Assembly (NCBI GenBank): GCA_934045905.1
Contig: OW203769.1
Location: 21,049,705-21,113,704 of the forward strand
Direction of reading: 5' to 3'
Source of the DNA: Leuctra nigra
Taxonomy: Eukaryota; Arthropoda; Insecta; Plecoptera; Leuctridae
Length of the DNA: 64,000 bases
The position numbers and the translations under genes were made by a program. Shown here in pieces: positions 1 to 64,000 of this stretch (within the stretch, counting starts at the first letter, position 1; each line of letters begins with the position of its first letter). The notes beneath the pieces were generated by a model. The model was not told the DNA's origin. It searched no databases and saw only the letters and a program-made list of their open reading frames with translations.

Positions 1-92
1 CTCACTTTATCAAACACAAAATAATGACATTATACAGCATATTTATTTTTCGATCTTCAATCAACACATTACTTAAATGATAACGAAACTAT

Positions 93-654
93 TAGGGGTG
101 TGTGAATAGTGATTTTTGACTTCGAATACGAATATCGAATAATTGACAAAAATATTTCGAATATCGAATCGAATATCGAATAATTGGAACCTAAATTAAA
201 AGACATAATATCAAATAAAAGAAATAATTTGACACCAAACTCTTTTCAAATGACAGAATGAAAGATGACCATGAAGTAATGCAAGGATAATATTGTTGTC
301 ACTTATTATCACAAATCTAGTGGAGCTTAACAGGAACAAAAGGAGTATGAGGAAGGTCTATCTAGAGGAACAATAACCTACAAATAATATTCCCTCGAAA
401 TCAAAATGGCGGCCATGACTATTTTCGGTTGGAGTTTTAGACTTTGCAGCAGTTGGTAGCATTGAAAAACACTCCCATTTGAGAAATGGCGGGATAATTT
501 TGAATTAAAAGACATGAACTATTCGAAAATTTTCGAATATTCGAATTTTCGACGTATACGAAATTTCGAATACTTGATTTTCGAATACCAAATCGAATAT
601 TCGAACCAAATATTTTCGAAGTATTCGAAATTTTCGAATATTCGCACACCCCTA
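93..654. mobile_element. hAT-type MITE with perfect 8-bp target duplication
   Basis: The ends are inverted (TAGGGGTG at the left, CACCCCTA at the right). The element is bounded by an exact 8-bp direct repeat, GAAACTAT, at 85-92 and 655-662. An 8-bp duplication with a TAGGGGTG-like terminus is the hAT signature. Both subterminal zones are packed with TCGAATATTCGAA-like motifs, as is common for hAT subterminal repeats. No transposase reading frame is present, so it is non-autonomous. Confidence 0.85.
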
Positions 655-681
655 GAAACTATGAAACTATGTTGTGATTAA

Positions 682-749
682 ACCCACCACTAATTGCAAC
701 AGATGGTTTCAATACACGAATCGATTCAGAAAAATTCCCTCTACAACCT
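682..749 (+). mobile_element. Terminal fragment of the palindromic MITE family found at 35075-35689
   Basis: It starts with the same terminus (ACCCACCACTAATTGCAACA) and continues through the CGATTCAGAAAA and CCTCTACAAC segments of the full copy, then is cut off by a C-rich tract. Only one end is present. Confidence 0.65.
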
Positions 750-1706
750 GCCGGCGCCCATTTTGCCCCCCCCCCCCCAATGATTTTTCCTGCGCACGTC
801 TATGGTTGTTAATCATTTTAGTTCCATTTTCATTACTCTCAAACTTTGATGTTAAGAATAATCGTACCATATTTTGTTGCACCAAAGTTTGTTGTTAATC
901 ATTTTAGTTCCATTTTTATTACCATGAAGCTTCGTTGTTAAGAATAATGTTACTATATTTCCTAGCAACAAGGTTTGTCGTTTGTCGTTCTCCATGTTCT
1001 CATGAAATTTAAAAAACTCTCATCTGCGTTTGAACTTTGAATTTTGCACTGGTATACCACAACTAATATATTTCTATTTCACTAGCGTGTACGTACCTAA
1101 GTTGACATCATCAACTAACTTTAAAAACAGAATTAATTGAAAAATGGCAACATGTGTTTTAGTTTTTTTATAATCTAAGGTTTATTATTTATTTTATTAA
1201 TTTTGACAAAGTTATTTGACAATTACTGTTGTTTTTCAAATAATTATGTTTTTTGCTTGAAAAAATGTCATTGACAGCCTGAAGAAGTTTGTTGAAATAC
1301 AAACGAAATATTGCTAATCAAAACATTTAATGTTTGAGACAGGGCCTGCCGCCTGGTGTTATTTGTTAATTAATAGCCAAGCCTATAATAACTGAATTCT
1401 ATAAGTTACTAACTTTGAATGAACTAATGACAGCATTTAAAACTCGTACTTAAACTTAATTGCTTCGTACAGTTTAAAATAAGATTGAACTTCAATGATA
1501 ATATCCTTAAAATCCACAAAACTTTTATGCTAAAAATAATAAAAAATATTTCATAAGCATAAAAGTTTGGTGGGTACTGGTTATCAATTAAAATTGTTAC
1601 ACACTTTAATATCTCCTGTAAGCAGTAAACTTCAATGCTTAATAAAATTACAGTTAATGTGTAATATAAAATTGTCTCACAGTCACACTCCAGCCATACA
1701 ATTCAT
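750..1706. other. AT-rich non-coding DNA with a short tandem duplication
   Basis: There is a homopolymer C run at about 768-778. A diverged direct duplication of about 86 bp (805-890 and 891-975) shares GTTGTTAATCATTTTAGTTC at its start. Nothing else is recognisable; reading frames are short and look random. Confidence 0.5.
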
Positions 1707-1994
1707 TTTTTTTTTTTTTTTTTTTATTAGCCATTTGGTTACAAATGATACATTCAATACCAATATACAATGCGTAAATGTTGTCAGATAAATAATACAT
1801 ACAATGGATATTACACACTAATTTTATTCAAGAGCTGAATGTAAATGCACGTTACTAGAATTTATGTTTTAAAAAATCGTCAGTTGAGTGAAATGAATGT
1901 TCAATAAGAGCCTCTCTAAGTTGAAATTTGAAAATACGGTTATCCTTAGTGCACTTAAGGGTCTCTGGTAACTTATTGTAATATCTGCGCCCAG
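1707..1994 (-). mobile_element. 3' end of a non-LTR retrotransposon (LINE), minus strand
   Basis: The plus strand has a poly-T run at about 1707-1725, which is a poly-A tail on the minus strand. Upstream of it on the minus strand lies an open stretch ending in TAG at 1857-1855. It reads GRRYYNKLPETLKCTKDN and ends in DDFLKHKF. The YYNKLP motif near the end is typical of the C-terminal tail of LINE reverse transcriptases in insects (Jockey/CR1-like; the clade is inference). The element is heavily 5'-truncated: no catalytic reverse transcriptase motif is present. Confidence 0.6.
1855..1992 (-). pseudogene. C-terminal reverse transcriptase remnant of the LINE
   Basis: About 45 codons are open on the minus strand. 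They contain YYNKLPETL, a RIFKFQLREALIEHSF-like helix and a terminal FLKHKF followed by TAG. This is the extreme C-terminus of a LINE ORF2; the catalytic palm is missing. The left boundary is set by the stop codon and the right one by loss of recognisable similarity. Confidence 0.55.
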
Positions 1995-2578
1995 ATAGTA
2001 TTCATACATTCTGATTCATACAATGTAGGTACACTACAAAATGTTGATCAATAATGACATAATTATTTTATTTATTTTATTATTTCCAAATACACTCAGT
2101 GCATTTGCTGGCAGCAGGAATAGGAGTGATATCAAAAAAGGAGTTAAGTCATGGAAATGTTCAAATATTTAACCGTAATCGCTCATCAACGCATTTAGTT
2201 TTGAACATCGCACTGGTCTGCAACTGCCCGTTGTGTTGTTGTGCTGCCAAGTGGTGGGCTGAGGAAGCAGGAAGCGAGCTGGCCGCACTGCCACGTGGGT
2301 AGCGCGTCACGGTCTCTAAGTGTCATAGGAGTGACGGGATAACAACTCATGTGGGTCAACACAGCAACTGCCTGGACGCGAGAATGGAAACGACAAAGAG
2401 TTGCTTATGGGAGAATCGGCTCTACCACTGAGATGCTCCGCTGCGATGTTGAATGCGCATACCACCGCGTAGAGAACAGCTATCTTCACACTATTAAGCT
2501 TACGGTGTGAACACTTCAATGATCTACCATTGGCTCCCGTGAATACGGACTACGGGTGGAATACGCAGAAAAAAATGC

Positions 2579-2601
2579 TATAAAATCGACCCTTGGTCAG
2601 T
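2579..2601 (+). promoter_or_regulatory. TATA-box/initiator-like core promoter motif
   Basis: TATAAAA at 2579-2585 is followed by TCAGT at 2597-2601, the arthropod initiator sequence. The spacing (about 20 bp from the TATA start to the initiator A) is shorter than the usual 30 or so. No gene follows. It is most likely the relic promoter of a mobile element. Confidence 0.2.
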
Positions 2602-3092
2602 CTGCACCCTAGCCGATCGCAGCGCTAAGTTCGCTGGTGGCGATCCCGGAACTAATCTAGGCAGTCATTTTATTTCTTGAGTGATAGTCAATGGCGCGAG
2701 CTGTCAAATGCCGTCTTTTAGGTTATTTGCTGTTTGGTGAATAATAAGTAAGTGAAAATGCTTGTATTACATGTTAATTATTACAATCAATAAACTAAAC
2801 ACATTTTTACACTGATATCAACCCTTTTAATTTCATCTGATCGTTATCCAAGTTGTTTAAGTTCTAAATTATACATTTGATTTTGAATTAACCCGCTAAA
2901 ATTCAGATTAGTTCGATTTTCTAACACCAACCATGGTGCTTAGAGAGCGCTGCGAACGGCTGGTAGCCGCAGCCAATCCACTCTATAGACCTGGCCATAT
3001 TTAGCATTGGAGCCTGTTTCACGTCTCAAGCCCATCTGATCTCACCTTAAATTTAATAGTGTGAAGATAGATGTTCTCTACGCGGTGCGCAT

Positions 3093-3349
3093 ACGTTTTA
3101 CTGGGCAGCCTCAGGAATAAAACTCTCTTTGGGTAGACAAATTCTAACTTGAGAAAATTTAAGCTGGGCAACTTTAAATAAAAATTAACTTTATGGTTAG
3201 GCAGAATTAAAACTTGTGAAAAATTGAATATTAAAAGTGAGACCGCGGCAGGATTCGAACCGACGTTCTTTTGCACCACATGCCAATGCTTTACCAACTG
3301 AGCTATTGGGTCTGCGATGCCTGAATGGTTCATAATATACACAGCTTAC
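3093..3349 (-). mobile_element. tRNA-derived SINE inserted into a foldback arm
   Basis: The insertion interrupts the otherwise matching arm of the 2378-3430 inverted repeat and is flanked by GCGCAT at 3087-3092 and 3350-3355, a plausible target duplication. The minus strand contains a tRNA-like head (3312-3239) followed by an AT-rich body. This SINE type differs from the abundant TGGCTCAG family elsewhere in the window. Confidence 0.6.
3239..3312 (-). tRNA. tRNA-like sequence (SINE head or tRNA pseudogene, His-like anticodon)
   Basis: On the minus strand the A box (TAGCTCAGTTGG) and B box (GGTTCGAATCC) match the RNA polymerase III consensus at tRNA spacing over 74 nt. The presumed anticodon loop AUGUGGU gives GUG (His) after U33. 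The acceptor stem pairs only partly (GACC/GGTC), which argues for a pseudogene or SINE head rather than a working tRNA. Confidence 0.45.
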
Positions 3350-3839
3350 GCGCATTCAACATCGCAGCGGAGCATCTCAATGGACTAGCCGATTATCCCA
3401 TAAGCAACTCTTTGTCGTTTCCATTCTCGCATCCGGGAACAACAACCGATCGAAAACTCAAATATATATTTATTTTTTTGCAATTACCATTATAAATTAC
3501 TTTTTCTAACATTTCAACTATGTTTATAAGTATAAAATAATCATAAAATATCATACTTTTTACTTGCAACTCCTTTCGAGATTTCAATGTATTGTCGTCC
3601 GAAAAATAACAAAACTTCCTAGTAGAATGTCCAACTATCTACCAGAAAATAAGTTTTTTGTTCAAAGTTGGGAATACATTAAAATAAGGTCTTCATTATT
3701 AGCATAAATGTGATACGAATTTACTTGGTTGCCATAAGATAACATTAACATGGGGGGAAAAGAACTCAGTTTGTCTCAGAAACTAGACACGAGATGTTTT
3801 TAATATTTAGAGAGGCATGATTACCAATAAGTATATACA

Positions 3840-5170
3840 CTAGGAAAACGCTCAGTGTAACGCGTTGATGAGCGAGCAAGGGTATGTGCAAATTCTCGAA
3901 CCGGAAATGCGTACACAACGCACAGAAAACATATACATCCATATTGAATTGATTATGATATCAACTTAAAAGTGTACTATGCTTTTCATCGAAACTTGAA
4001 AATAGCATCTAAGCACCTGGTTCATAAAGCAAATCAGAATCAATTTTCAATTGGCACTGGAAAACATTCATTTCGATACTTCATTACTGACAGATATTAA
4101 AAATGTAAATAACTTCATACGTTCTTAACTGATTGGGATGAAATTTTGTAAAATAAGAGACAATATTGGTTTTAATGATCATGCAAAATATGAGTTTGAT
4201 CAGAATTATCGAAGACCGTTTTCATTTTTCAGCCTATCAGGAGATATTTATTTAAATTTTAACCAATGAATCTGAGTAACGCGTTGATGAGCGAGCACGG
4301 ATACGCGCAACACCTCGAACCGAAATTCTGTCTATCGAAAATGTCATTAAAAGCCAATAATTCTAAAATTTCGCCACAGATTTGTATAGAAATCTCAAAA
4401 CATTCCTAAAATATTGGTCCAAATAACCATGCAAAGCTTTAAGTTGATCGATTGAACCTTTATGATTGAACTGTTCCGTGTTAATTTTCAAAAATCACAG
4501 GATCTCCTTCAAAAAATATACATGAGACCACTCATATGATATAAGTGTGTCTACACAATATCAGATCGACTGTTAAACGGTCATTATCAGTTTCATATGC
4601 GTTTGAAAGTTTCTGCTCTAACTACCTTGCCTTGAACTGAAGAGTCGAAGTCGCCGTGAATTCGACAGCCAACACGCAAATAGTCCGTAAAATGTCAATA
4701 ACGTTTGGATTTAAACACAGATTAGTATGAAAATTGTCAAAAATGCAGATAATGTTGGTCCCAACCATCATGCGAAGTTATAAGTTGATCGTTCAATCGG
4801 TTATAGTTTAAATTTCTAAAAACACAGGAAAGATAGTTTTAAACTTTAACCAATGGGAGGATTTGGCTGAAACTTTGTTTGATTGGGTACAATGTTGGGG
4901 GTAATGACTTGTCAAAATTTCAATTTGATCAAAACAACCAATCGAAAGTTAATTTTTTTTAAATTTGAACCAATCAATGGATTTCAAAAAAATTAGGGTC
5001 TGCAACAATCAGAAATGTTACGTACATGTGTGCAAAATTTCAGCTCGATCGAAGAAAAACTCTGACCTGTATATCGTCAGTAACAGAAAAAAAAAACAAA
5101 CAAAAAAAAACAGAGGTTCGTTCCAAAAGAGCCAAAAGGAGACGCTCGCTTCGCTCGCTCAAAAACAATA
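3840..5170 (+). repeat. Dispersed repeat, family GATGAGCGAGC, copy A (composite)
   Basis: It starts CTAGGAAAACGCTCAGTGTA, then CGCGTTGATGAGCGAGCA, and ends after GAGACGCTCGCTTCGCTCGC at about 5160. A second start-like segment at about 4277 shows that two units are joined or nested. The first 420 bp are the inverted equivalent of 63541-63969. The family has no visible coding capacity. Other copies are at 7797-8396, 22930-23556, 24768-25155 and 63182-63969. Confidence 0.7.
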
Positions 5171-5269
5171 TGGAACCCTGAATTTTTTTGTGTTTTTGAT
5201 AGGAAGTGCCCGTGCCAAATTATTCAAACAATCTATCTGAAAATGTACACATACTTATGTAATCTAAGC

Positions 5270-5596
5270 TGTTTGGTGGATCTAGTCTCTTTGATCCTGC
5301 CATGTTTTTAAAATTTAAACTGGAACCGTTTGACCGAACAACTTCAAATTTTGCATGGTCATCGGGCCAACGTTTTAGTTGTTTTTGATAATTTTCGGAC
5401 TAAAGTTATTGACATTTTACTAATATTTTATGCACGTTTGAAAATATTTGTAAAATTTCTTGAAGGAAATGTCAGTTATTTTATCATTTCGACGCTTTGC
5501 AAGAGCGGAAACTTGCAAACTTGGCAAATTATTACTGAAAAAGGGATTTTCCTGCCCTGCAACCTAAAGGGTCACTTTTTCATGCAATGAAATAGA
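5270..5596. repeat. Fragment related to the GATGAGCGAGC repeat family
   Basis: The segment with CAAATTTTGCATGGTCATCG and the following TTCTTGAAGG region resembles 24860-25020 inside copy D of the family. No coding signal is seen. Confidence 0.4.
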
Positions 5597-5689
5597 ACCC
5601 TTACCTAATACTGCCAAACGTTGGTGATACTATGGGTAGCACGGTGCTAACTAGCACCGTGCTATCATTTGGCGATATTAGGTAAGGGT
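5597..5689. repeat. 93-bp hairpin (possible very short MITE)
   Basis: ACCCTTACCTAATA at the left end pairs with TATTAGGTAAGGGT at the right. The centre is a perfect AGCACGGTGCT/AGCACCGTGCT stem around a 4-nt loop. Confidence 0.6.
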
Positions 5690-5744
5690 CCTGAGGACTT
5701 TGTCTAGGTCGGTCGATTTGGTCCAAAAAGCACATTTGTGGAGA

Positions 5745-6240
5745 ATGTCAGGCTTTCTGCGTCGCACCAATACCTTGTTCTTGGGGCAAAGGGGGTGCTT
5801 GCCACCCCCTTGCCCTGCGTATATTGATTTTAAAGTGTCAAAAAACAAAAAAATGCCCTGCGGGGCAAGGTTGGGACATTCCCTCCACCACTACAAAGTG
5901 TCAATTTTAGACAATATAGAATATTTCAATAAAATACACCTCATAACGTCTCAAAATTGTTTTCAAAGAGTCAAAAATCCAAAAAATGCCCTGCGGGGAA
6001 GGTTGAGTCATGCCATCCACCCCCCCACAAAGTGTCAAATTTTAAAGAATATAGAATATTTTAACAAAATACAACTCATAACGTCTCAAAATTGATTTCT
6101 AATGTGTCCAAAATCCACAAACGTTCTGCGGGGCCGGGTGGGGGACGGGGCGCCCCCCCCCCCCCCTCCCGCTTGACCCGTGGACAATATTTGTCCTTGC
6201 CTTGCAATTCTGACAGAAACCTGAGGACGCCCATGCCCGG
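5745..6240. mobile_element. Copy of the CATGGGCG-terminus element family with C-tracts
   Basis: It carries two or three internal repeats of an AAAGTGTCAA ... CCCTGCGGGG module and a C homopolymer run near 6150. It ends in GGACGCCCATG, matching the right terminus of 8812-9141. The left terminus is not recognised, so this copy is probably truncated. Confidence 0.5.
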
Positions 6241-6829
6241 GAAAACAGCGGCAGGGAACCGAGACAAAAGAGTCAAAAGAAAACTAGCTTAATTACATTA
6301 ATAACATAATTTCATTTCCTGGTTCATTTCTCTTGAAGTTTCTTTTGTTTTGGCAATTAATTTTTATTGACCCTAATAAGATAACTATTTCTGTGAAAGT
6401 GCTAAACCTCCTCTGTCCCACGTGTCTGCAGGAGGAGGGGGGAGGTGAGTCATCTGTCATCATCATCACTGATTGCTGGCTGCTTGTCTGATGTCAACGG
6501 ATAATGACTCCTATCCTGCTGCAATCTAGTGGCAGATTAACACAACGATGTAATTTAGTGCTCCAGCGCATGATAGCCGAGACGCTGTGGGTTGATGCTG
6601 TGAGTGTGACGTCATTGTCAACACGAGATGCTCGTCTATGTGGTCTGGTATTGACACTGGAGTCACTTCGATGTTGCAGCCCACGCAGTTGCAGTGGGGT
6701 GGGGGGGGGAAGGGGAATAAAAATATAGATAATCAATAGTTATGAAAATAGTAGTAATTTGAAGAATTTCGATGATCAAATTGACCAAAATTTGTGTTTA
6801 AATCGCGTTAAAACTGGAACCCAAATGAA

Positions 6830-7640
6830 TAACGGTTCCGGTTCCGGTACCGGTTCCAAGTTTTTAAAAATAACGGTTCCGGTTCCGGTTCCGGTTCCAT
6901 TTCGGTTCCATAAGGGTTCTAATAGGTTCCATCAAATGCAGAATATATATATATTTTTAAATCGACTTTTGGGAACTTACATGCTCAGAAATGTCTAACA
7001 TTAATTTGACTCGGTGATCATTTATTTATTTGAACTGTAAATGGCAGTAAACTATTTCAGATTTTGAAACGAAATGAAGTAAAAATTCGATTAAGAGGGC
7101 TTGGTAGTGAGCGTGGCCTTGACGAGTTTTTTAATCGATTTTTATCAATATCTTTTTCCAGTGTAATTGTTAACAAAATAGGGCTATGGACGTGAATTCA
7201 GAACAGTTCCATGAAAATAATTTCATAGTTTGGAATAAGCTATTAGTTTTATTGTGTCCAACAGGTGTTTAGAACCCGAAAATTACTAAATTTTCGGGTT
7301 CTAAACACCTGTAGGACAAAGTATATCTGATAAACAATTACAAGCTATGGAATTATTTTCATTGAACTGTTATGAATTCACGTCCATAGCCCTATTTTGT
7401 TAATAATTACACTGGAAAAAGATATTGATAAAAATCGATTAAAAAACTCTTCAAGGTCAAAGTCACTACCAAGCCCTCTTAAATGAATTATTTAAAGAAC
7501 CGTTATGGAACCGTTACCGTTATTGTAAAGGTTCCGGTTCCGGTTCCGCTTCCACCTAAAAAATTAATATGGGTTCCGATTCCTATAAAAATAACGATTC
7601 TTTTCGGTTCCGGTACCGGTTCCGGTTCCGGTTCCAGTCC
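6830..7640. mobile_element. GGTTCC-rich repetitive element, split by an inserted palindrome
   Basis: Runs of GGTTCCGGTTCCGGTACCGG occur at 6837-6912 and 7500-7640 in the same orientation. The palindromic MITE at 7091-7482 sits between them. Dense short subterminal motifs at two ends are typical of hAT-like non-autonomous elements; the exact termini were not found. Confidence 0.4.
7091..7482. mobile_element. Near-perfect palindromic MITE with TTAA ends
   Basis: About 195-bp arms pair almost completely (for example AGGGCTATGGACGTGAATTC with its complement), with a small central loop. The ends read TTAAGAGGGCTTGG and CCAAGCCCTCTTAA. TTAA flanks suggest piggyBac-type cross-mobilisation, but a TA duplication cannot be excluded. 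It is nested inside the GGTTCC-rich element. Confidence 0.75.
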
Positions 7641-7796
7641 CTTAAAATGCACTAAATTCTGTAGTAAAATTCAATATTTTTCCGGGCCTATACGTATTGT
7701 TGTGACTGTGAGGCCCTTCACCAGAACCAACTCGGACCTGAGTTTCATTCCAACAGAATTTTCAAAATTCCAAGAGCAAGCGCACATTTAAATTTT

Positions 7797-8396
7797 ATTG
7801 AGCGAGCGAAGCTAGCGTATTTTTTTTACTCTTTTGTCACGGACCTCTGATTTTTTTCTCTGTTATCTGGAGCAATAGAAGCTGCACCGTTTCACCGATC
7901 GATCTGAAATTTTGCACACAATATGTAGAGACAACCTTTTCTGTTTGCAGACCCTAATTTTTTTGAAATCTATTCATTGGTTAAAATTTAAATAAAGTTC
8001 TCCTGATAGGTTGAAAAATGAAAATGGTCTTCGATAAATCTGATCAAACTCATATTTTGCATGATCACTAAGACCAACAATGTCTCTTATTTTACAAATT
8101 TGCATCCCAATCAGTTAAGAACGTATTCACTTATGAAATTTTTAATAACTGTCAGAAATGAAGTTCGAAAAGACTGTCAGTGTTTTTCCACTGCAACATT
8201 AATCTGATTCGCATTTTAGATGCTATTTTCATGTTTCAATGAAGAGCAGATACTTTTAAATGTTGAATGAGTGGATCATATTTCAATTCAATATGGATGT
8301 ATATGTTTTCTGTGCGTTGTGTACGCATTTCCCGTTCGAGAATTTGCACGTACCCGTGCTCGCTCATCAACGCATTACACTGAGCGTTTTCCTAGT
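7797..8396 (-). repeat. Dispersed repeat, family GATGAGCGAGC, copy B
   Basis: This is an inverted copy. It begins GAGCGAGCGAAGCTAGCG and ends CGCTCATCAACGCATTACAC followed by GAGCGTTTTCCTAG. It lines up along its length with 63182-63969. Confidence 0.7.
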
Positions 8397-8699
8397 CTAA
8401 ATAATTCCATACTCTGGAGACTCTGGAGTACCTACATTACGACCTCTGTCACGACATCAAATTGAAAAATACAATCCATTTGAGACTAGAGGAAAAAATT
8501 GTAGCTTTGCTTTAGAGTCTCAATTCACAATTCATGCTTCACATTTTATCGCAAAATTTTTCACATGAAATGTAAGTTCGTATTTCGGCTGATGAAGCAG
8601 TGTTATAGGAGACGTGACGTCATGGAAGTGTGATAAATAGCCGATGCGCTAATAGAGACGAATATCCCCTGAGATCGATGAGATACCACCCGCAGTGCA

Positions 8700-8758
8700 A
8701 GCGTGCCGGACGTGTGGCCTAGTGCGTAGGCGTTCAGCGGAACAGCTTCGGGGTTGGA
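8700..8758 (+). other. Degenerate tRNA-like segment (possible SINE head)
   Basis: GTGTGGCCTAGTGCGTAGGC resembles an A box region, and GGGGTTGGATAC about 30 bp later resembles a degraded B box. The match is weak. Confidence 0.25.
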
Positions 8759-8811
8759 TACACAGCAGTACTTGGAAGTCGGGGATGAGTGTGATATAGA
8801 GACCTTGGTTG

Positions 8812-9141
8812 CATGGGCGTCTACAGGGAGGGGCATGGGGGGGAAGCGCTTGCCCCCCCCCCCTTGATGTCTGGAAAAATATTTTTTTGTGTTTGATTTT
8901 CGTATACTTTAAAAAAACTTAAAAACTCATTTTAAAGTGTCAAAAAAAAAAAAAAAAAGCCCGGCATTTTTGTGGGGGGACATGCCCTCCACCACTCCAA
9001 AGTGTCAATTTTTTTAAAATATTGAATATTTCAACAAAACCTCAAAATGTCTCAAAATTGATTTCAAAATGTCCAAAAACCAAAAAACGCCTTGTTTCCT
9101 TGCCTTGCTCTCTCCTGGCAGAAATTCTGCGTACGCCCATG
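8812..9141. mobile_element. hAT-like non-autonomous element, 8-bp TSD CTTGGTTG
   Basis: The termini are CATGGGCGTCTACAG and CTGCGTACGCCCATG. The flanks are an exact 8-bp duplication, CTTGGTTG, at 8804-8811 and 9142-9149. Inside are C and A homopolymer tracts and the AAAGTGTCAA module. No transposase is present. Confidence 0.8.
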
Positions 9142-9177
9142 CTTGGTTGGCAAGGATAGCGATGACGCAGCGATGAC

Positions 9178-9566
9178 CATGGGCGCCGGAGGTGGGGGGG
9201 GGGGGGGGAGGGCAAGGGAGGGATGTCCCCTGGATGTCAGGTACAAATAAGTTTAATCGTATTTTATGGATAGTTGCATTTTGTAAAAAACAAACGTCAA
9301 AAATTATTTCAAAGTGTCAACAAACCAAAAAATGCCCTTCGGACTAGGGAGGGGGCATACCCCCCATACCCCATGTAATTTTTAACGTATATTTTTCCAC
9401 CAAATACACCTTAAAAAGTCTCAAATTTGATTTCAAAGCGTTAAAAACAAAAACGCCCTGCGAAACAGGTTGGGGGGAACGTCCCCACGCCCCCTTACCA
9501 CCGTGGAATAGTGTTTTCCTTACCCCCACCCCTTCCCCTTTGACAGAATTCCTGCCGGCGCCCATG
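9178..9566. mobile_element. Second hAT-like element of the CATGGGCG family
   Basis: The termini are CATGGGCGCCGG and CCGGCGCCCATG. The flanks GCGATGAC (9170-9177) and GCAATGAC (9567-9574) match at 7 of 8 positions, as expected for an aged target duplication. Inside are a G homopolymer run and AAAGTGTCAA modules. It lies only 36 bp from the previous member. Confidence 0.7.
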
Positions 9567-9574
9567 GCAATGAC

Positions 9575-10970
9575 GCAATTGTACTATGGTATTCGACCCT
9601 AAAAGTACCAATAGAATGCGCTAGTAAAATAAGATGGTCAGAAAGAAGGCCGTGATCAAAACATCTAGTTTGCACAAGAATAAGAATGAATGTGTGCGGT
9701 AATGAAATATGCCGATTGTATTGATTGTTGACACTGAGGTATGTATCAACTGTAAATTCGCGATGTAGTTACTTATAACTTCTTCTACCGAACTCGTTCC
9801 GATCCGATTGACATTTTGCCGCTAGTTTGCGTGACTGCAGTTTTTAGTGTCGAATATTTTCCCAAAATGGCAGATTTGATCAATTCTGTATATCCGAGGT
9901 AGAAGGTCCGAAGTCCATTTACACGATTTTGCGTTGCACATTTTTGGAATCAAACTTTATCAATTGAAATTTGACTGAAGTTCTCTTAAAAATGACAGTG
10001 TCATCATATCAAATATGATTGGATGAAAACAGAACTATTGACATTTGAGCTCACTTCCTTCAAGAATCAATAATCATTGAAATGGGCTTAAATATTTGGT
10101 ATTGATTTCAATAACAGTGAAATATATAATTTTTATTTCTTCGGTTACGAGCTGTAACTCTAAGATGATTTTGATTACAATGGGTTGTTTATGAGAAATG
10201 TGTTTCTTTTTTGTTCATCAACTTCCTGTAGAGCGCAAACAAAAGCACAGTGCATGAAGTTTGAGAAGTTCCACGTTGAGGAATGACCCGTCGAGGAAGT
10301 TCCTCCGTCGAGGAAGGAATGACAGACAGATTGTGCATGGAAAAGAAACAAATAAATATCCCCCCATCTCGTTGTATCCGAACTTGTGTTACAAACGAGC
10401 TTTGAGTTTAGCGCATTAGTGTTGAAGTTGACAAGCGAGCACGGGCGACATTCATCATCCAGAATTGTGGAGGAAACATTTTGAAATAATGCTTTCTGTT
10501 GTGTTGACATTGGAGCGAACGCACGTTTATTCTGCAAAAGAAAGTTATTTTTGTATGACTTTATCCCCAATATTTTCAGGAACGCACAGGAACATTAGGT
10601 TTGTTAAGAGTTTACGCAATAAGTTTCACGAAAAGAAATTTCAATAACTCAAAAAATTGTTTCTATGAAAAAAAAACGTTTCAAACTTATATTTGCCATC
10701 TTTTTACCTTCACACCCCCTTTCATATTATCTCAATTTTAAATTATGTTTTGTAAACAGAACTTGTTCCGACTTACAAGATTCGAGGGAACAAAATTCCA
10801 AGTATTTTTGTTAAAATTCCAAAAATCCACAAATCAATCCTAATTTTCATTAAACAAACCCTCACCCCAGGGAACCAAGTCAACATAAACTAAAAACACT
10901 CCAATCTATAAATCAGTCACTAACCCACCACAACCCCTCTTAGCAGGGGTAGAAACCGCTTATTATTCCA
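9575..10970. other. No recognisable feature
   Basis: AT-rich sequence with a scrambled remnant of the GATGAGCGAGC family near 10415-10445 (GACAAGCGAGCACGG). A 131-codon minus-strand frame at 10175-10570 shows no family resemblance and is treated as chance. Confidence 0.4.
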
Positions 10971-10974
10971 TCTG

Positions 10975-11201
10975 TCACCTTGACAGCGAACAGCTGTCCG
11001 CCAGCCTGCGCGCGCATCCACCTCACAGCCCACTGGATCTCATTCATTTCATTCAGCGGTGGTCGCTCACCGAGGACGGACGTGTCGAAGTGCCGGCGAT
11101 TCTCCCGTCATCTGGCGCGACTTCGCACGTGTTTCAGCCCGCGCAGTGAAGTGTGTGATCGGAGTGCTCCAGTGATCTGTGTGTTTAACGCGAGAAGTGA
11201 G
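10975..11201 (+). promoter_or_regulatory. GC-rich block ending in a splice-donor-like site: candidate untranslated first exon
   Basis: About 230 bp of GC-rich, CpG-rich sequence stands out from AT-rich surroundings and ends AAGTGAG|GTAAGA at 11201/11202, a near-consensus 5' splice site. It could be a promoter and 5'-UTR exon of a gene to the right, and the sulfatase gene starting at 60666 is the only candidate in the window. That would need an intron of about 49 kb. No transcript evidence is available, so this is inference. Confidence 0.3.
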
Positions 11202-11216
11202 GTAAGATCAAGATGA

Positions 11217-12716
11217 AGTGTTGCTAAATCTGTTTGAAGTAACTAGTTCAGTAGTGAATGGAAATGTTTGGGTTTGCCGCTAGCAAAAGACACTTGATTA
11301 ATGATATCTTGACCCATGAATAATTTTATACGTATGTTGATGTACTGAGATAAATTACTTTTAACTCTATTAAAAGAAGGGGAATAGATATACATATAAA
11401 ATGCTCCTTTCTATGGGGTAGTTATCCGTTTTTGTTTTCAAACCACAATTTAAAAATTTGACAATTCAATTTACTTTATACAAACAAAAAAAACAGTTAA
11501 AGCGTATTAATAAGAAATGGAGCCTATTTATGTAGATTCTATCCCCTGCTCTCGTGTTACCTCTACAGATGTTGACAGGCCGGCTGGTGACAAATGTGTG
11601 AGATAATAATTTATTTCGTAAGAATTGCACATTTTATGCCCGTAAGATCATGGGAAAACGCGAATTTCACGTCCGTAGGTGTGTGTATCCAAAGTACACA
11701 ATATCTTGCTTTGAAATGTACCTGTTCAAGCAAATAATATGTGAAGTATAGGTATATTGATATTGAAGAAAAAGAATGTTTCGAAGGTCCTCAGGGTTTG
11801 TGTGGATCCGGGGCGAAAAGGTCTCAGGAAATGTAACATTCTTACATGGATTTAAATGGTTTTACGTCTTTTGACATAAAAATTAATCAAAATATCCTCT
11901 GCGAAACTTTTTAATTCGTTGAAAATCAAAATACAGCCCTTCGTACAACTTTCTCAGTTACAAAAAGGGGAACATTTTTGTTTTGCTGCAGTCGTGGGAA
12001 ACCCAACAAAAAAGAGATAGCCCGGCAAAAACGTCGAGTCCCATAACAAACTAATTCCTGATTGTTGTTTGTTAAATTGACAAAATTTTATTCAAAAATT
12101 AAAGTGTTTCTTTCTCAATATAATATGTTACCCCTTTTAAAAGTCCTCAAGTCGAAAAATCGTTAGCAGTCGTACGATGCTCATCGCGGAATAAAGTCCT
12201 TATAATCATAGTCGCTCTGAAAATGTCGAGGAAAAGATGCAATCTTCTCGGCAAGAATGTAGAACTGGTCCACTCTAGCCACTGCTCTGGGACGGGGCTG
12301 GATGTCTGATTGGGCGCCATCAAGTGATTAATGGCGCCCGACAACAACCCCCACCCCTCCACCCAGGCCTGACCTTCACATGGTCCGAGTTCGACCCCGG
12401 ACCGTGAACTTTACAACTCGGACTATTTATGACCTTTCTGTACAAACCGCTTTAATTTGTTCGAGATTTGTGTCCTAAAGTTTCAGTGCAAATGTTAGCT
12501 AGTTTAGAAGTGATTACCAACATTTGACAGGGTTGCAGATATTAGAACTGCATGAAGATCCTATCTGGATAATAGCTAATATCAAGTGGTCACGCAACAC
12601 GTTTGGCACAACGGCATTATTATCTGCAAATGTCATGGGTTTGTTTTGTGTTAGCAATGTTTTAAGTCTTGTCACTAAAATGATGATGATATGGAACTGA
12701 TGTTAGATAAGGATAG
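11217..12716. other. No recognisable feature
   Basis: AT-rich sequence without tandem structure, tRNA-like boxes or plausible exons. Confidence 0.4.
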
Positions 12717-12846
12717 ATGATGGAAGGAGGCGGTCGTGACGTTGTATTAACCTTCCCATCATTTGCCTCTCGACTGAGGGAAATCATGATAATCCTCAGT
12801 CAGGCCACGGTAATCGAACCTGTTTGAGTCTTGAGCCAACTTGCTT
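12717..12846 (-). mobile_element. tRNA-derived SINE (TGGCTCAG family), minus strand
   Basis: The body motif GGAAGGAGGCGGTCGTG, the CTGAGGGAAATCATGA segment and a degraded tRNA-like head (GAGCCAACTTGC) appear in the order expected for an inverted copy of the family seen well at 30590-30745 and 49313-49545. Confidence 0.65.
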
Positions 12847-14635
12847 CTTGTAAGTCTGCTCAAATTAACATATATAATCATTTGGACTAGGATGTTTATG
12901 ACCGATGAAACGTCCAAAAAGGCAGGCAAATGGTACCTTAAAACTATTAAAAAAGGACCATAAAATCAGGAAAAAGGACCAATGAAATTTTATGGTATGT
13001 AATGTTCGTCAAAATATTATTCAATTTATCGGTTTAGGAGTTGGACTTGGAGTAATATATAAAAATTAAGTAAACAATGTATCAAGTGACAATATTGTTG
13101 ACGGCCATCCAAATGGTGAATGGAAATTTTATGAATTGTGGTCTAGACCACAATTCAAAAAATTATTGTAACTTGCAAAAAACATTTCATATCATTTTCC
13201 CCAATGATTAAAAAAATGACAAAAAGCCCTTAAAATAGCAAAAAAAGGACTGAATTGATCCAAAATTGAGAAAAAGGCTTTTCAGGCAAAATTAAATACA
13301 TATTTTTGAAATCAGGAACACATGAAACATATTTATATATCAGTACAAAATACTAAAACAGGATAATATGTAATAAACATCCTAATCCTAACTGGACATT
13401 GAGCATACATTGTTGAATGATCGTTACAGATCTGGCCAAGGATTAACAACATCGTGTAAAATTGCTCTAAAGACCAATTCAGACTATAACACCTTTAGGT
13501 ATGTACAACTTGGTTCTGCTTGTGTGAAAATTTCTTTGGTGACGATGATGTGCAGAACCCAAGAAAGTTGCTAAGATTTTCAACAAAAGCTAAAGGCAAA
13601 CAATCGAATTTACCGAAAGTTGTAAAAATTACTTTCCCCAAAAATTTGATCCTTTTTGTGTGCAGGTATTTCACAATTTTACTGGCTATCGACCGATTTT
13701 CAAAAAGATAATCGAGCACATCAGCAATTGAAATGTGTGATATTTGCCTTGAATCTTGAGACATTGGCTGCGGTTGAAACCCGAGCTGGAACTAGATTAC
13801 CTCTCCACCTCCATACATGGTCCAATACTTTCATGGAGCGAGGAAAATGAGACAATGGGCCCTATTTGGCGGTCGTCAGCGGTGGCTTGACCAATCAAGA
13901 GACAGAAGGATTAATGACCTAAGTTGACATGACGGGCAGGTTGTGATCGTTCACTTAGTGCCAGCTTCACACTGCCTCGTGCACTGCTGGCCGTTGCATA
14001 GGGTAGTTGCGTAGGATGGAACATGATCGTTATTTGACTTTCTGAGCGGTGCAATTTAGGAGTACGTTCGTGTAAGCTAACCCTATTTTTGGGTTCTATT
14101 TTTAGAAATGTTTGTTCGTCTGTGGCTTTGACAAGTAGGCTCCCCTGATCAAGTTGAAATGTGTAGACATCTTGTCCTAAATCATGTAATAGTTTACTGA
14201 AAATAATCTTTGATAAATGAAATTATATATTTGTACTCACATTTTACTCACTAGCTATTTTGTGCAAATTATTGTTTAAACTCCATAAGAACATTAAAGT
14301 ATTAAAACAAACTCAATTAACAAATTTGTAGCATTGATCGCTGTCAATATTATTGGATTTTTTTGGATTTTTTCATTTCTGGAATAGAAATAAAATAGCA
14401 TATACATAAAATGATCCAGTTATTAGTGTATTTTCTATCCATTCTGTTTCGTTTAGGGTCTAAACGATTTGGCTTTTACAAGCAAAAGCAATGGCGCCAG
14501 ATCAATGTATTCAATACAGGAAATAAATATGTATAGGGCAAATAATAATAAAAAAATACTCCATCAAAACCATAAAATTGGGAGTTGTGAAAAGTAAACA
14601 ATAAGCATGATTACCAAGGAAAAGTATATTTCTAC
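12847..14635. other. Mostly featureless; contains one perfect 24-bp palindrome
   Basis: 13133-13156 is a perfect palindrome (left half GAATTGTGGTCT and its complement). Otherwise the sequence is AT-rich, with no tandem arrays and no plausible exons. Confidence 0.4.
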
Positions 14636-15085
14636 CACGATGTAGAAAAAGGACCGCCATCTTTAATATATAAGGTGAAAACTCTTCGAGTCTTCTCGCG
14701 ATATCAGTTCCAATAGCCCGAATATCACGGTCTGTAGATGCCCATCGCGTAACACTCACCTGCGCTAGGGCTCATCTTGCAAACTAGCGATGCATTCTAA
14801 AACATTCTAATGCACATTAATATACTCTTTAAACATTCAAAACATTCTTAAAACATTAAAACATTCTTATAACATTCTTAAAACACTCTTAAATCATTAA
14901 AAACTAGTCAATCGATAGACCTTGATAACTTTAGTTCCTCAAGAAAGCGCTAGTGATTTATACGCGTCCTGTGTTATACGCGAGCGAACTTCTACCCGTA
15001 ATTCGTATTCAAAGATTTCAATGGTGATACAGCGAAGAGTTTCCACCTTATATTTTAAAGATGGCGGTCCTTTTTCTACATCGTG
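14636..15085. mobile_element. Inverted-repeat element with ~55-bp arms
   Basis: 14636-14698 and 15033-15085 are inverted copies: ATGTAGAAAAAGGACCGCCA and its complement, then CTTATA and CGAAGAG blocks. The 335-bp interior holds a degenerate AAAACATTCTT tandem run at about 14805-14900. Target duplications are not clear. Confidence 0.6.
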
Positions 15086-15930
15086 TTTCTATACCAAGTA
15101 AACGCTCACTCATCACGCGCTGTCAACGCGTTCTCCAGTGCGTCCTCACGCACTACGCACACCAGTGGTAGACATCTAACAGAGCAAGCCCAGTGCTAAC
15201 AATGTTCAGAGATAATGCTAACTTGATGGGGTAGGAGGGGGATGAATTAATCATTTAACACTGACAATAGGCCGACATAATCGACCAATAGGAGCGCGCG
15301 CTTCTCTGGTCACGATTCGGCCGTTAATTCCCGGCTTTATAATGTGGCATTATGTGGCGACGCTAGGGGCGAGGGGGTAATATGTGACAACATTAGGGTT
15401 ATTTATAGCTGCGGACATTCGATATTTGATTCAGTTAGATATTTACAGCGGTAATATTAGGTTGGGTCCACGCAGGAGGCTGGGGACCGTTGTCATGGAT
15501 ATGCATGAGATGATAGAGAGTAAAAGACCTGTTTCGGAGGGAGTTTACGAATAAATTCATAATAAATACAATATGCATAATTTTGCATTCATAATTTTTT
15601 TCCAACATTGCAAATGTTGGAAAAAATGAAATTTTAGTAATTCCCACAAATAAGTGATACCTACGTGATGGAGCCACTTCTGGCAAGATGGCTACTATTA
15701 GGTCCACATATTTATTTGTTTGTTTTTACATTCATGTTTCCATAAAGCAGTGAAAAAACAAAAAACAAATGAAATTGATATTTAGCTATAAATTTACTTT
15801 TTTGGCCATAACAAACAACTATATCAACTATTTGTATTTATATTTATGCAAATGCGCCCTTGATAGCCACCATTTACCTAGTACCACAAAATCCACCAGA
15901 GGTCAGTTGTGTTCCTTATTTTCTCGAATC
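15086..15930. other. No gene; one short hairpin
   Basis: 15595-15626 forms a hairpin with TTTTTTCCAACATT arms. The rest is AT-rich with no recognisable feature. Confidence 0.4.
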
Positions 15931-17156
15931 TAGTGGAGCGGTCGCTCCACCCAGCCAAGTCGTACTATACACTCACAGTCACTCAACATACCGTAAATGC
16001 CTAATAAACTGAGGAGCAGACCAAACACTTTTACTGTAAGCAACAACATGGCATTTTCGGCCTACTGGATCTTAAAATTGGAAAATCTCACATTGTTGTG
16101 AAATGTCTTAATTTCGAGCTATGGCCCACCCCACTACATATACCAAATTTGGGAACAATAGGTTATGCCATTTGCGCGCTAGAGGACCGAGAAAACAGTG
16201 AAATTACACCACTTTCTGATTCTGAAGATGATGATGATGATGATATCAGGAAACCCTGTTGACAGCGCCACAGCCTAAACGGCTAAACCGATCGACCTGA
16301 AACTTTTACCACATATGCACTTTTGGCGTCTGATGATACCTTGCCTCTTGTTATTTTTTGTGCCGCCATTTTTAAACCGGAAGTGACGTCATAACTCAAA
16401 AACGTCTGGACCGATTAGAACGAAATTAGCGCCATTCGATTTAGATGGTCATCTATATGAAGTATCAATAAAAAAAATATTATTTTCTTATTTTCTAAAC
16501 CGGAAGTGACGTCATAAATACGCAATATTTAACTTATTTCAACAAATTATACTTAAAATACGTACATAATTAACTTACATTGTAACATAGACAATACAAT
16601 TTATATATTCAAGGTAGCAGTGTTCTCGGCCGCCATTCCTGAAACCGGAAGTGACGTCATATATCTAAAACGCCTGTAACGATTGCAACTGAACTAGCTC
16701 CTGCGTATTCATTCTGCTATTTATTTGAAAAATCAATTGTGAAAAATGAATAAATAAATTAATGGTACCGGAAATGGCGGCAGGAACCACTAAATGAAAC
16801 CGGAAGTGACGTCATATATTACAAACGGCATGACCGATTTTACGGAAATATAGGGATTAGGAATTCAGATGGTCGTTCATGAAGGTATCAACTAGATAAA
16901 ACTAGATTGTTTTCTTATTACCTATACCGGAATTCGGCCGCTATTTCAAAACCGGAAGTGACGTCATGTATCGAAAACGGCTGGATCGATTATAACGAAA
17001 CTTAAGCTATTCTTCTTGGATAATCATTTTCATCTTATACCAAACGCAACTTTTCATAGTAACCAAATCGGTTGAGGCGTATTTTTTTAAAGAAATTAGT
17101 CCCTGCTCGGACATGTGCTACAAGCTGTATGAATAAACTAACAAAAGAAGTGATAT
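15931..17156. mobile_element. Composite repeat module with five CCGGAAGTGACGTCAT motifs
   Basis: It begins TCTAGTGGAGCGGTCGCTCC. The 16-nt motif CCGGAAGTGACGTCAT occurs at 16377, 16500, 16645, 16800 and 16952, each in a degenerate ~150-bp unit that also carries an AACG-TGGACCGATT segment and an ATGGTCAT segment. An inverted relative lies at 53296-54226. In both places it adjoins the CACTCCGTG foldback module, so the two probably make up one mobile unit (15931-18283). Confidence 0.65.
16377..16967 (+). promoter_or_regulatory. Five ETS + CRE composite-like sites
   Basis: Each copy fuses an ETS core (CCGGAAGT) to a full CRE/ATF palindrome (TGACGTCA). The motifs are seen directly; binding or enhancer activity is inference. 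Confidence 0.4.
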
Positions 17157-18283
17157 CCCAGAAAAAACACTCCGTGTAAAAATACCAGCCAAGTCTCTTT
17201 AACTATAAAAAAAAAATAGAAGAAATCTAAAAATTCAGCACTGAAAAGGAGTGATATCAAAAAAGGAGCCAAGTCAACGAATTTTCCAAATTTTAATCGT
17301 ACCATTGAAATAAAAATATCAACCCCCGAGAAATACTTAAAAAAAGGACTTGGCGCATCGTTTTTTTAAAGACATTTTTCTATTCTTAAGCTTATGCCAC
17401 TCACATACTACGTAGTTCAGAAATGCCTAGAAAAATTGGGACAAAACTTTCAAATTAAATATTGAACATTCTGTAAAATATTTTAAATTTAAATATAAGT
17501 ACGCAAAGAAACATAGCATTGTCTTACAAGCAATAAATACAGAACAGTTGTGTTTGTGATTGGTAGGTACCTATAGTTTTGTGGGTACATCAACATACCT
17601 ACTACAGCATTATACTTTGAACCTTCTCGCCGTGTAATTAATTGCTATTAATTAACATTTTATACCAAAAAAATTCATAAATTACATAACGTATTACTTT
17701 AGATAAAAATCTAGTCAGTAATTATTTGAGCAGCATGGCTCAGTGCACTAGTCACTTATACAAATCTCATTGACGGCCTTCTTGTAATGAGCGCTTTCGC
17801 TATTTCCCTCAGTCACGATATTGAGAAGTATGATTGATTAATATGACCCTAGAAATAGTGGCAATAACGAATAGACTAGGCCGCTTCCGTTTATTCGTTA
17901 TTCGTTTATCCGTTTATTTCCTCTGAATATTGACAAAATACCAAAACTGCCAGTAGGTAAGAGTACTAGTTATATTAAAACGTAGTATGATTCGTCGATA
18001 ATGAATGTGATATACTCAGGAAAATATACTTGTAGAGTTCTTCCTATACTTTTAGGATAGAAAAGTGTCTTTAAAAAAACGATGCGCCAAGTCCTTTTTT
18101 TAAGTATTTCTCGGGGGTTGATATTTTTATTTCAATGGTACGATTAAAATTTTGAAAATTCGTTGACTTGGCTCCTTTTTTGATATCACTCCTTTTCAGT
18201 GCTGAATTTTTAGATTTCTTCTATTTTTTTTTTATAGTTAAAGAGACTTGGCTGGTATTTTTACACGGAGTGTTTTTTCTGGG
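17157..18283. mobile_element. Foldback module with ~229-bp arms (CACTCCGTG family, copy 1)
   Basis: CCCAGAAAAAACACTCCGTG at the left end is the inverse of the right end. The arms run 17157-17386 and 18055-18283 and include GACTTGGCGCATCG. The 670-bp spacer shows no coding potential. A shorter copy is at 52923-53295. Confidence 0.8.
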
Positions 18284-19341
18284 TTGGGTTTACCCAAATG
18301 AGATTAATAATTATGAAGTTGCAAAACTATCCATAACCGGGACCGTGTATTCAAGCTCTCCGAGCAAGAGTTATTTCATACGATCTAATGAATCTCTATG
18401 ATCTAATTAAGTACGAAATACTTTTCTTATGTTTCCATGCAATATGATTGAAAAAGATGTGAAACTACAAGGGTTACGCATTATTTGTTGGGAGTATTAT
18501 TTGAGTTGAGAGCATAGTTGAGAAATGGCAAATTTTTCATTCACCAGACGAAATCTAGATTCAACAATTTTTCTGCCATTTTATATGACTCTGTTGATGT
18601 CATCTTCACACGTAATAATTACGTTGGATGTTTGTTAGCAAAGCCTGAAAGTCGTACCTACGAACATTCGACGAATTTTAACACGTAATTGTGGGAGTCT
18701 TACAAAACTATCAAAAACTGGGCTTTTACCCTAAAGGATAACGCAAGTTTCTGCCCTACACATCATTCATTGGAAAGAGGTTGGATGATCGCAGAATTAT
18801 GGCTTTTTAGCTCATCTCAGGAATCGATGGCATGGACATTGGGCCTTGTACCTCTGATCTATGGACAGTCGCGACATTTGCTCATGCTTTAGTGAAACCT
18901 GGTTAGTGTTGACTGTGAAGTGTTGTTAAATACACTCCCCCGCCAGTTCCGATATCGACTGTCGATACAAATGAAAAACAACGGCAACCGAAGACTTCCA
19001 CAAATATTTACACTTCTCTGTCCCGCTCATTTCACGCAGCAACTTCTCAATTTATGCACATAAATGAATAATTACGTAGAGTTTGCGGGAATAAAACACA
19101 CGGAATTGTCGCAAATCCTGCAGCGAGACAAAAATCTCGGGAAGACATTTGAAAGGGGATTGGTGTTGTTGATTCTTTACATCGACATATTATATCGAGA
19201 AATCAAAAATATTATTCAGTTTCACAATGATTCGATACCAACTCTTTTCATGGTCTCTTTTGTGTAACCGGTGTAACTATGGTACCGACTTGTAAAAAGT
19301 ATGAAATCTTCAAGAATAATTAATGTTGTATGAACACTTAG
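18284..19341. other. No recognisable feature
   Basis: AT-rich non-coding sequence. TACACTCCCCC near 18930 matches one terminus of the MITE at 19342-19558, so a solitary end may be present. Confidence 0.4.
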
Positions 19342-19558
19342 GTACACTCCCCCAAATAATAAACGGTACTTGGTACAAAACGTATTGGCTGCTGGGCCGG
19401 TTCCTTGGCAATCAATCCTTGTTATTATCAATGAAATCAGAGCTTACCTAAAAGAGTTAGATAATGCGTTAGCACTGACTTCATGGGATGATGCCATCAA
19501 ACCTTAATCAGTCAATTCATTTTCTGTCGAGTACCGTTTATTATTTGGGGGAGTGTAC
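19342..19558. mobile_element. MITE with TACACTCCCCC termini and a coding-like core
   Basis: GTACACTCCCCCAAATAATA at the left is inverted at the right end. The interior on the plus strand reads VIINEIRAYLKELDNAL-like codons, which match the minus-strand frame at 25381-25731. This suggests it is an internal deletion derivative of a larger coding element. Confidence 0.65.
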
Positions 19559-19730
19559 ATATTCTTCAATGAATGATTTTACACGATTGTTTTCACTGAG
19601 GAGTAAAGAGTTACTTTATACAGTATAGTTTACTGATGGATTAATTATTTTAATTAGTTTGAGGTGTTCAAACTAGATTGTCTTTCGCGTTGGAACTTCA
19701 CGCATAATTTATTTTGCTGAAATAGTTCTT

Positions 19731-19800
19731 CACAGGCCACGACCGCCTCCTTCCATCAGCTAATAAACATCTGCCTCGAATCATCTTCATGGCTGAGGCG
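19731..19800 (+). mobile_element. Fragment of the TGGCTCAG-family SINE
   Basis: GGCCACGACCGCCTCCTTCC and the following ATCATCTTCAT segment match the body of the family. The tRNA-like head is missing. Confidence 0.55.
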
Positions 19801-20074
19801 ACGGATAATCATCATAAAATCCAACTAACTTTAAACAGACGTAAAATCTTGCAACTGAGTTGAATTAGTGAATCATGAACTCCGGCATACAAACTTGGTT
19901 AAAACTTCAGTGATCGAGGTTCATCCCCCCTCCTACATGTCACTTTAACCGCCCAGCGCAATGAATAATTGGCAAATTGCTAAGCTGCACAGACTAAATA
20001 AATCAGGAGCAAATGGATTTGTAATGTTTGACAGTTGGCAATGTATTATTTATGTTGGTGTAAAAGTACTGAGT

Positions 20075-21575
20075 GAGTGGGTAAACCGGGATGATGGCTG
20101 GCGGGTTGCTTAGGAACTGTTGCGCATCTTGTGTTGTGAGAGAGAGAGGGAGTGGGTAAACCGGGATGATGGCTGGCGGGTTGCTTGGGAGTTGCGATGT
20201 GAGAGGGAGAGATTCTCATTGCATCTTGTGTTGTGTGAGAGAGAGAGAGAGGGAGTGGGTAAACCGGGATGATGGCTGGCGGGTTGCTTGGGAGTTGCGA
20301 TGTGAGAGGGAGAGATTCTCATTGCATCTTGTGTTGTGAGAGAGAGAGAGAGGGAGTGGGTAAACCGGGATGATGGCTGGCGGGTTGCTTGGGAGTTGCG
20401 ATGTGAGAGGGAGAGATTCTCATTGCATCTTGTGTTGTGAGAGAGAGAGAGAGGGAGTGGGTAAACCGGGATGATGGCTGGCGGGTTGCTTGGGAGTTGC
20501 GATGTGAGAGGGAGAGATTCTCATTGCATCTTGTGTTGTGAGAGAGAGAGAGAGAGAGGGAGTGGGTAAACCGGGATGATGGCTGGCGGGTTGCTTGGGA
20601 GTTGCGATGTGAGAGGGAGAGATTCTCATTGCATCTTGTGTTGTGAGAGAGAGAGAGAGAGAGGGAGTGGGTAAACCGGGATGATGGCTGGCGGGTTGCT
20701 TGGGAGTTGCGATGTGAGAGGGAGAGATTCTCATTGCATCTTGTGTTGTGAGAGAGAGAGAGAGGGAGTGGGTAAACCGGGATGATGGCTGGCGGGTTGC
20801 TTGGGAGTTGCGATGTGAGAGGGAGAGATTCTCATTGCATCTTGTGTTGTGAGAGAGAGAGAGAGAGGGAGTGGGTAAACCGGGATGATGGCTGGCGGGT
20901 TGCTTGGGAGTTGCGATGTGAGAGGGAGAGATTCTCATTGCATCTTGTGTTGTGAGAGAGAGAGAGAGGGAGTGGGTAAACCGGGATGATGGCTGGCGGG
21001 TTGCTTGGGAGTTGCGATGTGAGAGGGAGAGATTCTCATTGCATCTTGTGTTGTGAGAGAGAGAGAGAGGGAGTGGGTAAACCGGGATGATGGCTGGCGG
21101 GTTGCTTGGGAGTTGCGATGTGAGAGGGAGAGATTCTCATTGCATCTTGTGTTGTGAGAGAGAGAGAGAGGGAGTGGGTAAACCGGGATGATGGCTGGCG
21201 GGTTGCTTGGGAGTTGCGATGTGAGAGGGAGAGATTCTCATTGCATCTTGTGTTGTGAGAGAGAGAGAGAGGGAGTGGGTAAACCGGGATGATGGCTGGC
21301 GGGTTGCTTGGGAGTTGCGATGTGAGAGGGAGAGATTCTCATTGCATCTTGTGTTGTGAGAGAGAGAGAGAGGGAGTGGGTAAACCGGGATGATGGCTGG
21401 CGGGTTGCTTGGGAGTTGCGATGTGAGAGGGAGAGATTCTCATTGCATCTTGTGTTGTGAGAGAGAGAGAGAGGGAGTGGGTAAACCGGGATGATGGCTG
21501 GCGGGTTGCTTGGGAGTTGCGATGTGAGAGGGAGAGATTCTCATTGCATCTTGTGTTGTGAGAGAGAGAAAGAGG
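20075..21575. repeat. Tandem array, ~101-bp unit, about 15 copies
   Basis: Each unit contains GGGTAAACCGGGATGATGGC, GAGTTGCGATGTGAGAGG and a (GA)n run of variable length. Units start near 20078, 20151, 20254, 20356, 20457, 20561 and so on to 21476. The first copy is truncated and diverged. Length differences between copies lie almost only in the (GA)n tract. Long open frames on the minus strand are a by-product of the repetition. Confidence 0.95.
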
Positions 21576-22929
21576 GAGGGAAATCTGTGTCGTCTGCTTG
21601 AAGATGGAGGAACGCGAATGACAGATGAAGGACAGTTTTCGCCGGTCAGTTTACCGACGGACATTCTACCAGAGGACAGTATACCGATGGGCTGTTGACC
21701 TACCTTCAAAGTATATTTCATTAACAGAAAATACTTATTATTCTTCATGAATAAACATGAATTATCCCTCCGTAGCGTTCATGTCACTTGAACAAGTATG
21801 TATAATTAACAACTCAAAAACTCATGATCGTCAAAGAATAAGATTTGATAGAGTGTCAACTGTCCAGACTGGGTGGGTTTGACCCAGGGTTGACCTTAGG
21901 TTTGACCTAGACCGGAGAACGCCGGCGAGTGTCAAGTACTGAAATATCTGGACTCTGTCTGGACTCTGGGTACATACAAATCAAATTATTTCTTTGTCCA
22001 ACTGTACTTTGTAGAATTGATCGGCCAGTCATTCTTGGTAGTACAAATACAGAACTGTACTATTGAAGTTGTACGCTGTACCAAAGATTCACACATTCAT
22101 ATATCATAACATCACATTCTAATATACTTGCCTATACAAGCCTATACCTTAATATCTATAACCAAACTATAACCATAACTACTTATTAGGGGTGGAAGGC
22201 TGGATGTCATCCATCATGACCTCGCTCAACAAGAGGTCACTGACCCGCGCACTACACTTGCAAGCGACCCCGTAGCCTAGACGTAGCGTTGAGTAGCGTA
22301 GACGTAGCGTAGACGTAGAGTAGCGTAAACGTAGCGTAGACTGTTTCTGAGAAATTGACTGAGTAGACTAAGATTTTTAAAATGTTTATACCAGATCATC
22401 GATTCATTTTAAATCAAAATAGTCATCAATGCACAAATAACAACTTATCCCCTACGGATTTGTCGCCCCAACAAATTGTCATCTTCTCCTAAATTCATTC
22501 AAGATGGCGGCGTATAGAATGATCGTTCCTCTTCATTCCTTTGCATTTACTCCTCCTCTGCTTGAATGAAGACATTGATATGACAGACTGCATGGGAAGA
22601 CGAATCAAGTGAGCTGAAAAGACTAGTTCCAACTTGTGTCTATTGTCTAGTTTCATTCAGCTATTGACGCTGGGGCTGTGGGTGGCGGTGGGGGCAACTA
22701 TTATCCTCTGACGTCACGTGGCTGAAGACTGCGCGACATTTTGGAGCGGATAACGCCAATCCCGTTTTACGACTCGCCTCTGACAGACCACTTAAACGCC
22801 GACCAAGCGATATGAGATCCAGCTCAATATATAAGCGCCTTGGCCGCGTCATGCGGGGATTCCTCAATATTCAGTCAATTTTATCACATTTACCTGCTTT
22901 GACTCACCAATGTAAGGAATATTACTCCT
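21576..22929. other. No gene; small CGTAG minisatellite at 22262-22341
   Basis: A GTAGCGTAGAC-like short repeat runs through 22262-22341. The rest has no recognisable feature, apart from a TGACGTCACGTG-like stretch near 22710. Confidence 0.4.
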
Positions 22930-23556
22930 AAGTGTAACGCGTTGATGAGCGAGCCTTCGTACTGCAACCGATTTGATATACGTTTGCAAGTATCAGCTGC
23001 TCTACAGGCCTTGGAACTGAAGCATCAGGAAGGCAGGGATGAACATTTAGGAAACGTTTTTCAAATATTTTAAATAGAATAAAATGTCCATAAAATGACG
23101 ATAACTTATGAAAATAACGATAGACTATAGTCTTCAAATTAGCAAAAATACCTAACATGTTGGTCCCAATGGCCATGCGAAGTTTTAAGTTGATTGGTCA
23201 AATGGTTCTTGTTTAAATTTAAAAAATCACAGGAAATAAGTTTTAAATTTTAACCAAAGGGAGTATTTGGCTGAAACTTTGTAAGAATTGGGACAATGTT
23301 GGTCGTAATGACCTGTCAAAATGTCAAATTGATCGGACCAATTATTCGAAAGATAATTTTTTTAAATTTGTACATAAATCAGCGGATTTCAAAAAATTAT
23401 GGTATGCAATTCGCCCAGAAATGGTCTGTATTGTGTGCAAAATTTCAGCTCGATCGAAGAAAAACTGTGATCTGTATAGCCTCAGTAACAGAAAAAAAAC
23501 GGAGGTCCGTGCCAAAAGAGGCAAAAGGAGTTGCTCGCTCAATTAATTCTCAATAT
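22930..23556 (+). repeat. Dispersed repeat, family GATGAGCGAGC, copy C
   Basis: It starts GTGTAACGCGTTGATGAGCG and ends after CAAAAGGAGTTGCTCGCTCA. It lines up with copies A and E, but has diverged in the centre. Confidence 0.7.
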
Positions 23557-23585
23557 GGCAATTGTCATTTACAACCTTGTTGGGA

Positions 23586-23815
23586 TTGATCAAGTTGGCT
23601 CAGGGAGTAGCTCTGGTGCACTCCGGAGGGCCCGTGTTCGATTCCAGCTTCCGTGGATTCTCAATGTCTAGAGGCAAATGATGTGAAGGTTACCTACTAA
23701 TGGTCCACGAACGCCTCCTTCCCACCGTTCATCTTCATTATCTCTAAATCTTCACCATCATTAATCTGCCACCGTTAGTTGCAGAACAGTGCGACGTTAA
23801 GCAACACTAAACTAA
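23586..23815 (+). mobile_element. tRNA-derived SINE (TGGCTCAG family), nearly full length
   Basis: The A box-like TTGGCTCAGGGAGTAGC and B box-like GTGTTCGATTCC are followed by the ACGAACGCCTCCTTCCCACC body and the tail CAGAACAGTGCGACGTTAAG. Confidence 0.75.
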
Positions 23816-24767
23816 AATAATTAAGAGTTCAATAATACGAACATTCAACAGATGCCTGAAAGTACATACACTACATACACTACGTACATTTTATAATAAT
23901 AAATTAGAACGACAATAATTAATTAGTTATTTAATTACTCACTCGTTTTCTGTTTTCCAATTGTAACTAATTAATTATGTTTTGTTTATTTGCAAACCAC
24001 AAGCGCAATCACATTATGCACAAACACAAACAACAACAAACAAATAAGTAGATAGTTCTGCAGGCATCGAAATGAAACTGCACAATATGCAGGCAAATAA
24101 ATTGTAGGTTCAAACTGAAAATACAACAAAATATCATTGACGTACACTGAAAATATGTCGATCACATTATTTATTCTTTTTGATGGATTTTGACATGAAA
24201 AAGTATGGGCCAAATATTTTTTTGAAACAGAATCCTGGCATTTTCAATCTAAATAAAAGATGTAATTTAATGAAACAAAAATATACGCACGGATGTCCCA
24301 GTGTTTCAAAAAGTAATTTACTCGTGGTAGTAATAATTAGTACTTGATGTATTGGTCGGTGTGTGGGTGGGGGGATAGGGGGAGTAGGGCGTACGCGTCC
24401 CCTGTATACAAATCAGGACTCAAATTCGTTCCTGAATTTCAAAATGCCCCCGACCCGCATTATATTGGGGGGCCCCATTGTTTTCATAAGCAATGATGTT
24501 CCGTGGCCCACATGAACATCACATCCGAGGGTCTGGAATGCCGTGGAAGCGCAGCACAATGCACGGTGGTCACTGTGGCATTCCACGGCCCGGCCGACAT
24601 CGCATCGCCGCATACCTTGCATTGTGTGTCGTCACGCCCCCCTCTCCCCTACCAGACCGCAGGGTGAGACAAGATCACCGCTCCGTCCACAATACTTGCT
24701 GCTTGATTGAGTAGCTCCTCGGTACTCTTTTCACACTTTCCCTGGGTGCTGTAGCCGGAGTGCTCAG
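23816..24767. other. No gene; GC-rich patch at 24360-24720
   Basis: Mostly AT-rich. The GC-rich patch has G and C tracts resembling those in the CATGGGCG-family elements, but no termini could be found. Confidence 0.35.
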
Positions 24768-25155
24768 GTCAAACCGGTCAACCATTGGCAATCGATCTGA
24801 TATTTTGCATACCTCGTATGTATAGTTTTTGAACAGGAGCCTGTAATTTTTTTTTTGAAATTTAGACCGTTTGACCAATCAACTCAAATTTTGCATGGTA
24901 ATCGTGACCAACATTTTAGTTTTTTTGTGTGTGTAAATTTCAGAGTATAGCTTCAAAAGTTATTGATATTCAATAGGCATTGCGTGTTTATTTGTCAAAT
25001 TTCTTGAAGGCAGAAGGAAATATCAGATTTTTATCACTGCCTTTTTGACTTATTTCGTATCGGCTCTTTCCAAGGTCTGTATATGCAAACGCATATCATA
25101 TCCCATGCAATACGAAGGCTCGCTCATCAACGCGTTACACAGAGCGTTTTCCTAT
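24768..25155 (-). repeat. Dispersed repeat, family GATGAGCGAGC, copy D
   Basis: Inverted copy ending GGCTCGCTCATCAACGCGTT and then GAGCGTTTTCCTA. It is shorter than copies B and E. Confidence 0.65.
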
Positions 25156-25189
25156 GTCCTTCTATTTTTTGATGAATGTGATGATGAAT

Positions 25190-25320
25190 AGATATGATGA
25201 TGCACAAAGAGAAGATACGATCGTGGCCTATAGTAGGGAACCTTCACATCATTTGTCTCCAGACTGAATCCGCGACCTCATGTGCAACTTCTTAGATCTT
25301 GACACGTACACTTGGCCAAA
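25190..25320 (-). mobile_element. Degenerate TGGCTCAG-family SINE, minus strand
   Basis: GATCGTGGCCTATAGTAGGG and the TCTCCAGACTGAATCC segment follow the family order, with a worn tRNA-like head at the right. Confidence 0.5.
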
Positions 25321-25380
25321 ATAAAAACGGTATAAGAAAGAATTGACTGGAAATGATTTGATGGCATCATCCCATGAAGT

Positions 25381-25731
25381 CTATGATAACCCTTCATCTA
25401 ACCCTTGTATTTGAGCTCTGATTTCATTGATAATAACAATGAATGATTCTCCAGCAACCAATCCGTTTCGTTCAAATACCGTCTTTACTTTAGCCATGTG
25501 TACATTTTCTTCCCAACTTTGCTCTTCTTTTTCGTCTTGTGTCCATAAAAAATAATCTTCTCCTCCAGTGTCCCTTATTCGATTTAGAAGTGTAATAATA
25601 AAAATAAACGTTCTGAGGACCCAAGCCCTCTCGTTCTGATGGCATTCTATGAGCGGTCGGTTACTTTTCCACCGATTACCGTACGTTTCTATTACCAATG
25701 AACCACTTCGCTGCACCTTTCTCGATAGCAA
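25381..25731 (-). pseudogene. Unrecognised coding remnant with VIINEIRA motif (repeat-derived)
   Basis: A 116-codon minus-strand frame is open and contains VFERNGLVAGESF then VIINEIRAQIQGLDEG. Related codons recur at 19398-19500 (plus) and 58340-58510 (minus), where VFERNRLAAG and IIVIINEIRA can still be read despite breaks. Protein-level similarity across three loci indicates a once-coding mobile element. The copy at 19342-19558 has MITE-like TACACTCCCCC ends, so a DNA transposon is the likeliest source. I do not recognise the protein family, and no catalytic motif is visible. Confidence 0.4.
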
Positions 25732-25815
25732 ATTGTATTATTAGATCCCCCCCCCCCCCCCCATACCCATACAGCTCACTCTGACGCCAAACACTTTTCT
25801 ATATCCCGGGAGAAG

Positions 25816-27457
25816 GGGGATATATCCAGACAATCAGGCGCAATGTCTTGGGATATATCAGACAATCAGGCGCAATGTCTTGGGATATATCAGACAATCA
25901 GGCGCAATGTCTTGGGATATATCAGACAATCAGGCGCAATGTCTTGGGATATATCAGACAATCAGGCGCAATGTCTTGGGATATATCAGACAATCAGGCG
26001 CAATGTCTTGGGATATATCAGACAATCAGGCGCAATGTCTTGGGATATATCAGACAATCAGGCGCAATGTCTTGGGATATATCAGACAATCAGGCGCAAT
26101 GTCTTGGGATATATCAGACAATCAGGCGCAATGTCTTGGGATATATCAGACAATCAGGCGCAATGTCTTGGGATATATCAGACAATCAGGCGCAATGTCT
26201 TGGGATATATCAGACAATCAGGCGCAATGTCTTGGGATATATCAGACAATCAGGCGCAATGTCTTGGGATATATCAGACAATCAGGGGCAATGTCTTGGG
26301 ATATATCAGCAATCAGGGGCAATGTCTTGGGATATATCAGACAATCAGGGGCAATGTCTTGGGATATATCAGCAATCAGGCGCAATGTCTTGGGATATAT
26401 CAGACAATCAGGGGCAATGTCTTGGGATATATCAGACAATCAGGCGCAATGTCTTGGGATATATCAGACAATCAGGCGCAATGTCTTGGGATATATCAGA
26501 CAATCAGGAGTAATGTCTTGGGATATATCAGACAATCAGGCGCAATGTCTTGGGATATATCAGACAATCAGGAGTAATGTCTTGGGATATATCAGACAAT
26601 CAGGCGCAATGTCTTGGGATATATCAGACAATCAGGCGCAATGTCTTGGGATATATCAGACAATCAGGGGCAATGTCTTGGGATATATCAGACAATCAGG
26701 GGCAATGTCTTGGGATATATCAGACAATCAGGCGCAATGTCTTGGGATATATCAGACAATCAGACGCAATGTCTAGTGGGATATATCAGACAATCAGGCG
26801 CAATGTCTTGGGATATATCAGACAATCAGGCGCAATGTCTTGGGATATATCAGACAATCAGGCGCAATGTCTTGGGATATATCAGACAATCAGGCGCAAT
26901 GTCTTGGGATATATCAGACAATCAGGCGCAATGACTTGGGATATATCAGACAATCAGGGGCAATGTCTTGGGATATATCAGACAATCAGACGCAATGTCT
27001 TGGGATATATCAGACAATCAGGCGCAATGTCTTGGGATATATCAGACAATCAGGCGCAATGTCTTGGGATATATCAGACAATCAGGCGCAATGTCTTGGG
27101 ATATATCAGACAATCAGGCGCAATGTCTTGGGATATATCAGACAATCAGGCGCAATGTCTTGGGATATATCAGACAATCAGGCGCAATGTCTTGGGATAT
27201 ATCAGACAATCAGGGGCAATGTCTTGGGATATATCAGACAATCAGGGGCAATGTCTTGGATAATATCAGCAATCAGGCGCAATGTCTTGGGATATATCAG
27301 ACAATCAGACGCAATGTCTAGTGGGATATATCAGACAATCAGGCGCAATGTCTTGGGATATATCAGACAATCAGGCGCAATGTCTTGGGATATATCAGAC
27401 AATCAGGCGCAATGTCTTGGGATATATCAGACAATCAGGCGCAATGTTTTGGGATAT
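25816..27457. repeat. Tandem array, 32-bp unit, about 51 copies
   Basis: The unit contains ATATCAGACAATCAGGCG and CAATGTCTTGGG. Variants include GGGGCAATG, AGTAATG, 30- to 31-bp units lacking GA/AC, and two units with GACGCAATGTCTAGTGGG (near 26763 and 27307). Because 32 is not a multiple of 3 and the unit lacks stops in every plus frame, all three plus frames stay open for hundreds of bases and give the same 32-residue cyclic peptide. This is a consequence of the repeat and not evidence for a protein. Confidence 0.95.
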
Positions 27458-27473
27458 GAATGTCTCAAAGCTG

Positions 27474-27830
27474 TCAAAAGCTCGATTGAAAAGCTCTGGA
27501 GTCTTTACTCAAGAGGTTCCCAGGTTTGATTCTCGAGGCCGTCCTTCCTGACTGTTTGTTCTGGTTTCCTCAGTCGAGACGAAAATGCTGGGAAGGTTCC
27601 ACCAAGATCGCCTCCTTCCCACCCTCCAGTCTTACCTACACGCTAAATTTGATTGAGTAAAAATCAATAAAAAATGAGTTAAATCCACTCAAAAATGTTA
27701 CGAAATTGTTCCTTTTTTAGTGGATGTAACTCATTTTTGAGCGATTTTCACTCGATCAAATTTTAGCGTGTACTCATCATCATCATTTTAATCATTCGGC
27801 GCCATTAGGCAAGTTGCAGACAGATAATAA
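27474..27830 (+). mobile_element. TGGCTCAG-family SINE carrying an inserted MITE
   Basis: The B box-like CAGGTTTGATTCTCGAGG is followed by CGTCCTTCCTGACTG, the GCCTCCTTCCCACC body and a CATCATCATC tail. The tail is interrupted at 27639-27770 by a TA-flanked MITE. The SINE directly abuts the 32-bp tandem array. Confidence 0.75.
27639..27770. mobile_element. 132-bp MITE with TA target duplication, nested in a SINE
   Basis: CACGCTAAATTTGATTGAGT at the left is inverted at the right (ending AAATTTTAGCGTG). TA flanks both sides. Other copies of the SINE read CTTACCTACTC at this spot, which serves as an empty site and supports a TA duplication (Tc1/mariner-like). Confidence 0.85.
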
Positions 27831-28235
27831 GTTACTATTTGACAGGCATTTGATGTTTAAAAAATGCAATACAACGATTTTGCGTCCAACAAAAATCCAT
27901 CGAATCTCTTCCAAGTCTTTTGAAGTTGAAGTTCACAACGTTAAAAACTAAGTAGTTATACGAAGTCTAATCTAAGGACTTAAACTCTAAATTGAACGAG
28001 CGAATGCGTGGCTCGAGACTCTGTTGGTTATTTCAAGATTGCTCCTTTTTTGGACAGCAGCCATATTTCTCGACGAGATGTCATCTCGCACTTCCTGTGG
28101 ACCGGGGTTCGTCTCCTCCTACGCGCAAGTTAGCCGCAGCGACCGACCGCATTCACACCTGCCACAGGTTCTGATGAGATGTTCATGGGACTTGAAGAGA
28201 TTCAGAGTCTCGGATAATGAGTTTTTTTTGTCTGG

Positions 28236-28562
28236 AGCTTAATGTCGCACTGTTCTGCAGCGAGGTGAATGGCGACGGATGAATGATTACGATGATGATT
28301 GGACACGAAAGCGATCGCTCCATCACCTCCGCCAACTGCCACGAAAGCGATCGCTCCATCACCATGATGGTGAAGAGTAGGTAAGGATGGAAGGTGAGAA
28401 GGAGGCGGTCGTGGCCATTTAGTAGGGTACTTTCTCAGCATTTGCCTGTCGACTGAGGGAAAACCACGAAAAAACCACAGTCAGGAAGGACGGCCGCGGG
28501 AATCGAACCCGGGCCTCCGGAATACAAGTTCAGAGCGTTAACCACTCAGCCAACCTGTTCCG
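28236..28562 (-). mobile_element. tRNA-derived SINE (TGGCTCAG family), full-length, minus strand
   Basis: Read on the minus strand: TTGGCTGAGTGGTTAACGC (A box region), GGGTTCGATTCCCGCGG (B box), CTTCCTGACTG, GGCCACGACCGCCTCCTTC, and the tail ending CAGAACAGTGCGACATTAAG. The tail carries an internal duplication of a CACGAAAGCGATCGCTCCAT block. Confidence 0.85.
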
Positions 28563-28639
28563 TATCAGATAATGAGAATGTAGGTTTCTGTGGAAAACTT
28601 CCATGGATGGAAAGGAGGGGTAGGATGTGCGTAGTTCGA

Positions 28640-29395
28640 GACCCGGTTGGGTCTTTCCATACCCTAATCGAGCCCAACTCTGTGTTGGAAAAAATGGAAT
28701 TTTACGCGCATTTAACGCCGAATCTATTCTGTCAAACGTATAACCAAACTTTCTGAGACACTCCCTTTCATAAAGAACCAGATTAGTGAGTTGTTTCCAC
28801 AATATTGACGGTTATACTCAAGTAATTGTTTACAATTTGAAAGTAAAGAGCATTGTTCGGAAAGTATGGATAGTATAGATTTAAACACTTTATAGGTAAG
28901 AATATACAATTATCTGGAGAACAAAATTCGGACACGAGACAAAAATGCAGTTTAGTATATTCAAGAGGAGACACAGGAGCCGAAGAGGTTTAAATCAACA
29001 ATAATTTCTAACAATCATATATAAAATTAGGACCAATATTTCAGGTCATCCCCATAGGCCTGCGCAAAAGTACGATATACACCAATAATCTACTTTTGGA
29101 CTTTGCAAGATTAGACCAGATTCCAGATTCTCTAAAATTGTCGGCTAGGTTTCTGGTAGGTACAATAATATACCAATTTAAGATTATTGTTTTATAGGTA
29201 TTTTGGTGTGACAAAACAGGTACCAGGTGCTTATTGCTTAGGTTAAGCATTGACAGCAGCGAGTCATTTAAAGGATGTCATAATATAATTTGAATTGCTA
29301 GTAAATATTTTGTTCAGTCCTTTGGTCTCTAAATAACAGTGTTGAGTTGGGCTCGATTAGGGTATGGAAAGACGCGACCCGGTTCGGTCGCGGAG
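28640..29395. mobile_element. Inverted-repeat element with ~50-bp arms and ~650-bp spacer
   Basis: CTTTCCATACCCTAATCGAG then CCCAACTC at 28650-28690 is inverted at 29343-29373, next to a GACCCGGTT segment. The spacer is AT-rich with no recognised coding remnant. It adjoins a SINE at its left. Confidence 0.55.
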
Positions 29396-29754
29396 ATAAT
29401 TTTTCAGAAACAGGGTTCGCTCGCTTTCACATGTTTAAAACTGTTTGCGTCACTATTCTTGAGTTCACTTTAGAAAAAAACAACTATTTGTCACAAATTC
29501 TACGAAAATGTACAATATTAGGAAATATTAACTTTTCGATGAGCTTAGACACAAACAATTTCATATTATGTAAGTGAATTATTATTTATTTTTAGGTAGA
29601 ATGAGTTGACATTTTAAATAATTATAACAGTTTAAAAGTAATTACGATATTAAGTGAATAACACGAGAATTTATCTTGCCAGTATTTGTAGCACCTAACA
29701 ATTGATTAGGTTTCTGTTGATTATGGCTGATCGACAGTTATCTTCGTCCCAAAG
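29396..29754. other. No recognisable feature
   Basis: AT-rich, non-coding. Confidence 0.4.
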
Positions 29755-29912
29755 ATTATGTTGATGAATGGAGGATCTAGATGAAAAAGGATGGAATGTG
29801 GAAATAACTACTTATAACACCTGAGGAAACCCTGGACTGAGGAAACCACGAAAGAATCCCAGTCAGGAACGCCGTCGACGGGAATCAAACCCGAAACTCC
29901 GGAATACTTTTT
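29755..29912 (-). mobile_element. TGGCTCAG-family SINE, minus strand, partial
   Basis: GACTGAGGAAACCACGAAAG, CCAGTCAGGAACGCCGTCG and the inverted B box GGGAATCAAACCCG are present. The A box end is lost. Confidence 0.65.
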
Positions 29913-30589
29913 CATTATTCAGAGACTTTCTCCAATTCTTTTTTCTCGTGATTCTGATCGGGCAAAAGAATGAGGAACTTCGTTGATAAGCCCGGAATGT
30001 TTCCAAGAATAGGAAGTTTATTGAGTCAAATGAGCCCTAAAGTTGTAACATATTTTATTGTTTATTTATTACGAGTGTAAAAAGCCACAAGTCTCCGTAA
30101 GAACGAATAAAACTACACGGCATCCACGAATCAAAGAGCCGACTTCTTTACCGACAGTTCCACCGAAACCATAAACCTAATCACCGTTCCGTATCTCATT
30201 CATGATGTCTCCCCTTTGTGCATCTACCTTGAACGTCCTTGCGTAGACCCGGCGCCGGCTAGGATTTGTGCGCGGGACGCCGCTCGTGCATGCTGTCACG
30301 CACACAACCTAGACGCGCGCGGGTCTAGGCGGCACATTTATGGCTCTATTGTCGGTAGTGTGTGGCTGGTTCTGGGAAGACAGGGGGAGGGGTCACGGGT
30401 TCGAAGTGTATTCGCTTCTAATCGCTGGTGTTGTGATCGGCTGGCGCCAAGCTTATCGTGACGCACAGGACCAAGTGAAGAGTTATCAGTAACTCGAGTT
30501 TCACAAGCGATTTGGCTGCATTTAGACTAATTTGTTGTCTTATCTCTTGAACAGTTCATTGCCGAATTATTGAGAGTATTACGGAGCAA
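29913..30589. other. No gene; CpG-rich patch at 30240-30330
   Basis: A short GC-rich patch with CCGGCGCCGG and ACGCGCGCGGG runs stands out, but there is no splice site or reading frame to support an exon. Confidence 0.35.
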
Positions 30590-30745
30590 GTTGGCTCAGG
30601 CGGCGACGCTCTGGATTTGGCTTCCGGGTTCGATTCCCGCGTAGGGTTTCGTCTTCCCTCGGTCGAAATGATGGGATGGTTCCGTACTAATAGGTCACGA
30701 CCGCCTCACCCCAACATCCATCCTTGACTAATAAGTTGATAAGCG
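30590..30745 (+). mobile_element. TGGCTCAG-family SINE
   Basis: The A box AGTTGGCTCAGGCGGCGAC and a perfect B box GGGTTCGATTCCCG are followed by CCTCGGTCGAAATGATGGGA and GGTCACGACCGCCTCACC. Confidence 0.8.
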
Positions 30746-31132
30746 AGCACCGGTATAAAAAAAACTCATGTTCATGAGCGATTACGCAAAAAATTGTAAA
30801 ATAATCAAATGCGTCTTGATCCTTTCAAAATGTCAAATGTAATCTTGCTCTGATAAACTATTTTACCTAAATCACAGCAACAACCGGATAAAATTCGAGA
30901 CGCGAACCAAAAACCAGTTTCAAACGAAGACACATTAAGTCAAAATAGGATTTATAGAAACGTTTTTAAACCAAAACTAGTGACATTTCGTCTCCTTGAT
31001 CCGCGGAGACAGTAAGCTTGACATATCTGACCCAAATGTTTTAATCATCTACTCAAATGTGACCCGACCCTCATTATGCCGCTACAGTGGGTGTAGTTCT
31101 AATATTTGGGGGGGGGGGGGGGTATACGCTAC

Positions 31133-31345
31133 CATGGGCCTACGCAGGATTTCTGCCAGGGGGGGCACCCAGCCCCGCAGGGCGCTTTTTGGTTTTTGGA
31201 CACTGTGAAATCAATTTTAAGACGTTATGAGGCGTATTTTGTTAAAATATTCATTATATTTTATAACTTGACACTTTAGGGTGGTGGAGGGCATAATACC
31301 ACCTTGCCCCGCAGGGCGTTTTTTGTTTTTTTGACACTTTGAAAT
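31133..31345. mobile_element. Truncated CATGGGCG-family element
   Basis: It begins CATGGGCCTACGCAGGATTT next to a G tract and contains CCCCGCAGGGCGTTTTTTG modules, which are the inverse of those at 5745-6240. The right terminus is not found. Confidence 0.5.
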
Positions 31346-33994
31346 TAACGTTTTTGAATTTTTTGCTTACGAAATGAAACTTGTTAAACACCACAAAAAA
31401 TTTAGTATTCCTGGCATCTTCACTTTTCAGCAAAACTATTTTTTTAGGTGCGTATATACCCTCGACTACACCATTGACTGACCCCAAATGTTCCATTCAT
31501 GTACTAAAATATGACCCGAGTACTATTACGCCGCTCGAGTTTAAACCCACACAATGTTGACTACTGATAGCATCTCAATAACCTCTCCAATTAATCACTC
31601 TCGTTTTGTCTCTCAACTCTTGTAGTCAAGAGCACGAAGTAAACATGGATTATCTTCTCTCACTGACACAGCAAATATTTGCGTCGTTACTTCATTGTGT
31701 CAACACACTTGGCTTGCATCGAGAACACTGAAGCGTTGATAAGCGCGCCGGGATGACCTTGACCACAGCTCGCGAAGATTAGCCAGCAGTAATACAAGTG
31801 AAACCAGGAGACCGATCTTGCTAGATATTAGTAGGTAAACGAACTGTGAGTAGTAATGAATATTTTGTGAAAATATTGGTCTAATCCGTTACCTACTTCG
31901 ATTGCGAAAAGAACAGTGATAGAGCAAAAAAAGGTTGAGTGGGCTAAATATATTCATTCAATAGAATGAATGCAATTCTGATTAAAAACTTGTCGAAAAT
32001 CGTCTTGTTGCTGGACTCTGACATATTCATCATTGTTATCGGCAATTTGTCTTCATCTATATGCAGGGATATGAAGTCAGCTCTATTGGATCGTTGACGT
32101 TTTGTTCATATTTGGAAGAACTTTTCAAATCCCAATTCTGATGGAATCCGATTCGGTGCAATGGCCGTGACCGGATTCCATCAGGAATGGAATTGGGAAA
32201 ACGTTCCAGAATAGGCCTCCAGAGCTCTTTTCTGTAACGAAAACGAACTCATTTCGTTCTGAAATATTTCAGACCAATGTTATCCTAATGGCTGGGAAAC
32301 GATTTCAGACCAAATTGAACTTATGAAATAACGGGCCTCGCCCAAGAATGCATTTTTGTATATTGTGATCAGAAACAGACTTTTTTCTATAGTTAATTGA
32401 TTTTAAATTTAAATTTGTTTTTTAGTAACTTTTGAAGTATCTATTCCTAGAATTGCTGATAAACTTGGACGTATATACAATTTCTTCTGTTACATCCACC
32501 CATTACTTGATGAATATCTCTGTATGTCTGCTTGTATTTGGCAGACTGGATGGCAATGAGATCTCGTCTGTAGGAACCAGTCCACACCACCTGAGACGAT
32601 CCCAATTAGAAATGTACAGTAATCGTCTCAATTAGCCGACCTTGTGGCGTCCACCATACTATCAAGGTGAATGGATGCTGTCACAGAGATTAGAATTAAA
32701 CTATTACTTTTGTATTACAGCTCATTATTCTTGAGGTATAATTTGGAATAAGTGAGTGACATGTCAAGGTTACAATCAGGATGCAGTAATTTAAGTTCCA
32801 TGTTTGATACCTTGTTTATGGCTTCATATTGTGGTCTTACCGCCATATCCAGGATTTCCATGTAATGATTACTCATAACCACAATTAGATGGAACTGAAG
32901 TGTCAGAACTGAAAATTCTCTACATAAATTTGCAAATATTTCAAGATTATACGTAAGAATTTAATATTTAAAGATTATAGCTTATAAAATGTCCCTAAGA
33001 TGACAATAACTTGTGACTTTAAACTTTTTTCGAACACATACGCGATACACATACGCACTGCGATAGGTCAAACGGTTCAAAAAATCACAGGATCCTGTTC
33101 AAAAACGATCCCAGAGACCGCTTAGATGATATTAACGTGTGAAAAATGTCATCGACACATTCTCACTATTCACTACTACTCTTCATCTAATTTAAAAGTT
33201 TAAAGTCATAAACGGCTCAAGCTGTATTCAAAAAATATGTTTTATTCATATAATTTTGAGTTTCCATTCCATAGACAAAAATCTTGCCTATAAATTCGCA
33301 AAAACTTGCCATAATTTTGCCAAAATCCTGACAAGATTTTGATTATATTTTTCAGAAGGGGTTGACTCTAAGAATACAAAATATATAATAAGATCTTGTA
33401 TAATTATTGTTTATATTTATATGATGTAGCATTTGACAAGATCTTCCTAAACATTGCAAGAACATCAGGGATAACGTGAAAACAAACACTGCAGTATAAT
33501 TCAACTCTCGTTTCTACTTCTTCCCTGAGTGTTGAGATAACAACAGGACTTTGTCATGCCGCTGCCATGTTTCACTGTCACCACGCTCACTGGAATGTCT
33601 GTCATAAAGCATCAGGCCTGTCGGCGAGGCGTCATAAAGCGTCATAAAGCGGCATATGGCGGGCTGTAAACCAGGCATTGTCCCCGCCATGTGCGCTTGC
33701 GGCGGACACCTGCTGGGTGGAAGGGTTCTTCTGGTTTCAAGTCCAACATGAGGATAATCGCTCATTTCATTTCTACCATTTGCACCGGCCACGAACTTCT
33801 ATTTTATTATTCATCTAGTTCTTTATCTTCTTGTGATGCACACTGTTTGCTGCAGAGCCAGCATTATTTTATAATTTTCTTTTTAAACTATTTGGTTATT
33901 TTTCATTTTAAATTTGTTTTTAATTAGTGTAGTGCTTGGCGGTAGTATCTATAACGAAATGAAGTGCGAACATGTTTTCACAATATTATTGCTT
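31346..33994. other. Mostly unannotated; one hairpin and one repeat fragment
   Basis: 32111-32208 is a hairpin (CCCAATTCTGATGGAATCCG pairs with its diverged complement). 32970-33230 resembles the interior of repeat copy A (CAGGATCCTGTTCAAAAACG). 31725-31755 holds a decayed GTTGATAAGCGCGC. Nothing else is seen. Confidence 0.4.
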
Positions 33995-34322
33995 GGGCTG
34001 TGAATAAATGACGTCAGGCTAAAAATGGGTTAGTTTGACAACCCCCCCCCCCCCCCTGCCACGCTGTGTCACACTTTTCAAGACCCCCGCCCTAAAAGAA
34101 CGTCACAAAACTATCTTTTTTCGGACTTAAAATGTATCGGAATTTGTCGTTTTTAGCGAACTTTTAATTCTCAATATATCAACTGAATTTAAAATGCTTG
34201 AAAATATCTAGGTATATCAAAACGTGACGTCCTACTGGCTCCAGACCCCCCTCCCCCCTGTCACACTGTGTTCAATACTCCCCCCTCCACCCCTGAAGCG
34301 GGACGTCCTTTATGCACAGCCC
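33995..34322. mobile_element. MITE with GGGCTGT termini and 3-bp target duplication
   Basis: GGGCTGTGAATAAATGACGT at the left matches the inverted right end, GACGTCCTTTATGCACAGCCC. CTT flanks both sides (33992-33994 and 34323-34325). A 3-bp duplication with GG-starting termini suggests PIF/Harbinger relatives. Two C tracts lie inside. Confidence 0.6.
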
Positions 34323-35074
34323 CTTAGGCGTAAAGGTGATTGGCACTCGTTTTACAAGATTTTGTTTTTGTACGTTCTAATCGCAATTCATAGGTTGCAT
34401 GTGATGTCATCTCATTGAATTGCCGTCGCCATCTTAATGGCACGCAGAATAGCTGTGATTCTCTGCGTTTTTGACGATATTTTATAGTTAAGGAGTACCT
34501 GGGAAATTGTATAGGCTCCGGAGATTACTTTAGTACGAAGAGAAATCACTCACATTTCAAAAATACATCGGTTTGTCTCAATAAAGTTATAAATCTGACC
34601 CGTCAACGTGCCAACGTAATGGGTGGACAATTCAATAATTTAGCATTGCTGATATAAAACAAAAGAAGTTCGTGCAAGCTATGAATACAGATCAGTATTT
34701 GGTGTAAAATGCGGCCATACATCGACGTACTGTCATGGTACTGTCATGGTACTGTCATGCTAGCTTGCTGTCACATATAGAGCGCGCCACGTGTGAATGT
34801 AGCTACTGAGCAACAGATGCGCACTTCCGCTTGATAAACCGGAAACAAGCACCTCTGTCGGCTTGAGACAGTGAGATCTAGGCGGCGGTGACAACCTGTC
34901 TGGGACAATACCATGTGGCGGTGCAAGAACGCGGATAAGCCTTGGGGATTAGACGAGACAATCTGTAGCTCATGTGGTTGGTTACAAGTGACCGACTGCA
35001 GGTGTCGTGAAAACCAATACCATATACATTGCCAATGTCTATAGTCCAGTAATTCTAGTGAAAAAATCAGCATG
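34323..35074. other. No gene; short GTACTGTCATG triplication
   Basis: TACTGTCATGG repeats three times at about 34729-34760. Nothing else is recognisable. Confidence 0.4.
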
Positions 35075-35689
35075 ACCCACCACTAATTGCAACAGAAGCG
35101 GTTTTGGTACCGTTCGATTCAGAAAAGTGTCCTCTACTTACAACATATCCAAAATCGACCGAAATCGCTGTACAAAAAAGGGTTGTAATGACTGTTTAAG
35201 TTAATTTCCCAAGTTAATTTCCCATGTTAATTCCATCTTGCAAAAAAAAACTTTCTTTTATGTAACTCCGATTTTGACGAAACTTGGCAGAATTGTTCAC
35301 CATCCTAAATGAACACAAATAGCTCTCTGAGCGTTTTGCTCTAAATCTCATCGTTTGGGAAATATGGACCTCGCAAAACGTCAAATTACACTCAAAACAT
35401 GACTTTCAATGGGCCATATTTCCCAAACGATGAGACTTAGAGGAAAACGCTAGAGAGCTATTTGTGTTCATTTGGGATGGTGAACAATTCTGCCAAGTTT
35501 CGTCAAAATCGGAGTTACATGAAAAAAAGTTTTTTTTGCGAGATGGAATTAACATGGGAAATTAACTTAAAAAGACATTAATACCTTTTTTCCGTACAGC
35601 GATTTTGGGCGATTTTGGATATGTTGTAGAGGACATTTTTCTGAATCGATTCATGTATCAAAACCTTCTGTTGCAATAAGTGGTTGGGT
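35075..35689. mobile_element. 615-bp near-palindromic MITE
   Basis: The ends ACCCACCACTAATTGCAACA and the inverse of ACCCAACCACTTATTGCAAC pair, and pairing continues through most of the length (for example CCATATTTCCCAAACGATGA with its complement at the centre). Target duplications are not obvious. A 68-bp terminal fragment is at 682-749. Confidence 0.75.
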
Positions 35690-36825
35690 ACAATCATACA
35701 ATTACTGGACTACTATGCCAATACCATCTTGGTCAGGCAAACAGTTGGACCTGCTTGTGTTTGCACCATTGCATTCACGTGCATTCGACATTTCAAAACC
35801 TGACATTCGAATGTAACACGATTCCAACCTCGACATACTGCGCAGGCGTGAGAAGTGAAAACGTTCCAAATCGGGGTTCAAGGAGTTTGAATTCGGTTAG
35901 TTCCAAAAGAAGACGCCGATTCGCGCCTTTTAAACATTTCGAACGTGTCTCGTTGGAATTTACAGTGATTTGAAAATGATCGTCCGTAACATTTCTAAAC
36001 ATAGAATCCCAATAAATTAAAACCTATTTTAAAACTTACTAGGTACAGACTATTAAGTTTAATTTTTAGTGTGATATAAAAATCCTAGAAATACTGGTTT
36101 TAGATTCTAAAATTAGAAGAAGACAAATGAACCATTAGAAGTTTAGAACCTATCTGAAACAAAAGGTGTTTCCGACATTTCTACAAAGCTTTTGCTCTTG
36201 ACCTCGGGGACCCGACGGATGACATCGTGGCAGTCACAAGAGCAGGTTTTGGAACGCATTGGTAAACATATTATCCCGGCTGGGAACCGCGACACGTGAC
36301 ACTGTGACGTCATGTCTCGACCGAGGTGAACGATAATCGATGAGATGGATGCATCGACTTGGAAGCTGGATCCAGTTGCAGATCATGTGCTGAGAGTCAC
36401 GCATGCGCAAGCGGGAGAGGGGGGGGGGAGGTTTGCATTTTTTAACATTGGAAAAACAAATGCTGGGCTCTAAAATGGTCACTTTTCATTTCAATGAATG
36501 AATGAATGAATCAATGAAAATTTCAATGGTTCTTGACTCTTCAGGTGAACTCAAATAACCAGTAATTTTGCTTTCATTCAATCATATTTGTAATGGTGTT
36601 CTGAGTCATTATGTAGGTACTCCAATAGAAATCCAGGGACAGAAAATGCCCCCTTCCTGGCACTAATGATTGTGTCGACCAAGTAATGACACGTCATTTA
36701 AGTGAATGTCGCAATCGGAAGAACAATCCGATGAGAATGAGATATTTATACTTTTATCTGATTCTGAATCATTTAAATTATTTTGTTAACTGCACAACAC
36801 TTTGTTATATACGTATGTCGACGAA
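35690..36825. other. No gene; (GAAT)n microsatellite at about 36497-36525
   Basis: Apart from the microsatellite and a G tract near 36420, nothing is recognisable. Confidence 0.4.
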
Positions 36826-37520
36826 TGTCGAGTTCGCCTTTAAGTATGTGACGTCATTATCGAGCTCGCCTTTAAGTATGTGACACGTGTATGTCGAGCT
36901 CGCCTTGAGGTATGTGACGTCATTGTCGCGCTCGCCTTTAAGTATGTGACGTGTATGTTGAGCTCGCCTTTAAGTATGTATAGTTGCCAACATGGCCGAC
37001 TTCTCGAACGCATTGTCTCTCTCGGACACGCATTGCCGAACGGGACGCGAAACTTGTCCGCTTTTTCATCCCGATGTGACGTGAATGTCGAGCTCGCCTT
37101 TAAGTATGTGACGTGTATGTTGAGCTCGCCTTTAAGTATGTTGTCGCGCTTGCCTTTAAGTATGTGACGTGTATGTTGAGCTCGCCTTTAAGTATGTATA
37201 CTTGCCAACATGGCCGACTTCTCGAACGCATTGTCTCTCTCGGACACGCATTGCCGAACGGGACGCGAAACTTGTCCGCTTTTTCATCCCGATGTGACGT
37301 GAATGTCGAGCTCGCCTTTAAGTATGTGACGTGTATGTTGAGCTCGCCTTTAAGTATGTTGTCGCGCTTGCCTTTAAGTATGTGACGTGTATGTTGAGCT
37401 CGCCTTTAAGTATGTATACTTGCCAACATGGCCGACTTCTCGAACGCATTGTCTCTCTCGGACACGCATTGCCGAGCGGGACGCGAAACTTGTCCGCTTT
37501 TTCATTCCGATGTGACGTGA
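36826..37520. repeat. Higher-order tandem array, 218-bp unit x ~3, built on a ~32-bp motif
   Basis: The 218-bp period is marked by CCAACATGGCCGACTTCTCG at about 36987, 37205 and 37423. Within it the short motif GCTCGCCTTTAAGTATGTGA recurs several times, with spacers such as CGTGTATGTTGA. The left end has extra copies of the short motif only, which suggests that the short repeat expanded first. The plus frames look long because of the repetition. Confidence 0.9.
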
Positions 37521-37997
37521 ATGTCGCCCTAACTCAGTTACAGTTGTCGTCCGGAAGATATGGACCAAGTTGCGAGAAGAATTGAGACGTTGGCGAACTT
37601 TCCGCACGTCTGTCGCGGATTATTTTAAAAGTTGGCGACTTTCGAGACGCCGAGACAATTTGCATGCTTTAGACGTCGTTCATTGATGCAGATTTAAAAA
37701 GAATGTATTTTTTGTATCAGTGGGGCATTTGAGAGTAAGATTATTTATCAGTTTCTATTACTCGATAATGATAAAATGAACATGATTACTATTTATGATA
37801 CATATGAGGTATTTCTTACTTGTGTTTCAAAGATTTGAGAAACGCTTTGCTGTGTGATAGTTGCTGCTCTATTGACCTTGGAAACCAGCTGTAAAGGCAC
37901 ATGTAATCATTTGCCAGTGATCAAGTTGCTATGCCTTATTCTCGATAGTACAACCACAAATATCAAAATAATCACTCTCTTCAAAAAGTAATTATTT
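37521..37997. other. No recognisable feature
   Basis: AT-rich non-coding sequence. Confidence 0.4.
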
Positions 37998-38136
37998 TAG
38001 GTCAGTTTTTCAATACTCTGCTAAAACCAGTCTAGTTTAAAAATATAAAACTGTTATTGCAGAAATGCCATTGCTTATGGCAATAGTCCTAATCAACTGT
38101 TTTAAATTAATCAGAGTATTGAAAAACTGGACCTTA
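37998..38136. mobile_element. 139-bp MITE
   Basis: TAGGTCAGTTTTTCAATACT at the left pairs with AGTATTGAAAAACTGGACCT at the right. A second internal stem forms around GCCATTGCTTATGGC. Confidence 0.65.
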
Positions 38137-38149
38137 GTGTAATTTACTA

Positions 38150-38372
38150 CAGAGTACAGACACGGAGGAAGGTCGTGAGTTCGATTCCCTCTGCCAGCTT
38201 TCCTGACCGATGGTTTCCCTCAGTCGGAGACAAAATGCTGGGAAGGTTCCCCACTAATAGTCCACGACCTCCTCCTTCCCCCCGTCCAATCTTACCTACT
38301 CCTCATCATCATAATCTTTCATCAGTCGCCATAATTCTAGTTGCAGAACAGTGCGATGTTAAACGCGATGTA
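38150..38372 (+). mobile_element. TGGCTCAG-family SINE, A box lost
   Basis: B box GAGTTCGATTCCCTC, then TTTCCCTCAGTCGGAGACAA, CCACGACCTCCTCCTTCC and the tail CAGAACAGTGCGATGTTAAA. Confidence 0.75.
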
Positions 38373-39117
38373 AAAGTAAAAGCAGAGTTAAAGTGAGCTG
38401 AAGAGATCGATTTTGTATTCGACGTAGTTTGATGGCTTTAACATGGTAATATCTTGGTTTAAATATCTTTTGAAATCCAGCCGCTGCTATCAGAACTCCA
38501 CAATCTCGCCGGCCAACAATATTAATGAAATTCGCGTTCCCTTCGTGTTATTGAACCCCCGAAATTCCAGAACTCTGAGCTCATTGCGCCCACAAAACCC
38601 ATCATTCATCACCGTGCAGTTCCACCCCCACACTGCAAGCCCACGCCGCGGGACCCCCGACCGTGCGCGGACGCCCGGACGTCCCGCGGCGTCAACCTAC
38701 CTGCCGGCGACGTGGCCTAATAGGAAAACAATACCTCCAAGGTGAACGTCTATGACGCTACACCCGGGGTCTTCTAGGATCTGGGTGAAAAACACCCGAG
38801 GGACGATGAACGATCGGATGTTCTAATCAAAGATCTTCCGCGAACACCCGCGCTGTGATGCGCGAACGGGTGTTTTTTTTATTAAAGTGAGGTTAGGTTC
38901 GCTTGAACCGGCGCTGTTTAGCATGTGATTATGCCGGGTAACTCGAGGCGTTAGACTAGACTTGCTGCAGATTATCGAGATGGTTACAGATGCAAGGAGG
39001 CTGATAAACATAGGTTATGATCGAAACGTGGACCGCGGTGGATAGAGCAGTGGTCAGCCGCTGGGGTAGAGCAGTGGTTTGCATTTAATGACGTGGGTGC
39101 GAGGCTTGTGGCATCTT
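38373..39117. other. No gene; GC-rich block at 38635-38720
   Basis: The GC-rich block (CGCCGCGGGACCC, CCGGACGTCCCGCGG) stands out from AT-rich flanks. No convincing splice site or conserved reading frame is visible. Confidence 0.35.
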
Positions 39118-39404
39118 CAGGCGCATAGGAACTACATTTGCAAGGGGGAGGGGGTAATATTGTAAAAGAACTTGAGCATGGAGAAACTAGTGTCTACGAA
39201 GACAATGGGGAGTCTGGGGGAGGGCCCCCCACGAAATGCGGGTTCGGGGAGCACAGCCTCGAAAACATTTTGAATTTCAGGCATGTTTTCGTGCATTCTA
39301 CGCGATTTTAACACTTTTTAGCGTATTATTTTCTTGACATAATTGTACATGCACACAGGAAGGGGAATTGCCCCCATTTCCCCCCCCCCCATCCTACGCG
39401 CCTG
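39118..39404. mobile_element. hAT-like non-autonomous element, CAGGCGC termini
   Basis: CAGGCGCATAGGA and TCCTACGCGCCTG are inverted ends. The flanks GGCATCTT and GACGTCTT match at 6 of 8 positions, as an old target duplication might. G and C tracts lie near both ends. Confidence 0.55.
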
Positions 39405-41086
39405 GACGTCTTTATATTCTATGTCTTGTTGAGGGCGGTGCAATATTCTTCACACACAATACGATCTAGAAGTTGCTCAGTTGGTGGAGCATTCGCCCGG
39501 ACAGACTTGTCGATAATGAGTTTGATAATGTGCGAGTTTGGAGAGAAAAGACCGAAGTAACACACATATCGTATGGAGATATGGCCTTCTTGTTCTAAGC
39601 TCGCTAATTTATACGTTTATCACTCTGAATAATATTAACTGCAGCTTCCATTACGCAATGAAATTAATGTGACACTCCAATGACGGTTCTAACTTGATTG
39701 AATTTCAAGTACGACGGGTCAATGATTCGACTGACCAGACGATGAATTCCGAATCATTTCTCTTCAATTTTATTGACAAGTTTCCGTTAGACGGTTAGTT
39801 TGTTTCTGAGGTACGTGAGTTCGCATCCATTCAAGTGTCTAATGCCATTCTCTGCCTGTTCTAGTTGTTATAGTGGTCCTTTATAACAGTCTGGGGAGCA
39901 TTGTATAGAGGCTGATGCTTTCCAGAAGGACGGTTTAATGTTTAGAACACTTTCTTTTATTTGAATCTACGGCCAAGTATAGTTGTTTTACTCGAATTGG
40001 GTGCGAGAATCGTCAAGCTCACAATTTAACAACACTTTTCAATGTGAATACGATTTAAATAATATCTTATCTGTCTTTATTGAATTTAATAATTACGTAC
40101 CTACCTAGTTATTTGTAGGTACTGACAATGTTGTTAAATCGAGGCTAGAACTGAAAACTAGGCCCTTGCCCGAAGATGTTTTTACTCGCCCACTTATTTT
40201 AATTACAGCTACATTGTGTGTGCTCTGTAATCTCCCCCACAGCCATCTATTATCATAGTCAGAATTATACCTTTATACTTACACTGTATACATCGAACCA
40301 CACACTTAAAAGTCAAATAGGCAATTCAAAACTGGGCTCTTATTTGATGGTTATGTGCTGGAGCAATTAATTATAGTAGTTAATCGTGATCGCAAAATAT
40401 TTAGGTGTACCTACAAAGTACAGTTGTAAGCAATGCAGCAAGCAACTATGTCACAGTCTTTTGGGTAGATACTCATCATGGATGGGCGTTCTATGATTTA
40501 TTCAAATTCAAAACAAATTACATCTACTCCTTGATTTGAAAAATTATTTTGCTCACGGCGCCAGGCGGGAAATTTAAAAAATATTAATTCCAAAACCGTC
40601 TTAGCCGCGCAAGTAACTGTCCAGTAATCATTCTAGCGCCTTGGGCAAGCTGGCGAGTGCTAATTCCAGGCCTGGACAAGACTGTTTCTTCCATGTCCAC
40701 GACTAACGAGATCCTACTTACAGGTGTGATTATTATTAGTCGGGTTCTTCGCCGGCTTGCGATGTGCTTGCGAATTTAGAGCTGCATTTGCTTCTTGGAA
40801 TATCACGCATTGGAACTTCCTTATGTCATGATATTAGTTGTGTGTTTGTGCTACGGCATAAGTTTACCTTTGTAGTCTGGTTGCTCAGTCTATTCCGCGT
40901 ACTCGTTTATGACGTCACTTCCACTAATTATCAACACATTTCTTTTATTATTGAATACATCTTAGCTTATATTGACTGCCTTTGACTGACTTATCAAACA
41001 TTATCTTTCACTTATATCAACATTGATTTTCTTGCAATATCTTTAATAGAACACTTTTGAAGTGACTTTATTTTAAATCTCGCCCG
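39405..41086. other. No gene; tRNA-like fragment near 39472
   Basis: GTTGCTCAGTTGGTGGAGCA at about 39472-39491 looks like an A box/D arm, but no B box follows. The rest is featureless. Confidence 0.35.
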
Positions 41087-41810
41087 CAGTGGCGTAACTA
41101 GGGGACCGCGGGGCCCGCGGTCGCGGGGGGGGGGGGGGGGCCGAGGACCAAGGGGGCCCGAAAATAATTTACCATCAAAGACTATATATATTGATTTTAA
41201 CGAAGCTAGAAAATAGATTTGACTTCTTGAACACGACTTTACAGGTTGTCATTATTGATACCCTGCTGACGATCGGAAGTCCAATATTCAACTTTTGTGG
41301 CAGCAGGTATACATTGCCAAATCCTTGCCAAGCCCCAAATTGAAACTTGACTATAATGTTTCAGTATTCCTTGTGTCTCTTGTGAGTGTGTATCGCTTTC
41401 TACCTGTATAACTGTGCGACAACATTTGTTCAATTTTCTTAGTGATTCTTATAACTTTGTTTGCTCTTTGCTTTTTCGAGTTACCATGAGTCTAAGCAAG
41501 CCGATTAGCGACCTAAGTGGTACTAGTGGTTTTCAAAATTAAAGATAATAAAAAACCATGTTCGAAGTTCTATGTGACAAGAAAGTATACTAGGATTAGG
41601 ACTCTTTAGTATAGAAGCTGAAAGAGCAAAGAAGATGAAAGTGGAAACTGTAATTGACAGCTTTGCTGAGGTGAAATCCCAAAAAAGGATCTCCATTGAC
41701 AGCCTATAGTAAGACAAATATCGAATAGAAAAAAAAAATGTAATTGCAGGGAGGGGGGGGCCTCTTAAGATATCTCGCGGGGGGGCCCTGAAATTTTAGT
41801 TACGCCACTG
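41087..41810 (+). mobile_element. hAT transposon, internally deleted, perfect 8-bp TSD
   Basis: CAGTGGCGTAACTA and TAGTTACGCCACTG are inverted termini. CTCGCCCG flanks both sides exactly (41079-41086 and 41811-41818). Inside are a G tract at each end, a 5'-UTR-like stretch, an ATG at 41486 and the C-terminal remnant of a transposase. The termini and 8-bp duplication place it in hAT. Confidence 0.85.
41486..41709 (+). pseudogene. hAT transposase remnant: start region joined to C-terminus
   Basis: The ATG at 41486 opens MSLSKPISDLSGTSGF and then meets a stop. Downstream, in another frame, SIEAERAKKMKVETVIDSFA and KSQKRISIDSL end at TAG (about 41707). That tail resembles the C-terminal end following the hAT dimerisation domain in ZMYM/DUF4371-type transposases. 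The zinc finger, catalytic DDE region and most of the protein are missing, so it cannot encode an active transposase. Confidence 0.5.
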
Positions 41811-42745
41811 CTCGCCCGCCATTTTAATCGTGTGACACGGTCTTCCAGGTTATTTACTTTTTGACTCTGCACGGCACGGCACGCACTGTCGTGCAATAGC
41901 ACGGCACGGTAGCTGATTCGCGATGATTTAGGAGGCCGTGAAATTAGACACCCGAGCGTTAATGTATGGATCGAACGATTGTGATACCGGTGAACACCCA
42001 ATCGAACAGGCTTATGGAAACTTTAACACTGACGAAAGGAGTTCGCTGTACTACTCATTCGAAAAATATATTTTTTGAGCGGGAAATTTGAATCTAACAA
42101 AATGGAACATGTTTTAAAAACACAGTTTTCAAATCAAACAGTAATGTGTTATTAACTAATAGAATATGTTATAAAAGTGACAACAATATAGAAAATAAAG
42201 TTATAAAGACACAAAATAAAACAAGATAAATCGCGGGTGTACGGATACTTTGTGAATCACATTTAGCTGTGAAATGGAGAGTTTTCACTCTTCATCGCCT
42301 AAACCACAGAGTTGTCCGAGTTTAAAAACTCCGCATTCAGCTTGAAATGTTGAGTTTAATGAAACAGAGTGTTTCCTCAAAGTTCCGCGAGAGTCGAAGT
42401 TCCGTCAGAGTTGCCAGAGTCAATGAGATGTTTATCTTCATGCTCGAGAGTGTCGAGGCCGGCCACTAGAGCTCTACACTATGGGGGAGGGGGGGGGGGG
42501 GGGGGGGGGGGGTCGTAAACGCAGGTTACGATTGGTGGTTACCACTGATCTCCATGTACTTCCACTTCGTTGCGTGGATTGCGCATTGAATCCCTTTAGC
42601 ATTAGTCCCAGTGAAGTCGAAAATACATTAAATAAAATGTTCCTTTTCAAGGTCATCAATTTATAACAGCCTATTACACGATCTAAATCATTTCTAAAAT
42701 CACTTTGAATCAACTAAATCATTACTTTAAACATTAGTTTATTAG
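41811..42745. other. No gene; long G homopolymer at about 42486-42512
   Basis: Only the G tract is notable; flanking sequence is featureless. Confidence 0.4.
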
Positions 42746-43632
42746 TAGAGATCCGATTATATGGTGATCGCGAAATTTTCGAAGTGTTGTAAATGACTCA
42801 TATTTCTCAATATAAATGCGTTTCCATATGTTTCTGACCCAAAAACACTGGAATCTAATCGCGAAAAAACGCGAAATTTACCCTTAACACCGCTAAACAC
42901 CACCAAACTGCCTAAATCGCGAAATATATCGCGAAATACCACCAAATTGAATATATTTCCTGTAAATTTGTAAATTTCGTAGTTGTTTTTCTAATTTTTC
43001 TCAAAATCACCAAGGTAAAACCCAATATTTAACCTATTATATTTCTAAATACATTCAGTGACCCTCCCCTATTCACGTAAATGACAGAAGAGCTCTGACC
43101 TTGTAGAAAACTACTTGGGGTTGCTTAGTGGGAGGGACAGTGACCTCGCATTATCACGTGAAAATAAAGTTGACATATGTCTTTTACAGTCGCAATACAT
43201 AAACAAACAGCATGAAACAGCTTATAATAATTTTATTTTTGATTTAGCATTGTAAAAACCAAGGTGGACAGTCACATGCTGCACATGGCTTACCTAAGTT
43301 GAAGTGATTTTTGAGTTCGAATTCTTTTCATTTAGATAGACCCTCTTCATTTAGATCGCAAGAAAATTTACATACCTAACAACATTGCCCTGGTAGGTAT
43401 ATGAATAGAAGAGTAAATGGTGATAATATTATGAAAGTCCCAGCACTTGTTGGTACACTATTTAATTTTTATTATTCTTCAATGGAAATTCTAATTTCAT
43501 AATCTGAAATTTATCTATATTTTTTAAAAACATAAAACGCGAAATTGACAATTCTTAAAACCCCAAAACGCGAAATTTCCAATTCCAAAAACGAAATTGT
43601 GAAGTTTTTAAAACCATATAATCGGATCTCTA
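42746..43632. mobile_element. 887-bp hAT-type MITE with perfect 8-bp TSD
   Basis: TAGAGATCCGATTATATGGT and its inverse form the ends. TTTATTAG is duplicated exactly at 42738-42745 and 43633-43640. Subterminal zones are rich in CGCGAAATT motifs. There is no transposase. Confidence 0.85.
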
Positions 43633-44887
43633 TTTATTAGTAAATGAACACGTTTTAGTTACATTAGTTATAATTTGTTACAAATCCACAAAGTTATTAC
43701 AGCGACGACATAGAAAATTTTGACTTCACTCGCATAGCATCGATAAGCAATCCACGTGTTATATATCAGTGGTGGTTACACAGTAGGTGTTGTCTAGAGG
43801 TGGCTTATATGCTCAGGTTTACGTGATAATTGTTTAGAAGTGTGATTATGGTATGAAGGTATCTTTACAATTATTGCATATTACAAAGAATGCAAATATT
43901 TAAAGGTAAAGTAAATCATGTGTACCGAGCTTTAACCCTTCCAAATCCACCGCCCTGCGATGCAAAACATATTATTTGAAAGTTTTGTGGAAATATTTCA
44001 ACAATTGTGGCTGCATATTTCTCCGTCCACAACATTCTAAGTTATAAAATTGATTACAAAAAAATAAAATTTTAATTTTCGAATATTATAAACAGCTGAC
44101 ATTTGTTCTTGCTTCATTTGAGTAAATTATCAAAATGTCTGCTAATTCATATCCCTAATATTGTTTAGTTTATAACATGTTCTGGTTTTATAAATAGATT
44201 GACATTGACAGCTCCAGTATTCAGTGGAAATACTGGCAAGTATTTGTTTCTTGATGGTCTATTTTTCATTTTTTAACATAATTTGTCCGCATTTTTATTT
44301 ATATTGCATCATATTAGAACCGTAAGTTGAGCAATAATCAGACCAGTAATAGCCGTCATTCTATAAGACTCTCGAACTAAATCAACTCCAAGTAGGCTGT
44401 GGTTTCAGCATCTATAGTAAGCGGTGGGTCAGAGAAAACAAGAACTCGCACGGAGAGAGTTCGAGAAGGCTGTGGCTTTAGTGAAATATTATGAAAACAA
44501 GGTGGCTGTGGATTCACGGGCGGAGATTACATCTGGTGGCAGCGGCGGGACGGGAGGGGGGGGGGGGGGTGAGGGGGGATGTCAAATTATACTGAAACAA
44601 CGTTCTGGATGAGGGTAGGTTGGGACTTGACCGTTTGTATAACTTGATGAAGGGTTATGTTACTTTACGAACAGACGTTTTTATTCTCGAGAAAAAGCAA
44701 CTTTACGCATATGTTTATGTAGCGGAATGCTGGTAGGGTTTGTAAATGAATTATATGGACATTGATACTGAAATATACATAGAAATGTTGTAGAGGGCCG
44801 TTTATTTAGACTTTTTGGGGCTGTAACTCTTTTGGCTCTGGGAGGCTATACTCGTGAAGAAGTGAACGGGCTGATCTTTTCACTATG
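43633..44887. other. No supported gene
   Basis: AT-rich. A 62-codon plus frame at 44424-44612 begins protein-like (GQRKQELARREFEKAV) but runs into a glycine tract made by a G homopolymer; it is not accepted as a gene. Confidence 0.35.
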
Positions 44888-45162
44888 CTATACTAGAACG
44901 AAAACGAAATCATTCCGGCCTGCACTGGGATCGTGTAACTTTTGTCAACAGTCGATCGACAACTCTTATGGGAGAATAACATTGACACGTCATAGTCGAT
45001 CGACTACAAAGTCGAGTCAATGCTAATCTCTCATAAGAGTTGTCGATCGGTTGTCGAGCCAAGTTAGACGATCGCAGTGCTGGAATCATTTCACGGCCAT
45101 AAGGAAAATAATGATCTGTGATGATTTTAGGCCGGAATGATTTTGTTTTCGTTATAGAATAG
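44888..45162. mobile_element. 275-bp palindromic MITE
   Basis: ACGAAAACGAAATCATTCCG at the left pairs with its complement at 45130-45152. Inner arms CGATCGACAACTCTTATGGG and CATAAGAGTTGTCGATCG also pair. Confidence 0.7.
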
Positions 45163-46193
45163 GCCACCTGGGGGCCGTTTGAGAGGTTTTTTGGGGCGGC
45201 CCCTGCCTGAAGGCATGCCTTTCAATAACTGATAATGATGGAATATTACTTGCAGTGACAATCGTACTTTTAGCGGGGGGGTAATTCAACGTAAAATTTC
45301 GGTAATCTATTTCGTTATTAAAATATTTCCGATTGCCTTCCGAAGTGATAATTTATTTATTTCTCTCTTCTTTTGACGTTTGCATTTGGGCCGTCAACCA
45401 TGGCTCCATGGTGTTCCCAGTATAAGTGCCATAGTATGGCACTAGTATATGATATGGTATGGCCAGTATGTAAAACTCCACTGCATGGCACTCGGTTTGG
45501 TGAGAGGACTTTTTTACCATCAGACTGCCGAACAATTTCTTGGAAGAATTAAATGAATGTTGAGGACGTGGTTTGAAATAATTATAATATCGACTCTCTG
45601 TGAAATCACATACAATTAGAATGTAGTGACAGCGATCTTATTAAATGCTTGTTAAACAGCAATTACTTGAGTCAATCGCTTTTCGTTGACTATAAAAAGT
45701 GTTTCGCTTCTCAGTATGCAACTCTTCGTCGTATTCCCGGGAACTGTTGATTGCAATTTGGGCGGCTGTGAGGCCAAGGGTAAACCCCATAGTTAGCGGT
45801 AATAATACCAGTAGGAGGACTCGGAGTAAATGAATATTTAGTTCATATTTCTTGTAGGTGGCCACTTCCAAGAACAGCCAGTGGGGTGCGGTCTAGGTGG
45901 AACTGGCAGGGGCGCAGGGGTCGGGGTATCGATAGGTCAGTGTGTAGCTTACCTTGCCATGTAGTATACCGAATCGTTAAGGTGTTAGAAATGAAAGTGC
46001 TGTCTATGAAATGTGATACATTCACAACACAATGTGAAGAATGCAATAAAATGTATTTTGAGTTTGTTGTGGCAGTAATGTAGTGATGTCATCATCCTTC
46101 TACAAAAATTGTACAAACTTCAATAAGTGTAGTAAACAACGTAGTAATGCTCTCCCACATAGTGTGTAACTAATAATCTGGCATATTCTTTCT
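45163..46193. other. No recognisable feature
   Basis: AT-rich, with a G tract near 45280 and a small palindrome AGTGCCATAGTATGGCACT near 45425. Confidence 0.4.
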
Positions 46194-46410
46194 CACATTA
46201 ACACTCTGGACTTTCATTTAAATCTCCTTGGATTTCTCACAGTAGAGAGGAAAATGATGGGAAGGTCCTCTAACTGGCCACGACCGCCTCCTTCCCACTG
46301 TACATCATTATACCTATTCTTCATCGTCATCTCACAATCATCATCATAATCATTTAACCGTTGGCATTAGCTTAGTTTCAGCCCAGTGATACGTTACACA
46401 CTTTATCAAT
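46194..46410 (+). mobile_element. TGGCTCAG-family SINE, head degenerate
   Basis: GGAAAATGATGGGAAGGTCC, GGCCACGACCGCCTCCTTCC and a CATCATCATAATCAT tail are in family order. The tRNA-like head is barely readable. Confidence 0.65.
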
Positions 46411-47268
46411 TAAAAAGATCGATTTCAGCATTTTATTTTATACCATAATCAATTCAATTCCAACAGAAAACTGACGTGTTCTGAACATGGCTAGTTGTTG
46501 GTGTTTTTGTTTATAAAATACCTATTTGACTGAAAATTCTTCTGGAAATTTACGATAAAAAACATTTTTTTTTTGTAAATTTGTTCAGCCATCGCAGCTG
46601 ACGTAATTATTTTTTGAAACCCCAAAATTATCGACACCCAAGATAAGATGTAATGACGTATTCATATTTTGCACGAGCTCCTTTTGTTTTACATCAACAA
46701 TGTACAAAAGTATATTTTCGGTCATTTTAGTGATGGTACTGTTTAAACTATAATTATTATCGGTTAGTCGAAGATAGTTTGTAAATGAGTTATTTTATAC
46801 CTAACAACTTCTTCGGCAGCCTACAATTGCACAGGTAACCATAACTACTATCAAAAAAAAAAAAACTGAAAAACACATGTTCTGACATGTTACCTCCAAG
46901 ATGGCCGCGCAACAATGAGATGATGTCACGTGCAAACAAAATGTCAACATGCGACTTTTCAGTGTTCCACGTCTTGTTTTACTCTCAACTTCCAACGCTT
47001 CCTTCTTCTACCGAGCTAGTTATTACCCATGCATTGTTGAGCAGCAATCGTAAAAGTGCACTTTACATTTTAATAATCTTCTGACAGGCGTTGTTGGTCT
47101 TTCTCGGCACTTACTGTCGCGAATAACTCGCTTGAGGTTATAGTGAAGCAGCCATTTTACTTTATGACTCTTTTTATTCGAGAATGTTGCCGGGAATATT
47201 TGAATCGAAGTAAGTAAATATGGAATGTTGTCATCTATTTCCCTGTAGAGTAATATACAACATTATAA
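46411..47268. other. No recognisable feature
   Basis: AT-rich non-coding sequence. Confidence 0.4.
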
Positions 47269-47421
47269 ATTATCTAGCTAGCTCTGCTTTTAAAAAAATT
47301 TCACATACAGTTCCGTGATTCTAATATCTATTTATGTTAGTATCCATTGTGAATAACATAAATAGATATTAGGATCACGGTACTGCATTTTTTTATTGAA
47401 AATCAGAGCTCACTAGATAAT
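47269..47421. mobile_element. 153-bp MITE
   Basis: ATTATCTAGCTAGCTCTG and the inverse of ATTATCTAGTGAGCTCTG form the ends. The inner arms CTAATATCTATTTATGTTA pair with AACATAAATAGATATTAG. Confidence 0.65.
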
Positions 47422-47486
47422 GTTTAATTTTGTTTATTGCAGCCCCCTGGTTGCTATGGTAACATACCTCAATCTTGTTTATATTG

Positions 47487-47648
47487 CTGGGGGACAGACA
47501 ATTTTTCAATAGTTTTATCACATTTTAAAAACTATTGTGAATGATAGATAAAAAGAATACGTAAGTGTTATAAAATTAAGTAAGGAAATTTAATCAAGAA
47601 AGATAATGATTACTCATGACTTATTTACTGAAAGCATCTGTCCCCCAG
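47487..47648. mobile_element. 162-bp MITE-like element
   Basis: CTGGGGGACAGA and TCTGTCCCCCAG are perfect 12-bp inverted ends. No coding sequence lies between them. Confidence 0.5.
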
Positions 47649-48189
47649 TTAGATTTTCGTCAACTGTGACGTCAGATAGATTGCCCTATTCATGATGACG
47701 ATGTCTAGTTTGATCATTGTAAATGCGCAAGTGCAAAAGTAAATATTTGTCTTTTTTTGCTGGGAATGCTAACGGCTGTTTCTGTAAGTTCGTCTGGGAA
47801 ATTAAGTGTCTGAGAATGTAGACATTGAGTCATTAACATGTACTTGTGAGGTAATTCAAATCAATTATCTTTGAATGTAAAAACTGTTTTATTTAAAAGA
47901 AGAAGTGTAATATATTTATTATTTAGACGAATCATGTTGGCCGCTACTTTGATCATGCTGTTATTTGAGCACACTTTGTACATTCCAGAATATATCTTGT
48001 GTTTTTTAACAAAATACTTCATCTGGGTGTATATGGTAAGAGCATTCGGTACCAAATACCGATTATTTTAAGCCAATCTACTAAGACATTTCTAAAAATA
48101 AGTGGTTAACAATAATTGATTAGAGCTTTAAACAATTGGGCGATGTATTTTCTGTTCTAAATCAACTGTTGACAAATTGTCAAAATTCA

Positions 48190-48600
48190 ATATCATGAGC
48201 AATATGCTCACTATGCCATATGACGACAGCAATATATGAATGTGTATGTTCCTGTACGATTGTCAAGGTCTCGCCAATTTTTTAGAGTGTCACCTGTCAG
48301 AATAGATGTTTTTAAATTTTCTACTATAAATAGACTGCAAGCCACTTTTAATCATTTTTATAACTTGTGTAGTGAATTAGATGTTAATTTTAATTCCTTG
48401 ACTGAGTTTAAAGCATTAATTTTACGACATCTGTGATAACTTTTACTTGCTTTAAATGTTTAATTCCTTCTGTGATATACCCTATGTTCTTTTTATGTAT
48501 TCCTATGACTATGTGCAATTTTGTATGTAATATGTGTTTTTATTATATTTGTACTTGTGGGCTTGCCCGTTACAAATAAAGGATTAATAATTCTGACAGA
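48190..48600 (+). mobile_element. 3' end of a LINE: reverse transcriptase C-terminus plus 3' UTR
   Basis: An open stretch ending TGA at 48436 reads VPVRLSRSRQFFRVSPVRID, FSTINRLQATFNHF and FKALILRHL. The R-x-FRV...INRLQ pattern is characteristic of the C-terminal tail of insect I/Jockey-type reverse transcriptases (clade is inference). The following UTR ends in GGGCTTGCCCGTTACAAATA and an AAAGGATTAATAAT tail. The element is strongly 5'-truncated. Confidence 0.6.
48236..48436 (+). pseudogene. C-terminal remnant of LINE reverse transcriptase
   Basis: About 66 codons, starting at an internal Met only by chance. No YxDD catalytic motif is present because that part was lost by 5' truncation. Confidence 0.5.
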
Positions 48601-48883
48601 AATATCAAAGTCACATGTTGAAAAATATTCAAGTAGTACCGACGACAAAGCAATATTGATTCAAATCCATTTTACAGCTAGATTTTACGTGAAACATTTG
48701 TCCGTCATTTCAGTTTGTGGCGTCATATGAAACTTGTATTTGAAACAACTCGCCAGTAGTGGCTGTCCGTCTACCCTATACACTCTAGTGTTTGGACATG
48801 TTTTATAATTTATCAGCCACTCACTGCGAGAGTAATCTAAACATTTGTATTACAACGCGCTCGTCTCTTGCAGACTCTCACAC

Positions 48884-49113
48884 CACGCTATTCTCTAACT
48901 GATGTCACTTAACATATCACGTGAGAGCGTCTCACCGCCATAAGAACAACATTGGAGTGAAATGAGATCACAGAGAACTAACTAACAGAATTGCCAGCAC
49001 GCTATTATCTAACTGATGCCACTTAACATATCACGTGAGAGCGTCTCACCGCCATAAGAACAACATTGACGTGAATGAGATCACAGAGAGCTAACTAACA
49101 GAATTGCCAGCAC
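48884..49113. repeat. Tandem duplication of a ~114-bp unit (two copies)
   Basis: Units at 48884-48997 and 48998-49110 share CACTTAACATATCACGTGAG and CGCCATAAGAACAACATTG with few differences, so the duplication is fairly recent. Confidence 0.9.
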
Positions 49114-49312
49114 TGATAGAGAGAACGAATGATAAATATTTAGTTTCCAAGATTCTCGTCAGATGTTTCGTTCCATCCACAGGTGATCGGGTTTTTAGGT
49201 TAAGGTCGTCACGCACACAAATTCTATCACCGTTTAGTTTTAGAATGCCTGCTACAAAAACAGAACTTCTTATAGTATTTATGTCATAAGTTATACTGAA
49301 AAGGATATAAAA

Positions 49313-49545
49313 GTTGGCTCAGGCGGTAATGCAATGGAAGCTTTCATTCCGGAGGTCCCGGGCTCGATAACGCCGTCGGTCTTGTCGTAATTACTAATTA
49401 TTATCTTGGTTTCCCTGAGTCAATACACAAATGCTGGGAAGGTTCCCTACTCATTGGCCACGACCGCCTCCTTCCAACCGTCCATGCTTAGTTAATCTTC
49501 ATCATCTTAAATTCATCCGTCGCTATTAGATTAGTCGCAGAAGGA
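49313..49545 (+). mobile_element. TGGCTCAG-family SINE, full length
   Basis: A box AGTTGGCTCAGGCGGTAATG, B box-like CCCGGGCTCGATAACG, GGTTTCCCTGAGTCAATAC, GGCCACGACCGCCTCCTTCC and an ATCATC-rich tail. Confidence 0.8.
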
Positions 49546-51354
49546 AGATCAAGAAGGATTTGTATTGGTGACGAAATTGTTCATCACAAAATGAAAAACC
49601 GAACGAATCTTCTCTTTTGTGTCCGTGAGTGTACTGCATATTGCTTCGTTCGGTGAGAATTTGCAGCTTGTTAATTTATTATGTATATAAAATAATCACA
49701 GCCATCAACTGCATTATTATTTATGTTTTATGTTATTTTAACTTTTCCATACATTAAAGAGCATCTAACTATTTGAACTATGCTAATTATTTATTAATTC
49801 TCCAGCATTTATCACCAGTATTTACGTCGAGTTTGCGGAGTGAAATAAACTCCAGAGTTCCAGCTGTGAATATTTCATCGTGACGCTACATTATGAATGA
49901 CGTCAGAGGGATGGAGTTTTAATTGCATGTTTAATAGACACAGTGCGCAGGCGCGCGGCTTTCCCTTGAGCATGAACAAAACAACTGATAGAAATGCGCC
50001 CCCCCCCCTCTTCACCCCAATGACTGACTGCTAACTGAACAGTCAATTGACACCTGTCAATTTGAAAGTCTCCGTTGAGTGGCGCTATCTCGAGGGAGTA
50101 GTGATAAGTACTGTCAATACAGATCTGTTAGACATGTTATCAAATCACAGTGCATTTGAAGTAAAAGTGCTGAAGTATTAGATTATTTGTTGGTGAAAAT
50201 GTCGTTGATTCATCAATTGATTCACATGAAGTGAAAATAATCATGAAGGATACAGGGAAATAACGATATGAGTCACATTCGGATGAAACTGAGATAAACG
50301 AAGTTTTATGTTGAAATTTGTATGTATCTTCCATGTAAATCGATATTTCAATTGCGTTTTTCAAGACTTTGTGACAATATTTACTAAAAACCGAGCGTAT
50401 ATTCTGAAAGCTCATAAAAATCGAAATTTTTCAAAAAATAGACTGATAGCGTTCTTTCCCTGTACCCTTCATGAGATGATCAATGTGACGAAATTCTTAT
50501 TTTGAAAGAAATTATCATGTTTTCCCGAATAATGATATTTTTTGCGTGAAATTAAGATTCAGAATGCATCTATGATCATTATGGTTCGATTGAAGAATCA
50601 AGTAGTATCTGTCAACTTCACAACTACTGTATTTCGTCCAAATAAGAATGATATGAAGTTAGGCGATAAATTGATTATTCGAGTACCTCATTGTAAAAAA
50701 AGTTACGTTTGATGTGTCGATGTTTTCTGTGAGTTTTTCTAACTTGTCAGCCACTAGAAAGTAGAAATATACTCTAAACGTAGGCGAACTGATTAGTTTA
50801 CTAAATCTTCAGTTGGAGTTCAGAGTGCACCACGTGGTGGCCACGTGCTTAGTGACGTCATCTGTCAACTGTATTCAGTCACATTTTGTGTTCAACTGAG
50901 CGCAATCGATTCTGCTATTTTCTTTTTTGAAGACAATTCTCCGTCCGATTGGACATCGAAATACGGGGATGAAAATGAAATGTAATTTTAATCATAGATC
51001 AAATACAAACCCATAGATTTCTATTTTGTCAATTTTTATTTGTTTCTTAGTTTAGTAATAATTTCTTGATTTTTTACGATTTTATTTTCTTGCTATGTTA
51101 ATATATAAAAAATGATTTTAAAACTGTTCCAGAAAAGCACGATTTCAAATTAAAAATCAATTAGTTGACGCATTTGGGCTCCAATCGTTCCTGATTGAGA
51201 ATATTGCGTGATTTTGTTTCAAAACCGGCACGAAGAGCTACACCCACTGACGAAACATTTTATAACACAGCTCTAAAAACTGAGCTCCATACCGTAAATA
51301 GTAACGATTATTACCAATAATGAATCCATCCGTCTTGAATCAATCACGAAAGCT
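49546..51354. other. No recognisable feature
   Basis: AT-rich. There is a C tract near 50000 and a CACGTGGTGGCCACGTG near-palindrome at about 50830. No exons are supported. Confidence 0.4.
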
Positions 51355-51873
51355 TTAAGGTGGTGAAAGTGCGAGTGATTTTGCCGCGACGTGTTGCAGG
51401 CACTTTTGTATTTTGGATACGTTTGGAGACAAAATGGGTTGACGAAATTATTTGAAATTTTAATCATGATTAGATAAAAGACAAAGTTAGGGTACAAGTT
51501 AGGGTACACTTGGTACATTTTGAAGTTCGTTAATCGTTAATTAACTTCGTTAATTAGTATTTTTTTTGGATGAAAAATTGTATATTTTCTTGTCTCAATA
51601 GGTGCCGTTTGAAATTTAATTTTAAATATGTGCCAAGTGATAACCCTAAGTTTGTCTTTTATCTAATCATTGGTTCACGGGTTTTCATAGTTTTGCGCGG
51701 TTTTGTTGAATAACCGGCGCCTAATTTAACAAGGCACGAGGCAAAAGTAAAAAAAAGTGTTACTAATATACAATGAGACTGATCATGTGAACATCCTATC
51801 AAAGTTACACCCACTTATGAAACAATTTTTCTCTCTCAATTTTCTAAACGGCCGAGCGCTTGCACCACCTTAA
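51355..51873. mobile_element. Inverted-repeat element with TTAAGGTGGTG ends
   Basis: TTAAGGTGGTG at 51355 is inverted as CACCACCTTAA ending at 51873. Weaker internal arms pair TGATTAGATAAAAGACAAAG (about 51468) with its complement (about 51650). The TTAA ends would fit a piggyBac-type duplication. Confidence 0.5.
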
Positions 51874-51992
51874 CCTCAACGTGTGCAATTGAACCAAGAC
51901 GCAGTTCGATCTCCAATCTCTTCTCTCTCTCCATCTCTCAGCGCCCACGTGATTCCATCTCTCTTGCTCCTGAGGGAAATAACTCCGCTGCG

Positions 51993-52089
51993 TGTCATAG
52001 CTCGCGCACGCAGATCAAATCATCTTGCGCTCGGAGCGCTCGACTGCAGCTGAAGCAGCATGGCGGCGGGTTCGAATCCCGCCCATGAC
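51993..52089 (+). tRNA. tRNA-like sequence (pseudogene or SINE head)
   Basis: GCGGGTTCGAATCCCGC forms a perfect T arm with B box. The flanking CCATGAC pairs with GTCATAG at 51993 in 6 of 7 positions, like an acceptor stem. GAGCGCTCGACTGCAG resembles the D-arm/anticodon-arm junction. The ~97-nt length and poor A box argue against a normal functional tRNA. Confidence 0.35.
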
Positions 52090-52922
52090 GCTCCTGATAG
52101 ACGTCTTCCTGTGCAGGCCCGAGGCTTGAGGTCGTCATCATCCACGAAGTTCGCTCTGACCTTTCAGAAATGTCAGATGCAGTTTGATTTCCATTTACCT
52201 ATTGAGAATAAGATATCTTACTACAATGTTAAAAATAATCGCCAAAAGAGCATGAATAGGGAATATGCAAAAGTTTTTTAATTCGGTTTAAGTACAATTT
52301 TTCACATTAACAACATAAATGTTTTTTTTTATTCACACTATTTTCAAACTCGAAAGTGAAATTTTCATTCATAAATATGACATATAAATTCACTTGACAC
52401 TTTGGTGGGAAAATAGTAAACTATGGCAACATCATTGTTGGCTGATAAAAATGATGTCACTCTTAAGGTAGCACAACTGATATCTCATATCTTCCAAATA
52501 AGCCTATTTTTGGCAGAGGCATCAATAATCACTATTTACACGATACTGTGAAATATGAACCACTTCTCGGGTCTAGATTTTGAGATATTGTAGTTATAAA
52601 TTCCTATTTTTAACATGTAGTCTTATGGGGGCCATTAAAATCATGACGATTTTCATGCTATTTTTGAGCTTTTAATTTTACTGAGGTTCAACGTTTTTCC
52701 AAAAAACTGATTTCTAGATAGATAGTTGGACATTCTATTAGGAAAAAAATTGAAAACAATACCAACGTGTACTATTTTAAAAGTTATCAACCAAAAACTA
52801 AATGATTTCCCTATACCTCCTGTGTTACAGTTTTGTTCATTCTCGGAAGGCAATAAATTGAAACCTCGCTATACGACAGGGGTTGCAAGTTAAATTACAT
52901 TTTATGATTCATTTATACTTAA
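52090..52922. other. No gene; a fragment shared with 3597-3675
   Basis: GATAGTTGGACATTCTATTA near 52720 is an inverted relative of AGTAGAATGTCCAACTATCT near 3621. Otherwise nothing is recognisable. Confidence 0.35.
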
Positions 52923-53295
52923 ACCCATAAAAAACACTCCGTGTAAAAATACCAGCCAAGTCTCTTCAACTAAAAAAAAAATAGAAGAAATCTAAAAATT
53001 CAGCACTGAAAAGTAGTGATATCAAAAAAAGGCCAAGTCAAAACTTTTAAAAATTACTTGGCGCATCGTGCATATAAATAGTATAGAAGTAGGTCGGTAA
53101 TCAAATATACTCATCTATACATAAAATATATCTATAATCCCATAGAAAAACGATGCGCCAAGTAATTTTTAAAAGTTTTGACTTGGCCTTTTTTTGATAT
53201 CACTACTTTTCAGTGCTGAATTTTTAGATTTCTTCTATTTTTTTTTTAGTTGAAGAGACTTGGCTGGTATTTTTACACGGAGTGTTTTTTATGGG
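52923..53295. mobile_element. Foldback module, CACTCCGTG family, copy 2
   Basis: CCCATAAAAAACACTCCGTG and its inverse form the ends. The arms include AATACCAGCCAAGTCTCTTC and TTGGCGCATCG, and the spacer is only about 80 bp. It lies next to the inverted ETS-CRE module, as copy 1 does. Confidence 0.8.
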
Positions 53296-54226
53296 ATATC
53301 ATTCCTTTTTTCAGTTTATTCTTACAATTTGTAGCATATATTGTGGAACCAAAGACTATAATTCCTTTAAAAAAATACGCCTTTTTGATTTGGTTGCTAA
53401 GAAAAGTTGTGCTTGTTACTATGTATATGCTATAAATAATATGCTATAAAGTATAGCGGAAGTTTCGTTCCAATTGGTCCAGCCGTTCTCGAGTTATGGC
53501 ATCACTTCCGGTTTTCAAAATGGCGGCTGACTTCACTGCCACCTAAAATTTGTGTCTTTAAATGCTATGTAACATTATAAGCCTTCTGAATATGTAGTTA
53601 TTGTTATAAGAGATGATTTCATTCAAATTTGGCATTTTTATGACGTCATTTCCGGTTTCGGTAAAAGTACATTTCTATTTTGACTGTTGATATTTCATTG
53701 AGAAGACCATCCGAATCGTTTGGCGCTAGTTTCGTCCCAATTGGTCCATCAGTTTTTAAGATATGACGTCACTTCCGGTTTCAAAATGGTGGCACAAAAA
53801 ATTCGTAAGGACAAGGTATCATCAGACGCCAAAAGTGCATATATGGTAAAAATTTCAGATCGATCGGCTCAGCCGTTTAGGCTGTGGCGCTGTCAACAGT
53901 GTTTCCTGATATCATCAGAATCATCATCTTCAGAATCAGAAAGTGGTGTAATTTTACATATTTCACGGCCCTCTAGCACGAAAATGACATACCCTATTGT
54001 TCCCAAATTCGGTATATGGGGTGGGGTGGGCCATAGCTCGAAATTAAGATATTTTGCAACAATGTGAGATTTTCCAATTTTAAGATCCAGTAGGCCGAAA
54101 ATGCCATGTTGTTGCTTACAGTAAAAGTGGTTGGTCTGCTCCTCAGTTTATTAGGCATTTACGGTATGTTGAGTGAGTGTGAGTGTACGGTACGACTTGG
54201 CTGGGTGGAGCGACCGCTCCACTAGA
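53296..54226. mobile_element. Inverted copy of the ETS-CRE module
   Basis: It ends GGAGCGACCGCTCCACTAGA, the inverse of the start at 15931. It contains inverted or variant motifs ATGACGTCATTTCCGG (53640) and ATGACGTCACTTCCGG (53763), and a decayed one near 53500. AAAATGGCGGC-like flanks are also shared. Confidence 0.65.
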
Positions 54227-54484
54227 TATAGTTGAAATGTAGGAAAATGTTTTCTGAACTTGTAATTTCAAGTTTTTTTTGTATATGTCTAATGAAGGTA
54301 CTATGTACCTTAAGGAAATGTCAGGAATACTGTTTTCCGCCAAAATCTCAACTGAATTTCAATGTCATATTTGTGAATGAAAATTTACACTTTTGAGTGT
54401 GAAAATAATGTGTTTTACCAACAAATATGTTGTATTTTTGAAATATAGTCATTAATAAATGTATGCATATTCCCTATTCTAAAG

Positions 54485-54666
54485 AGCTTCCAGACGAACC
54501 AAATTGTTTGGCTTACATCTTAACTGAAACAGCCAATTAAATGTGAGACAAAATGGCTTCATGCTGTATGCTTTTTGACTATTGTTTTGTCTCACATTTT
54601 AGAGGCACTTTAAGACAAGATATGGGCCAAAGTAGGCATATGTACCATTTTAGTTCGTCTGGAGCT
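54485..54666. mobile_element. 182-bp MITE
   Basis: AGCTTCCAGACGAAC and GTTCGTCTGGAGCT are the ends. Inner stems AATGTGAGACAAAAT and ATTGTTTTGTCTCACATT pair. Confidence 0.65.
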
Positions 54667-54806
54667 ATTTGTGATTCACTCTTTTTGTCTTTTAGTTTAT
54701 ACATTGTATCTGTTGTTTAAATAAATCACAAAATCCGCAATAAAGCACTGAGCAATATATCAGCATTACTGTACTGCATTTAAAAGTTTGGGAACTATGT
54801 TCAGTT

Positions 54807-55873
54807 TGCCACGCCGGCGTCGTCGCCTCGGGCAGAAATAACCAGTGCCGGGCTAGCAACAGCTGGAGATGGGTGTGGGCGGGTGATCTCGTGGTAGTTG
54901 ACAAAGAGAGAGACACGACATGAGCGAGAGCAATAGGATCAGAACTAGGTGCTAGACTATCAAGACATAAGGCTGTGATGTCCAGTTGACATTAATTATG
55001 GTTTTATTACATAACCTCAAGTGAGGAATAAATGAACAGTCAAATAAACACAACATACAAATGATCAGAATGAGATAACAGATTACCGGGGGTTTGACCT
55101 CCTCGCGTAAATGGACTCTGTGTACAACACAGGTCGTAACCTCATCAGCTGTGTGCCTGGAGGCAACACAACACATGCAATTGAATGAATAGCAAATAAG
55201 ACTGATACAATACAATTATAAAATAACGACAGTGCAATGTTGCTTGCCGAACTGATTCGGACTTTTACTAGTAATTATAACAACTCGTTACTTACACTTC
55301 TTGATATGATGCTCGCCGAACTACTTCGGACATTTACATAAATAGAACTCGTACAGACGACGTTCTAAGATTACTGGACTTACTTAATACAATGTTGAAT
55401 TTAGAAAGGTTTGATGATCCGAAAAGGGTGCCCTTTCCCTGACTGCCTGACTCTCCGCGGAGACAATCCAAGTGTGGCCACACTTGATTGCAATACAAAA
55501 ACTACGCAACGACAAAATACATTAACTACTCTATTTCAAGTAGGCCACAGGGGCACAATAATGATTCTGTTAACAAAGCTCAAGATTGAACCTGCAAGTA
55601 GGGGCTGGACGACCAGTCGCACTACGTTATATCCGCTACAACTTAGCGTGGTTACAATCTACATTTAAACACTACTCACGCGGCGATGTGAAGTCGACGA
55701 CGGTCAGCCAGAGAAAGAGAATGAGCTCAGGTCGCCGATCCGCGAACTCGACTATCATTGACCATTGCGCATGACATCTTTTCTGCTCTAGGCGACCCTC
55801 CAAATATGGGTACAAATGCCGGCTAATGGTAACGACTTGACGTTGGCGCCAGCGCCGAATTCAAACCGTTACA
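54807..55873 (-). repeat. 3' LTR of the Gypsy-type element
   Basis: Its 1,067 bp match the other LTR nearly base for base wherever compared, including identical short reading frames in both. The boundaries are set by loss of identity and TG/CA ends. Confidence 0.92.
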
Positions 55874-55934
55874 ATTCCCCGTTAACCCCAACAAAAAGAA
55901 AATACAATTTTCTTTTTCTTAGAGTTCTTACAGG

Positions 55935-56174
55935 CTAACTATCATAATAACTACGCAAATCCTTGATGTGCCAGGTTCCGATATCGCGTCCATCGAGGTC
56001 CTTGAGACGGTAGATCAGCGGTGACGTTTTCTTGCTGATCTCGAACGGTCCTTCGTATCGAGGCGCTAGCTTGGCTGCATAGTTGTCGGCAGCGTTGGAC
56101 AAGTGGAAGTCTCTCTTCAAGACTCGGTCGCCAACATGGAATTCCAGCGGGCGTCGTCGGAGGTTGTATCTCAC
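55935..56174 (-). pseudogene. Integrase C-terminal (GPY-like) domain of the Gypsy element
   Basis: The minus-strand open stretch includes FHVGDRVLKRDFHLSNA, KLAPRYEGPFEI and a terminal IKDLRSYY. The GDRVLxR...LAPRYEGPF pattern is the DNA-binding tail of Ty3/Gypsy integrases. The segment itself is intact, but upstream the integrase core is broken by stops, so no full integrase is made. Confidence 0.8.
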
Positions 56175-56209
56175 GGCGTTTTGCTGAGGGCGCGTTTCAA
56201 ACGAGCGCG

Positions 56210-56735
56210 AATATCTGTAAAAATAGATTTTAGTCCTTGCATCTTGTCAACATTGTCCGCGACAATAATAATCGCCATATCGATAGCGTCGGTGGTCTAT
56301 ACCACACAGAATTATTTCACGACCCAAAGTTAACGTATGCATGTGTCTAGCCAGTTACTTCGTTCACTGCTGTACGTAGGGCACAACCTATTTTCGGCAC
56401 ATTCTTGTCCCATAGCATATGATTGTCGGTGATGTATGATCTCAGCATACCTAGAACAGTACAATTAGCGCGTTCCGTCGGGTTCGCTTGTGGATGACGT
56501 TTGTCGTTGTAGTGAAGAGTACTATGGTAGTCTGGACTCTTGAGCCATCTTCTTCCAAGGAGCTCCTATGAACTCAGGACCATGGTCACAAACTAAGATC
56601 TCTGCAGTGTCGTACACTAAGAATACCTCGTCTTCTATCTTCTGCGCCACGAGTTTCGACTTCGCGGATCTCACAGGAAATAGTAGGCTGTATTTCCAAA
56701 AATGTGTCCGTCACCATCAAAGTTTTAGATACAGG
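56210..56735 (-). pseudogene. Degenerate integrase catalytic core of the Gypsy element
   Basis: Minus-strand segments show VTDTF (first Asp), then VCDHGPEF at about 56592-56569 (second Asp), and HPQANPTERAN at about 56500-56464 (Glu). This is the order of the D,D-35-E retroviral-type integrase core. In-frame stops interrupt it after the second and third motifs. The zinc-binding N-terminus is absent because of the internal deletion. Confidence 0.75.
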
Positions 56736-57035
56736 TCACTGCTGTTTGCAGGCGCTCGCTTAAAGCATGAATTTCTTCTAACGACTCGGCTTCGTCCATG
56801 ATGAAAAGATTACGTAACAGGGATAAATAATGACTGAACGATACAGCTCACCAGTATGCACGGCGTGTTCACGTAACTCGAAGGTCAAACGTATCTCGAG
56901 GTAATCGCAGCAAGCACAAGCGTCTGAAGGTCGTTGTTGTCCCACGTCGATTTTGGATTTGAGCACCAAAATGCCAACGTTCGGGCTCCACACGTCGCGT
57001 CTTGATCACCAGGCCCCACGTTGTGTGCGCCAAAA
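56736..57035 (-). other. Leader, primer-binding-like site and probable gag start of the Gypsy element
   Basis: Directly inside the 5' LTR the minus strand reads TTTTGGCGCACAC. An ATG at 56799-56797 opens MDEAESLEEIHALSERLQ and stops within about 25 codons, just before integrase sequence begins. It is probably the gag N-terminus left by the deletion; the gag assignment rests on position only. Confidence 0.4.
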
Positions 57036-58102
57036 TGCCACGCCGGCGTCGTCGCCTCGGGCAGAAATAACCAGTGCCGGGCTAGCAACAGCTGGAGATG
57101 GGTGTGGGCGGGTGATCTCGTGGTAGTTGACAAAGAGAGAGACACGACATGAGCGAGAGCAATAGGATCAGAACTAGGTGCTAGACTATCAAGACATAAG
57201 GCTGTGATGTCCAGTTGACATTAATTATGGTTTTATTACATAACCTCAAGTGAGGAATAAATGAACAGTCAAATAAACACAACATACAAATGATCAGAAT
57301 GAGATAACAGATTACCGGGGGTTTGACCTCCTCGCGTAAATGGACTCTGTGTACAACACAGGTCGTAACCTCATCAGCTGTGTGCCTGGAGGCAACACAA
57401 CACATGCAATTGAATGAATAGCAAATAAGACTGATACAATACAATTATAAAATAACGACAGTGCAATGTTGCTTGCCGAACTGATTCGGACTTTTACTAG
57501 TAATTATAACAACTCGTTACTTACACTTCTTGATATGATGCTCGCCGAACTACTTCGGACATTTACATAAATAGAACTCGTACAGACGACGTTCTAAGAT
57601 TACTGGACTTACTTAATACAATGTTGAATTTAGAAAGGTTTGATGATCCGAAAAGGGTGCCCTTTCCCTGACTGCCTGACTCTCCGCGGAGACAATCCAA
57701 GTGTGGCCACACTTGATTGCAATACAAAAACTACGCAACGACAAAATACATTAACTACTCTATTTCAAGTAGGCCACAGGGGCACAATAATGATTCTGTT
57801 AACAAAGCTCAAGATTGAACCTGCAAGTAGGGGCTGGACGACCAGTCGCACTACGTTATATCCGCTACAACTTAGCGTGGTTACAATCTACATTTAAACA
57901 CTACTCACGCGGCGATGTGAAGTCGACGACGGTCAGCCAGAGAAAGAGAATGAGCTCAGGTCGCCGATCCGCGAACTCGACTATCATTGACCATTGCGCA
58001 TGACATCTTTTCTGCTCTAGGCGACCCTCCAAATATGGGTACAAATGCCGGCTAATGGTAACGACTTGACGTTGGCGCCAGCGCCGAATTCAAACCGTTA
58101 CA
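57036..58102 (-). repeat. 5' LTR of the Gypsy-type element
   Basis: Direct repeat of 54807-55873; on the minus strand it begins TGTAACGGTTTG. The right flank AGTT completes the target duplication. Confidence 0.92.
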
Positions 58103-58106
58103 AGTT

Positions 58107-58885
58107 TCGTAGTTTTAATGAGGTCTATTCATAGGAGATTTGGCGCTGATAACCTCGCTGTTGAGCGCCATAAACTATAATATCTATCTATCTTCATAGT
58201 AGATAATCCACAAATATCGTCAAGTCACATACTCTCATTCTAAACCATTTTTCCAAGACAATTTCATAGTAGTGGCCTTCACAGCATCTTTCTTAGCCCA
58301 TGTACACTCGACAATTCATAAAACGGTATTTGAAATAAATGGATTGCCTGAAAAAAATGTGATGGCATCATCTGATGAAGTCTATACATACTCGTCATCT
58401 ACCTCTAGTAGGTGAGCTCTGATTTCATTGATAATAACAATGATTGATTGTCAATGAACTTAACCAGCAGCCAATCTGTTTCGTTCAAATACCGTTGTTG
58501 GAATTGATGTTGCCTGAATATAATGCAGCAGAAAATATTGCTTGAGTCCATAATAAAACATACCTCATTTAATTTCGAATTAAATATGATTTACTTCTCT
58601 GCGTTCCCTCGTAGTTGCATGTTACTGGTTAAAAAGTGTTATTAGCTCGTCTGCAATTGGGTGATAATTGGAGTGAAGTTGAATTGTAACACGCTCGCCG
58701 CCAGCTACTAGCTGCGTGATTGGTCGAGCCGCCGTCCACACCTCGAGTGGTTAAATACCTTCCCAGCGCTCAGGGCAACGCATTATTTCTCCAACTACTC
58801 TTGATGAGCCATTACTTGACAGGTTTAAATTTAAACTCACGTTATTTGTAAACTCTCCACTCAACCCCATATATGGGCTACTGCA
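58107..58885. other. No gene; decayed VIINEIRA repeat at 58340-58510
   Basis: The minus strand of 58340-58510 still reads VFERNRLAAG and IIVIINEIRA, with a frameshift between them, relating it to 25381-25731. Sequence at 58680-58860 is moderately GC-rich with no other signal. Confidence 0.4.
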
Positions 58886-59610
58886 TTATATCGAGTTCCA
58901 GAGGTCTTAGGTTCGATACTCGCGCTCGTCCTTCCTTATTGAGTCTTTCCATACTGTTTTCCTCAGTCGATACGCAAATGATGGGAAGGTTCCAATCGAT
59001 TAGGCAAATGTTGGGATGGTTCCTCGCGATTAGACAAATGTTTGAAAGGTTCCAATCGATTAGGCAAATGTTGGGATGGTTCCTCGCGATTAGGCAATTG
59101 TTGGGAAGGTTCCAATCGATTAGGCAATATTGGGATGGTTCCTCTCGATTAGGCAAATGTTGGGAAGGTTCCAATCGATTATGCAATATTGGGATGGTTC
59201 CTCGCGATTAGGCAATTGTTGGGAAGGTTCCAATCGATTAGGCAAATGTTGGGATGGTTCCTCTCGATTAGGCAAATGTTGGGAAGGTTCCAATCGATTA
59301 TGCAATATTGGGATGGTTCCTCGCGATTAGGCAATTGTTGGGAAGGTTCCAATCGATTAGGCAAATGTTGGGATGGTTCCTCTCGATTAGGCAAATGTTG
59401 GGAAGGTTCCAATCGATTAGGCAAATGAGGGGAAGGTTCCATACGATTAGCCAAATGCTGGGATGGTTTCTCGCGATTAGGCAATTGTTGGGAAGGTTCC
59501 ATTAGATTAGGCAAATGTTGGGAAGGTTCCATACGATTATGCAAAAGTTTGGAAGGTTTCCCACCAATGAAGCACGACCGCCTCCTTCCCACCGGCCCTT
59601 GAGGATGATT
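58886..59610 (+). mobile_element. TGGCTCAG-family SINE with internal tandem expansion
   Basis: The head TTAGGTTCGATACTCGCGC (B box) and CTCAGTCGATACGCAAATG are followed by the repeat array at 58984-59553 and then the normal SINE body GCACGACCGCCTCCTTCCCA. The array grows from the CAAATGCTGGGAAGGTTCC segment that every family member carries once. Confidence 0.85.
58984..59553. repeat. ~30-bp minisatellite inside a SINE, about 19 units
   Basis: The unit is GGTTCC, then AATCGATTAGGCAA or TCGCGATTAGGCAA, then a TGTTGGGA-like end. The two variants largely alternate (~60-bp dimers), and a ~121-bp block recurs (about 59120-59240 and 59240-59360). Open frames on both strands come from the repetition. 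Confidence 0.9.
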
Positions 59611-59859
59611 CAGGATCGAAGGGTCAACATGTCGGATGCAAAACATCGTGCGAGAAAGAGAAAGCGATGAAGATAAAAAGCAGTGCAACAGAAAGAGAAG
59701 TAATTATAACACTATGAATTGGTTTAAACCTGTTGCAATTGGAAGATCGTTACATTGGAAAGAAGGGGAATCGAAATGAAATTGAACCAACTAGGTACTT
59801 CTTAGAAAGTTCAGGACAATTAGAGTTTTCTTGTTTATTAATTTTTATTTTCGTGTTGT

Positions 59860-60066
59860 TCAACGTCGCACTGATCTGCAACTGGGCTATTAATTCATAA
59901 TTATGAGGATGATTGAGAATGAATGGTGGGAAGGAGATGGTCGTGGCCTCCCTTCATTTATCTCCCGACTGAGGGAAATCACAACATATCTCAGTCTGGA
60001 AGGACAGTGGGGGGAATCGAACCCTGAACCTGCAGAGTACAAGGTCCAGAACAAACTTGCTCGGTG
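59860..60066 (-). mobile_element. TGGCTCAG-family SINE, minus strand
   Basis: The inverted tail AACGTCGCACTGATCTGCAA, the body GGTGGGAAGGAGATGGTCGT, CTGAGGGAAATCACAACA and the inverted B box GGGGAATCGAACCC are in order. The degraded head ends near GAGCAAGTTTG. Confidence 0.8.
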
Positions 60067-60665
60067 AAATCTCTTGAATATTTCAAGCTAAAGCAGTTGT
60101 TTTGTTTTCTTCACAGATTGTTGCCAACTGTACGGCAAAGTAACCAGATCGTCGTCAACAATGCCGCCAACATAAATACATCCCGCCGTCACTCAAGAAT
60201 GAAGTCGAGAGAGAAAAATGCTAATAATATCTTTAAAACGTGCTGCTAAAGTCAACAAAACAGTGTTATTCATTGGAGATCGCAAACATAAAACATTTCA
60301 CAAGTTCCTAAATAATTTCATTTTAGTTTAAAACAATTTCTTTCTTTCGAAACCGATAATCATATCTGTGATGATTTACCGATTTCTAGTCGACATTGTG
60401 TATCAATAAATCGATATTATTCGATTTTAGAGGCTCAAAATACGATGCTAAAACCAAATAAACTGTTTCAAGAACTATTTACGACGCAAATATAGTTTAT
60501 TATGAACGTTATTGAACATTTTTTCGATGAGTCACATAACAAAAAACTGAGATTTACCAAGAATAATATTGACCGTTAAAATGGTTTAAGTCGGTATGTG
60601 ATTTTTTTAAAATTGGAATAGAACTAAAGTGTATTTTTAAACGATAAGTAAGACATAGTTCCGCG
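60067..60665 (+). promoter_or_regulatory. Region upstream of the sulfatase start; possible 5'-UTR acceptor at 60116
   Basis: GTTGTTTTGTTTTCTTCACAG ends at 60116 with a pyrimidine-rich tract and AG, a good 3' splice site. If it is used, 60117-60665 would be 5' UTR leading to the sulfatase ATG, with short upstream ATGs in it. No TATA or initiator stands out just before the gene. This is inference from the splice-site shape only. Confidence 0.25.
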
Positions 60666-60924
60666 ATGTGTCGAGTGAGCGCGCTACCAGTGCTGGTCGG
60701 TGTCGCCATCTGCCTGGCTGCGGTGGCATCACGTCGCCTCGACGACTCAGCCGGTAACGAAGACGACGTGTTCGCGCAGCAGCGGGGCACGTCGAGGACG
60801 AGAGGCTACGACGGCGGCGAGCGTCGCGGCGGCAAGACGAAGAAGGCGACGCCGATGGAGAAACCGACGGCGAGGAAGCCCAACATTGTCCTGATTCTCA
60901 CAGACGACCAGGACGTCGAGCTTG
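60666..60924 (+). CDS. Sulf1: Extracellular heparan-sulfate 6-O-endosulfatase, coding exon 1
   Basis: Exon 1 encodes residues 1-86 and the first base of codon 87. Sulf enzymes remove 6-O-sulfate from heparan sulfate outside the cell and so tune Wnt, FGF, BMP and Hedgehog signalling. Residues 1-22 (MCRVSALPVLVGVAICLAAV and on) are a typical signal peptide. Residues 23-70 are a charged, low-complexity linker with RR and KTKK clusters. Residues 71-87 (KPNIVLILTDDQDVELG) are the start of the sulfatase fold; D80 and D81 belong to the calcium site. The exon ends CTTG|GTTAGT (donor at 60925), phase 1. This ATG is chosen because it gives the signal peptide. It joins cleanly to exon 2 to read VELGSLNFMP, a Sulf-family hallmark. 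GC content is far above the surroundings. Sulf1 and Sulf2 cannot be told apart here; invertebrates usually have one gene. Confidence 0.9.
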
Positions 60925-61125
60925 GTTAGTTGCGTGACCTTGAGACGTGATGCGCATGTCCCGCAACGTGACCAGTGGCGGCCGGTAGAGGGTGGAGATG
61001 CACCGGCCGCCACTGGGTCTCTCGACGAGGACATTTGTCAGACTCATTGGGTGTATAGTTACAGTTATCCTTTCAATAAGTCGCTTAGTTGAATATACTG
61101 GAAGAAGTTTCGCTGAAAACGCAGC

Positions 61126-61255
61126 TTAAGGCCGATGCACAATTGACGCAGACGGACGACGCGGACGGACGACGGAGACGGATACGATGTTTAGGTATGA
61201 CGTCTGCGTCGTCCGTCCGCGTCGTCCGTCTGCGTCAATTGTGCATCGGCCTTAA
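61126..61255. mobile_element. 130-bp near-perfect hairpin MITE with TTAA ends, in sulfatase intron
   Basis: TTAAGGCCGATGCACAATTG then ACGCAGACGGACGACGC at the left is exactly inverted at the right, with ~49-bp perfect arms around a ~30-bp loop. TTAA sits at both ends. There is no coding capacity. The near-perfect pairing implies recent insertion or arm homogenisation. Confidence 0.85.
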
Positions 61256-61384
61256 GCCTTAACATTAAATACCTTCGTTACACCCACATTTTGCCATTTT
61301 TGTAATAAAATTATTATTTTTAGAAGTAACAAATTTGTAAACTTTAATTTGAAAAATCCGCAAGTCTAATGAAACCTCGTTTCG

Positions 61385-61800
61385 TGTTTCTACAAAATGG
61401 TGACAGATGTAGGTCCAAGTCTACAAATAGTGTCAGAAAATGGTTTATTTCTACAAGATAGTGACAGAAGAAGGTCTAGGTCTACAAATGGTGACATATG
61501 TTGGTCTAAAAATAGTGACACTAGTAGGCCTATGTCTACAAATGGTGACAGATGTTGGTCTAAGTGTACAAATGGTGACACTAGTATTCCTACGCTTACA
61601 AAATGGTGACAGATGTTGGTATATATGTCTATAAATTTGGGCAGTTGTAGGTCTAAGTGAACAAATGGCGACAAATGAATGTCCAAGTCAACATATTGTA
61701 TAGATATAAGTCTAGGTCTACACATGGCATCGATGTAGGTCTACATATGGTATCGATGTATGTCTACACGGTATCGATGTATGTCTACATGGTATCGATG
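61385..61800 (+). repeat. Degenerate minisatellite in the sulfatase intron
   Basis: A ~30-35-bp unit containing ACAAATGGTGACAGATGTTG and GGTCTAAGTCTAC-like parts repeats about ten times from 61395 to about 61690. It is followed by a shorter TGGTATCGATGTATGTCTAC repeat (to about 61800) that runs up to the first exon-2-like acceptor. Confidence 0.8.
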
Positions 61801-61812
61801 TATGTTGCGCAG

Positions 61813-62775
61813 GCTCGCTGAACTTCATGCCGCGCACGCTGCGGCTGCTGCGCGACGTCACGCCTACGTCACCACGCCGATGTGCTGCCCCTCGCGCAGC
61901 TCCCTGCTCACCGGCACGTGTGTGATGTATGTGTGTTGTGCGCAGGCTCGCTGAACTTCATGCCGCGCACGCTGCGGTTGCTGCGCGACGTCACGCCTAC
62001 GTCACCACGCCGATGTGCTGCCCCTCGCGCAGCTCCCTGCTCACCGGCACGTGTGTGATGTATGTGTGTTGTGCGCAGGCTCGCTGAACTTCATGCCGCG
62101 CACGCTGCGGCTGCTGCGCGACGAGGGCGCCGAGTTCCGTCACGCCTACGTCACGACGCCGATGTGCTGCCCCTCGCGCAGCTCCCTGCTCACCGGCACG
62201 TGTGTGATGTATGTGTGTTGTGCGCAGGCTCGCTGAACTTCATGCCGCGCACGCTGCGGCTGCTGCGCGACGAGGGCGCCGAGTTCCGTCACGCCTACGT
62301 CACCACGCCGATGTGCTGCCCCTCGCGCAGCTCCCTGCTCACTGGCACGTGTGTGATGTATGTGTGTTGTGCGCAGGCTCGCTGAACTTCATGCCGCGCA
62401 CGCTGCGGCTGCTGCGCGACGTCACGCCTACGTCACCACGCCGATGTGCTGCCCCTCGCGCAGCTCCCTGCTCACTGGCACGTGTGTGATGTATGTGTGT
62501 TGTGCGCAGGCTCGCTGAACTTCATGCCGCGCACGCTGCGGCTGCTGCGCGACGTCACGCCTACGTCACCACGCCGATGTGCTGCCCCTCGCGCAGCTCC
62601 CTGCTCACCGGCACGTGTGTGATGTATTTGTGTTGTGCGCAGGCTCGCTGAACTTCATGCCGCGCACGCTGCGGCTGCTGCGCGACGTCACGCCTACGTC
62701 ACCACGCCGATGTGCTGCCCCTCGCGCAGCTCCCTGCTCACCGGCACGTGTGTGATGTATGTGTGTTGTGCGCAG
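61813..62775 (+). repeat. Seven tandem partial copies of the sulfatase catalytic exon with their own 3' splice sites
   Basis: Seven copies of the first part of exon 2 precede the complete exon. Their exon-derived parts are 61813-61917, 61946-62050, 62079-62199, 62228-62348, 62377-62481, 62510-62614 and 62643-62747. Each begins after GCGCAG with GCTCGCTGAACTTCATG and ends at CTGCTCACCGGCAC (or CTCACTGGCAC). They are joined by an identical or nearly identical 28-bp piece of intron end (GTGTGTGATGTATG ... GTGCGCAG); copy 1 alone is preceded by different intron sequence. Units are therefore 133 or 149 bp. Copies 1, 2, 5, 6 and 7 share a 16-nt deletion (GAGGGCGCCGAGTTCC), leaving 105 nt; copies 3 and 4 keep 121 nt. 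All copies include the bases for the CCPSR catalytic motif, but in the 105-nt form they are read out of frame. Reading through any copy into the next hits TGA in GCTCGCTGAAC. They are best seen as exon-fragment duplications in the intron, not as normal coding exons. Confidence 0.92.
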
Positions 62776-63015
62776 GCTCGCTGAACTTCATGCCGCGCAC
62801 GCTGCGGCTGCTGCGCGACGAGGGCGCCGAGTTCCGTCACGCCTACGTCACCACGCCGATGTGCTGCCCCTCGCGCAGCTCCCTGCTCACTGGCATGTAC
62901 GTGCACAACCACCACGTGTTCACCAACAACGACAACTGCTCGAGTGCGCACTGGCAGGCTGCGCACGAGACCAGGTCCTTCGCCACCTACCTCTCAAACG
63001 CGGGGTACAGGACAG
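62776..63015 (+). CDS. Sulf1: Extracellular heparan-sulfate 6-O-endosulfatase, coding exon 2 (catalytic)
   Basis: This is the complete exon 2, phase 1 at both ends (240 nt). It continues exon 1 as [20 protein letters not shown], then [39 protein letters not shown] and a final THE-like [19 protein letters not shown]116 in CCPSR (codon at 62862-62864) is the cysteine that sulfatases convert to formylglycine, the catalytic nucleophile; R120 of the motif stabilises it. The 3' splice site is GTGTGTTGTGCGCAG|GC and the donor is ACAG|GTCAGA at 63015/63016. The remaining sulfatase domain, the hydrophilic domain and the C-terminus lie beyond the window. The split, phase and wording agree with Sulf proteins and not with lysosomal sulfatases. 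The sequence just upstream repeats the front of this exon seven times, so which acceptor is used is uncertain. Confidence 0.92.
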
Positions 63016-63181
63016 GTCAGATTCATGCTTGTGTTTAGACTTTTATGGTGATCAAGCCCACTTAAAGCGACCCCACTTATGGCTCGAATCTCCGTTTTTT
63101 TTCTTATTTGTGCTGGTTGCATTAAATTTCAAACAAAGTTACGGCAAGTTAATTTTTTCACAAAACATTCATTACTATCAT

Positions 63182-63969
63182 TTAGCGAGCGAAGCGAGCG
63201 TCTCCTTTTGGCTCTTTTGGCACGGACCTCTGTTTTTTTTCCGTTTACTGACGCTATACGGGTCAGAGTTTTTCTTCGATCGAGCTGAAATTTTGCACAC
63301 ATGTGGAGACAACCTTTTCTGTTTGCTGACCCCTAATTTTTTTGAAAAAAAATTGATTGGTTAAAATTTAAATAAACATCTCCTGATGGTAGGTTGAAAA
63401 ATGAAACTGGTCTTCGATATATCTGATCAAACTCAAATTTTGGCTATACAGGTCAGTGTTTTTCTTTGATCGAGCTGAAATGTTGTACACATGTAAAACC
63501 AATCTTCTCTGTTTGCATACCATAATTTTTTTTGAAATCCATTCATTAGTTAAAATTTAAATAAATATCTCCTGATAGGCTGAAAAATGAAAACGGTCTT
63601 CGATAATTCTGAACAAACTCATATTTTGCATGATCATTAAGACCAATATTGTCTCTTATTTTACAAAATTTCATCCCAATCAGTTAAGAACGTATGAAGT
63701 TATTGAAATTTTTAATATCTGTCATTAATGAAGTATCGAAATGAATGTTTTCCAGTGCCAATTGAAAATTGATTCTGATTTGCTTTATGAACCAGGTGCT
63801 TAGATGCTATTTTAAAGTTTCGATGAAAAGCATACACTTTTAAGTTGATATCATAATCAATTCAATATGGATGTATATGTTTTCTGTGCGTTGTGTACGC
63901 ATTTCCGGTTCGAGAATTTGCACGTACCCGTGCTCGCTCATCAACGCGTTACACTGAGCGTTTTCCTAG
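63182..63969 (-). repeat. Dispersed repeat, family GATGAGCGAGC, copy E (in sulfatase intron 2)
   Basis: It begins TTAGCGAGCGAAGCGAGCGT and ends GCTCATCAACGCGTTACACT then GAGCGTTTTCCTAG. 63541-63969 is a close inverted copy of 3840-4260. An internal near-duplication (63250-63370 and 63440-63560, both with CGAGCTGAAAT) is present. Confidence 0.75.
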
Positions 63970-64000
63970 TGTACCCGTACAGGATAGTTCAGATAAATGC

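Follow-up and report, generated by a model that had tools for sequence, protein, structure and literature searches.

Introduction

Dscam-type clusters of mutually exclusive exons consist of tandem exon copies within one gene, an arrangement shared by the array that we describe here in the Sulf gene of Leuctra nigra. Unlike in Dscam-type clusters, the copies in Sulf are 5' fragments that lack the native donor of the exon, are nearly identical to each other and are mostly out of frame. Mutually exclusive catalytic exons were considered as a description of this locus and set aside, as all seven fragments are without the second half of the exon and the native donor, and read-through from them meets stops. 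The array also resembles minisatellites (VNTRs) in its head-to-tail units of 133 and 149 bp with 95% matches by TRF, its shuffled variants and the array-rich genome that surrounds it, but it differs from them in what its unit holds, namely a splice acceptor together with the catalytic-motif half of a coding exon.

Intron gain by tandem duplication, the general mechanism of which is reviewed in PMC3443670, has been described in potato, where a duplication across an intron-exon border came with activation of a cryptic donor (PMC4974935). The likeness to Sulf lies in a tandem duplication that spans a 3' splice site and the start of an exon, beside a potential cryptic donor, whereas the differences are that the Sulf array has eight copies rather than two and that its upstream copies break the frame if read through. 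In human CFTR, binding of TDP-43 to a UG-rich tract before the exon 9 acceptor is reported to cause mis-splicing (PMC12171016). The exon 2 acceptor of Sulf is likewise pyrimidine-poor and directly preceded by a UG-rich tract; however, the CFTR tract alters the splicing of one exon, whereas in Sulf the acceptor itself is multiplied. No description of a Sulf exon array or of a multi-copy acceptor array was found in the open-licence literature, at the level of titles and the opening parts of abstracts. Tandem duplication across a splice site is a known process, of which this array, with its eight copies in a catalytic exon, is a striking example.

Results

The window—the whole stretch of 64,000 nucleotides that was analysed—contains the first exons of the Sulf gene of Leuctra nigra, which lies on a 33.5-Mb contig (C8) of a 536-Mb assembly in 144 contigs. 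Exon 1, with a presumed start codon, is marked by a tblastn match to residues 4-64 of Zootermopsis Sulf (P0162). Joined to the complete exon 2, it encodes 166 residues free of stops that match the sulfatase N-terminus (PF00884, E 2.2e-17), and exon 2 also contains the formylglycine motif of sulfatases (Cys-x-Pro-x-Arg). The exon 2 protein is identical at 77 of 80 residues to Zootermopsis P0162 and Diploptera P0085/P0001. Among the matches listed, the closest full-length Sulf is that of the termite Zootermopsis (82% identity over 81% of the query) and the best full-length relatives are mostly insect Sulf proteins; the nearest sampled Sulf proteins appear to belong to termites and cockroaches. 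Orthology to insect Sulf along the length of the protein, its C-terminal part included, rests on exons located by tblastn. These match the Sulf-1-like P0162 discontinuously between residues 4 and 990 (residues 668-844, for example, are unmatched). The remaining exons are recognizable downstream, in genome order on the same contig to ~25.7 kb beyond the window end, and one of them is 98% identical to Zootermopsis over 51 residues.

No second Sulf gene was found in the genome by tblastn with P0162 (30 candidates scored). There were 23 matches, of which 19 are on C8 and 4 weaker ones (38-58% identity) form one cluster on another contig, C1, which is probably another sulfatase. We also considered a second Sulf that would make the array dispensable, and found none, the weak cluster being the only match outside C8. 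Since the downstream exons are recognizable and no second Sulf was found, the gene is probably functional.

The start of exon 2, together with its acceptor, is present in eight head-to-tail copies from 61813 to 63015 on the + strand (Table 1), the acceptors being spaced by 133, 133, 149, 149, 133, 133 and 133 bp. TRF delimits near-identical head-to-tail units, as in a minisatellite, at 61806-62820 (period 133, 7.4 copies, 95% matches), and their score of 1707 is far beyond chance. The seven upstream copies correspond to the first half of exon 2, and copy 8 alone reaches the exon 2 donor at 63015 (CAG/GTCAGA, the slash marking the splice site). Each fragment consists of the first 104 or 120 nt of exon 2, up to ...CTCAC[C/T]GGCA, and is followed by 29 nt of junction and intron tail, CGTGTGTGATGTATGTGTGTTGTGCGCAG, and then directly by the next copy; in the tail between copies 6 and 7, one T replaces a G of CGTGTGTGATGTATGTGTGTTGTGCGCAG. 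All of acceptors 1-7 keep the AG and nearly the same tract, which is shorter in copy 1. The tract is rich in UG, and pyrimidines occupy 9 of the 16 positions at -20..-5, or 10 of 16 in copy 7. The 30-base core that surrounds the formylglycine codon has eight matches with at most 2 mismatches in the 536-Mb assembly, all inside the array, while the same core read backwards has none. Neither the window nor the gene region 59000-92000 (window coordinates extended downstream) contains any N.

Table 1. Features of the 5' part of the Sulf gene in window coordinates; the first base of each of copies 1 to 8 is the first exonic base after its acceptor
Feature	Position	Strand	Description
Exon 1, coding part (start codon to donor)	60666..60924	+	open 259-nt stretch ending CTTG/GTTAGT, phase 1
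Intron 1 up to acceptor 1	60925..61812	+	888 nt (1851 nt to last acceptor)
Intron 1 minisatellites	61389..61805	+	30-bp and 21-23-bp units among other TRF periods; 64-87% matches
Copy 1	61813..61945	+	133 bp, 16-bp deletion; native intron and acceptor ATGTTGCGCAG directly upstream
Copy 2	61946..62078	+	133 bp, 16-bp deletion
Copy 3	62079..62227	+	149 bp, full-length class
Copy 4	62228..62376	+	149 bp, full-length class
Copy 5	62377..62509	+	133 bp, 16-bp deletion
Copy 6	62510..62642	+	133 bp, 16-bp deletion
Copy 7	62643..62775	+	133 bp, 16-bp deletion; G-to-T in preceding intron tail
Copy 8, complete exon 2	62776..63015	+	240 nt, in frame with exon 1; contains formylglycine motif
Candidate donor at repeat junction	61918..61923; also 62051, 62200, 62349, 62482, 62615, 62748	+	CAC/GTGTGT

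The copies fall into two length classes, since copies 1, 2, 5, 6 and 7 are without 16 bp of exon, CGAGGGCGCCGAGTTC, that copies 3, 4 and 8 possess and that is flanked by a 2-bp CG repeat. With this deletion set aside, pairs of copies differ at 0-2 positions over 131 nt or, when copy 1 is one of the pair, at 0-1 over 104 nt. Copies 4 and 8 show no difference over the shared stretch compared, and the deletion is the sole difference between copy 5 and either of them over the stretch compared. All four possible pairings of length class and C/T site are represented—full length with T (copies 4 and 8), full length with C (copy 3), deleted with T (copy 5) and deleted with C (copies 1, 2, 6 and 7)—so that exchange between copies or recurrent mutation is needed.

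Because of the deletion, the reading frame shifts inside copies 1, 2, 5, 6 and 7; the bases of the formylglycine motif are present in all eight copies but are in frame from the copy's own acceptor in copies 3, 4 and 8 only. When exon 1 is spliced to any of the seven upstream acceptors and read through, a premature stop is met in every case, after 123 residues via acceptors 1, 2, 5, 6 and 7 and after 138 via 3 or 4, at 260-1090 nt before the end of exon 2. Only acceptor 62776, read straight through, gives Sulf. Transcripts with such premature stops are expected to undergo nonsense-mediated decay, and messages from the upstream acceptors would be degraded.

These results agree with much of the original prediction, made from the sequence alone, which had recognized a Sulf-type gene with a complete exon 2, preceded by tandem copies that bring the number of acceptors to eight and that are so alike that their expansion was taken to be recent or ongoing. 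The array, the identity of the gene and the recency of the copies are all supported by the figures given above. The further statement that each of the seven fragments carries an acceptor and the bases of the formylglycine motif holds for all of them, but of the fragments only copies 3 and 4 have the motif in frame. To call them catalytic cassettes was too strong for fragments that have no second half or native donor, five of seven being frameshifted and all seven meeting a premature stop on read-through.

From copy 1 to copy 8 the intron lengthens from 888 to 1851 nt, and the exon 2 donor comes closer, from 1203 to 240 nt. In their immediate surroundings acceptors 2-8 hardly differ, and it is distance that sets them apart. 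Functional Sulf mRNA most likely joins exon 1 to acceptor 62776, which would be favoured because it is nearest to the exon 2 donor and best placed for exon definition. If splicing simply took the first acceptor, the decoys would be favoured, since acceptors 1-7 are nearer to the exon 1 donor, and copy 1 or 2 would be chosen. Given an apparently intact gene and no other Sulf found, we infer that most splicing goes to acceptor 8 and that some transcripts are lost to decoy acceptors. Use of acceptor 7 would give a 373-nt exon, a length that by itself does not rule this out. RNA structure that hides the decoys was also considered and rejected, as predictions of how far the bases near each acceptor stay unpaired do not single out acceptor 8. 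The tract of the exon 2 acceptor is not special, since the acceptors of Sulf exons 9, 11, 12 and 13 have an equal or lower pyrimidine content, in a comparison that left out exon 10.

Arrays of this kind are a habit of the genome. In 12 arbitrarily placed 10-kb stretches (120 kb, contigs C1-C8), TRF arrays of period >=20 make up 11.2% of bases, and 6 of the 12 stretches have an array of period >=60 with >=5 copies, with unit lengths of 69, 118, 121, 129, 136 and 145 bp and 89-96% matches. Since the same habit is seen across the sampled stretches, the exon array is one of many minisatellites and is set apart by its landing place. The intron 1 minisatellites abut the exon array and are more diverged than it. 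Elsewhere in the window, minisatellites are found at 20124-21578 (101 bp x 14 copies, 98%), at 25817-27457 (32 bp x 51 copies, 97%) and at 58967-59558 (30 bp x 20), the last ~1.1 kb upstream of the Sulf start codon, together with a nested 32/218-bp array at 36824-37526.

The array is not the only duplication of an acceptor in this gene. Just downstream of the window, TRF detects a 2-copy tandem repeat (L009:6878-6996) that spans the exon 5 acceptor and places an extra acceptor at L009:6929. The true acceptor follows 63 bp later, at L009:6992, and the two are much alike in tract and AG. The upstream site would give HTLPASS, then a stop. Because similar arrays are common in the genome and a second acceptor is duplicated in the same gene, the exon 2 array looks less special than the original prediction supposed. 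Sulf is nevertheless not enriched in splice-site duplications over the genome background, given that 1 of 12 acceptors and 0 of 7 donors were scored as duplicated, some of these splice positions being rough and the exon 10 acceptor probably misplaced, vs 158 of 1198 random 40-mers from the sampled stretches (1200 drawn, 2 dropped for N). The rule used for this count was ungapped, and the exon 5 duplication, which is gapped, was missed by it. Capture of exons by arrays does not look routine in this genome: exon 2, with eight matches in the surrounding 144 kb, is the only one of the 13 Sulf exon stretches tested to have more than one there, and in a kinase-domain scan that scored 124 of 731 candidates, the 132 matches listed include no tandem cluster of the same profile part.

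To look for the array in other species, we compared 281 proteins (the best 120 of 399, all 87, and the best 120 of 1407, with overlap). Two T[TS]PMCC motifs occur in only one of them, Sulf-2 P0163 of Tupaia. In this Tupaia chinensis gene model, TTPMCC is found at residues 84 and 188 and a whole exon is duplicated, which may be a real exon duplication or an error of the assembly or model. The residues before GSLN could be sorted in 224 of the 281 proteins, the other 57 not matching the GSLN search expression: GSLN is joined to EL in 204 and otherwise in 20. Ordinary spliced variants account for 4 of these 20, and in the remaining 16 the residues that lead into exon 2 are different ones, probably intronic. 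None of these 20 shows signs of the array in up to 25 residues before GSLN. A search with the 123-aa product of exon 1 and read-through of copy 1 gave no near-identical match (top match 55% identity over 76% of the query), which says little because no near-identical protein of this species was found among the matches listed. The repeat junction had 0 matches in viral contigs.

Discussion

The locus is probably best explained as a young minisatellite-type array that captured the boundary between intron 1 and exon 2 in the only Sulf gene found and persists as a tolerated by-product. An initial tandem duplication would have fused the tail of intron 1 to a point midway through exon 2, just after ...CTCACTGGCA. 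Slippage or unequal exchange among the copies would then have raised their number to eight and spread the 16-bp deletion through part of the array. Functional mRNA would be made via the last acceptor and the upstream acceptors would give stop-bearing, decay-prone messages, so that the array would be a by-product with at most a dosage cost. Among the options that the original prediction had left side by side, an unstable array is the one that the data from this one assembly support. An assembly artefact, with fewer copies or no array in the actual genome, is very unlikely: the assembly is a single one and tandem repeats are error-prone, but the copies carry different variant combinations and two length classes, the 33.5-Mb contig has no N nearby, and many similar arrays exist elsewhere in the assembly. 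An unlikely reading is that the decoys serve as dosage control, copy number setting the loss of pre-mRNA and thereby tuning Sulf and hence heparan sulfate 6-O-sulfation. It draws on the preserved AG and similar tract of all seven upstream acceptors, every one of which leads to a premature stop, and on the UG-rich tract, of the type that TDP-43 is reported to bind at CFTR exon 9 (PMC12171016). Sulf dosage could matter, since WNT and BMP signalling at synapses is altered in Drosophila sulf1 nulls (PMC3493450). However, the repeat-rich background accounts for the array without selection, and the acceptors of exons 9, 11, 12 and 13 are as pyrimidine-poor or poorer.

The copies might also be exons in the making, which we regard as highly doubtful. 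All seven fragments have a candidate donor, CAC/GTGTGT, at the repeat junction, which could pair with each copied acceptor; by a textbook weight matrix it scores 1.19, as well as the exon 1 donor (0.98). Its use would turn the five deleted copies into 105-nt exons that have no stop, are of phase 1-1 and keep the frame in 5 of 7 copies, and copies 3 and 4 could give a 123-nt in-frame insert that keeps the motif by way of a weaker GT, CGT/GTGTGA (-1.94). The seven copied acceptors, each with a junction GT, recall the intron gain by border duplication and cryptic donor described in potato (PMC4974935). On the other side, the exon 2 donor is much stronger (2.98), and 4.8% of the + strand GTs in the window, about 1 in 20, score at least as high as the candidate. 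Use of the candidate would leave 28 nt of intron between neighbouring copies, which is too short to splice, so copies would have to be skipped. The 105-nt insert would place 35 frameshifted, non-sulfatase residues between VELG and SLNFMP, inside the active-site region; that the related 123-aa truncated product has no near-identical protein counts weakly against this reading, for the reason given above. A combination of the two ideas, in which a decoy array of variable copy number is a splicing rheostat for the only Sulf and some copies are becoming 105-nt cassette exons, also seems rather improbable to us, and the tolerated by-product remains the account that we prefer.

If real in the population, the array is a natural experiment on acceptor choice. 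It lines up eight 3' splice sites, of which seven have nearly the same flanks and are told apart mainly by how far they lie from the donors on either side, in a gene that modulates morphogens and for which no second copy was found. Splice-site duplication has been proposed as a source of new introns and exons, and the array suggests that genomes rich in minisatellites promote it. Were the rheostat reading true, exon and intron birth would have been caught in an ongoing minisatellite expansion.

Several other repeats lie in or near the gene. A 2.3-kb array (L010:288-2561; TRF periods 41/87/128 bp, 88-89%) ends ~70 bp before the exon 8 acceptor, and a ~190-bp unit is present twice in intron 2 (63253-63628), soon after exon 2, with pieces 82-86% alike. 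A weak tRNA match on the - strand at 3240-3312 (30.2 bits, gathering 29; not reported by ARAGORN) is possibly a tRNA-derived repeat. Finally, a near-perfect inverted repeat in intron 1 (61124-61257), with 57-nt arms that are 98% complementary and 20 nt apart, contains 13-bp GC-rich units and looks like a foldback element.
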